From a virus, in the IMG/VR virus record IMGVR_UViG_3300046312_000088, positions 1 to 34,803 of that record: DNA of 34,803 nt; one strand, written 5' to 3'. The notes beneath the pieces were generated by a model, which worked only from the letters and a program-made list of their open reading frames with translations, made no database searches and had not been told where the DNA came from. Each line of letters begins with the position of its first letter. The stretch's first letter is position 1. The position numbers and the translations under genes are program-made. Below are positions 1 through 34,803 of the stretch, in pieces.

Positions 1-1
1 C

Positions 2-709
2 GGCGCTGCTAAAACTTTCTTCAAAGAAGGAACGACTGGTTACAAAGTATTGGAAACGGCAGAAAGAGCCTATCGTCTTTATCAAATGATTAGCTTCGCA
101 ATGGATATTGCGAACAAGGCTCGTGCTATTGCAACTGACACTGCCCACACAGCTAGCAGCGTTGCCAACAGCGGCACTCGCGCGGCTGCGGACGGCGTGG
201 CGGCGATTGCCAAAGCTATCGCGTCATTGCCGTTTCCGCTCAATTTGATTGCAGGTGCGGCAACAGCGGCGGCACTTGTGGCGTTCGGCGTTAAACTCTT
301 TGGTGGTGGGGGTGGTGCGGGTGCCAGCGCGTCCACAGCGGCGGTTGAAGACACGTCTAGCAACGCGGATACCGGACCGGGTTACAGCGCGAGCATGACA
401 AGTCCTTATAGCACTTTGCCGGGCGCAGGCGGTTTATATGATCCGAAAAATGCCGGTCGAAACGGCACGTCGCCGCTGGCAAGCGCGAACGATAACAGCT
501 ATGCCAGCAACAATACCGTTGGCGGCACAAGCGGATCGAGTTTCACCTATGCGCCGACGATTAATGCGCCTAACGCGGAGCCGGGAACTGTGCAGCAAAT
601 TCAAGATATGCTGCAATCGCATCAAGCGGAAACAGTCGCCATTGCTCGCGAATTTGCGGCACAAGATAGGTTTAACGCAGCGACACGCCAACGTATCGGA
701 AACGGTTAA
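2..709 (+). CDS. Tape measure protein, C-terminal part (5' truncated)
   Basis: The reading frame is open from the first bases of the window (GAAKTFFKEGTTGYKVLETA before the first possible TTG start at 50), so this is the end of a longer gene. The visible part has an alpha-helical, Ala-rich stretch, a hydrophobic segment (roughly LPFPLNLIAGAATAAALVAF), a Gly run, and a low-complexity Ser/Asn/Gly tail. A hydrophobic segment with a glycine-rich tail is usual at the C-terminus of siphovirus tape measure proteins, which set tail length and help DNA entry. Position directly before the distal tail genes supports this. It could instead be another large minor tail protein, because the diagnostic N-terminal part is missing. 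Confidence 0.62.
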   Translation, partial: GAAKTFFKEGTTGYKVLETAERAYRLYQMISFAMDIANKARAIATDTAHTASSVANSGTRAAADGVAAIAKAIASLPFPLNLIAGAATAAALVAFGVKLFGGGGGAGASASTAAVEDTSSNADTGPGYSASMTSPYSTLPGAGGLYDPKNAGRNGTSPLASANDNSYASNNTVGGTSGSSFTYAPTINAPNAEPGTVQQIQDMLQSHQAETVAIAREFAAQDRFNAATRQRIGNG

Positions 710-711
710 CA

Positions 712-1335
712 ATGCCGCTGACAATCGTTCCCTTGCCTTCGGCTTTCAGCTTTACCTCAGTAAAGAAATTTGCATTGACGCGCGCCAGCAACACCGTTCG
801 TTCAAGATATACCGGCGTTCGCCAAACTGTTGTTTATCCATACGCCGTTTGGGTTTTGGAAGCCAACCTTGTCGAATATGACAACACGCAAGCTAGGTTA
901 ATTCGTTCGTTTCTTAGCCAGCTTCAAGGCCAGAAAAATGGATTTCGTTTGCCCGTGCCGGGACACAGTAAGCCCACAACCGGTTTTACCGGAAACGCTC
1001 TTGTGAATAATCCAAGCGGTGTTTCAGCAAGAGCGAATAGTTTTGCTATCGATAACGTAGCACCTTCTAGCAATATTCTAAACGAAGGTGATTATTTTAC
1101 TATTAACGACGAATTGAAAGTTGCGACAACTTCGATAGCGTCTAATGCTAGCGGTCAAGCGCTTTTGAGTTTTGAACCTTTCATGCGAAAGGCCGTTGGT
1201 GATAACACGCATGTTGTTTTTCAAAACCCGACGATATTGATGCACATGCAAGATGACGATAGCGCGAGTTGGGGTATCAGCCCGCCATATAGGCACAAAG
1301 TCAGTTTCGACGCAATTGAAGTGATTGAAGCGTGA
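712..1335 (+). CDS. Distal tail / minor tail protein
   Basis: This 207-aa protein starts two bases after the tape-measure stop and overlaps the next gene by four bases (GTGA). I see no catalytic motif. The N-terminal half contains a recognisable minor-tail pattern (YPYAVWVLEANLVEYD, then a run resembling the FL..QG...GFRLPVPG loop of structural tail proteins). In gene-transfer-agent-like tails the slot between tape measure and the DUF2163-like gene holds the distal tail (hub) protein, analogous to GTA gp12/DUF2460. The assignment therefore rests on gene order and general character; family membership is not proven. Confidence 0.55.
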   Translation: MPLTIVPLPSAFSFTSVKKFALTRASNTVRSRYTGVRQTVVYPYAVWVLEANLVEYDNTQARLIRSFLSQLQGQKNGFRLPVPGHSKPTTGFTGNALVNNPSGVSARANSFAIDNVAPSSNILNEGDYFTINDELKVATTSIASNASGQALLSFEPFMRKAVGDNTHVVFQNPTILMHMQDDDSASWGISPPYRHKVSFDAIEVIEA

Positions 1336-1997
1336 CGCGGCCTTTAGATAGTGCGACCGCGACGGCCACAACACAATCCATTTTGCCGCTAGCCACGATC
1401 ATTCGTTTGGACATCGCAGGTGATCCTGTTTTTTGTTGGACAGGTGTAGGCGATTTGGCTTTTGGCGCTGGCGCAACCGGTGATAGTGCGCTTGACGGTC
1501 AAACTTTTCTCGGCACTGGCACGGCTGTTGAAATCGGCGTGTCGAGTGACGGCGCGGGCGGATCGGACGTGCTCGAATTGTCGCTTGCTGGGGTTTCGAT
1601 TAGTGATCCCATGTTACGTCAAGTTGTGTTTAATCACAACCGTTGGCAGTTCAAACCGGCATACGTTTGGCTAGTTTTGTTAGACCCTGCCACTAGCGCA
1701 GTAGTCGGCAAACCGTTTAGAATTAAGACCGGCAGAATTGACCAAATGCCTTATGACGAAGACAAAGGCAAAGGTATTGTCAAATGCAAAATTGAAGGTC
1801 AACAATCTTACGGAAGACAACCGCTCGCCACTCGTTACAGCGAACAAAAAGACATTAACCCTAACGATATAAGCCAAGATTATGTTTATTCGCTCGCCAA
1901 TATGACAGCTAGTTTCGGCACTCCGTCCGCGCAACCGATAGCTTTCAGTGGCAACCGCGATGGTTATATGTTTATCGGAAAAGGTAAGTATTACTAA
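1332..1997 (+). CDS. DUF2163-like tail hub protein
   Basis: 221 aa from a GTG start that overlaps the preceding TGA. The sequence has the features of DUF2163-type phage/GTA tail proteins: an N-terminal LDIAGDPVFCWTGVGDLAF strand region, the FLGTGTAVEIG segment, a central WLVLLDP strand, and a conserved late segment about residues turned to KIKTGRIDQM. This family forms part of the tail-tip hub between the distal tail protein and the peptidase-like protein. The next gene follows after one base, so the pair is probably translated together. Confidence comes from the order as much as from the sequence. Confidence 0.62.
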   Translation: MTRPLDSATATATTQSILPLATIIRLDIAGDPVFCWTGVGDLAFGAGATGDSALDGQTFLGTGTAVEIGVSSDGAGGSDVLELSLAGVSISDPMLRQVVFNHNRWQFKPAYVWLVLLDPATSAVVGKPFRIKTGRIDQMPYDEDKGKGIVKCKIEGQQSYGRQPLATRYSEQKDINPNDISQDYVYSLANMTASFGTPSAQPIAFSGNRDGYMFIGKGKYY

Positions 1998-1998
1998 C

Positions 1999-2448
1999 AT
2001 GACGCGCTTGGACAATTGGCAAAGCAATCTTTCCACTCTTATTGAAAGCAAGCGAAACGAACCTTTCAAGTTTGGCACGTTTGATTGTTCTTTGTGGGCA
2101 GGACTTGCGATTGAAGCCGTTAGTGGAAAAAATATCTATGACAGTTATTTAGGCAAATACACAACAGCGTTAGGCGCGTTAAAGAAACTTAAGCAAATTG
2201 ATAAAGTTGCACAGCCTATTCAATTATTCGAACGCCACTTTGGCGAGCGGCAACCAATTGCTTTTGCTAAAAAAGGCGACTTGGTGTATACGTCTAACGC
2301 CGAACTTGATATTGAGTTGCCCACAGATTTTGATACTTTTGGCCCTGTCGTAGGCGTTTGCTATGGTCAAAATTCTATATTCGTTGGCGAGCAAGGTTTA
2401 ATTGAAATAAACACTTTGCAGTTGGATGGCTGTTTATGGGTTTCGTAG
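1999..2448 (+). CDS. DUF6950-type tail protein (NlpC/P60-like fold)
   Basis: 149 aa. The frame is open further upstream, but the start at 1999 (MTRLDNWQSN) comes one base after the previous stop, and the N-terminus then matches the family. The key segment is PFKFGTFDCSLWAGLAIEAV (about residues 21-40), with the GT-DC pattern of DUF6950, a papain-like/NlpC-P60-related family found next to DUF2163 genes. The Cys would be the nucleophile if the protein were an active peptidase. The KKGDLVY segment near the middle is also typical. It probably sits in the tail tip and may cut peptidoglycan during DNA injection; activity is inferred. It overlaps the next gene by 13 bases. Confidence 0.72.
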   Translation: MTRLDNWQSNLSTLIESKRNEPFKFGTFDCSLWAGLAIEAVSGKNIYDSYLGKYTTALGALKKLKQIDKVAQPIQLFERHFGERQPIAFAKKGDLVYTSNAELDIELPTDFDTFGPVVGVCYGQNSIFVGEQGLIEINTLQLDGCLWVS

Positions 2449-5114
2449 TCAAAGCTGTAGAGTTTATAGCAAAAGTCGCTTTCGGAGCGGTAAGTTACAT
2501 TGCTGGCGAGATATTCAACTCAGGTAAATCGACCGCAAAAACAACACCTGCTGCAAGTTCCAATAATCGATTGAATAAATCGCTTAATCCCGAAGATTTT
2601 AGAAAAATTGTCTTTGGCAAAACAGCAAGCGCGCTAGATTTACGCTATTGGGAAGTTTATGGTGCAAACGGCACTCAATATGACGAAGTTATCGCGCTAG
2701 CATCGCACCAAATAAATTCAGTCAAAGAATTATATATTGAAAGCGACTTGGCGATCGACTCAGGCAATACAACACAAGGCAAATATATAGGTGTTTTAAC
2801 AAGAGCGATTAAACTAGGCGCACCTAATCAAACGTCGATTAGTGTCGGTGGCGGCACTCAATGGCTAAACACGTCAACTATGACGGGCATTGCTTACATG
2901 GTTCTAAAATGGACCAAAAACGACGAAAAACTGCCCAATGGCCCGCCGTCCAGATATACCAACATTGTCGAAGGGGCGCTTGTTTATGATCCGCGCCGCG
3001 ATAGCACTCAGCCGGGCGGGTCCGGTTCGCATCGGATAACAGACCAAACGACTTGGAACTATGGGACGCTTGACAGCAACGGCGTTCCCATTGGTCGCAA
3101 CAACGCACTTCAAGCGCTTTGGTATTTGCTAGGCTGGCGCGTTACAAATCCGGTTACTGGCGAACAAGTATTGGTAGCGGGACGCGGTATCGAACCTAAC
3201 GACATCAACATTCAAAGTTTCATAACTGGCGCTAACAACTGCGAAGCTGCCGGTTATTATACTGATATGATATTGTCAACAGAAAACGAACATACTTCCA
3301 ATGAAGACAAAATAACTGGCGACGGTTTAATTGCTACTTTGATCGATCCAGGTGGATTGTGGAGTTATTACGCCAACGTCGATGACACAGCTAGTGTTGC
3401 TGTTTACATAACCGATGATGATATTCTTGATACAGGAAAAGTATCTTGGAATGAATATAAAGGAATGTCAGAACAATTCAATCAAGTTGTGGGCAAGTTT
3501 ATCGATCCATCCGCGACTGCGCTTTATCAGCCGCGCGCCTATCCTATGGTGCGCGACGGGAACTATGAAACAAATTTAGGCGTAAAGCGCCGAAGGTCGA
3601 TTGATTTTGAGCAAATTCAAGACGCGCTGCTAGCCCAAAGACTGGCGCGGTTAATGCTCAATCAAGGTCAATACCAAGCTGAGTTTTCAGCTAACTTTAA
3701 TTATAAGACATTGAAAGCGCAAGCATGGTCAATTGTCAGTTACACTAGCGAACGCTTTCAGTGGACAAAGCTGTTTCGGGTTTATCGTTATTCGATAAAC
3801 GGCGCGACAGGCATAGGGATGACACTACGGGAAGTTCACCCGTCAATATGGACAGCCGGAAGCGTTGTGACGCCACCGACTGTGCCTTTGGGCACTCGCT
3901 ATGATCCTAGTCAAGCAATATCGCTTACTGGCCTAGCAGCGACTGGTTATACCGGCACCGGCACGGATGGCAGCGTTCAAGACGGTTTGACGTTGTCATG
4001 GACGGCTCCACCATCGAACGTGCGCCGCACCGAAGTTCAAATCAAGCTAGTCGGTGACAGCTTTTGGCAGTCTTATGGCCCGTATAAAAACGACGTTGTT
4101 TCCTGCAACATTTTTCCGCTTTTGTCTGGAACGATTTACAACATACGCGCTCGCCATATCAGCGTTCATGAAGTTGCCGGAACGTGGATAAATGTTATTG
4201 GTAATTACACGATTGGGTCAAATTCCAACGTTGGTTTTGCCGCTATAGACGCAAAAGCGCGAACTTATCGACAATCGACGCCGCCAAGCGGTGCCAGCCT
4301 TGGCGACTATTGGACAGATATTGATGACAGCAACAAGAGTTTTCGTCATGAAGGATTAGGGCTTTTTGTTTATGGCGTTCCGATAACTTTTAATGGCGAT
4401 GGCACAACTTTTAATGCGCCTTGGGTAAGCATTCTTGATCAAGCTGTTATAAACACTTTGTTGCAATTAGCAGCTAACAATCTCAACATTCAAGATTTGC
4501 TTAGTAACATTAGCGCTATTTCAAGTGACAGTATCTTAGCCCGTGGCGAAAAGCCAGAAATAGTTAGACAATACAATGTCATCGTTGGGGAGTATCCCAC
4601 AATTAACACTCGCGCCAGTGCGGCGGGCGTGACTACAGAATTGACTAATTATACTAACGCTTACAATTCTTTGCTTTCTTATCTTACAAGCCTTTCAAAA
4701 TTTGCTGATACTACCACTGACACAGCTATAGTTAGCGCGACTTTCAATTCAAGTTTTCAATCTTACTATTTGGCTAAACAAGCCTTGAATACAAAGATTG
4801 ATGAAATCGCGTCGAAAAGCGCGGTATGGTCCGGCGTGACAGGATCGAGCGGACAGCCGAGCGGCTCCGATGTTGCAAACACTGTCAATCCGGGTTCCGG
4901 CGTAGCGCCTAACAAAGTAGATGGTAGCGCTATTCAAGCTGGCGCTGTCACAGCTTCTAAATTGTCGGTAGGATCGTTGGACGCCATTACAGCAACGATT
5001 GGAACGCTGCGCACAGCAACTTCCGGCGCGCGCATGGAGATAAGGGATAACGTCATCAAGGTTTATGATAGCAGCGGCGTTTTGCGCGTTAAGATAGGCG
5101 ACTTGACACTATGA
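2436..5114 (+). CDS. Tail tip / host specificity protein (J-like)
   Basis: 892 aa, the largest tail gene in the window, starting with a hydrophobic N-terminus (MGFVVKAVEFIAKVAFGAVSYIAG). Residues to about 470 look like the tail-tip core that forms the baseplate hub. A fibronectin-III-like region follows (about 510-600: SLTGLAATGYTGTG, WTAPPSNVRRTEVQIK, IYNIRARHIS). After that comes a GDYWTDIDDSNKSFRH segment of a kind seen in tail fibres, then a helical region, and a C-terminal DUF1983-like end (GARMEIRDNVIKVYDSSG). The protein should sit at the tip and contact the host. It overlaps the gene before by 13 bases and the one after by four (ATGA). Confidence 0.78.
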   Translation: MGFVVKAVEFIAKVAFGAVSYIAGEIFNSGKSTAKTTPAASSNNRLNKSLNPEDFRKIVFGKTASALDLRYWEVYGANGTQYDEVIALASHQINSVKELYIESDLAIDSGNTTQGKYIGVLTRAIKLGAPNQTSISVGGGTQWLNTSTMTGIAYMVLKWTKNDEKLPNGPPSRYTNIVEGALVYDPRRDSTQPGGSGSHRITDQTTWNYGTLDSNGVPIGRNNALQALWYLLGWRVTNPVTGEQVLVAGRGIEPNDINIQSFITGANNCEAAGYYTDMILSTENEHTSNEDKITGDGLIATLIDPGGLWSYYANVDDTASVAVYITDDDILDTGKVSWNEYKGMSEQFNQVVGKFIDPSATALYQPRAYPMVRDGNYETNLGVKRRRSIDFEQIQDALLAQRLARLMLNQGQYQAEFSANFNYKTLKAQAWSIVSYTSERFQWTKLFRVYRYSINGATGIGMTLREVHPSIWTAGSVVTPPTVPLGTRYDPSQAISLTGLAATGYTGTGTDGSVQDGLTLSWTAPPSNVRRTEVQIKLVGDSFWQSYGPYKNDVVSCNIFPLLSGTIYNIRARHISVHEVAGTWINVIGNYTIGSNSNVGFAAIDAKARTYRQSTPPSGASLGDYWTDIDDSNKSFRHEGLGLFVYGVPITFNGDGTTFNAPWVSILDQAVINTLLQLAANNLNIQDLLSNISAISSDSILARGEKPEIVRQYNVIVGEYPTINTRASAAGVTTELTNYTNAYNSLLSYLTSLSKFADTTTDTAIVSATFNSSFQSYYLAKQALNTKIDEIASKSAVWSGVTGSSGQPSGSDVANTVNPGSGVAPNKVDGSAIQAGAVTASKLSVGSLDAITATIGTLRTATSGARMEIRDNVIKVYDSSGVLRVKIGDLTL

Positions 5115-5464
5115 GTTTCGGTATTCAAGTTTATGACGCGAGCGGCAATCAATTAGTTGACGTTGCCGACAGTGTTATGACTATCTTGGGAACATTTAGT
5201 CGAACTTTTAGTGGTCAAAATTATTCCGAAGCGGGAAACTTTTTTAACGCAGAATTTGCAAGAGGCACACCGTTTGCAATTATTTCAAAGTATCCAATAC
5301 AAATATGCAACCCTAATGAAATAGCAGTTACTACAATTAGTTTTTCAGGAAATAGTTGCATTTGGACAGTGGAAAAAAAAATAACTTTTGTAGAAAACGG
5401 CAATGTAAACATACAAGCCAACAGAGTGTCTGGCAACTTAGTATTTATTTATGGATATTTTTAA
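5111..5464 (+). CDS. Hypothetical tail-associated protein
   Basis: 117 aa. The start codon overlaps the stop of the tail-tip gene (ATGA) and its own stop overlaps the next start (TAATG), so it belongs to the tail operon and is probably translated by coupling. The protein is beta-rich, with no motif I recognise and no signal peptide or membrane segment. The opening MSFGIQVYDASGNQLVDVAD resembles the start of small proteins encoded beside tail fibres, which may be accessory tip or adhesin proteins. Base use is more AT-rich than in the tail-tip gene before it, as in the next gene. Confidence 0.6.
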   Translation: MSFGIQVYDASGNQLVDVADSVMTILGTFSRTFSGQNYSEAGNFFNAEFARGTPFAIISKYPIQICNPNEIAVTTISFSGNSCIWTVEKKITFVENGNVNIQANRVSGNLVFIYGYF

Positions 5465-6222
5465 TGGGTTTCGGAGCTTCTGTTCTAAACAACTTTGGTT
5501 TTGTATTGATAGATCAAGATTTTTTTAACTTGTCTTTCAAATACAAAGCTACGATTAATAGTATTACAACGCAGAGTTTGGAAAACAATTATATACAACA
5601 AATGATAAACAATTACAAACCGCCTAATTTTACAGGTGTGTTTTTTGTTATTGACTTTACTGGAATTAATCCTGTTTTAGCAATTAGTCCGCCAGTTGGC
5701 AGAAAACTTTTTTGTATTCATAATTACAATGCAGTTAATACAAATCGCCCTCTTTATGATAATAACATTCAACGGTCTTTTTTTTATTTAGAAGGATCGA
5801 TACCAGCTTCGCTAACATATTATGTTTTCGATAGCATTAATCCAACAGGATTGACTAATACCGGTAATGGTATTCAAGTATTAAACGATGCAAACCAACT
5901 TGTTTATCATCATTCTATACCAGTTATGCGCGCTAAGTCGCTTGTAACGTTATCAGGCGGAACTGTTGGTGCAAGTTTATCGATGCCAAGCGGGCGCACT
6001 CACGCTTATGTTTTTTGCAATATGTCTGGCGGTTTTCACTACACAGGGTTTGGTAACCCAGCACTAATTAAAACCGTTGGTTTTGAATTGACTAATTTAA
6101 CATTAACAACTATAGTCGATATTGATAGTTACGAACTTAACAAATTTGGGCCAACTTACGTAAATAATATTGTCAACAACAAATCATCACAAGGTTTTGT
6201 TGTTGACGTAAGTTTTACTTGA
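5464..6222 (+). CDS. Hypothetical tail protein, possible adhesion accessory
   Basis: 252 aa, starting at the ATG that overlaps the previous stop by one base (TAATG); the frame is open 36 codons further up but inside the upstream gene. It shares the opening MGFGASVLNNFG(FV) style with its neighbour (MSFGIQVYDASGN), which suggests the two are distant relatives or have similar first domains. The rest is rich in Asn, Thr and beta-prone residues, with no known motif. Placement between the tail tip and the S74 fibre suggests a structural or receptor-contact role; this is inference only. Codon use is clearly AT-rich. Confidence 0.58.
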   Translation: MGFGASVLNNFGFVLIDQDFFNLSFKYKATINSITTQSLENNYIQQMINNYKPPNFTGVFFVIDFTGINPVLAISPPVGRKLFCIHNYNAVNTNRPLYDNNIQRSFFYLEGSIPASLTYYVFDSINPTGLTNTGNGIQVLNDANQLVYHHSIPVMRAKSLVTLSGGTVGASLSMPSGRTHAYVFCNMSGGFHYTGFGNPALIKTVGFELTNLTLTTIVDIDSYELNKFGPTYVNNIVNNKSSQGFVVDVSFT

Positions 6223-6233
6223 AAGGTTAATAA

Positions 6234-7574
6234 ATGACAGACGTTAGCGCGCTGACTGATTTGCCAACGCCAATCGGCACCGATTATTTGCTAAGCTGGC
6301 GGGGTTCGGCACCTTATCGCATTGCCTTGTCGAATATAGTTTTTAAGGACGGCACCTTTGGTATTCCGAAGCTGTCTAGCTATGGGGGTGGCATCGTCGG
6401 CGATGCTGACGCCAATTATTTTTCGGGCGGGGCTGCTTATTACACCGGCAACTGGCGCGCCACAACCGCAGGACAAGGCGGCTGGGCAGTTCGTAACTCA
6501 GCCGGTGTGTTTACCGTGCTTACCGGCTCCAACGGTGGAGCGGTTGGTTCTGTTATCACAGATATGGCCGAACGGCTGCGCATCGATAACGCAGGCAAAG
6601 TTGACGTTACAGGCAAACTTAACGTAACTAGCGATGTTGACGTTACAGGCAAACTTAACGTAACTAGCGATGTTGACGTTACAGGCAAACTTAACGTAAC
6701 TAGCGATGTTAGCTTTGATGGTAGCGTCGGCGTTGGCACTACAACACCTAACCAAAAGTTTCAAGTTGCACAAGGCTGTATTAGTTCAATCAACACTGGG
6801 CGCTCAGGTTACTTTCTTCATAACAAAGGAAGCACTACTGAATGGTTTGCGGGGCAAGAAAGTTCCAACTCCCATTCGTTCAAAATTCAAAGTTTAATAG
6901 CAGGTGTCTATTCTGACAAATTAGTTGTTAGTCCTACTGGCACTATTATTTTTGGCAATACTGTTCAAAACATAGCCGTATCGACCACTTCAATGTTTAT
7001 TCGAGGAACATTGATTGCTTTTCAAAATGCTAGCGCAACGTCAAGTCATCTTATTGTTGAAGCAAGCGGCACAACACCGGGTAGCGATAACACAAAAAAT
7101 AACGGATCGAGCTTTTTGAGATGGAATACTGTTTTCGCCACTAGTGGTACTATAAACACGTCCGATGAACGCGAAAAACTTTGGCGCGGACCGCTAAATG
7201 AAGCTGAAATTTTAGCTGCTAAGCGCATTGGCGCTGAAATAGGTGTTTATCAGTGGCTAGACGCTATTGTTAAAAAAGGCACTGATAGTGCTAGACTTCA
7301 CGTTGGCGTCCTAGCACAAAAAGTCTTTTCAATTATGGAAAGTTACGGGGTTGACTGGCGACGTTACGCTTGGGCTTGTCATGACAAATGGGATGAAAGA
7401 CAATACCAAGCCGCTGTATGGGAGGAAGGGCAGCTTGTCTCAGCCGAAGTCCCTTACATGGCGGCTGGCGACCGCTACGGGGTGCGACCGGACCAACTCG
7501 CGCTGTTTCTTATCGCCGCCCAAGAGCAACGCTTGGCGGCGCTTGAAGCGCGTATTTTCGACGATGGCAGGTGA
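6234..7574 (+). CDS. Tail fibre with C-terminal S74 intramolecular chaperone
   Basis: 446 aa with a good ribosome site (AAAGG, 7 bases before ATG). The N-terminus resembles fibre attachment regions (SALTDLPTPIGTDYLLSWRG). Residues about 120-160 carry a threefold exact repeat (VDVTGKLNVTSD), likely a beta-helical or triple-helical shaft. The C-terminal region holds the S74 peptidase/chaperone domain: TSDEREKLWRGPLNEAEILA with the Ser-Asp of the self-cleavage site, then LHVGVLAQKV and the YGVRPDQLALFLIAAQEQRL helix. S74 domains help trimer assembly and then cut themselves off. It ends the tail operon; the following terminator fits the opposite strand better. Confidence 0.85.
   Translation: MTDVSALTDLPTPIGTDYLLSWRGSAPYRIALSNIVFKDGTFGIPKLSSYGGGIVGDADANYFSGGAAYYTGNWRATTAGQGGWAVRNSAGVFTVLTGSNGGAVGSVITDMAERLRIDNAGKVDVTGKLNVTSDVDVTGKLNVTSDVDVTGKLNVTSDVSFDGSVGVGTTTPNQKFQVAQGCISSINTGRSGYFLHNKGSTTEWFAGQESSNSHSFKIQSLIAGVYSDKLVVSPTGTIIFGNTVQNIAVSTTSMFIRGTLIAFQNASATSSHLIVEASGTTPGSDNTKNNGSSFLRWNTVFATSGTINTSDEREKLWRGPLNEAEILAAKRIGAEIGVYQWLDAIVKKGTDSARLHVGVLAQKVFSIMESYGVDWRRYAWACHDKWDERQYQAAVWEEGQLVSAEVPYMAAGDRYGVRPDQLALFLIAAQEQRLAALEARIFDDGR
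6600..6707 (+). repeat. 36-bp perfect tandem repeat x3 in fibre gene
   Basis: Three identical copies of a 36-bp unit lie head to tail at 6600-6635, 6636-6671 and 6672-6707, beginning GTTGACGTTACAGGC. Each codes for VDVTGKLNVTSD, so the frame is kept whatever the copy number. A partial, diverged copy precedes them (GCAGGCAAA). Perfect identity at the DNA level means recent duplication and a likely site of copy-number change that alters fibre shaft length. Confidence 0.97.
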
Positions 7575-7577
7575 CTT

Positions 7578-7603
7578 AAAAAAGGGCCGGTGTGACCCGG
7601 CCC
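7578..7603 (-). terminator. Rho-independent terminator of the minus-strand block
   Basis: Stem GGGCCGG (7584-7590) pairs with CCGGCCC (7597-7603) around a six-base loop. Read on the minus strand it is followed by TTTTTT (7583-7578), the classic form. Read on the plus strand the stem is followed by TGTAAG, so it is poor for the fibre operon. It lies 22 bases past the end of the last minus-strand gene. Confidence 0.9.
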
Positions 7604-7625
7604 TGTAAGTTTGGGGAGAGAATTT

Positions 7626-7892
7626 CTACTTACGCGCTTTGAGCATATCGTTCAACTCTTTTTTGATACGGCGGGCAGTCTCGCCGCGCCATGTGCTGGC
7701 GTTAGCCAAGAAATAATTAACAATATCAGTTGCTTTGTCGAAGTGGTAAATATCTTCAAGCGTGTTAAGATTTCGCATTGCACAAACATAAGGATAAGTT
7801 TGTGCAAAGCGTATTTGCCACGGAATTATGCTTTTTTGTGCCATCATATCATCGATAACTTCTGCCGCAATCTGCCATATTTTGCGTTGCAT
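7626..7892 (-). CDS. Hypothetical protein, last gene of minus block
   Basis: 88 aa (MQRKIWQIAAEVIDDMMAQK...). The start at 7892 was chosen because AGGAAGG lies 8 bases before it; the frame stays open to an ATG at 7934 (MNCVAWRENRKASK added) and a TTG at 7943, neither with a ribosome site. The protein is mainly helical, with the pattern WRGETARRIKKELNDMLKARK at the C-terminus. I do not recognise a family. Its own promoter (8001-8029) lies just after the polymerase gene, leaving a leader of about 100 bases that holds a start-stop pair (ATGTAG at 7949-7944). Confidence 0.72.
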   Translation of the reverse strand: MQRKIWQIAAEVIDDMMAQKSIIPWQIRFAQTYPYVCAMRNLNTLEDIYHFDKATDIVNYFLANASTWRGETARRIKKELNDMLKARK

Positions 7893-8000
7893 TTTACTTG
7901 CCTTCCTGTTTTCGCGCCATGCGACGCAGTTCATAATAAACAACTACATGGTGGCAAGGTTCGCCTAGATTGTGAGCTTCCTTTCGCTCTCGATAGCCAG

Positions 8001-8029
8001 CATCTAAACCAGCTTAAAAACAATGTCAA
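8001..8029 (-). promoter_or_regulatory. Promoter P1 of the repeated family
   Basis: On the minus strand TTGACA (8029-8024), 17 bases, then TAGATG (8006-8001). It comes directly after the TAG stop of the DNA polymerase gene. The spacer and downstream bases (AAGCTGGTTTAGATGCTGGCT) match promoters at 10385-10413 and 21128-21156, and a purine-rich GAGAGCGAAAGGAAG follows, as in those promoters. The repetition supports function more than the box match alone. Confidence 0.78.
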
Positions 8030-10111
8030 CTAGAAAAAACGAGCCAGTTGCGCTTTTTTGAAATAGCCAATATCATACAAAATTTCATTGGCGATATTGA
8101 CATAATGGTCAATATCTAAATCAGTTGGCAAGGTTTCGGGCATAATCATAAGCGGTTTTGCGCCGATTGATTTGGGCACTTGATTACCGCTAACAGCATA
8201 ATTGATCGAGCCTTTTTGATCTTTGGCATAATACCATCGAACAGCTTTGCCCAAATAAACGCCGTCTTTTTCGGCTCCACCGCGCACTTGGCGCACGTGG
8301 ACAAAGCGGCTAATCGGCGTCGGGTAGTATTTACTTTTAATATTCTGCCCACAATTGGCAACAGTTTCGTTTATCGGAATGCCAAATTCTAAGAGCGCTT
8401 GGACTGCCATGCTCGAAATATAACCTTCGGGATTTTTGCTGAGCGGGCTGTTTTGCGCACTGCCGACTTCGGCATAAACGCCTTTGGTTTTGCATCCATC
8501 GGTTTCGTCAAGCCAAATTGTTTCACCGCTAGCGTCTTTACTTTCCTTAAGTTTAACAGCAATATAATTATTAACATCACGACTATATAGTGCTTTATAG
8601 CGGCTTTCCTCTGTATCGAAACCGGTTGTGTTTTCCCAAAGCATGATAATTGTTTCTAAATCTTTGTAGCGATCAACCGGGCAAGCGATCACAATACCAT
8701 CTGTATTCGCACTTTTAACAGGAATGTTCGCTAGTTCTATCATTTCAATAAGCATCATAAGCGACAGTTGGCCAGTCATGCAAACTTGCAACAAATGGTG
8801 CGGTGCATAGATAACGCTATAATAGTTGCCAAGTTTGCCAAAAGTGCCGTTAATAACAATTTTTAGAGCGTCGTTAATCCGACCCCAATAAAGCGCTTGA
8901 TCCGCATCGCCAGCTTTTTTCGCAACGCTACTTTTAAGTTTGCAGTCTAATCGTCGCTTAACGAGCGTGTCAAAAACGCTAAGAAATGCTTCGCCCAAAT
9001 GCTCGGGAAACAAACGCTGATTTAGAATAATTCGCGGATAATAGCTAGCCACGTCACGGTCGATCAAAAGCGTTTCTGCCGTCGCTACCAACGCTTGACT
9101 TTCCTCACTCGAATGCAGCCCGCCGACCCCAAGCCGATAGGTTCCGCTACCCAAAGTTGGTTTCAGTGCCTCTATCTCTTGTGGGCATATCGCAGAGCCG
9201 CCGTTGCCCACAACAAACGGCGTGGCCTTGACGACCTCCAACGCGTGTTGAAATTGAGGCGTTTTAAATTGGATATAATCAGGCACGTTGTAATGGAACG
9301 ACCAACCGGCTTCGATGTTAGGTTGTTTGCAATTAACACCTAGCTTTTCTAGTTCGCTTTTGATAACAGTTTCGGCTATTTGAGCATCTGATTTCGAACG
9401 CAAGTCCAAGTTGTATTCGCGTCCTAGTTCTTCGCGCAATTCAATACCGGGTTTAACAAAGTTAAACAATAATTCAGTATTGTTTAAATCATTAATATTA
9501 TAATCGCGAACTATAGCAGTTTGCTCTTTCGTCAATATAGTGTCAGGTTGAAAAGGTAAATCCTGCATCCGCTCACAATGCAAGCGACCGCTATAAATCT
9601 TAAGACTTGCATCAATCGGAGCGACGTCGATCAAGTCTATATGATTTATGTTTAGTGCTTTGACATTATATTTGCGTTCGACTTCATAACTGCGAAGTTC
9701 GCCTAAAATAATATCGTCACTTACTTGCTTAAGTGTTTCCGCGCTGACGCCTTGGCAAGCGACCATACACATAGGCAAGTCATAAGAGCGACTGTTAAAA
9801 CCTATTATCCTAAATCTGTGTAACACATAAGTTAGCAAATCAATATCGAGTTGGCAATCTGGGCTTATTTCAAAGTAAATAACTTTCTTTGTGTTAACAC
9901 ATTTGAATGAAACCAAAAAGTAGTTAGAATAGCTTTCAACGTCAAAAACAAGCGTTCTGTCGCCGCCGTGCAAAATTTCAGACAACGTAAACAGTTCATA
10001 GGATTTGGCGGGTGGAACAGGACTAGACGCCAATCGGGTCAGCCGACTAGCGCCAGTTTTCTTCGCCGCTCTTTTCGCTCTGTCAGGCCGTGAATTGTCG
10101 AAAAATATCAT
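8030..10111 (-). CDS. Family B DNA polymerase
   Basis: 693 aa. The N-terminal 3'-5' exonuclease is marked by FDVESY (Exo I, residues 56-61) and IGFNSRSYDLPM (Exo II, about 100). The polymerase motifs follow in order: motif A DRDVASYYPRI near 350, motif B KIVINGTFGKLG near 420, and motif C NTDGIVI near 470. Motif C has NTDG in place of the usual DTDS; the second Asp, which binds metal in known B polymerases, is kept. A short, TPR/thumb-poor architecture of about 700 aa is common in phage replicative enzymes. Its start overlaps the stop of the gene before it by four bases. With the clamp-like, helicase and primase genes it should replicate the phage genome. Confidence 0.88.
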   Translation of the reverse strand: MIFFDNSRPDRAKRAAKKTGASRLTRLASSPVPPAKSYELFTLSEILHGGDRTLVFDVESYSNYFLVSFKCVNTKKVIYFEISPDCQLDIDLLTYVLHRFRIIGFNSRSYDLPMCMVACQGVSAETLKQVSDDIILGELRSYEVERKYNVKALNINHIDLIDVAPIDASLKIYSGRLHCERMQDLPFQPDTILTKEQTAIVRDYNINDLNNTELLFNFVKPGIELREELGREYNLDLRSKSDAQIAETVIKSELEKLGVNCKQPNIEAGWSFHYNVPDYIQFKTPQFQHALEVVKATPFVVGNGGSAICPQEIEALKPTLGSGTYRLGVGGLHSSEESQALVATAETLLIDRDVASYYPRIILNQRLFPEHLGEAFLSVFDTLVKRRLDCKLKSSVAKKAGDADQALYWGRINDALKIVINGTFGKLGNYYSVIYAPHHLLQVCMTGQLSLMMLIEMIELANIPVKSANTDGIVIACPVDRYKDLETIIMLWENTTGFDTEESRYKALYSRDVNNYIAVKLKESKDASGETIWLDETDGCKTKGVYAEVGSAQNSPLSKNPEGYISSMAVQALLEFGIPINETVANCGQNIKSKYYPTPISRFVHVRQVRGGAEKDGVYLGKAVRWYYAKDQKGSINYAVSGNQVPKSIGAKPLMIMPETLPTDLDIDHYVNIANEILYDIGYFKKAQLARFF

Positions 10112-10353
10112 TTTTTAGATTTACCTATCGGATCAATCCAAGGCAAACCTAACCTTTCGTCAAAAATACAAGGTTTGCTGTTTTCTATTTTTTCTTTGAC
10201 ATAATTGATGGCTTTTTGACAGCTATAGCGCATTCGCATTGGCGATTTGGCTTCGTTGTCTCTTAATGCAAATTCCCATGTAGTAACTTGCCCGTTGACA
10301 TAAACAGAAACATAAGGCCCAAAATCACCAAATTTAATAACAGCGCCATACAC
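10108..10353 (-). CDS. Hypothetical small protein upstream of polymerase
   Basis: 81 aa. A GTG at 10353 is preferred because AGGA lies nine bases upstream; a TTG at 10359 in the same frame is only three bases from it. The protein (MYGAVIKFGDFGPYVSVYV...) has a beta-rich N-terminal half and a basic end (PIGKSKK). I see no family motif. It overlaps the polymerase start by four bases (ATGA) and is preceded by promoter P2, so it heads the polymerase transcript and the two are likely translated together. It could be a polymerase accessory protein, but nothing in the sequence shows that. Confidence 0.68.
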   Translation of the reverse strand: MYGAVIKFGDFGPYVSVYVNGQVTTWEFALRDNEAKSPMRMRYSCQKAINYVKEKIENSKPCIFDERLGLPWIDPIGKSKK

Positions 10354-10384
10354 AATCAACGTTCCTTTTGCTCTTAATGATCAA

Positions 10385-10413
10385 CATCTAAGCCAACTTA
10401 AAAGCAATGTCAA
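10385..10413 (-). promoter_or_regulatory. Promoter P2, -35 box overlapping upstream stop codon
   Basis: Minus strand TTGACA (10413-10408), 17-base spacer, TAGATG (10390-10385). The TGA stop of the clamp-like gene (10412-10410) is inside the -35 box. The spacer TTGCTTTTAAGTTGGCT matches P1 and P5, and AAGAGCAAAAGGAACG follows, supplying the ribosome site of the next gene. GCTTTTAA in the spacer and TTAAGAGC downstream form a near-perfect inverted repeat around the -10. Confidence 0.8.
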
Positions 10414-11507
10414 GCGCTAATTTGATTGTATTTGCCAGCTTGTTCAACTTGTTCTTCGTCCATTTCTTTAACTATAGCTTTTATTCCCATTATCGCGCCG
10501 CGAACGGGATTGTTAGCCGTTCCGCCAAAGAAAAACGCACGATCAGGATAGCTTGTCAAGTCAATTTTGTTTACATGAGGCGCTACAATCTTAATAAGTT
10601 TACCCTTGAACTTTTTGCCGCCCGGCAGTCCCTTCACCGGATATTGAGCGCCGATTGCGTCGCTGTCATGCGACATGACTTTACCTTCGGCGAAAGTTAC
10701 ATAATCGTCATCGCTAAAATGATGCACCGCGTCGATGGCTTCGAACAAATCACCTTGAGTATCACTAGGAACGCTCGCCACGTTCAAAACACCATTAACG
10801 TCTTTCCATTTGTCAGCATAGCATTGCGTTTTAATCCAAGCGCCGCCATCAAACCAAAAAGTCACGCTGTCCACTTGCGTTTGATCGACATTCCACTTAA
10901 AGCCGAAACCAATCAAAGGTTTAGTTTGTTTAGCAATTGCATCGGCAAAGACTTTGGGAATAACCATTGCTGGCGGCAAATCGATCCCATGCCAAAATTG
11001 GATGATTGCAACGCCATTCGTGCCGGTGCAACTATTGGCCTCGAGCAACAGGCTCGCTTCCATGATCCGTTCTGCAGCTTCACTGGCAAGCGCGCTGCAT
11101 GTTTTGAAAGCCTCTTTCATAATGTCGGTTACAGGCGCTATCATTTCATCCGGCGCTACCGTCGGTAAATCATCGACTGGTAGACACTGGACCAATGCGC
11201 GCAGCTTGTCGCCCTTGACGCTTATTTGCCCGTTAGGTGTTTCCGATATTGTCAAGGTTTTTCCGCACCGATTAAGCGCGATTTTGAATTTGGTTAATTG
11301 TGGGCAAAGTGTCAATTCTTCGCCAATCGGATATCCGGCTGAAACTTGACCGTTAAACGCAACCGCTTGTTTATCGTTAAGTCTGACAAATTCGCTATAA
11401 AATTGCACGTTGCTAGTCGCAACAGATATAAAGTCCAAAGCCTCGATCAGCGATGCGGACGCGGCAGGTTTAGCAGGTCGCCCGCGCCTAGTTTGTTTAG
11501 TTGTCAT
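10410..11507 (-). CDS. DNA sliding clamp-like protein (beta-clamp type)
   Basis: 365 aa from the ATG at 11507 (MTTKQTRRGRPAKPA), which has AAAGGA about ten bases upstream. The first 120 residues look like the first clamp-type domain: ALDFISVATS..., a loop with LNDKQAVAFNGQVSAG, then LTKFKIALNRCGKTLTISE and NGQISVKGDKLRALVQCL. Phage beta-clamp-like proteins with this layout occur beside family B or A polymerases and would tether the enzyme to DNA. The assignment is by pattern and neighbourhood; the later two thirds are less clear. The same frame continues 41 codons upstream (see 11508-11630). Its stop lies inside promoter P2. Confidence 0.6.
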   Translation of the reverse strand: MTTKQTRRGRPAKPAASASLIEALDFISVATSNVQFYSEFVRLNDKQAVAFNGQVSAGYPIGEELTLCPQLTKFKIALNRCGKTLTISETPNGQISVKGDKLRALVQCLPVDDLPTVAPDEMIAPVTDIMKEAFKTCSALASEAAERIMEASLLLEANSCTGTNGVAIIQFWHGIDLPPAMVIPKVFADAIAKQTKPLIGFGFKWNVDQTQVDSVTFWFDGGAWIKTQCYADKWKDVNGVLNVASVPSDTQGDLFEAIDAVHHFSDDDYVTFAEGKVMSHDSDAIGAQYPVKGLPGGKKFKGKLIKIVAPHVNKIDLTSYPDRAFFFGGTANNPVRGAIMGIKAIVKEMDEEQVEQAGKYNQISA

Positions 11508-11630
11508 AATCCAATTCCTTTCGTAAGCGTCGTCAATAGAACTAAAGCCAAATTGATCAGCAAGACGAATTAAAAATTCACGATCTCTTAATCTATGGGC
11601 TTCATACAAATGAGGCAAATGTATTTGCAT
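11508..11630 (-). other. In-frame N-terminal extension of clamp-like gene (alternative start)
   Basis: The clamp-like frame is open back to an ATG at 11630 that overlaps the preceding stop by one base (TAATG). The added 41 residues (MQIHLPHLYEAHRLRDREFL...) read like real protein, with charged helices. No Shine-Dalgarno precedes 11630, while a strong one precedes 11507. Either a long form is made by stop-start coupling and a short form by direct initiation, or a former small gene has become fused to the clamp-like gene. Confidence 0.5.
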
Positions 11631-11857
11631 TAAAATGGTATTTCGTTAACAAAACATTCGCAACCAAAAGCTATAATGTTAGCTGGTGGACGTAGGTTGT
11701 TAATAGAACAAGTTTCGTTTAATTGGTTCCAGTGATCGCAAACTACACAAGTTCTTAAACACGCTTTGATGCTTTCGATTAGACTTTTATTTATGTCAAC
11801 GCTTGCGCGTTCAAGGCGATCAGTTAGTTGCTGTTTTTCCAAGTCGTTTTGGATCAT
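11630..11857 (-). CDS. Small Cys-rich putative zinc-binding protein
   Basis: 75 aa. A helical, charged N-terminus is followed by a cysteine module, TCVVCDHWNQLNETC, then a Pro-containing loop and GCECF near the end. The spacing C-x2-C ... C ... GC-x-C fits a zinc finger. The same order of residues (C-x2-C, aromatic, C, Pro, GC, aromatic) ends the PD-(D/E)XK exonuclease two genes upstream in the operon. The gene starts two bases after the helicase stop, with GGAT as ribosome site inside that gene. A partner of helicase or nuclease is possible; function is unknown. Confidence 0.68.
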   Translation of the reverse strand: MIQNDLEKQQLTDRLERASVDINKSLIESIKACLRTCVVCDHWNQLNETCSINNLRPPANIIAFGCECFVNEIPF

Positions 11858-11859
11858 AG

Positions 11860-13536
11860 CTAAAATCCATATCCCATTATTTCAGGCGATTGTTTATTAA
11901 CCCAAACGTTTATGGTTTGCGGTTGCCTAAGTTCGTGCGCTATCGCGAGCACTTCGGAATTAGTTTTAGGACAATCGCCTTCCCAATTAAGTTGCTCGAC
12001 GTTGTAGTGATAGCGTTGCCTAAACCAGTCGCGCGACTTGTGACGAAAAAAACGCACCGTGCTTTCAACTGATATATATTCATAAAACGTTCTTAAGCCG
12101 CAAAAATAAGCAACTTTGATGCTATCGCGTCCGCTTTGCTTCGCCGTATGTGCTACCATGACCACGCGAGCGACTTTATATGTTTCAATCTGCGGCAAAT
12201 CCGAACGTATTAGTTCTAAATTAGCAGCATGACGATTGAGTTTTTCAGCAAAGGTAAATTCGGTTCCACAAACGACACAAGCGCGAGCGCTGGCGTGATT
12301 ATAAGTTTCACACGCTTCGCAAACTCTAACCGGAGCATCGCCGGGTGGCCCTTGACCTTTTTGCTTTGGTATAACCGGATCGTTAATCGGTCCTAACCGC
12401 CGTGTGTTGCCAGCAAAGTCTAGAACTAAGCAATTTGTCTTACCGGGAAACGGTCTAGTGCCGCGTCCGAGCATTTGAACCCATAACCCTGTTGACATCG
12501 TGGGACGCAACATACCGATTAAATCGCAAGCCGGATGATCGACCCCAGTTGTCAGACTATTCATATTGACAGCGGCGCGGGCTTTACCGCTTTTCCAGTT
12601 CGCCAGCGATTGCTCATTTTCAGCGTCGGTTTTTTTGAAATGAATGCAGACAGTGGATATGCCAAAAATATTGTTTAGCATTTCTGCAATATGCTCAGCG
12701 TGTTCAACTCCAGACGCGAACACTAACCAACTAGCGCGATCATGGCCAGCGGCGACCAATTCGCTCAATGCTGCATAAGTGACCGTTTCTTTGTCCACTG
12801 CTTCTTGAAGCTGGCTTTGCGCATACTCTCCTTTCGACATGCTCACATTAGACACGTCTAACTCAGTAGCCGTCCGCTTGGGAACCAGCCGACAAAGAAA
12901 GCCTTCGGTGATAAGTCGGTTGAAACCGTCAATCGTGCACAAATTGTAAGCTATATCAGTGAATATAGGACCATTTGTCATGCAACCTAAACCGAGTCGG
13001 TAAGGCGTTGCTGTCAATCCTACAACTTTCAGAAACGGATTGATGTTTCCGCTATTAGGATCGCTACCTTTAGTGCCATACGTAAGTTCGTTAATAAACT
13101 TGACATAGTTAGTGTCAGCCGTCGGGCTAACCAAATGGGCTTCATCGATAATCAGCAAGTCACGCCGCCCGAACATGGGAAACTTGCCGACGCACGATTG
13201 AATACCCCCAAATGTGATCGGTTGCATTGTGTCGCGCACACCTAAACCGGCGCTATAGACGCCTAGCGGAGCAAGCGGCCAAATTTCGCGCATTTTGGCC
13301 GCGTTTTGCTTAATGAGTTCCTTGACATGAGTTGCCATAAATATGCGGGTGCCGGGATGCTGTTTCATCGCACGGCGCACGAACTCGCCTATGACAAGGC
13401 TTTTGCCCGTGCCAGTCGGTAGACAAATTAGCGGGTTAGCTTTGATCGGTTTACCGTCTTTTCCAGTGCCACCGTGCGAAGCAAAATAGCTAAAAAGGCT
13501 TTCGACAGCTTCATTCTGATAATAGCGAAGTTGCAT
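11860..13536 (-). CDS. SF2 DEAH-box helicase with zinc ribbon
   Basis: 558 aa. Walker A is CLPTGTGKS (38-46), the DEAH box LLIIDEAHL is near 130, motif III is LTATPYR near 175, and the C-terminal RecA domain ends with QMLGRGTRPF near 360. A four-cysteine ribbon follows (CEACETYNHASARACVVCG, about 405-425), then a C-terminal region of unknown fold. Such proteins (RecQ/UvrB/UvsW-like SF2 ATPases) unwind or remodel DNA in phage replication. ATG at 13536 was chosen for its AGGA nine bases upstream; a TTG at 13545 overlaps the upstream gene. It sits between nuclease and clamp genes, as in a replication operon. Confidence 0.85.
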   Translation of the reverse strand: MQLRYYQNEAVESLFSYFASHGGTGKDGKPIKANPLICLPTGTGKSLVIGEFVRRAMKQHPGTRIFMATHVKELIKQNAAKMREIWPLAPLGVYSAGLGVRDTMQPITFGGIQSCVGKFPMFGRRDLLIIDEAHLVSPTADTNYVKFINELTYGTKGSDPNSGNINPFLKVVGLTATPYRLGLGCMTNGPIFTDIAYNLCTIDGFNRLITEGFLCRLVPKRTATELDVSNVSMSKGEYAQSQLQEAVDKETVTYAALSELVAAGHDRASWLVFASGVEHAEHIAEMLNNIFGISTVCIHFKKTDAENEQSLANWKSGKARAAVNMNSLTTGVDHPACDLIGMLRPTMSTGLWVQMLGRGTRPFPGKTNCLVLDFAGNTRRLGPINDPVIPKQKGQGPPGDAPVRVCEACETYNHASARACVVCGTEFTFAEKLNRHAANLELIRSDLPQIETYKVARVVMVAHTAKQSGRDSIKVAYFCGLRTFYEYISVESTVRFFRHKSRDWFRQRYHYNVEQLNWEGDCPKTNSEVLAIAHELRQPQTINVWVNKQSPEIMGYGF

Positions 13537-13537
13537 T

Positions 13538-14455
13538 TTAGGCAATCCTAACCCAATAATCGCAACCGCTCGCTATCACTTCGCGCGGAATGACAGCGGT
13601 GTTTTGTGGATGCTGACAATACCATTGCGCATCCTCGACCGCAAAAGCGTATTTGCATGATCGACAGTTTTTTATGGGCACTTCGTCACGGTGGCAAAGA
13701 CCAGCAAAATCGCAATATTTGCAATCGAAAAACGCCTCAGTCATCGCAATCTTAGGTGGTCTTATTTGGCTAAAGACTATGCTTTCGGCTTTTCTAAACA
13801 AGTCATCGGCTTGTCGCCAGTCAAGTTCGACAATTTCAAAATATAATTCGTCGGTGTCTTTGTTGACAGCGCAATATAATCCGTAGCGAAAGTTATAGGC
13901 CCGGCCATAACTACACATTTGCTTATAATGCTGCGGTTTGGACTTGACTACACCCTCGCCACCACTGCGAGGTAAATGGCTTTGCGTATAATGGGCTTTC
14001 TTGCCAGCAAGTTTAGCAAAACTTTTTTCGTTATGTGTCTTAAACTCGCCAAGCCAAATGACATGTTCGTCCGGTATGTTGTAGCGAGCGGGCGGTTTCA
14101 TCATAGCATCTAGCGAGCCGCCGAAGTGCCCTTTGGCACCAAGAATGCGATATTGCTTCTTGGTTTCAGGATCAAACTCGCGAACTTCGAAACCAATACC
14201 CACAAGCCAGCGCACGAAACGAGCTTCTTCCAAATGGCCACGATTAAACAACCGGAGCATTCTTCCGCTAAATTCCTGAAACTTTAACCAGCGAAACGTA
14301 TTCCAAGCATAGGCTTGGCATTCATGGCCGATGATGCTGGCACCTAAATGCGTTCTAGGATCGTCGGCAAATTCAGTTTTGCAAAATGCATCAATATCGT
14401 TGTGCATTTGCATGACAAGTTTGTTGCGGTCTAACTGATCGCTTAAATCGATCAT
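13538..14455 (-). CDS. PD-(D/E)XK exonuclease, Cas4/RecB-like, with Cys clusters
   Basis: 305 aa. Catalytic-type residues are seen in order: a His in IIGHECQAY near 45, GGSLDAM near 113 (metal-binding Asp), GEFKTHN near 137 (E-x-K), and QMCSYG (motif QxxxY-like, near 185). The C-terminal part has CKYCDFAGLC, as in Cas4/AddB-type iron-sulfur nucleases, although the upstream fourth cysteine is not obvious, and a second cluster, CRSCKYAF...WYCQHP...GCDYW. Family members resect DNA ends for recombination. ATG at 14455 has GGGAA eight bases before it; a TTG at 14461 is weaker. It lies two bases before the helicase start. Confidence 0.8.
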   Translation of the reverse strand: MIDLSDQLDRNKLVMQMHNDIDAFCKTEFADDPRTHLGASIIGHECQAYAWNTFRWLKFQEFSGRMLRLFNRGHLEEARFVRWLVGIGFEVREFDPETKKQYRILGAKGHFGGSLDAMMKPPARYNIPDEHVIWLGEFKTHNEKSFAKLAGKKAHYTQSHLPRSGGEGVVKSKPQHYKQMCSYGRAYNFRYGLYCAVNKDTDELYFEIVELDWRQADDLFRKAESIVFSQIRPPKIAMTEAFFDCKYCDFAGLCHRDEVPIKNCRSCKYAFAVEDAQWYCQHPQNTAVIPREVIASGCDYWVRIA

Positions 14456-14461
14456 TTGCAA

Positions 14462-14656
14462 TTCCCGGTTTTAAGTAGAACGGCGCGTTTAATTTATTAA
14501 GTTAACGTTTGTGCATATTAACTTAACCAACTAACGTAAACGTTAAAGCATCGACCTAAATTAGCTGTGCAAGATGGGTCACTTGAAAACTAATTTAATT
14601 ACCTTCGCGCAGTTCTACTTGAAACCGGGCCAGTTTTAGCCAGCCCGGTTTGAAAG
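14462..14656 (-). promoter_or_regulatory. Intergenic region with inverted repeat, between nuclease and DUF669 genes
   Basis: This 195-base gap holds no gene that I can support. Past the terminator (14622-14651) it is AT-rich and contains a perfect 9-bp inverted repeat, TTAACGTTT (14502-14510) and AAACGTTAA (14538-14546), with further TTAAC/ACGT pieces between them. It lies where a promoter for the minus-strand genes from 14455 downward is needed, but I find no clean -35/-10 pair. An operator, a promoter for a non-sigma70 polymerase, or an origin element are all possible. Confidence 0.5.
14622..14651 (-). terminator. Hairpin after DUF669 gene, weak terminator
   Basis: AAACCGGGC (14622-14630) pairs with GCCCGGTTT (14643-14651), a 9-bp stem with a 12-base loop. 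On the minus strand it begins six bases past the DUF669 stop. Only a short U stretch follows (GGTTTCAAG), so it may stop transcription partly. Confidence 0.6.
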
Positions 14657-15325
14657 TTAGCGCTGTCCCCATGCACCTTGATTGCTAGGTGCAGCCGGGC
14701 CACCCCATGACGGCGTCTGTGAAGGCTGAGCGGGCTGAGCACCGCCACCCCAAGCGCCTTGCGCTTGCACACCGCCAGCGGGTGCTGGCACGTTATTATC
14801 GACCGGCGCGCCACCCCAAGCGCCTTGCGCTTGCACACCGCCAGCGGGTGGCCCTGAGGGCACTTGCGGGGGTGCGCTTTGATTGACAACAGGACCGGCA
14901 CCGGCCTTGCCCGGCGCATTGCCGTTAATATCGAAAATGGCTTTCACTTCTGTGTAAGCATTAGGGTTAGGTTCTTTCTGCAAGCCAATTTCAAAAATAA
15001 ACGGAATGTTATGAAGTTCGGCGGTATCGTTAAATTGAAACTTGCCTAAAACATGACAATACGCCGATAGCTGTTTATTGGCAATCTCCACAACTTTTGG
15101 GTTAATATTATGAAGATTAATCCTGTCAACATGTTTCGTGCCGGAAAATTGTCCTTCGATAGGTGTTAACTCAAAAGCCAAATAACCGCCAGTCACAACG
15201 CCATTTTTTTCAACATTGTCAGTGAAAGAATTAACAACAACGCCTTTGTATTTACCGGCAGGTAATACACTTGCTCCACCGTATTGAGGCGTGTGTTGTT
15301 GTGAATTAAAAGAATAGGCAACCAT
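14657..15325 (-). CDS. DUF669-family phage protein, probable ssDNA-binding
   Basis: 222 aa from ATG 15325 (MVAYSFNSQQHTPQYGG), with AAGGAC ten bases upstream. The first 140 residues match DUF669: PAGKYKGVVVNS, YLAFELTPIEGQFSG, RINLHNINPKVVEIANKQLS, and an IPFIFEIG strand. DUF669 genes commonly sit next to Sak4-like ATPases and exonucleases and are thought to work in recombination, perhaps as ssDNA-binding proteins. The C-terminal 80 residues are a flexible Gly/Ala/Pro/Gln tail with two copies of PAGGVQAQGAWGG and related WGG pieces, like the tail of an SSB. It has an upstream in-frame extension (15326-15484). Confidence 0.78.
   Translation of the reverse strand: MVAYSFNSQQHTPQYGGASVLPAGKYKGVVVNSFTDNVEKNGVVTGGYLAFELTPIEGQFSGTKHVDRINLHNINPKVVEIANKQLSAYCHVLGKFQFNDTAELHNIPFIFEIGLQKEPNPNAYTEVKAIFDINGNAPGKAGAGPVVNQSAPPQVPSGPPAGGVQAQGAWGGAPVDNNVPAPAGGVQAQGAWGGGAQPAQPSQTPSWGGPAAPSNQGAWGQR
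14744..14850. repeat. 41-bp direct repeat in DUF669 C-terminal tail
   Basis: Two identical 41-bp copies at 14744-14784 and 14810-14850, 66 bases apart start to start. They code for the repeated PAGGVQAQGAWGG peptide. DNA-level identity shows a recent duplication in the disordered tail. Confidence 0.93.
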
Positions 15326-15484
15326 GTTTGATAGTCCTTCGGTTGTGTTATTGCGTTTACAATAAGCTACTGCGTAAAAAATTTGTTCGAATTGCCCAGC
15401 CAATCGTTTAGCCAAGCGTTCCAAGTCTATCAAAGTTTCCTTTTCAATAGGGTCAAGGGCTTTGTCCGGTTTGCGAAAAACCAT
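15326..15484 (-). other. In-frame N-terminal extension of DUF669 gene (alternative start)
   Basis: The DUF669 frame is open to an ATG at 15484 that overlaps the Sak4-like gene's stop by one base (TAATG). It would add 53 residues (MVFRKPDKALDPIEKETLID...), helical and coding-like. The internal ATG at 15325 has the good ribosome site and begins where the family begins. This is the same arrangement as at 11508-11630. Confidence 0.5.
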
Positions 15485-16344
15485 TAGACATTCGAAACAC
15501 TTCTATTATAAATGTCGATCCCACATGACTTGTGAATTGCATCAGCAAGATAATTCCAACCGTTTTGGGCTGGTATTGGAATAACTCCAGATAGGTTATA
15601 GCGGTTTTTCGCTACCCAGCCCGGTTGACGGTCAACCGCCAGCATACGCCCCTGATTAGAACTAACCGCTTTTTGCATGACTTGGCCTTTTTCAGTTTTC
15701 ATGACGAACAAAGGTTCGTGCAGAAAGCCAATCATATCAGCCCATTGTGTCATAAATTCGCGCTTGCCATATGTTTTTTGATTTTTAGGCGTGTGTAGCA
15801 GCAAATCCCATGTGTTATATTCTCCGTGCGCGGGGTCGAGCGCCAAGGCGGCAAAAACATGACACGTTACTATAACATTTATTTTGCCGTGCACTGCTAA
15901 TTCATCCATATAACGCGCCCAAACTTGAAAGTTTGCATTGGAAACGTCATAGGCTTTACCATAAGCGCCATGCGCTGTTGCCATTGTCAAGCCGGTTTTG
16001 TTACCAGCTTTATATGTGGGATCAGTTCGAAGTGTATAATCGTCGCACATTCGTTCAAGCGCAGTCGCGCTATCCCAAACAATCGAACTTCCTTTTGCAA
16101 GTTTACCTGACATTGCAGTAACGCGCAGTTCCTCACAAAGCTGCAAAACTTTTTCCCAAGTTTCCAACTTTTCAGTTCGCGCGACTTGCATCGATCCGAA
16201 ACCCAATTCGCAAGGGATCAAGAGCGCGTTGGGAGCGCCGCAAGCCAAAGTCGTTTTGCCAACACCTTCCGGCCCCGCTATAATGATACGCTGACCATCG
16301 TGATTAACTTGGCCGCCAACCGTGACGCCAGCTAGAATACTCAT
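15484..16344 (-). CDS. Sak4-like RecA-fold recombination ATPase
   Basis: 286 aa. The start region carries Walker A GPEGVGKTTL (24-33), then a RecA-type core: SSIVWDSATAL (Walker B region, about 85-95) and INVIVTCHVFA near 155. The AAA_24/Sak4 group acts as a single-strand annealing or recombination mediator in phages and works with SSB-like proteins. The DUF669 gene directly after it and the PD-(D/E)XK nuclease further down complete a recombination set. The start overlaps the previous stop by one base (TAATG), and so does its stop with the next ATG. Confidence 0.8.
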   Translation of the reverse strand: MSILAGVTVGGQVNHDGQRIIIAGPEGVGKTTLACGAPNALLIPCELGFGSMQVARTEKLETWEKVLQLCEELRVTAMSGKLAKGSSIVWDSATALERMCDDYTLRTDPTYKAGNKTGLTMATAHGAYGKAYDVSNANFQVWARYMDELAVHGKINVIVTCHVFAALALDPAHGEYNTWDLLLHTPKNQKTYGKREFMTQWADMIGFLHEPLFVMKTEKGQVMQKAVSSNQGRMLAVDRQPGWVAKNRYNLSGVIPIPAQNGWNYLADAIHKSCGIDIYNRSVSNV

Positions 16345-16703
16345 TAAACTTCGCCTTTCAACTTAGCAATCTCACGATCAAGATACCAACGCGCTTTTTG
16401 TAGGTTTTCTACCTTACTGTTTTTGTTATCGGCACGGCAGATATATTTTAGCGTGTTGCCAAGATTGAAACCAAGTTTCCAAGCCTCTATAACTTTGATG
16501 GCTTCGTAAGCATTGTCTTTGCCGCCATAATGGTTCGGGTGATCGACACTATTAGACTTTTCTTCAATATCAACTTCCATATAACCAACAGGATAGGTTT
16601 GTAATTTAACTTTAACTTGATCTAACATTTTACCATGAAGTTCACAATACGCTTTAGGCCAGCCCGCTTCGCGGCATCGCTGACAGATTTGTAGCGCCCT
16701 CAC
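16344..16703 (-). CDS. DUF3310 domain protein
   Basis: 119 aa from a GTG that overlaps the preceding TGA. The C-terminal 65 residues fit DUF3310 (SaV-like): VDHPNHYGGKDNAYEAIKVI, then LGNTLKYICRADNKN, and LQKARWYLDREI. These small helical proteins are frequent in phage early operons, and some annotations call them nucleotide kinases without strong evidence. The N-terminus adds CQRC...YCELHGK, a possible small zinc knuckle. Neighbours are recombination genes. Confidence 0.82.
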   Translation of the reverse strand: MRALQICQRCREAGWPKAYCELHGKMLDQVKVKLQTYPVGYMEVDIEEKSNSVDHPNHYGGKDNAYEAIKVIEAWKLGFNLGNTLKYICRADNKNSKVENLQKARWYLDREIAKLKGEV

Positions 16704-17242
16704 GATTTAGGTTGCTCAAAAGCAAGTTGCGGTGAAGCTGGTTTGATCGTCAAAATTTCATCGATCAAACTGCGAACCTTAACTTGAACTTCGCTGTTGC
16801 TGTCTAATTTTTCATATTCAGTAGCGCTTAACTCAGGCTTCCACTTAATCAAGCGGTCACAAAGCAAATTTGCTTCCGGCCCTAGCATTCTTATTTTTTC
16901 TTCAACTTTGAGCACTTGAATTTCAACGCTAATTTTTGTGCCGTCTTCGTCAATTTTGTCTTTATCGCCAAGCGAGTAAGTCAACCCGTAGACAAGTTTA
17001 ACTGCGCAACGGTCGTTCAAATTGTAACGTTGTGTTCCTTTTTTTGGACTAGGGAAAAGTGTTTTGACGACTTTTGCTCTATTATCAGCTTCGACTTTTT
17101 TAATTTCGTTAAGAATATCTTTAGTTTCAAGCCAATTTTTAATTTCAGCGTCACGCCTAGCAACAAATTGTTCAGGCGTTTCTGCCTCGATTTCAGGCGG
17201 CGAGTCCTTGTGGCCAATCGACGGCCAGCCTTGGATTTCCAT
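16700..17242 (-). CDS. Conserved phage protein, first gene of minus block (DUF7173-like)
   Basis: 180 aa from ATG 17242, with AAAGG nine bases upstream. The frame is open above this, but that part lies in the structured control region and has no ribosome site. A helical N-terminal half (EQFVARRDAEIKNWLETKD) is followed by a FPSPKKGTQRYNLNDR strand region and a C-terminal RLIKWKPELSATEYEKL segment. I have seen this last pattern in conserved early proteins of unknown function from phages (I believe DUF7173); the name is not certain. As first gene of the replication operon it could act in recombination or DNA binding. Confidence 0.72.
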   Translation of the reverse strand: MEIQGWPSIGHKDSPPEIEAETPEQFVARRDAEIKNWLETKDILNEIKKVEADNRAKVVKTLFPSPKKGTQRYNLNDRCAVKLVYGLTYSLGDKDKIDEDGTKISVEIQVLKVEEKIRMLGPEANLLCDRLIKWKPELSATEYEKLDSNSEVQVKVRSLIDEILTIKPASPQLAFEQPKS

Positions 17243-17273
17243 TGTGGGGAGCCTTTGATATGTTGCCCGGTTT

Positions 17274-17347
17274 GTCACTCCATCGCCGCAGCGATTGCGG
17301 TTGTCTTGCAACAGAACGGTTGCGGTTGCGGTTGGCGACGGAGTGAC
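17274..17347 (-). other. Long inverted repeat at the 5' end of the minus-block transcript
   Basis: GTCACTCCATCGCC (17274-17287) and GGCGACGGAGTGAC (17334-17347) form a 14-bp dyad with one mismatch. The 46 bases between contain a tandem hexamer run (ACCGCA on the minus strand) and a smaller hairpin (GCAAC/GTTGC). If the promoter at 17355-17382 is right, transcription starts near 17347, so the mRNA would begin with one arm of this stem. Confidence 0.72.
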
Positions 17348-17354
17348 GACGCCA

Positions 17355-17382
17355 ATTAGGCACGGCGAAAAGGTTCCGTCAA
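17355..17382 (-). promoter_or_regulatory. Likely promoter of the minus replication block
   Basis: Minus strand TTGACG (17382-17377), 16 bases, then CCTAAT (17360-17355); a 17-base spacing gives CTAATT. It is not a member of the repeated promoter family. It is placed correctly for the gene at 17242, with a leader of about 105 bases. The divergent gap 17243-17465 must also hold the promoter for the plus-strand HTH gene, where I find no convincing boxes. Confidence 0.5.
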
Positions 17383-17465
17383 CCGCATAATAATATTTTC
17401 TCAGCCTTGCCGGGAACAAAATCGCATGGCAGCTAGCGCGCGAAGCATTCCATCGAAGGCACTTT

Positions 17466-17669
17466 ATGATTTCCGTATTGCAAGCGGCTGTAGCACAGCT
17501 ATTAGACCAAACCAGTCGCGACCAATGGCGACAAATTGCCAAAGACACTGGCTTACATTCTGCATGGATTAGGCAACTCGCGCTTGGCGAAATTGAACAC
17601 GCAAGCGCAATGCGCCTTGAAATTTTGCACGAACACCTGACTGGTCAAAGATTTCCAAGTGCTAAATAA
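17466..17669 (+). CDS. Small helix-turn-helix protein
   Basis: 67 aa with AAGG six bases before the ATG. The core QIAKDTGLHSAWIRQLALGEIEHASAMRLE has the XRE/Cro-type spacing: helix, turn G-L, recognition helix with W-I-R-Q, then a short linker. No ligand or oligomerisation domain is present. Small proteins like this are common in early phage regions and are called Cro-like regulators. It is encoded opposite the replication operon across a 223-base control region and overlaps the primase gene by 11 bases, so it is a candidate to bind the repeated promoter elements. That link is inference. Confidence 0.75.
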   Translation: MISVLQAAVAQLLDQTSRDQWRQIAKDTGLHSAWIRQLALGEIEHASAMRLEILHEHLTGQRFPSAK

Positions 17670-20076
17670 CATTCCGGATGAAATGCGAGCCTATAATCAG
17701 TGGATTGTATGGCGCTTAGAGGAAAAACCCGGCACAAATAAGCCCACAAAAGTGCCTTATGTTGCGCGCCCAAACTCAGGCAAGGCGAGCGTAACCGATG
17801 CTGGCACTTGGGTCAGCTTTGACGATGCGCTTAAAGCGCCGTTGACATGCGACGGTATAGTCCCTTGGAATTATCACACTAACAAGCCAAGCAAATCAGT
17901 TGGCGAAACTGGTTTTAGCGGTATTGGATTTGTCTTTACACAAGATGATCCGTTTACGGGCATTGACCTTGACGATACGCATGGTGACGTTGAAGCCTAT
18001 GAGCGCCAGCTTAAGATTTTTCATGAATTTGACAGCTATAGCGAACTTAGCCCTAGCGGAAACGGCGTTCATATCATCGTCAAAGGCTCTATACCGCACG
18101 GGCGGCGAAGGGCTGAGATAGAATTATATTGCGCAGAACGCTACTTCACCATGACCGGCAACGTCCAACGTCAAGCGCCGATTGCTGATCGCCAAGCGCT
18201 GTTGCAATTGCTTTTTGATCAAATGGGTAACCACTACAGCAGTAACCACTATACTGTCAATGACGACAAAGAGCAAAAACATAGCGACGATGAAGTCATT
18301 GCTATGGCTGCTGGCGCAGTCAATGGCGAAAAATTTAGCCGATTGCATCGCGGCGATTGGCAAGGCGAATATCCTAGCCAATCTGAGGCTGACATGGCTT
18401 ATGTCGATATTATCGCCTTCTATACACAAAATTTTGAGCAAATCAGGCGTTTGTTTCGCTTGAGCGCTTTAGGACAAACACCTAAAGATAACTACAATCA
18501 TCGCGGTGACCGCGCGGCTTATGTCGAATATATGGTCCGTAAGAGTTTTGATCGTCAATTGCCTAAAGTTGACGCCGAAGGACTGCGCCTATTGATGGCA
18601 AAGATGATGAATAACAGTGCGGCGGCGGAACCGGGCGGATACGCCGCCGCACTGGACGCCAGAGGAAAGGAACTCGACAGCGCCGACTTGACAGTTAACA
18701 GCTTTCCGCCGGGACTGCTAGGGCAAGTCGCACAATTTATCATGGACGTTTCGCCAAGACCGGTGCCGCAAATCGCCTTAGCTGGGGCGATCGGCTTGCT
18801 GTCCGGTATCTGCGGACGTGCTTACAATGTCAGCGGCACGGGCCTCAATCAATATGTCCTTTTGATGGCCACAACCGGGACCGGCAAGGATGCTATCGCG
18901 CTTGGCATATCGAAACTTATGGCCGCTGTTGCCAAGAGTGTGCCCGCTGCAAAAGACTTCCTTGGACCCGGTGAATTGGTTAGTTCGGCTGGCCTTATCA
19001 AATGGATTGACAAGAAACCTGCTATATTAAGCGTCTTAGGCGAAGTCGGCATCATGATGCAGCAAATGGCAAGCGATAACGCCAGCGCGCATTTGAAAGG
19101 ACTTCAACGCACTTTGCTGCAAATGTATAGCAAAAGCGGAAGTGGCAACACATTCGATCCTTCGGCCTATAGCGACAAAGAAAAAAATACCGGCTTTATC
19201 AATAGCCCTTCGCTAACCATTATAGGCGAAACAGTTCCGCATACATTTTACGAATTGCTCGACGATGCTATGATTGCGAGCGGACTATTGCCTCGTTTTC
19301 TGACGTTCGAATATACCGGCGCGCGTGGCTATCTGATCGAAGGCCGCGAGAATATTCAACCGTCGTTCGTGTTGTCGCAACAGATTGCTGACTTATGCGC
19401 AGCTTGTTTAACGATGGCGCACAACGGCAATGTGCACAACGTGCCGCTTGACAACGAAGCCCAAAACAAATTTCGCGACTTCGATCATTGGACTACGGAT
19501 CAAATCAATGGCGCGAGAAGCGAAACGCTAAAGCATCTTTGGAATAGAGCCCATTTGAAAGCGCTCAAACTTGCGGCTGTCTGCGCTGTTGGTATCAACC
19601 CAACGCATCCATTGATAACGACTAATGAAACATTGTGGGCAACCGAACTTGTCGTAAACCAAACTAATGCACTTATAAGCAAGTTTGAATCTGGTGAAGT
19701 AGGACAATCTGGCGGCAATGAAGTTTCACAAATAAATGAAGTTATCAAGGCAATTGGCACTACTATTAATGAGCCGTTCGAACGTTACGCTAAATATGGC
19801 GATAGCGATGATATGCATCGCGACGGCGTTGTGACCCATGCCCACATTCAAAGAAAAGTAACAGCAGTTGCATGTTTCCGCAATGACAAATCAGGCGCGA
19901 GCAACGCAATTAAGCGCTCAATTACAGCGTTATTAGAAAGCGACGAACTTCGTGAATTGCCAAAATCTCAAATGATGGCTAAATATGGACGCGGCGCTAA
20001 AGCCTATGTTGTGGCAATGCCGCTGCGTTTTGTTGAAGCGGCTAAGCGTTATGCTGAGCAACAGATAAAGCGGTAA
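17659..20076 (+). CDS. Primase-polymerase / DUF3987-like helicase fusion
   Basis: 805 aa from a GTG. Residues 1-190 resemble a bifunctional primase-polymerase domain: WIVWRLEEKPG, KPTKVPY, then GIDLDD (101-106, metal-binding acids) and SPSGNGVHI (131-139). A basic helical piece about residues 270-300 (NYNHRGDRAAYVEYMVRKSF) is like the helical domain that follows PrimPol in NrS-1-type enzymes. The second half is a DUF3987-like ATPase with Walker A MATTGTGKD near 405. It should prime and unwind DNA at the fork with the family B polymerase. It ends three bases before the convergent DfrB gene. Confidence 0.82.
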   Translation: MLNNIPDEMRAYNQWIVWRLEEKPGTNKPTKVPYVARPNSGKASVTDAGTWVSFDDALKAPLTCDGIVPWNYHTNKPSKSVGETGFSGIGFVFTQDDPFTGIDLDDTHGDVEAYERQLKIFHEFDSYSELSPSGNGVHIIVKGSIPHGRRRAEIELYCAERYFTMTGNVQRQAPIADRQALLQLLFDQMGNHYSSNHYTVNDDKEQKHSDDEVIAMAAGAVNGEKFSRLHRGDWQGEYPSQSEADMAYVDIIAFYTQNFEQIRRLFRLSALGQTPKDNYNHRGDRAAYVEYMVRKSFDRQLPKVDAEGLRLLMAKMMNNSAAAEPGGYAAALDARGKELDSADLTVNSFPPGLLGQVAQFIMDVSPRPVPQIALAGAIGLLSGICGRAYNVSGTGLNQYVLLMATTGTGKDAIALGISKLMAAVAKSVPAAKDFLGPGELVSSAGLIKWIDKKPAILSVLGEVGIMMQQMASDNASAHLKGLQRTLLQMYSKSGSGNTFDPSAYSDKEKNTGFINSPSLTIIGETVPHTFYELLDDAMIASGLLPRFLTFEYTGARGYLIEGRENIQPSFVLSQQIADLCAACLTMAHNGNVHNVPLDNEAQNKFRDFDHWTTDQINGARSETLKHLWNRAHLKALKLAAVCAVGINPTHPLITTNETLWATELVVNQTNALISKFESGEVGQSGGNEVSQINEVIKAIGTTINEPFERYAKYGDSDDMHRDGVVTHAHIQRKVTAVACFRNDKSGASNAIKRSITALLESDELRELPKSQMMAKYGRGAKAYVVAMPLRFVEAAKRYAEQQIKR

Positions 20077-20079
20077 TCA

Positions 20080-20256
20080 CTACACCAATCTGAGCGCTGC
20101 TGCCGGATATATCTGGACGCTTCCCGGCTCGTTGACGCTCTCGATTGCATAGCCCACAGGGGTCAACGACGTGCTGTAATAGCCGACAACCTTGCCGGTC
20201 CACGATGCGCCGCTCTTCTTCGTCACCACGGTGCCCAAGGACCAGCGTTCGCTCAC
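20080..20256 (-). CDS. dfrB-like: Type II dihydrofolate reductase (R67/DfrB-like)
   Basis: 58 aa from a GTG overlapping the previous stop by four bases, with GGAG about eight bases upstream. It aligns without gaps to the SH3-like core of plasmid R67 DHFR: KKSGASW (13-19), [12 protein letters not shown] (26-37), and PGSVQIYP (44-51). The active-site VQIY (47-50), the Lys matching R67 Lys32 (K13) and the Trp matching Trp38 (W19) are all kept; R67 His62 is Glu43 here and Trp45 is Tyr26. R67 enzymes are homotetramers with one central pore that reduce dihydrofolate with NADPH and are insensitive to trimethoprim. The disordered N-terminal tail of R67 is missing, which is tolerated there. Confidence 0.9.
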
Positions 20257-20402
20257 TTCAAAATCTCCATTTTTCCAGAACAATCATCAAAAGCGATGCA
20301 GCGGCGCGGCTTGTTTACAGCAAACGCTACGTGGCCACAACCCGTGCACCGCCAATCGCGGTGCTTGCGTGCATCGGCTAGCGTGAAAAGCTGTTGTATC
20401 AT
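20253..20402 (-). CDS. Small zinc-ribbon-like protein
   Basis: 49 aa, too short for usual gene calls but with clear coding signs: the start overlaps the preceding stop (ATGA) and the stop overlaps the DfrB GTG (GTGA). The sequence [13 protein letters not shown]...[13 protein letters not shown] has C19-x2-C22 and C35-x5-C41, the pairing of a small zinc ribbon. Such proteins may bind nucleic acid or act as a zinc-binding adaptor. It carries the ribosome site (GGAG) of the DfrB gene inside its 3' end, so the two should be made in a fixed ratio. Function unknown. Confidence 0.72.
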
Positions 20403-20572
20403 CGGTTTTGGTCCTTTTTAATTGTCAGAACCTGCGCGCCATTCGCGTCAATCCACAGTTTATCGTCATAGTCGTCGCCGACTTCTTCGATAACCCATGC
20501 GCTAGCTTGAGCTTTCGTTTCGAAGGCGGCGAAGCGGTGGCGCTCGTTGACCGATGTATATGCATAAAACAT
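20399..20572 (-). CDS. Hypothetical small protein, first gene of DfrB operon
   Basis: 57 aa (MFYAYTSVNERHRFAAFETK...). AGGGAAA lies about six bases before the ATG, within the duplicated 59-bp cassette. It overlaps the zinc-ribbon gene by four bases. The pattern Y-x-x-V-N-E-R-H-R-F-A-A-F-E-T-K-A-Q-A with a later WVIEE and WIDANG suggests a small alpha/beta fold; the family is unknown to me. Promoter P3 directly precedes it, so the three genes form a short transcript. Confidence 0.7.
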   Translation of the reverse strand: MFYAYTSVNERHRFAAFETKAQASAWVIEEVGDDYDDKLWIDANGAQVLTIKKDQNR

Positions 20573-20599
20573 GTCAATTTCCCTTCAATCAATAACTGG

Positions 20600-20628
20600 C
20601 ATTTAAGCTGGCTTTGCTGGCTTGTCAA
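20600..20628 (-). promoter_or_regulatory. Promoter P3, -35 box overlapping upstream stop codon
   Basis: Minus strand TTGACA (20628-20623), 17 bases, TAAATG (20605-20600). The TGA of the preceding gene (20627-20625) lies in the -35 box. The spacer has two direct AGCCAGC copies. The complement of this stretch contains TTAAGCTGGCTTTGCTGGCT, the same element as in P1, P2 and P5 but in the other direction. It drives the three-gene DfrB operon. Confidence 0.8.
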
Positions 20629-20792
20629 GTCTTATTATCAATTTTAATAACTTTGTATTTGATAGTGCTGCGGCCAATTGGCCCTTTGAATTTGCTATAA
20701 GCATCAGCCCAATCTTTGGCTTGTTCGAAAGTGACGTGATCGCGAAACGTTTCGACAATCGTTCCATCGATAAGAGTTAATGCGTAAGTCAT
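20625..20792 (-). CDS. Hypothetical small protein
   Basis: 55 aa (MTYALTLIDGTIVETFRDHV...). The ATG overlaps the preceding stop by four bases (ATGA) and its TGA stop is inside the P3 -35 box. A basic C-terminal end (RSTIKYKVIKIDNKT) and a central DWADAYSKFKG helix are seen. I do not recognise it. It is the second gene of the transcript from P4. Confidence 0.68.
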   Translation of the reverse strand: MTYALTLIDGTIVETFRDHVTFEQAKDWADAYSKFKGPIGRSTIKYKVIKIDNKT

Positions 20793-21046
20793 AGGCCGCA
20801 CCGGCGCGCTTGAACTTTAAGATCGGCAATCCATGCCATTGCTGTGCCAACCGAAAGCCGTTCAACCGAAAGCCGGGAAAGCAATTCCAAAGCAATTTTT
20901 TGAGCCTCAATCGCATTTGCCTGCGGATTATAAGTGTAACAGGCTGGATATTTCGCTTTCGCTTTAGTTGGTAGCAACCTCGCGTCAACAGCAAGAATGC
21001 GATCACATAATGTTTTAATCAAATCAATCTGTTTTATGGTTGCCAT
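20789..21046 (-). CDS. Hypothetical helical protein
   Basis: 85 aa (MATIKQIDLIKTLCDRILAV...), with AAAGGA eight bases before the ATG. Helical, with TIKQIDLIKTLCDRI at the start and LSVGTAMAWIADLK at the end. The pattern of a short first helix and a final A-x-x-W-I-x-x-L helix reminds me of small DUF3072-like domains, a weak resemblance. It heads the transcript from P4 and shares the duplicated expression cassette with the gene at 20572. Confidence 0.72.
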   Translation of the reverse strand: MATIKQIDLIKTLCDRILAVDARLLPTKAKAKYPACYTYNPQANAIEAQKIALELLSRLSVERLSVGTAMAWIADLKVQARRCGL

Positions 21047-21073
21047 GTCAAATTCCTTTCAATCAATAACTGG

Positions 21074-21102
21074 CATTTAAGCTGGCTTTGCTGGCTTGTC
21101 AA
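21074..21102 (-). promoter_or_regulatory. Promoter P4, divergent partner of P5
   Basis: Minus strand TTGACA (21102-21097), 17 bases, TAAATG (21079-21074), a copy of P3. Its -35 box lies 25 bases from the -35 box of P5 on the other strand, with an AT-rich stretch between that could serve both as UP element. Confidence 0.8.
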
Positions 21103-21127
21103 TAGCCAAATTAAATTATTTTTTGGC

Positions 21128-21156
21128 TTGACATTGCTCTTAAGCTGACTTATATG
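21128..21156 (+). promoter_or_regulatory. Promoter P5, divergent from P4
   Basis: TTGACA (21128-21133), spacer TTGCTCTTAAGCTGACT of 17 bases, TATATG (21151-21156). Downstream, GCTGGCTATCAAGAGCGAAA repeats the arrangement of P1. GCTCTT in the spacer and AAGAGC downstream form an inverted repeat around the -10. It drives the gene at 21190. Confidence 0.82.
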
Positions 21157-21189
21157 CTGGCTATCAAGAGCGAAACAAGGAATTATAAA

Positions 21190-21393
21190 ATGGCTAAAGC
21201 TAAACTTAATGCAACAGATAAATGTATTGAAGCTGGCATTAAAGCCGGTCACGACGATGCTGTTGCCCACATGAACAAGCTGCCTCACAAATTGGCCCCA
21301 AATTCTTACAAAGGCAAAAAGTTCCACTTTTACAACAATGCTGTTATGGTCGGCTGGAACATGGCGTATTGTGGCGAAGCCTTGCCGTTTTAA
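21190..21393 (+). CDS. Hypothetical small protein
   Basis: 67 aa (MAKAKLNATDKCIEAGIKAG...), with AAGGAA eight bases before the ATG; the frame is open further up only through the promoter. It has a helical N-terminus and an aromatic second half (KFHFYNNAVMVGWNMAYCG). No family recognised. It is the only plus-strand gene among minus-strand ones and ends directly against the convergent gene at 21394, with no terminator seen. Confidence 0.7.
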   Translation: MAKAKLNATDKCIEAGIKAGHDDAVAHMNKLPHKLAPNSYKGKKFHFYNNAVMVGWNMAYCGEALPF

Positions 21394-21591
21394 TCACCAT
21401 ATCCATAAAATTTCTTCATAACTATAACTCGATAACCGTGTCGGCTTTTTGGCAAAGTCGTTCTTGAACCATTGCCACCGATAGCCCACAAATCCGATAG
21501 CACCGTCTGGCAGTTCCTCAGGAACCTTGATCGGCTTCATGATGACTTCCCTGCCGTTCGCCATAAAGCGATATGCTTTGACTTTTGGCAT
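21394..21591 (-). CDS. Hypothetical small protein
   Basis: 65 aa (MPKVKAYRFMANGREVIMKP...), basic, beta-rich. Its ATG overlaps the previous stop by one base (TAATG) with GGGAAG close upstream. The central IGFVGYRWQWFKNDF and C-terminal SYSYEEILWIW are aromatic. No family recognised. Probably translated by coupling from the DUF7303 gene. Confidence 0.66.
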   Translation of the reverse strand: MPKVKAYRFMANGREVIMKPIKVPEELPDGAIGFVGYRWQWFKNDFAKKPTRLSSYSYEEILWIW

Positions 21592-21863
21592 TAAACTTCC
21601 CGCCAAACTACAATGTCATCAGTGTTGTGCAACGTATCGTAACTACACCTAAATGATTTGGTTTTGTCCTTTTTGTTTCGATAATTAATTAACGTTTGCA
21701 TGTTAGTTTTTGTCGTCTCACTTGCTTTCACGATAAAGCATTGGCCGACTTCCAACCGAGAAAAAGGGTATTTTTCCACAAACGCAGATTTTTTCATTCT
21801 TGGTTTATAATTGTCGGTTATTTCTTTAGGAACATCATAGATAGGCCATAGGTTAATATCCAT
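21591..21863 (-). CDS. DUF7303-like small protein
   Basis: 90 aa with AAGGAT about eight bases before the ATG. The segment KYPFSRLEVGQCFIV (about 34-48) matches YPFDKLEVGQSFHV of the protein at 24872-25507. After it both have a helical T-N-x-x-x-L-I-N-Y-R-N-K-like piece. This is the DUF7303 type, found in phages as short proteins, with no known activity. The C-terminus (FRCSYDTLHNTDDIVVWREV) is beta-rich and ends in W-R, as in the larger copy (RVWRTA). Two copies in one phage suggest duplication with different partners. Confidence 0.75.
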   Translation of the reverse strand: MDINLWPIYDVPKEITDNYKPRMKKSAFVEKYPFSRLEVGQCFIVKASETTKTNMQTLINYRNKKDKTKSFRCSYDTLHNTDDIVVWREV

Positions 21864-22459
21864 TATTCTTATCCTTATATGAATGATAAATCGTCGTTTG
21901 TGAAGTTATAAATTATCGTTTGCTAAGAGGCGGACTATCGCTTGTCAAGCGACAAACCATCGCTTGCCAAACTAGGGTTCATCGCTTGCCGGGTGAGCAT
22001 TATAAATCGGAAATTATCATTGTCAAGGTTGTATTGTAAAAAATAGTTAGTGCATATTTATCAACGTTTAGCGTTAGAATATAACGCATAAACCCGTGTT
22101 TTCTGCCGTTTTCTGCAAAAATTTAAGGTTGAATGACAAAAATACCTATCTGCCTATGGGAACCGATTTTGGTGCATGGAAATTGAATTCTAATGGTTTA
22201 TAAGGGTGAAGTATTATTCTAAGGGACTATAAGGGAAAACCTCTATTCCTGATAATTATTATACTATATTATTATATTTTTATTTATTTATCCCAGATTC
22301 CTGCGGGTTTCCGGCTTTTAATGGCCCCCCTAAACCCACTATACGGGAAATTCCGGGCAATTTTTAATCGATGGAATTTTTAATTCGTTCGGAACCAAAT
22401 TGCTTCACGCCAATTTAGCATTAGCCGCTTATTGTGGGCAGTTGAAAGGAACTCAATCA
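21864..22459. other. Non-coding region, candidate replication origin
   Basis: About 600 bases with no gene I can support. From left to right: five iterons (21894-22003); a short dyad GCGTTA/TAACGC (22071-22087); a TTATCAACG piece (22059-22067) that resembles a DnaA box with two changes; several TATAAGGG-like pieces (22198-22236); and a very AT-rich tract (about 22250-22291). Iterons plus a dyad plus an AT-rich unwinding element is the make-up of iteron-type origins. Position between divergent small-gene groups fits. A control or partition role is the alternative. Confidence 0.55.
21894..22003 (+). repeat. Five iterons at exact 22-bp spacing
   Basis: The core TCG(T/C)TTG occurs at 21894, 21916, 21938, 21960 and 21982, always 22 bases apart, so all copies face the same side of the helix. 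Extended cores are TCGTTTGTGAAG, TCGTTTGCTAAG, TCGCTTGTCAAG, TCGCTTGCCAAA and TCGCTTGCCGGG, with the remaining ten bases free to vary. The third has a perfect dyad, CGCTTG-T-CAAGCG. A diverged sixth piece lies at 22017. Confidence 0.9.
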
Positions 22460-22726
22460 ATGAACCAGAATAGCGATTATGCTCATTTGATAACAGCCGC
22501 TCACCGTGGTAATCAGTTAGCGCAGCAAGCGTTGGACGTGATTGACGATGTTAGGAAAGCATTGCTAGTGTCATGCAGCGAGCATCACATTATCACGCCA
22601 AAACCATTTTACATGACACAGGCTTGCGAAGCGTTGGCGACTGCCATGATAAACTCCAGCGACTGGCTTTACGCGGTTGTGAACGAATATGGCCAAGATA
22701 TACGCCAGCGTAAAAATAACGCTTGA
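22460..22726 (+). CDS. Hypothetical protein
   Basis: 88 aa from ATG 22460 (MNQNSDYAHLITAAHRGNQL...), with AAAGGA nine bases upstream; the longer frame to 22400 lacks a ribosome site. Helical throughout, with a DVIDDVRKALLVSCSEHH segment and a C-terminal NEYGQDIRQRKNNA. I do not recognise it. Its TGA stop lies inside the -35 box of promoter P6. It is the first gene after the candidate origin. Confidence 0.72.
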   Translation: MNQNSDYAHLITAAHRGNQLAQQALDVIDDVRKALLVSCSEHHIITPKPFYMTQACEALATAMINSSDWLYAVVNEYGQDIRQRKNNA

Positions 22727-22751
22727 CATTGGTTTTGACATTGGTTATATA
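22723..22751 (+). promoter_or_regulatory. Promoter P6, -35 box overlapping upstream stop codon
   Basis: TTGACA (22723-22728), a 17-base spacer TTGGTTTTGACATTGGT, then TATATA (22746-22751). The stop TGA at 22724-22726 is inside the -35 box. The spacer itself contains a second TTGACATTGG copy (22735-22744), a tandem duplication. Confidence 0.82.
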
Positions 22752-22780
22752 AGCCTCAACGCCAACGAAAGTATTTACCA

Positions 22781-22930
22781 ATGAAAACTGTTTCTGAGTT
22801 AAGGAACACCGAAGTCGCTTTGATGATTCACGCTATTCGTGAACACAGCCGCAAATTGAGCGCCATCAGCGTTGAAATGAACAATTTGGCCAAAAGGCTG
22901 GAAGCTATGCGGCAAATTCCACTCGCCTGA
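22781..22930 (+). CDS. Small coiled-coil-like protein
   Basis: 49 aa (MKTVSELRNTEVALMIHAIR...), below usual size cut-offs. Leading base context is a promoter (P6) 30 bases upstream. There is no strong Shine-Dalgarno (ACGAAAG about ten bases before). The protein is all helical with heptad-like hydrophobics (IREHSRKLSAISVEMNNLAK, then RLEAM). No family known. Codon use and the well-placed promoter support it being real. Confidence 0.6.
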   Translation: MKTVSELRNTEVALMIHAIREHSRKLSAISVEMNNLAKRLEAMRQIPLA

Positions 22931-23100
22931 TTTAAGCCCCGCCAGAGCCTGTCGCGCGACTTTGGCTGTCTAGCCTCACTCAGCCTTGAAATCGCGCCAC
23001 AGACCCTGTTTCACGGCGTTTCACGGGCCGTTACAAACTGATTGCTTTGGCAGCTTCGCGCTGATAGGCGTTTATCACCGTCGATTGAGGAAACCGGGCT
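22931..23100. other. Gap with no gene, GC-richer than its flanks
   Basis: This 170-base stretch has no start-to-stop frame worth calling on either strand. It is visibly richer in G and C than its neighbours and has a direct repeat GTTTCACGG (about 23009 and 23019) and several AGCC pieces. I see no terminator or promoter in it. The ribosome site of the next gene (GAGGAAA) lies at its right end. Confidence 0.45.
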
Positions 23101-23280
23101 ATGATAAAATCAATTGATAAACAAACTCCGGCTCAAAAAGCGGCTAGAGTTCGTGATGCTTTATATCAAATTAGCAAATGCAATTTATCGCCTAAATCTA
23201 ATCAGAATTTTGAAAATTTGGCTAAATATGCGCCTGATGAAGCATTGTTGCTTTTGCTGCATTTAATTAAAGGAATTTAA
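23101..23280 (+). CDS. Hypothetical small protein
   Basis: 59 aa (MIKSIDKQTPAQKAARVRDA...), found by eye. GAGGAAA lies eight bases before the ATG, a strong site. Helical, with a Leu-rich end (APDEALLLLLHLIKGI). No family recognised. The gene ends six bases before the next start. Confidence 0.7.
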   Translation: MIKSIDKQTPAQKAARVRDALYQISKCNLSPKSNQNFENLAKYAPDEALLLLLHLIKGI

Positions 23281-23286
23281 CATAAC

Positions 23287-23484
23287 ATGAAAAAAGAAAT
23301 CATAAACGGTATTCCATGCATGACTTCGGACGGCGACACGTCAAGTTGGTATAAGAGTGATCGTAAAAAGCACGATCCGTTGAAACCTGCAAAAGTTGAA
23401 ACAGGTTATAACAAGTCTATTAAAACAAAGGTGGCTTGGGCAGCTTTTCTCGGCGAACTAGAAATTCGTAATAATGAGGCTTGA
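23287..23484 (+). CDS. Hypothetical small protein
   Basis: 65 aa (MKKEIINGIPCMTSDGDTSS...), with AAGGAA 12 bases before the ATG, in the end of the previous gene. Basic in the middle (KSDRKKHDPLKPAKVETG), helical at the end. It overlaps the VRR-NUC gene by 11 bases. No motif recognised; a nuclease partner is possible by position only. Confidence 0.68.
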   Translation: MKKEIINGIPCMTSDGDTSSWYKSDRKKHDPLKPAKVETGYNKSIKTKVAWAAFLGELEIRNNEA

Positions 23485-23980
23485 TCCTTGGACTTATGTT
23501 GAAATAAGCAAAAGCGAACACGCTCACCAAGTCGCTTTGTTTATGTGGGCAAATATGACTGCAAACTTTGGCTTGAAAGCCTCGCTTGATTTATCGAGTT
23601 ACAAACGCGAAGGCGTAGCTTTAGCTTGGCTTGAGCAATGTAACGATAAAGTCGATTGCTTGCGTTGGCTTCATGCTATCAAAAACGCTGGTCATGGCGA
23701 CGTTGTGCGCGGCGCAAGATCAAAATCAGAAGGCGTCAAAGCTGGCGTTCCAGATATATTTTTGCCTTGCTCGCGTTATTATCAGCGCAGTCAATCGCAT
23801 GGCCTTTACATTGAACTCAAGCGGCTCAGATCAGCGCGCGGAGCGGCTGGCGTAACGAGTAAGGTTCAAAACCAGTGGCATCAATACTTAACTGGCGCTG
23901 GCTATGAAGTTAAAGTCTGCTATGGTTGGATTGAAGCTCGAGATGCAATTTTGAGTTATTTAGGGCTTGACACGGCTTAA
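23474..23980 (+). CDS. VRR-NUC domain nuclease
   Basis: 168 aa. The N-terminus SEHAHQVALFMWA and the core GVPDIFLPC...GLYIELKR show the VRR-NUC form of the PD-(D/E)XK fold: Asp in PDIF (about residue 94) and E-L-K in YIELKR (about 116). The C-terminal Q..WH..L..AGYEVKVCYGW completes it. VRR-NUC proteins cut branched DNA or act as repair nucleases and are frequent in phages, usually as a single domain like this. It may resolve replication or packaging intermediates. No strong ribosome site is seen; it overlaps the preceding gene by 11 bases, so coupling is likely. Confidence 0.85.
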   Translation: MRLDPWTYVEISKSEHAHQVALFMWANMTANFGLKASLDLSSYKREGVALAWLEQCNDKVDCLRWLHAIKNAGHGDVVRGARSKSEGVKAGVPDIFLPCSRYYQRSQSHGLYIELKRLRSARGAAGVTSKVQNQWHQYLTGAGYEVKVCYGWIEARDAILSYLGLDTA

Positions 23981-24025
23981 TTATTAAGATTTGGTGCTTT
24001 GGCACAACACAAGGAAACTGGGCAA

Positions 24026-24265
24026 ATGTTTCAAGTTGGTAAAGTCTTATGCCACAAATGTGGCGGGCGCGGTCACGAATGGTCTAACGGCACAATCGTC
24101 AATCGCCGCACTGGCGCTGAAATTGCTACAACTTATCGTCAAGGCGAGCGCTGCGAATGCTGCGGCGGATACGGCGAAATTGGCATAGAATTTGCAATCG
24201 AGCGCATCACGCTGGTTTTTATCGCGTTGCTCGTTTTGTATTTCGCGTGGCAGTTTACACGTTAA
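24026..24265 (+). CDS. Zinc-finger (DnaJ-type CxxCxGxG) protein with membrane segment
   Basis: 79 aa. ATG 24026 has AAGGAA ten bases before it; a TTG at 23999 is the other in-frame start. The sequence has two repeats, CHKCGGRGHEW (about 9-19) and CECCGGYGEIG (about 47-57), the CxxCxGxG pattern of DnaJ zinc fingers. It ends in a hydrophobic segment (TLVFIALLVLYFAWQF) that should span the membrane with a short Arg tail. A zinc-binding protein anchored in the membrane is unusual in this context; superinfection exclusion or lysis control are guesses. Confidence 0.72.
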   Translation: MFQVGKVLCHKCGGRGHEWSNGTIVNRRTGAEIATTYRQGERCECCGGYGEIGIEFAIERITLVFIALLVLYFAWQFTR

Positions 24266-24269
24266 CCTT

Positions 24270-24343
24270 TGCCCGTTCGTTCAATGGTAGGACAGTCGGT
24301 TTTGAGCCGATCAATCTAGGTTCAAATCCTAGACGGGCATCCA
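24270..24343 (+). tRNA. tRNA-Gln (anticodon TTG) with encoded CCA
   Basis: Acceptor TGCCCGT (24270-24276) pairs fully with ACGGGCA (24333-24339). D arm GTTC-AATGGTA-GGAC; anticodon arm GTCGG-TTTTGAG-CCGAT with anticodon TTG; four-base variable loop; T arm CTAGG-TTCAAAT-CCTAG. U1-A72 is a known glutamine tRNA feature. The end is TCCA, so the CCA is encoded. It reads CAA, the codon preferred in this genome (10 CAA to 3 CAG in the large terminase gene, by hand count). Confidence 0.95.
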
Positions 24344-24357
24344 AATTGGATAACAAC

Positions 24358-24798
24358 ATGACAGAAAAAGAATTTAGAACTGGCGTTAAAGCCAATGGTG
24401 GACGTCTTATGCAATATACAAAATTTGATTATGTTTCAACAATCAATTCATTATTCAAAGACATTCACGAAGCTAACGCCAAGTCCGGTTGGTGGACCAA
24501 TCCACACACTGGCGAAAGCATTCTGGAAACACGAAACATTGGTGAAATTCTAATGCTGATCGTTTCCGAAGTTGCTGAGGCAATGGAAGGGCATCGCAAG
24601 AATTTGCCCGATGACAAGTTGCCCCATCGCTCCATGTTTGAAGTCGAACTTGCCGACGTCATTATTCGCATTGGCGATTTGGCTGGCGCTAAAGGCATGG
24701 ACATTGGCGGTGCTATCATGGAAAAATTGGTTTACAATGCAAGCCGTGCCGATCACAAAATTGAAAATCGCGTCAAAGCTGGCGGAAAAACCTATTGA
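24358..24798 (+). CDS. MazG-like nucleotide pyrophosphohydrolase
   Basis: 146 aa from ATG 24358, 15 bases after the tRNA; the frame is open through the tRNA but that part is not coding. Motifs of the all-alpha NTP pyrophosphatase group: EILMLIVSEVAEAMEG (about 63-78, E-x2-E-type metal site) and FEVELADVIIRIGDLAG (about 93-109, E-x2-D). MazG-type enzymes hydrolyse (d)NTPs or alarmones such as ppGpp to nucleoside monophosphates, which can keep host metabolism running or clean the nucleotide pool. It is likely on the same transcript as the tRNA. Its TGA stop is part of the P7 -35 box. Confidence 0.82.
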   Translation: MTEKEFRTGVKANGGRLMQYTKFDYVSTINSLFKDIHEANAKSGWWTNPHTGESILETRNIGEILMLIVSEVAEAMEGHRKNLPDDKLPHRSMFEVELADVIIRIGDLAGAKGMDIGGAIMEKLVYNASRADHKIENRVKAGGKTY

Positions 24799-24823
24799 CA
24801 TTACTTAATTTAATTTCTAAGTA
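24795..24823 (+). promoter_or_regulatory. Promoter P7, -35 box overlapping upstream stop codon
   Basis: TTGACA (24795-24800), a 17-base AT-rich spacer, TAAGTA (24818-24823). The MazG-like stop TGA (24796-24798) is inside the -35 box. It lacks the GCTGGCT element of P1-P5. It lies 48 bases before the gene at 24872. Confidence 0.75.
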
Positions 24824-24871
24824 AACTTTCCCAATTGGGAACTCGGGCAATTCACTTGAAAGGACACAATT

Positions 24872-25507
24872 ATGGCTAAGGCTTCAATTGCACGTGCGCC
24901 TGTTACCGCACGTGGTATCGAACTTCTCAATCTTATCGCTTCCAGTCAAAATGGCTATTTGATGCTTACTCAGGACGAAGGCGCGGAAGCTGTGGCCGCT
25001 GGCTTCGCAACAGTAGACGCTAATTTGGTTCAAGGCGACATGGCGGCAGTTTCCTTGACTGCGGCTGGTAAGGCTCAAATCGCACCTGAGCCTGTTCCGG
25101 TAGTCCCCGTCGCAACCTTCGCAATCGACGAAGCTATTCCGTTGCCCGCAACTACTGGACGGCGCTCACGCGAAGGTGGTTATCCGTTCGACAAACTCGA
25201 AGTCGGTCAGTCGTTTCATGTGGCGGCTACCGCTGACAACGCCGATCCTGTTTTGAGGCTGCAATCGTCAGTGTCTGCCGCAAAGGCGAGATACGCCGTT
25301 GAAACGGGCGAAACTGAAATAGTAACGGTTAAGGAATATCTCAGGGACGGCAAGGGTTACGTGAAAGACGAAAATGGCAAGCGCGTTGTAGTTGCTACTA
25401 CGTCCGAAACGCGGCCAGTCATGAAAGCGACCCGTAATTTCACTGTCAAGGCTGTGGACGCGAGTGATCCGCGTGGTGCCGGTGCTCGCGTCTGGCGCAC
25501 CGCGTAA
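24872..25507 (+). CDS. DUF7303-like protein with N-terminal helical domain
   Basis: 211 aa with AAAGGA eight bases before the ATG, its own promoter (P7) and a strong terminator, so it is a single-gene unit. Residues 1-70 form a small domain (MAKASIARAPVTARGIELLN, then LTQDEGAEAVAAGFATVD) that may be winged-helix-like. A Pro/Val linker follows, then the DUF7303 segment YPFDKLEVGQSFHV (about 105-118), the KARYAVETGETE helix, and a C-terminal VWRTA end. The single-gene unit with strong signals suggests high, independent expression. It shares its second domain with the protein at 21591-21863. Confidence 0.75.
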   Translation: MAKASIARAPVTARGIELLNLIASSQNGYLMLTQDEGAEAVAAGFATVDANLVQGDMAAVSLTAAGKAQIAPEPVPVVPVATFAIDEAIPLPATTGRRSREGGYPFDKLEVGQSFHVAATADNADPVLRLQSSVSAAKARYAVETGETEIVTVKEYLRDGKGYVKDENGKRVVVATTSETRPVMKATRNFTVKAVDASDPRGAGARVWRTA

Positions 25508-25526
25508 CAGCGATCAAGCGGCTCCG

Positions 25527-25567
25527 AAAAGGGCTGGCGGGTTTCGGCCTTGCCAGCCCTTTTCTTT
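25527..25567 (+). terminator. Rho-independent terminator
   Basis: AAAAGGGCTGGC (25527-25538) pairs with GCCAGCCCTTTT (25552-25563), a 12-bp stem with a 13-base loop, followed by CTTT. Since the stem begins with AAAA and ends in TTTT it can work in both directions. It closes the DUF7303 unit and sets off the lysis genes. Confidence 0.92.
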
Positions 25568-25604
25568 GCGCGTAAAGCTGAGCAAACTGACAAAGGCGAT
25601 CAAT

Positions 25605-25865
25605 GTGCAGCAACAAGTCGAAAGTCGCAACAATCTTGTCGCATTTTGCGTTTGCGTTGGTGCGATAGTTGTTCTTTCGGTTGGCGCAGCTTTGATATGT
25701 ATTTCAGTCGATGAGCAAAAATATTTAGCCGAAATTGTAGCGGCTCTTGGTTTTATAGGCAGCGCGATCACCGGTTTGGTGGCAATTGGCGGTGGCTTTC
25801 GTTTCGGCTCTGCAAAGACGCAACCAATCGTTGACAATTCCACAACAAATGAAGTTGTAAAATGA
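25605..25865 (+). CDS. Putative holin (two membrane segments)
   Basis: 86 aa from GTG 25605 with AAAGG eight bases upstream; the frame is open further up only through the terminator. Two hydrophobic segments are seen, LVAFCVCVGAIVVLSVGAAL (about 11-30) and EIVAALGFIGSAITGLVAIG (about 44-63), with a short loop and a soluble C-terminal tail. The size and topology fit a class II holin, which makes holes in the inner membrane at lysis time. The endolysin lies two genes downstream. It overlaps the next gene by four bases (ATGA). Confidence 0.65.
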   Translation: MQQQVESRNNLVAFCVCVGAIVVLSVGAALICISVDEQKYLAEIVAALGFIGSAITGLVAIGGGFRFGSAKTQPIVDNSTTNEVVK

Positions 25866-26200
25866 CTTTTACGGCGCATGAAATTGAATTAGTCATCGGC
25901 GCGTTGCTGACCGCTTTAGGCAGCGGCGGACTACTAGGTGCTTGGTTTACCCACACGCGGGAACTTCCACAGATTAGGGCTAAAACGCTTAACATGGATT
26001 GGGAACGCTTCCAGAATGAAATAGCTAGGCTCGACGATAAAATTATCAGTCAGGAAACACGCATAGCTGAGTTAGAGCGCGAAGTCGCAATTTGTCATAC
26101 TAGTAAAGAGGAACAAACTTTAGTTATTGCTAAGCAAGACTTAACAATTGCTGAATTAGAACTGCGCTTGACTAAACAGGAATTGAGCAATGACTGTTAA
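25862..26200 (+). CDS. Membrane-anchored coiled-coil protein, possible i-spanin
   Basis: 112 aa. An N-terminal segment (ELVIGALLTALGSGGLLGAW, about 8-27) should span the inner membrane. The remaining 80 residues are a coiled coil (IARLDDKIISQETRIAELER, then QDLTIAELELRLTKQEL). This is the layout of an inner-membrane spanin (Rz type). A lipoprotein gene just after the endolysin could be its partner. Some holin-like proteins have the same form, so the call is tentative. It overlaps the endolysin gene by 11 bases. Confidence 0.6.
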   Translation: MTFTAHEIELVIGALLTALGSGGLLGAWFTHTRELPQIRAKTLNMDWERFQNEIARLDDKIISQETRIAELEREVAICHTSKEEQTLVIAKQDLTIAELELRLTKQELSNDC

Positions 26201-26741
26201 CGCTATTGATAAAATGATCGATGAAACGATTGCCAAAGAAGGCGGTTATTCGAACAACCCGGATGACGCTGGCGGCGAAACAATGTTCGGGATCACAAAG
26301 CGAGTTGCGCGCGCCAATGGCTATTACGCTCCGATGATTAAACTCAGCCGCGATATGGCTATGATGATTTACAGGGCTGAGTATCTCATTAAACCGGGTT
26401 TCGCGGCTGTTGCTGAGATTAACGAAACAGTGGCAGCGGAACTTTTCGACACTGGCGTCAATATGGGTGTTGCTTACCCGTCAATGTGTTTTCAACAAGT
26501 GCTGAATGCGATGAATAATAGCGGTAAACTTTATCCTGATATTGTTGAGGATGGCAAGATTGGATTAGCAACCTTGACGGCTTTTCGCTGCTACATGGCC
26601 GCTCGAGGCGCTGAGGCGGAAAGTGTCATGTTGAAAGCGCTTAACGGATTGCAATGCGCCCGTTACATTGAACTCGCGCGCGGGCGGGTGGCTAACGAAA
26701 CTTTTGTTTACGGTTGGCTAAGAACGCGCGTTGGCCTCTAA
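26190..26741 (+). CDS. Endolysin, GH108 muramidase
   Basis: 183 aa. The N-terminus has the GH108 signature KEGGYSNNPDDAGGETMFGI (16-35), with Glu17 in the place of the catalytic acid. The second half (FQQVLNAMNNSG, then GKIGLATLTAF and a C-terminal FVYGWLRTRV) matches the peptidoglycan-binding part that follows in this family (PG_binding_3). The enzyme cuts between MurNAc and GlcNAc in the cell wall. There is no signal peptide, so it should pass through the holin. It starts within the end of the gene before it. Confidence 0.92.
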   Translation: MTVNAIDKMIDETIAKEGGYSNNPDDAGGETMFGITKRVARANGYYAPMIKLSRDMAMMIYRAEYLIKPGFAAVAEINETVAAELFDTGVNMGVAYPSMCFQQVLNAMNNSGKLYPDIVEDGKIGLATLTAFRCYMAARGAEAESVMLKALNGLQCARYIELARGRVANETFVYGWLRTRVGL

Positions 26742-26756
26742 CTAAGGATATTGAGC

Positions 26757-27116
26757 GTGACCAAAAAGTCTTTCTTGCTCGCTTTGACGCTGGCTTGCAC
26801 TCCATTGTCCGCTTGTGGCATCGCCTCGATCAATGGCCCAACCGCGATAGCGAACACCACAGCTATTGACGAAAAGGCAATGTATGCGGCTGAGGCGTCC
26901 TACAATGTGATTGCTCAGATTTATGTTACAGCCGACGTTCGCGGCAAGCTAACGCCGGAATTGAAAGCTGCGATTAAACCTGTTCTTGTTTCTGCCTACA
27001 ATGCCTTGAAATTGGCGCGCGCAGCTTATGAAGCTGGCAACGCGGTTGGCTTTCTGCATGAAGTCAACACTTTGAATAGTCTAGGCACAACTATCGCAAA
27101 TCTAATTCCTAAGTGA
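26757..27116 (+). CDS. Lipoprotein, possible o-spanin
   Basis: 119 aa from GTG 26757 (MTKKSFLLALTLACTPLSAC), with AAGGA eight bases upstream; a TTG at 26751 would be too close to that site. The signal peptide ends in a lipobox, PLSAC-G (Cys about 20), so the protein should be lipid-anchored. The mature part is helical and Ala-rich (AIKPVLVSAYNALKLARAAY). The location after the endolysin fits an outer-membrane spanin, although typical o-spanins are shorter and Pro-rich. Another surface lipoprotein role is possible. Confidence 0.68.
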   Translation: MTKKSFLLALTLACTPLSACGIASINGPTAIANTTAIDEKAMYAAEASYNVIAQIYVTADVRGKLTPELKAAIKPVLVSAYNALKLARAAYEAGNAVGFLHEVNTLNSLGTTIANLIPK

Positions 27117-27126
27117 GGATCACACC

Positions 27127-27396
27127 ATGAATTTTGATAAACTACTCACCGCTATTGAAAACGCTGTTAACTTTATCGAAAGCCTTACGCCAATCGCCGC
27201 TAGCATCGGCGGACCCATTGTGGGCAACATATCGTCAACTATTTTGACAGTTACAGACATAATTCACAATATTGTAGCAAGGGCCGACGAAGCTGGCCAT
27301 GTTTTTGCCGAAACTGACCAATCAAAAATAAATGAGTTTGTCAATCGCCTTGCATTGCAGAACGACAAATTGGCGGAACTAATACGCAACAGTTAG
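27127..27396 (+). CDS. Hypothetical protein of the lysis cassette
   Basis: 89 aa (MNFDKLLTAIENAVNFIESL...), with GAGGAT about seven bases before the ATG. A central hydrophobic but Gly/Ser-rich stretch (IAASIGGPIVGNISSTILTV) might be membrane-active, and the C-terminus is a charged helix. It is the last gene before a terminator. A second holin-like or antiholin role is possible but not shown. Confidence 0.65.
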   Translation: MNFDKLLTAIENAVNFIESLTPIAASIGGPIVGNISSTILTVTDIIHNIVARADEAGHVFAETDQSKINEFVNRLALQNDKLAELIRNS

Positions 27397-27420
27397 CTAG
27401 ATTGGCGTTGGTCAAATCGT

Positions 27421-27450
27421 GGGGTGGGGCTTCTAGGCTCCACCCCTTTT
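27421..27450 (+). terminator. Rho-independent terminator after lysis genes
   Basis: GGGGTGGGGC (27421-27430) pairs with GCTCCACCCC (27437-27446), a 10-bp stem with one G-T pair and a six-base loop, then TTTTC. It separates lysis from packaging genes. I find no promoter between it and the terminase gene, so some read-through is implied. Confidence 0.9.
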
Positions 27451-27481
27451 CATTTGAGGGACGCAATGTTAAGTTCGCATT

Positions 27482-27925
27482 ATGTGGACACAACCAGTTA
27501 CTCTTTTGGATGATGAAGACGAAAGCGTTCTTAAGGGTGAATTCATTCGCCTTATGGCGCTGCATCCTACGCGCACAGCCGATGAAATAGCAGCTTACGT
27601 ATTCAGGCATCAACGCGACCCCGGTTTGCGATCATCCCAAGCGGCAATGGTTTGGCTTAAAGACATTGACGTTTTGGAGCGCATACGCCACGCGCGGTTA
27701 AACGGTGGTATCGAGCCTAGTGGCATTCATACGCTTGAAGAAAAGCTAAGGAAACTTCAAGTTTTGTATGAAGACGAAAGCCAAGATTTGAAAGACAGGC
27801 TGAGTGCCATGCGGCTTCATGCTGAAATGAGCGGGCAAATTGTCAAAGCTATCGACAAAAGAGTTGACAATAACGCCAAAACTAAATCGTTTCCAACTTT
27901 TGTTATTGCTAAGTATGCAGATTGA
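27482..27925 (+). CDS. terS: Terminase small subunit
   Basis: 147 aa directly before the large subunit. The N-terminal part has ALHPTRTADEIAAYVF, an HTH-like piece, then helical regions (GIHTLEEKLRKLQVLYEDES) that fit an oligomerisation domain. Small subunits bind the packaging site and hand DNA to the motor. The ATG has no ribosome site of its own; a 15-codon frame with a good site starts 16 bases upstream. It overlaps the large subunit by 11 bases. The call rests mostly on position. Confidence 0.72.
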   Translation: MWTQPVTLLDDEDESVLKGEFIRLMALHPTRTADEIAAYVFRHQRDPGLRSSQAAMVWLKDIDVLERIRHARLNGGIEPSGIHTLEEKLRKLQVLYEDESQDLKDRLSAMRLHAEMSGQIVKAIDKRVDNNAKTKSFPTFVIAKYAD

Positions 27926-29195
27926 TAACGCGCCTGTTATCGAATTGACTTATCCGCAATTCAGACTTGTAACGACAGACAAGCAATTTCCGGCTATGGT
28001 GGCCGGTTTCGGTGCTGGTAAAACCAATGCGTTAATGAAGCGTTGTTTGCGTCTCAAATTTGCTTATCCTGAGCAAAACGTTGCTTATTATCTGCCCACA
28101 TATGATTTGGTTAGAACGATTGCGTTTCCGCGTTTCATTGAGGAATTTGCTGCGTTGGGTATGTTCGAAAAAGAGCACTACAGTTTGGTGCAATCGCTAA
28201 CTCCAATGATTAAAATTCATGATGCTGGGCAAATTATTCTGCGCACAATGGACAATCCCGGTCGCATTGTGGGCTATGAAGTCGCCGACAGCTTTATCGA
28301 CGAACTCGACACGATGAAAGAATTGGATGCCAGAACAGCTTGGCAAAAAATTCTTGCTCGCAACCGTCAAAAGAAACCAGATGGTTCTAAGAATACTATC
28401 GCAGTCGGCACAACACCCGAAGGTTTTAAGTTCGTTTATCAGCGTTGGAAAAAAGAGCCGCCTAGCGCTGAGTATGAACTTATCAAAGCGAGCACGTATT
28501 CTAACAAGCGCAATCTGCCCGAAACCTATATTGACGATTTGATTGCAGATTATCCTACTAACTTGATCGCAGCTTATCTTGATGGCGAGTTTGTCAATCT
28601 GACTAGTGGCGCTGTTTATCCTGAATTTGATAGAGTTCTTAACGGATCAAAAGAACTTGTTAAACCGGGCGAGCCGTTGCATATTGGCATGGATTTTAAT
28701 GTTGGCAATATGTCCGCTGTTGTATTTGTGCAGCGGGACAGCTACCCTCATGCTGTTGACGAATTGACCAAGTTGTTAGATACGCCAGCGATGATAGCAG
28801 CTTTGAAACTCAGGTTTCCAAGTCACGCAATATATGTTTACCCTGACGCCAGCGGAGCGAGCCGCAAGAGCAACAATGCTAGTGTCAGTGACATTGCTTT
28901 GCTTCAACAAGCTGGTTTTACCGTGTTGAACAACGCCAGCAACCCGGCTGTCAAGGACAGAGTGCTGTCGATGAACAGAATGATACACGCAGGCGGTAAA
29001 CGTAGTCTAATGGTCAATTCAGATACTTGCCCTAGTTTTGTCGAAAGTTTGGAAAAACAAGCCTATGACAAAAACGGCGAACCTGATAAGTCAAGCGGAT
29101 TGGATCACACAAACGACGCGGGTGGTTATTTTATTTGCTATCGTTTCCCAGTTTTGGGCAATCGCGTTGTAAGAATAAAAATCGCAGGGAATTAG
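27915..29195 (+). CDS. terL: Terminase large subunit
   Basis: 426 aa from ATG 27915. Walker A is GFGAGKT (31-37), Walker B SFIDELD (126-132), and a coupling motif follows (AVGTTPEGF, near 155). The C-terminal nuclease has acidic sites in HIGMDFNVGN (about 256-265), YVYPDASG and DHTNDAGGY, as RNase H-fold terminases do. It drives DNA into the prohead and cuts it. The 'Terminase_6/Terminase_3'-type C-terminal nuclease is clear, the packaging mode (cos or pac) is not. Portal follows after three bases. Confidence 0.93.
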   Translation: MQIDNAPVIELTYPQFRLVTTDKQFPAMVAGFGAGKTNALMKRCLRLKFAYPEQNVAYYLPTYDLVRTIAFPRFIEEFAALGMFEKEHYSLVQSLTPMIKIHDAGQIILRTMDNPGRIVGYEVADSFIDELDTMKELDARTAWQKILARNRQKKPDGSKNTIAVGTTPEGFKFVYQRWKKEPPSAEYELIKASTYSNKRNLPETYIDDLIADYPTNLIAAYLDGEFVNLTSGAVYPEFDRVLNGSKELVKPGEPLHIGMDFNVGNMSAVVFVQRDSYPHAVDELTKLLDTPAMIAALKLRFPSHAIYVYPDASGASRKSNNASVSDIALLQQAGFTVLNNASNPAVKDRVLSMNRMIHAGGKRSLMVNSDTCPSFVESLEKQAYDKNGEPDKSSGLDHTNDAGGYFICYRFPVLGNRVVRIKIAGN

Positions 29196-29198
29196 ATT

Positions 29199-30674
29199 AT
29201 GGTTAGTATTGTTAACAAAGGTGTTAAAACTACCCATGAAAAATATGATGAATTTTTGCCAAAGTGGAAACGCGTCCGCGATGTGATCGCCGGACAGGAT
29301 CGAGTGCACAAAGCTGGCGTTGTTTACCTGCCCAAACTAAATAAACAAACTGATCAGCAATATAATAACTATGTAAAGCGGGCTGCATTTTACAACGCAA
29401 GCTGGCGGACTGTTTCCGCTTTGCTAGGTATGATGTTTCGCAAACCGCCGCAAAGTGAATTGCCGAGTTCGCTCGATCTTTATTTGAATGACGTGTCGAT
29501 GAAAGGTCAACCGTTCGACGTATTTGCCGAAGAATACACGCTCGAATGGCTTTCAATTGGTTTTGTTGGTGTCCTTACCGATCATCCGCCAATGCTCGAT
29601 TTAGCTGGCAAAGAACTAACGGTTGCGCAAGCCGAACAAAACGGCTTGCGACCGACTATGCAGCTTTACAAAGCTGAGGCTATCCGCAATTGGAAGTTTC
29701 GAACAATTAACAACAAACATGCGCTTTCAATGGTAGTGCTTGGTGAATGTCACAAAATTGCTGAGGATGAATTTAACGACAAAGAAGAAGAACGCTATAG
29801 AGTTCTTGACCTTGACGAAGCTAACCAATACCGCGTTCGCGTATTCAAGCAAGAAAAGGAAGGAAAGGACGAACTGATAGAAGGGCCAATTTATCCAACT
29901 ATAGGCGGAAAGCCTCTTAACTATATTCCCTTTGAAGCTGACTTTGATTTCTGTGAACCGCCTATTATTGACTTGATCGATGCCAACTTGAACCATTATA
30001 TGGTTAGTGCTGATTATTACCACGCTTTGCATTTTACTGCATTGCCGACGCCAGTTGTGACAGGCTATTCACCTAGCATCCCTTCGCCCGGTCAAGCGCC
30101 TGAGGAACTTTACATTGGCAGTGAAAGCGCTTGGGTTTTTCCAGACCCGAACGCCAGCGCGTCATATCTGGAATTTACCGGGCAAGGTTTGGGCGCGCTT
30201 GAAAAAGCGTTGGAACGCATTGAAACGCATATGGCTAATCTCGGTGCTAAAATGCTCGCCACTGAAAAGGCAGGGGTGGAAGCCTTCAAAACACACGCCA
30301 TGCGCAATGCTGGCGAAAACTCTATTTTGGCCAGCATTGCTATTAGCGTTTCGTTAAAGTTGGAAAGCGCGCTTAAGACTTTTGCAGCTTGGTGCAACTC
30401 ATCCAACGATGATATTAGCTATGAACTTAATCGCGACTTTATGCCTGTTGTTATGGACGCGCCGACGTTGACGGCGCTTATGGCCGCTTGGCAGGGTGGA
30501 GCGCTATCCGAAGCTGAGTTGTTCGATTTATTCAAGCGCGGCGACCTTATCGAAAGCGACAAAACACTTGATGAGCATCAAGGCGAGATAGATGCGGCTC
30601 CGCCGCCCAGCCCGCTTACCGCGCCTCTTGGCGACCCTGCCAAAGGTAAAACGGCTTTGTCTAAGAGCGACTAA
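29199..30674 (+). CDS. Portal protein (DUF4055 type)
   Basis: 491 aa. The N-terminal YVKRAAFYNASWRTVSALLG and GMMFRKPP region (about 58-82) is the mark of DUF4055-type phage portal proteins. After it come the wing and stem (LDLYLNDVSMKGQPF, ELYIGSESAWVFPDPNA, GLGALEKALERIETHMANLG). The C-terminal tail is disordered, Pro/Ala-rich. The portal forms the dodecameric ring at one capsid vertex and is the motor's docking site. It overlaps the MuF gene by one base (TAATG). Confidence 0.88.
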   Translation: MVSIVNKGVKTTHEKYDEFLPKWKRVRDVIAGQDRVHKAGVVYLPKLNKQTDQQYNNYVKRAAFYNASWRTVSALLGMMFRKPPQSELPSSLDLYLNDVSMKGQPFDVFAEEYTLEWLSIGFVGVLTDHPPMLDLAGKELTVAQAEQNGLRPTMQLYKAEAIRNWKFRTINNKHALSMVVLGECHKIAEDEFNDKEEERYRVLDLDEANQYRVRVFKQEKEGKDELIEGPIYPTIGGKPLNYIPFEADFDFCEPPIIDLIDANLNHYMVSADYYHALHFTALPTPVVTGYSPSIPSPGQAPEELYIGSESAWVFPDPNASASYLEFTGQGLGALEKALERIETHMANLGAKMLATEKAGVEAFKTHAMRNAGENSILASIAISVSLKLESALKTFAAWCNSSNDDISYELNRDFMPVVMDAPTLTALMAAWQGGALSEAELFDLFKRGDLIESDKTLDEHQGEIDAAPPPSPLTAPLGDPAKGKTALSKSD

Positions 30675-31729
30675 TGGACCAAGAACTTTTTGATCTTGTC
30701 ATATCCAACGCCTTAGACATTCTAAGGCTGTCGGCTTATGAGCGCGCGCAGACTGTTGCGCGGCTTAAAGCCATGGAAAAGGAACTTTTGAAAAGGCTTA
30801 GTGAAGAACAACTAAGCATTGGCGAACGTGCGAAATTAAATAAAGTCGTTCAAGATACCGATGAAATTATAGACATTGCTTACACGCGTTTACAAAATGA
30901 TTTGAACGTTCGCGGTATTGCCGAAATGGTTTCGGACACAACTGCCGAAAGCCTGTCGATTGTTTTTGGCATCGATGCTATCGCCGTTCCCACAACAGAT
31001 TATTTCAAATCATTAGCGAGCGACATACTGATACAAGGCGCGCCTAGCGCAGATTGGTGGCGTGGCCAAAGCGAGAATATCAAGCTGAAATTTGCCGCTC
31101 AATTGCGCCAAGGTTTGGCGAACGGCGAGACTAATCAGCAAATTATCAGCCGTATTGTGGGCAAAAAAGGCGTTCCCGGTGTCATGGATATTGCCAGGCG
31201 CGATGCAGCTAGCCTTGTCCAGACTTCAGTGCAAACGGTCGCAAATGACGCGAGGCGGGCCACGTTCAAAAGCAACGATGATATTGTCAAAGGGCTTCGC
31301 CAAGTTAGCACGTTGGACACGCATACCAGCATCGTTTGCGTTGCTTACAGCGGTGAAGGTTGGGATTTGGATTATAAGCCGCTCGGACCTAAGAATTTAC
31401 CTTTCAACGGGGGAACACCACGCCACTTTAATTGCCGCTCTGTCGAAGTGCCTATAACTAAAACATTCAAGGAAATTGGTATCGACATACCCGAAGCGCC
31501 CGGAACAACGCGCGCCAGTTCGGACGGTCAAATAGACGTTAACACAAGTTTTAATGATTATCTTGAACGCAAAGGCAGGAAATACCAAAACGAAGTGTTA
31601 GGTAAAGGGCGAGCTGAACTTTGGCGTAAAGGCAAGATAACTTTAAAAGACTTGGTAGACGGTCAAGGTAGGCCGGTCAGCTTGGAATATCTCCACAACC
31701 TAGTTGCCAAACGAACTATAAAGAGTTAG
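30674..31729 (+). CDS. MuF-like minor head protein
   Basis: 351 aa. The central SLVQTSVQTVANDARRATFK helix and the C-terminal LRQVSTLDTHTSIVCVAYSG and PRHFNCRSVEVPI (about 250-266) form the Phage_Mu_F domain with its Cys/His positions (C, H-x2-C). MuF proteins sit inside the prohead near the portal and help morphogenesis or ejection. No toxin domain is seen after MuF. A small hairpin (TTGCAG/CTGCAA, 31734-31751) follows, without U run. Confidence 0.85.
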   Translation: MDQELFDLVISNALDILRLSAYERAQTVARLKAMEKELLKRLSEEQLSIGERAKLNKVVQDTDEIIDIAYTRLQNDLNVRGIAEMVSDTTAESLSIVFGIDAIAVPTTDYFKSLASDILIQGAPSADWWRGQSENIKLKFAAQLRQGLANGETNQQIISRIVGKKGVPGVMDIARRDAASLVQTSVQTVANDARRATFKSNDDIVKGLRQVSTLDTHTSIVCVAYSGEGWDLDYKPLGPKNLPFNGGTPRHFNCRSVEVPITKTFKEIGIDIPEAPGTTRASSDGQIDVNTSFNDYLERKGRKYQNEVLGKGRAELWRKGKITLKDLVDGQGRPVSLEYLHNLVAKRTIKS

Positions 31730-31788
31730 AGATTGCAGTCAATTCTGCAACCGGGCGCGATTAACCGCACAAACGGAAAGTTTACAAA

Positions 31789-32457
31789 ATGGCCTATGAT
31801 CCAAAAGACCCAGCCGACAAAAAGATTGTTGCCGATTTGATCGCGGCTGCTCTTGCTGACGCCGAAGATAAGCACGAAAGCGATATTGCTGGCCTTAAAG
31901 CAAATAACGCTCGCCTTAAAGAGCAACTGAAAAAAGCAACAGCCGGTGAAGCGAATGCTGAGGAAATAACGAAACTTGAAAGTGAATTGGCAACTTCGCA
32001 AGCCAAACTCAAAACGGCTGAAAAAGACTTGATCAAGATAACAAAAGAACGTGATGAAACTGTTAAAACATTGGAAGCTGAAACCGGCTTTACACAAAAA
32101 CTTTTGGTAGATAATGGTTTGACCGAAGCCTTGGTTAAAGCCAACGTAACGAAACAGTTTTTGCCAGCCGTCAAGGCTTTGCTCGCTAGTAAAGTAACTC
32201 TTAAAGTTGACGGCGATAATCGCGTTGCAATGGTTGGTGACAAACCGCTTGGTGAGTTTGTCGATAGCTGGGCGAAAGGCGATGACGGTAAGCATTATGT
32301 TGCGGCACCTGCTAATGGCGGTGGCGGCTCAAATGGCGGGACTAGTAAAACAGGTAGCGGCAAATCTATTAGTCAGACTGGCTTTGATGCAATGAAACCA
32401 AGCGAACGAGCGGCGTTCTTTGCCGAAGGTGGCGTTATTTCTGCCGATGTGGCTTGA
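31789..32457 (+). CDS. Scaffolding protein
   Basis: 222 aa, with GGAAAG about eight bases before the ATG. Residues 20-105 are a long coiled coil rich in Lys/Glu (KLESELATSQAKLKTAEKDL). A compact part (LTEALVKANVTKQFLPAVKA) and a Gly/Ser linker follow, with a C-terminal helix (FDAMKPSERAAFFAEGG). This is the usual make-up of phage scaffold proteins, which bind the coat protein through the C-terminal helix and leave before packaging. Place directly before the coat gene supports it. Confidence 0.85.
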   Translation: MAYDPKDPADKKIVADLIAAALADAEDKHESDIAGLKANNARLKEQLKKATAGEANAEEITKLESELATSQAKLKTAEKDLIKITKERDETVKTLEAETGFTQKLLVDNGLTEALVKANVTKQFLPAVKALLASKVTLKVDGDNRVAMVGDKPLGEFVDSWAKGDDGKHYVAAPANGGGGSNGGTSKTGSGKSISQTGFDAMKPSERAAFFAEGGVISADVA

Positions 32458-32482
32458 CAAGGCAATTTATCTAACGAATAAA

Positions 32483-32556
32483 CGATTTGCTGAGAGTTGG
32501 GCTTTCGGCAAATCGCAGTTGGGCTGCACTTCGCCAGCGAGTTGGGCTTGCTAGGC
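32483..32556 (+). ncRNA. Coat-gene leader: repeated AGUUGGGCU hairpin loops
   Basis: AGTTGGGCT occurs at 32495, 32517 and 32540, 22-23 bases apart, in the 131-base gap between scaffold and coat genes. Copy 1 is the loop of a 12-bp stem (32483-32494 with 32504-32515, two G-U pairs). Copy 3 is the loop of a 7-bp stem with one bulge (32533-32539 with 32549-32556). Copy 2 can form a weaker, interrupted stem that competes with both. AG/CU can pair inside each loop, leaving UUGGG. The coat ribosome site (AGGAAAGG, 32574-32581) follows. Confidence 0.75.
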
Positions 32557-32588
32557 TTTCACCTTAAATTTCTAGGAAAGGCTTACAC

Positions 32589-33722
32589 GTGGCCAATACG
32601 CTTTCTGCGCTCGCACCTACGCTTTTTAGTGCGGCTAAAGAAGTTGCCGCCGAACCTTTCGGCTTGGTAAATGCTATCAATACGTCTTTCGATGACAAAG
32701 GCGTTGCTATTGGCGACCTCGTTCAAGTTCCTTACGCTCCCCCGCGCACTGCAAGCGATTTTGTGCCTAACAACATTGCGGGCACGGGCAGCGATGCGAC
32801 GGCTTCGACAATCGCGCTCCAAATCACCAAGAGCCGTAAAGTCGATTGGAATTTGACTGGCGAACAACTTCGTTCGCTGCAAAACGGCGGAAACGACCAA
32901 GATTGGGTTAAACAGCTAGTCCTTCAAGGAATGAGGACGCTTCGCAATGAAGTTGAAATTGATGCAGCTATTGCTGTCAAGGTTGGCGCTTCGCGAGCGG
33001 TTGGCACAGCCGGAACGTCACCTTTCGCATCCGATCTGAATTTGCTGGTTGACGCCCGAAAAGTCCTTCAAGACAACGGCGCACCGCTCGCCGATATGCA
33101 GTTTGTTGGCGACACCGCCGCTGGCGCAGCGCTGCGCAAACTCGGTATCATCCAAAATGTCTATCAAGCTGGTAACGATGAAGAACGCCGTAGCGGCAAT
33201 CTGCAACGCCAGTTTGGCTTTATGCCGCGTGAAAGTGCCGGTATTCGAACGCACGTTAAAGGCACGGGTGCGAGTTACACTACAACGGCGACTGGTTTCG
33301 CGGTTGGCACAACGTCTATTCCGATCATCACCGGCACCGGCACGGTTGTGCCCGGCGACGTAGTAACGTTCGCTGGCGATCCTAATCGTTACGTTGTAGC
33401 CAGCGGCGTTTCTGCGCCGGGAACAATCACCCTTTCGTTCCCCGGATTGAGGCAAGCCATCCCAGCCGCTGCTACGGCGATGACGATTGGCAACAGCTAC
33501 ACGCCGAACCTTGCGTTCGAACGCAATGCTGTTGTGGGGACACTTCGCCCGCCGCTCATTCCTGCCAACCCGACAATTCAGCAATTGCCAATTTCTGACA
33601 ATTTCGGCATGACTTATCTTATGCTGCAAATTGCTCAATACGGCCAAACGACATGGGAACTTCATCTGGCGTGGGGCTTCAAGTCGATCAATGGTGAATT
33701 TTCTGCTCTTATGCTTGGTTAA
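32589..33722 (+). CDS. Major capsid protein (P22 coat-like)
   Basis: 377 aa from a GTG with AGGAAAGG seven bases upstream, the strongest site in the head operon. The order MANTLSALAPTLFSAAKEVA, then DLVQVPYAPPR, LTGEQLRSLQNGG, an inserted domain around FAVGTTSIPIITGTGTVVPG and DVVTFAGDPNRYVV (about 235-290), and a final LQIAQYGQTTWELHLAWGFK fits P22 gene 5-type coat proteins. These form the HK97-fold shell; the inserted beta domain is typical of the P22 group. High expression is expected from the ribosome site and the structured leader. Confidence 0.87.
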   Translation: MANTLSALAPTLFSAAKEVAAEPFGLVNAINTSFDDKGVAIGDLVQVPYAPPRTASDFVPNNIAGTGSDATASTIALQITKSRKVDWNLTGEQLRSLQNGGNDQDWVKQLVLQGMRTLRNEVEIDAAIAVKVGASRAVGTAGTSPFASDLNLLVDARKVLQDNGAPLADMQFVGDTAAGAALRKLGIIQNVYQAGNDEERRSGNLQRQFGFMPRESAGIRTHVKGTGASYTTTATGFAVGTTSIPIITGTGTVVPGDVVTFAGDPNRYVVASGVSAPGTITLSFPGLRQAIPAAATAMTIGNSYTPNLAFERNAVVGTLRPPLIPANPTIQQLPISDNFGMTYLMLQIAQYGQTTWELHLAWGFKSINGEFSALMLG

Positions 33723-33739
33723 ATATAAAGGTTTGGACA

Positions 33740-33991
33740 ATGGAACCTGTTAACACCGTTCGCATTGTGGCAACTAATCCTGAAATTCAGGGCAACTATA
33801 TTGTCATTAATGAATGCGATTTTGACAAAAAGACAATGAAACTTTACAACGGGCCTGATAATGAGCTTGTTTCTGTCGCCGTTCCTAACACTTTGGAAGC
33901 TATGGCGAAAGAAATTGAGGAACTTCGCGCAATGGTTGCCGCCAAGAGCGGCGTTGAAGCTGGCGAAGGTTGGGGTAAAGCACCCGAGTAA
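33740..33991 (+). CDS. Hypothetical head-associated protein
   Basis: 83 aa. It begins 17 bases after the coat gene with a weak site (AAAGG about nine bases before). Beta-rich first half (VRIVATNPEIQGNYIVINEC), short acidic helix at the end (LEAMAKEIEELRAMVAAKSG). This looks like a small decoration or cement-type or head-completion protein, but I see no family match. It is followed with no gap by the next gene. Confidence 0.68.
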   Translation: MEPVNTVRIVATNPEIQGNYIVINECDFDKKTMKLYNGPDNELVSVAVPNTLEAMAKEIEELRAMVAAKSGVEAGEGWGKAPE

Positions 33992-34519
33992 ATGGCACTT
34001 GTCGTTGAAACTGGCGCGGGATTGGCAACGGCAGAAAGTTACGCTAGCGTAAGTGAAGCTGACATTCGCCTTGCCAATTTGTCGTTTGTTTCTTGGGCTG
34101 GCCTAAGCACCGCTCAAAAAGAAACGGCTTTGCGCGTTGCCACCGATTTCATGGTTTATAGCTATAGAAGTCGGTGGAAAGGTTTTCGGACCAATACTAT
34201 CCAAGCACTAGACTGGCCACGCTACAAAGTCGAACGCTTGGATGCTATCAGCGGTGGATATGGCTTTGCTATTTATTATGATAGTGCAACTGTCCCGGTC
34301 GAAATAAAAACAGCTTGTATAGATTTGGCTTATAAATCTAGCGCAGGAATTGATTTGGCACCCGATCTTGACCCGTTCCAAAAGCGGGTGAAAGTTGGAC
34401 CAATTGAAGTTGAATATGACACTAACTCTAACCGCGCTACTGTTTTCAGAGCAGTTGAAGCGCGGTTGCGCCCATTTTTTATAAACGCTGGCGCGGCTAC
34501 AATGTTAGTTAGAACGTGA
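33992..34519 (+). CDS. Head-tail connector (DnaT-like, gp6-type)
   Basis: 175 aa. The opening VETGAGLATAESYASVSEAD and the ALDWPRYKVERLDAISGGYG segment are typical of the phage family labelled 'DnaT-like ssDNA-binding protein' (DnaT_2), now viewed as a head-completion or adaptor protein related to HK97 gp6. The middle EIKTACIDLAYKSSAGIDLA helix and VEARLRPFF end fit. The label 'ssDNA-binding' comes from a name, not from evidence here. It overlaps the next gene by four bases (GTGA). Confidence 0.75.
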   Translation: MALVVETGAGLATAESYASVSEADIRLANLSFVSWAGLSTAQKETALRVATDFMVYSYRSRWKGFRTNTIQALDWPRYKVERLDAISGGYGFAIYYDSATVPVEIKTACIDLAYKSSAGIDLAPDLDPFQKRVKVGPIEVEYDTNSNRATVFRAVEARLRPFFINAGAATMLVRT

Positions 34520-34803
34520 CTTTAGACGCAACTGCGCGAGCGCTGGCAACAAAATTGCTCGCGCAGTTTGGCCGTCCAGTGATTGTTACTATTGTCAATC
34601 AAGGTAGTTACAACACTTTAACTGGCCAAGGCAATCAAAATTCGACGTCTTATACGGTAAACGCTTTGATTGAAGAAAACAAAGGTTATTTGATCGACAA
34701 AGACTTAAGCCAAATTGGCGACAAAAAAATTACTATTTGCGGCGCAGATATTCCAATTAGACCTAAACCAGTTGACACTGTAAATGTCGATGGAATTATA
34801 TAT
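34516..34803 (+). CDS. Head closure / head-tail joining protein (3' truncated)
   Basis: 96 residues are visible from a GTG overlapping the previous stop; the frame runs off the window. The text MTLDATARALATKLLAQFGR, then a Thr/Asn-rich strand (SYTVNALIEENKGY) and KKITICGADIPIRPKPVDTV, is of the type found in small neck proteins between the connector and the tail terminator. The identity comes from position and general form only. Confidence 0.62.
   Translation, partial: MTLDATARALATKLLAQFGRPVIVTIVNQGSYNTLTGQGNQNSTSYTVNALIEENKGYLIDKDLSQIGDKKITICGADIPIRPKPVDTVNVDGIIY

Follow-up and report, generated by a model that had tools for sequence, protein, structure and literature searches.

In a 34,803-nucleotide viral DNA (IMG/VR record IMGVR_UViG_3300046312_000088, positions 1 to 34,803; hereafter the window), we identified a leader ahead of the coat gene that forms three hairpins carrying one and the same pentaloop, UUGGG. 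Leaders of this build also precede the coat genes of related phages, which, as judged from comparison of their sequences, retain the hairpins yet switch all loops of a leader together. In most of these leaders, one of the three hairpins is predicted to be traded for masking of the coat Shine-Dalgarno (SD) sequence, namely H3 in the subtype to which the window belongs and H2 in the commoner subtype. We think it rather probable that phages with P22-like coats possess a regulon comprising scaffold, coat, major tail, tape-measure and head-tail adaptor genes, in which the loop is a phage-specific address read by a putative factor; in this reading the address would have been replaced many times, each time throughout the leaders of a phage. 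Somewhat less firmly, we lean towards the view that the leader is an RNA switch, in which a putative loop-specific trans factor would bind the repeats, open the SD sequence and turn coat translation on.

A pentaloop repeated three times between the scaffolding and coat genes

The leader lies in the 131 bases that separate the scaffolding protein gene (31789..32457, + strand; phrog_206, head scaffolding protein, E 1e-18) from the downstream coat, or major head protein, gene (32589..33722, + strand; phrog_283, E 3e-66). The coat also matches Pfam P22_CoatProtein with an E of 6e-5, which is below the cut-off. This intergenic stretch holds all three copies of the 9-mer AGTTGGGCT, which are found on the + strand at 32495, 32517 and 32540, 22 and 23 bases apart. 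A pattern count over the whole window returned no fourth copy, confirming what an earlier note on this DNA had reported from inspection. The chance expectation for AGTTGGGCT in the window is 0.22, and three copies appeared in 0 of 100 shuffles; when only the leader was shuffled, some 9-mer was present three times in 30 of 20,000 shuffles.

Folding gives every copy a UUGGG loop and a hairpin of its own. H1 (32483..32515, + strand; loop 32497-32501) has 14 pairs and a folding energy of -20.8 kcal/mol, with a z of -6.6. H2 (32515..32527, + strand; loop 32519-32523) has the short stem GCAG/CUGC. H3 (32533..32556, + strand; loop 32542-32546; -13.3 kcal/mol) has a stem of six pairs, one bulged A and three further pairs, the outer stem being GCC/GGC. 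The stem lengths in the earlier note were close to these, with the exception that H1 has 14 pairs rather than 12 bp. That note had further held that the second copy could form only a weaker stem borrowed from the arms of its neighbors, and that it would thereby exclude the other two hairpins. This claim was wrong: the second copy has its own GCAG-UUGGG-CUGC hairpin, base 32515 is the sole overlap between H2 and H1, and all three hairpins coexist in the predicted fold of 32478-32565 (-37.8 kcal/mol). We refer to leaders with three hairpins, one pentaloop, a loop spacing of 19-27 bases and a virion gene downstream as class A, and the leader in the window has each of these features.

A promoter-like site, TTGACA and AATAAA separated by 17 bases (32454..32482, + strand), was read directly from the sequence and ends where H1 begins. 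Of the 23 class A leaders listed, 11 have TTGACA or TTGACT in a comparable position. A strict sigma-70 scan did not include 32454..32482 in its list, as the second hexamer lacks the final T and is weak. We infer that the site acts as the promoter of the coat leader; the transcript start predicted from it falls inside the 5' arm of H1, and the outermost H1 pairs may therefore be missing from that transcript.

Elsewhere in the window, the protein encoded at 33992-34519 matches a DnaT-like single-stranded DNA-binding family in Pfam (E 7e-35) but the head-tail adaptor Ad1 in PHROGs, and we read it as an adaptor because the gene order favors this assignment. Pfam DUF7303 is matched twice, at 24872-25507 and 21591-21863 (minus), the second match being partial and weak. 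A single tRNA-Gln (anticodon ttg) is located at 24270-24343.

Class A leaders in related phages and covariation of their stems

Relatives were sought by coat-protein scans combined with DNA pattern scans, which yielded 24 distinct class A leaders before P22-like coat genes. Among 398 Sphingomonadales genomes, two had a match, the class A leaders L151 and L440, which are counted in the 24. Most relatives are metagenome fragments, so further leaders could be sought in phage parts only. R1, a covariance model trained on 12 class A leaders, recovers nearly all of the others, and the three nearest neighbors of the window score 28-36 bits. The window leader itself stays below the R1 threshold at E 5 because its H2 stem differs, and its placement in class A comes from its own structure together with its neighbors L088-L090, which R1 finds. 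The counterparts of this H2 are GCGG-UUGGG-CCGC in L089 and L090 and CCGG-loop-CCGG elsewhere. In searches against Rfam 15, no family reached its gathering score, with the exception of tRNA; the window leader had zero matches at E up to 10, and the best match of the L384 leader, Chloroflexi-1, scored 27 bits where the cut-off is 80. Among the open-access papers searched, none dealt with repeated loops ahead of coat genes.

The stems of H1 and H3 covary among the related leaders. When 3' arms were exchanged among 23 leaders, H1 gave 137 paired cells and H3 gave 115; the shuffle maximum was 105 for each, and 0 of 2,000 shuffles reached the observed value in either case. Per-pair covariation counts on a subset of leaders agree with this result. 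The test is silent on H2, as the CCGG stem hardly varies. The check proposed in the earlier note, a covariance comparison with leaders from related phages, has thus been carried out, and it found the expected compensating changes. Furthermore, G-U outnumbers A-C in class A stems by 34 to 12, which indicates that the stems are RNA, read from the coding strand. A reading at the level of DNA, with the stems as palindromic protein sites, is not favored, because the stems tolerate G-U far more than A-C.

The loops of a leader change in concert

The loop UUGGG is found in the window, L089 and L090, while other class A leaders display CUGCG, UUGCG, CAGCG, CAGGG or CUAGG-like loops, for a consensus of about Y-N-R-S-G. 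The loop core (positions 3-4) is the same in all three hairpins of 23 of the 24 leaders (permutation mean 3.4, maximum 10), and the whole loop is the same in 17 (permutation mean 1.2, maximum 7); kinship among the leaders weakens these permutation figures, from which the count of at least eight changes of the loop core on the coat tree is independent. Some of the concerted change seen on that tree could stem from recombination that exchanged entire leaders. It had been proposed at the outset, from the differing stems in the window, that the loop is what is kept. This holds within one leader, but between phages the loop varies as well.

Predicted masking of the coat Shine-Dalgarno sequence

In the predicted default fold of the window, the coat SD sequence AGGAAAGG (32574..32581, + strand) is masked, and freeing it costs 6.5 kcal/mol. 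The anti-SD segment UAGGCUUUC (32552..32560, + strand), which overlaps the outer 3' arm of H3, is predicted to pair with 32576-32585, giving the helix UAGGCUUUC/GAAAGGCUUA; this helix comes from a single predicted fold, and the subtype that has it consists of four leaders, that of the window and L088-L090. In the predicted ensemble, the probability of H3 is 0.01 and that of an unpaired SD is 0.16. The accessibility of the window SD is mildly below that of its own shuffles, 25% of which are equally low. A pattern scan for more UUGGG leaders with the SD helix of the window returned already-known ones and unrelated matches only.

The commoner class A subtype uses a different strand: the bases 5' of H2 and the H2 5' arm, often with the loop, are complementary to the coat SD region. 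In L384, 11 contiguous pairs (CUCCGGUUGCG/CGCAACUGGAG) join the H2-side strand to the SD region. Judged by such predicted energies, SD masking covaries in the H2 subtype: the H2 arm and loop score -17.0 kcal/mol against their own SD region and -13.7 kcal/mol against the SD regions of other leaders, a result obtained in 1 of 20,000 permutations. Across class A, the predicted probability of an unpaired SD is 0.16, compared with 0.33 when the upstream sequence is shuffled, and 14 of 14 leaders fall below their own control (p 1e-4). A separate test on 23 leaders placed 19 below the shuffled control (p 3e-5), with 4 of the 23 not more masked than shuffles. The same type of ensemble prediction against shuffles showed no SD masking in class B, a sister class described below, nor in relatives that lack the element; the two classes thus do not share masking. 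According to these predictions, the SD of class A leaders is paired by default and exposed in an alternative fold.

The same loops ahead of other virion genes

Contig L099 carries a second leader in which CAGCG occurs three times, on H1 and H3 stems unlike those of its coat leader. CAGCG is also the loop of the L099 coat leader, and it is found in none of the other coat leaders of the set of 24. The gene after this second leader matches a tape-measure family weakly (Pfam TMP_2, E 9e-4) and sits within the usual order of tail genes. Similarly, L366 has a second leader with the loops CCAGG/UUAGG/UCAGG ahead of its head-tail adaptor gene (phrog_477), and the loops of its coat leader are CCAGG/UUAGG/CUAAG, a nearly identical set carried by other stems. 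The window shows one leader; its record stops soon after the coat gene, and a second leader would be out of view. The occurrence of one loop on different genes of a phage, on differing stems, is the strongest sign that the loop is read in trans.

Class B leaders consist of two, sometimes three, hairpins with GGAU loops, spaced 22-24 nt apart. They are situated before the coat gene and, about 850-950 bases upstream, before the scaffold gene, in phages of E. coli, Klebsiella, Rhizobium, Caulobacter and Salicola; both coat and scaffold leaders are present in the named phages L146, L141, L145, L140, L142, L143 and L138. Their stems covary as well. The class B model R2 gave 45 matches in 100 loci, all on the coat strand and nearly all at coat or scaffold leader positions, and class B leaders have no Rfam match. 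In L174 and L168 both the coat and the scaffold leader have GAA-type loops, whereas their relatives have GGAU in both. The GAA-type leaders of L174 are located at about -895/-876 and -66/-44 relative to the coat start, and L168 has its coat leader at -78/-57 in addition to its scaffold leader.

On G423 (contig L125), a third class B leader is present at 11564-11605 on the minus strand, before a gene of 244 aa whose product resembles a major tail protein and was identified by eye only. Both this major tail identity and the tape-measure identity in L099 are weak. In ON470595.1 (L141), the CDS at 42308-43144 is annotated as coat but is the scaffolding gene by position and clustering. A class B leader overlaps the annotated start of this CDS, and the true start is therefore probably further downstream.

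Proposed switch and the reader of the loop

We propose the following sequence of events. Three hairpins would display one pentaloop, UUGGG in the window, and a loop-specific trans factor, encoded by phage or host, would bind the repeated loops. In unbound mRNA the coat SD would be sequestered by a helix that overlaps one hairpin with its 5' strand, so that two loops would always be displayed and the third only when the ribosome site is open. A factor seated on the displayed loops could then capture the third, thereby stabilizing the open form and turning on coat translation, in step with the other virion genes that bear the same loop. Because the hairpin competes with the SD helix, binding would have to favor the hairpin, and hence an open SD. 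We infer both the existence of such a trans factor and activation as its direction. On the modeled folds, unmasking of the ribosome site is probably the means by which the loop reader would control translation.

Candidates for the reader include a host protein, a phage protein that evolves fast, and an RNA. For a shared regulator, BLAST clustering of ORFs from 15 phage records and from the class A contigs gave virion and packaging genes only, a procedure that may miss distant or very short proteins. Pfam searches of 20 small ORFs of the window found no RNA-binding regulator. The earlier note had envisaged a loop-binding partner, perhaps the coat protein, the scaffold or a host factor, or else another RNA, that controls coat translation. 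A trans factor is still the simplest reading, but the coat is disfavored in this role.

Feedback by the coat or scaffold protein, which would bind the loops and repress translation when in excess, is an unlikely explanation. Such feedback operates in RNA phages and, through the scaffold, in P22. The element precedes the coat gene in every case and the scaffold gene too in class B, and three close sites would suit an oligomer. However, the coats of L342 and L358 are 86% identical and their loops are CUGCG and CUAGG; those of L344 and L366 are 85% identical, with the loops CUGCG and CCAGG/UUAGG. Conversely, coats of 40-49% identity carry one loop in common, for example CUAGG at 40%. With near-identical coats differing in loop and distant coats agreeing, the coat is disfavored as reader, and the scaffold is likewise made unlikely by the 10 loop-core changes that its tree needs, next to the eight on the coat tree. 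The element also stands before tape-measure, adaptor and probable major tail genes.

To a similar degree, we doubt that the leaders are constitutive 5' hairpins that shield abundant late mRNAs or serve in their processing, with the loops kept for stability or as cleavage sites. The promoter-like site of the window does end at H1, and it is highly expressed virion genes that carry the element; this explanation nevertheless leaves unaccounted for both the concerted change of the loops and the way the anti-SD strand tracks its own SD.

Slightly more doubtful is that the loops are CsrA/Rsm sites bound by this host translational repressor. CsrA recognizes a GGA core in hairpin loops, and the GGAU loops of class B, in hairpins 22-24 nt apart, match that core. 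However, GGA is absent from the class A loops, UUGGG included; GAA loops occur in the coat and scaffold leaders of two class B phages; and no GGA loop overlaps the SD. Equally questionable is pairing of the loops with a trans RNA, that is, a small RNA of phage or host. Repetition within a leader and variation between phages are what pairing would allow, and several leaders already show pairing between the H2 loop and the SD region, but the 7-mer complement of the window loop occurs once in the window, the relatives have no consistent complementary place, and the narrow loop consensus would be unneeded for free pairing. Finally, a put-like antiterminator that acts in cis by modifying RNA polymerase is highly improbable: the hairpins do lie near the start of the late transcript, but put sites do not depend on a repeated loop code, and this reading would leave the SD masking unaccounted for.

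The post-transcriptional balance of scaffold, coat and tail proteins in double-stranded DNA phages is poorly known. If our reading is true, an RNA address common to several structural genes would constitute a new layer of late gene control, offer a direct handle for finding the loop reader, and represent a natural series of orthogonal RNA-factor pairs. Loop swaps make the question testable in class B phages of E. coli and Rhizobium that have already been isolated.

Comparison with known systems

In its proposed action the leader resembles a translational switch with a masked SD, of the Com-mom kind in phage Mu, combined with repeated loops in a CsrA-like layout. In the coat operators of the RNA phages MS2 and PP7, as in our proposal, a hairpin with a recognized loop controls the translation of a phage gene. 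These operators consist of one hairpin, which the coat reads to repress the replicase, whereas class A has three equal loops, an unlikely reader in the coat, a double-stranded DNA phage as its setting and several virion genes as its targets. Judged indirectly, from sequences, loop and coat do not change together in class A as they would in such an operator.

In phage Mu, Com is generally described as acting by exposing a masked SD of mom. Com binds mom RNA and activates its translation (PMC6483171). This system resembles the switch proposed for class A, which would likewise act on translation of a phage mRNA with a masked SD, but it has a single target and no repeated loop. Among the window ORFs scanned, none encodes a Com-like zinc-finger protein.

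CsrA/Rsm leaders likewise combine several hairpins, one loop core per leader and translation control. They differ in that class A has no GGA in its loops, which vary between phages in concert, and in that class B includes GAA variants; GGA is present in the class B loops except in L168 and L174. The TwoAYGGAY RNA motif, reportedly described by Weinberg in 2010, is said to comprise two hairpins with the same loop core and to require AYGGAY loops. Class B loops follow C or U and a paired base rather than A, and they match no Rfam family. The put RNA of HK022 forms two hairpins at the 5' end of early phage transcripts and brings about antitermination; unlike class A, it is not known to have a repeated loop code or SD masking. 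We have filed the leader as a cis-regulatory leader RNA, of which the loop code is the new part.
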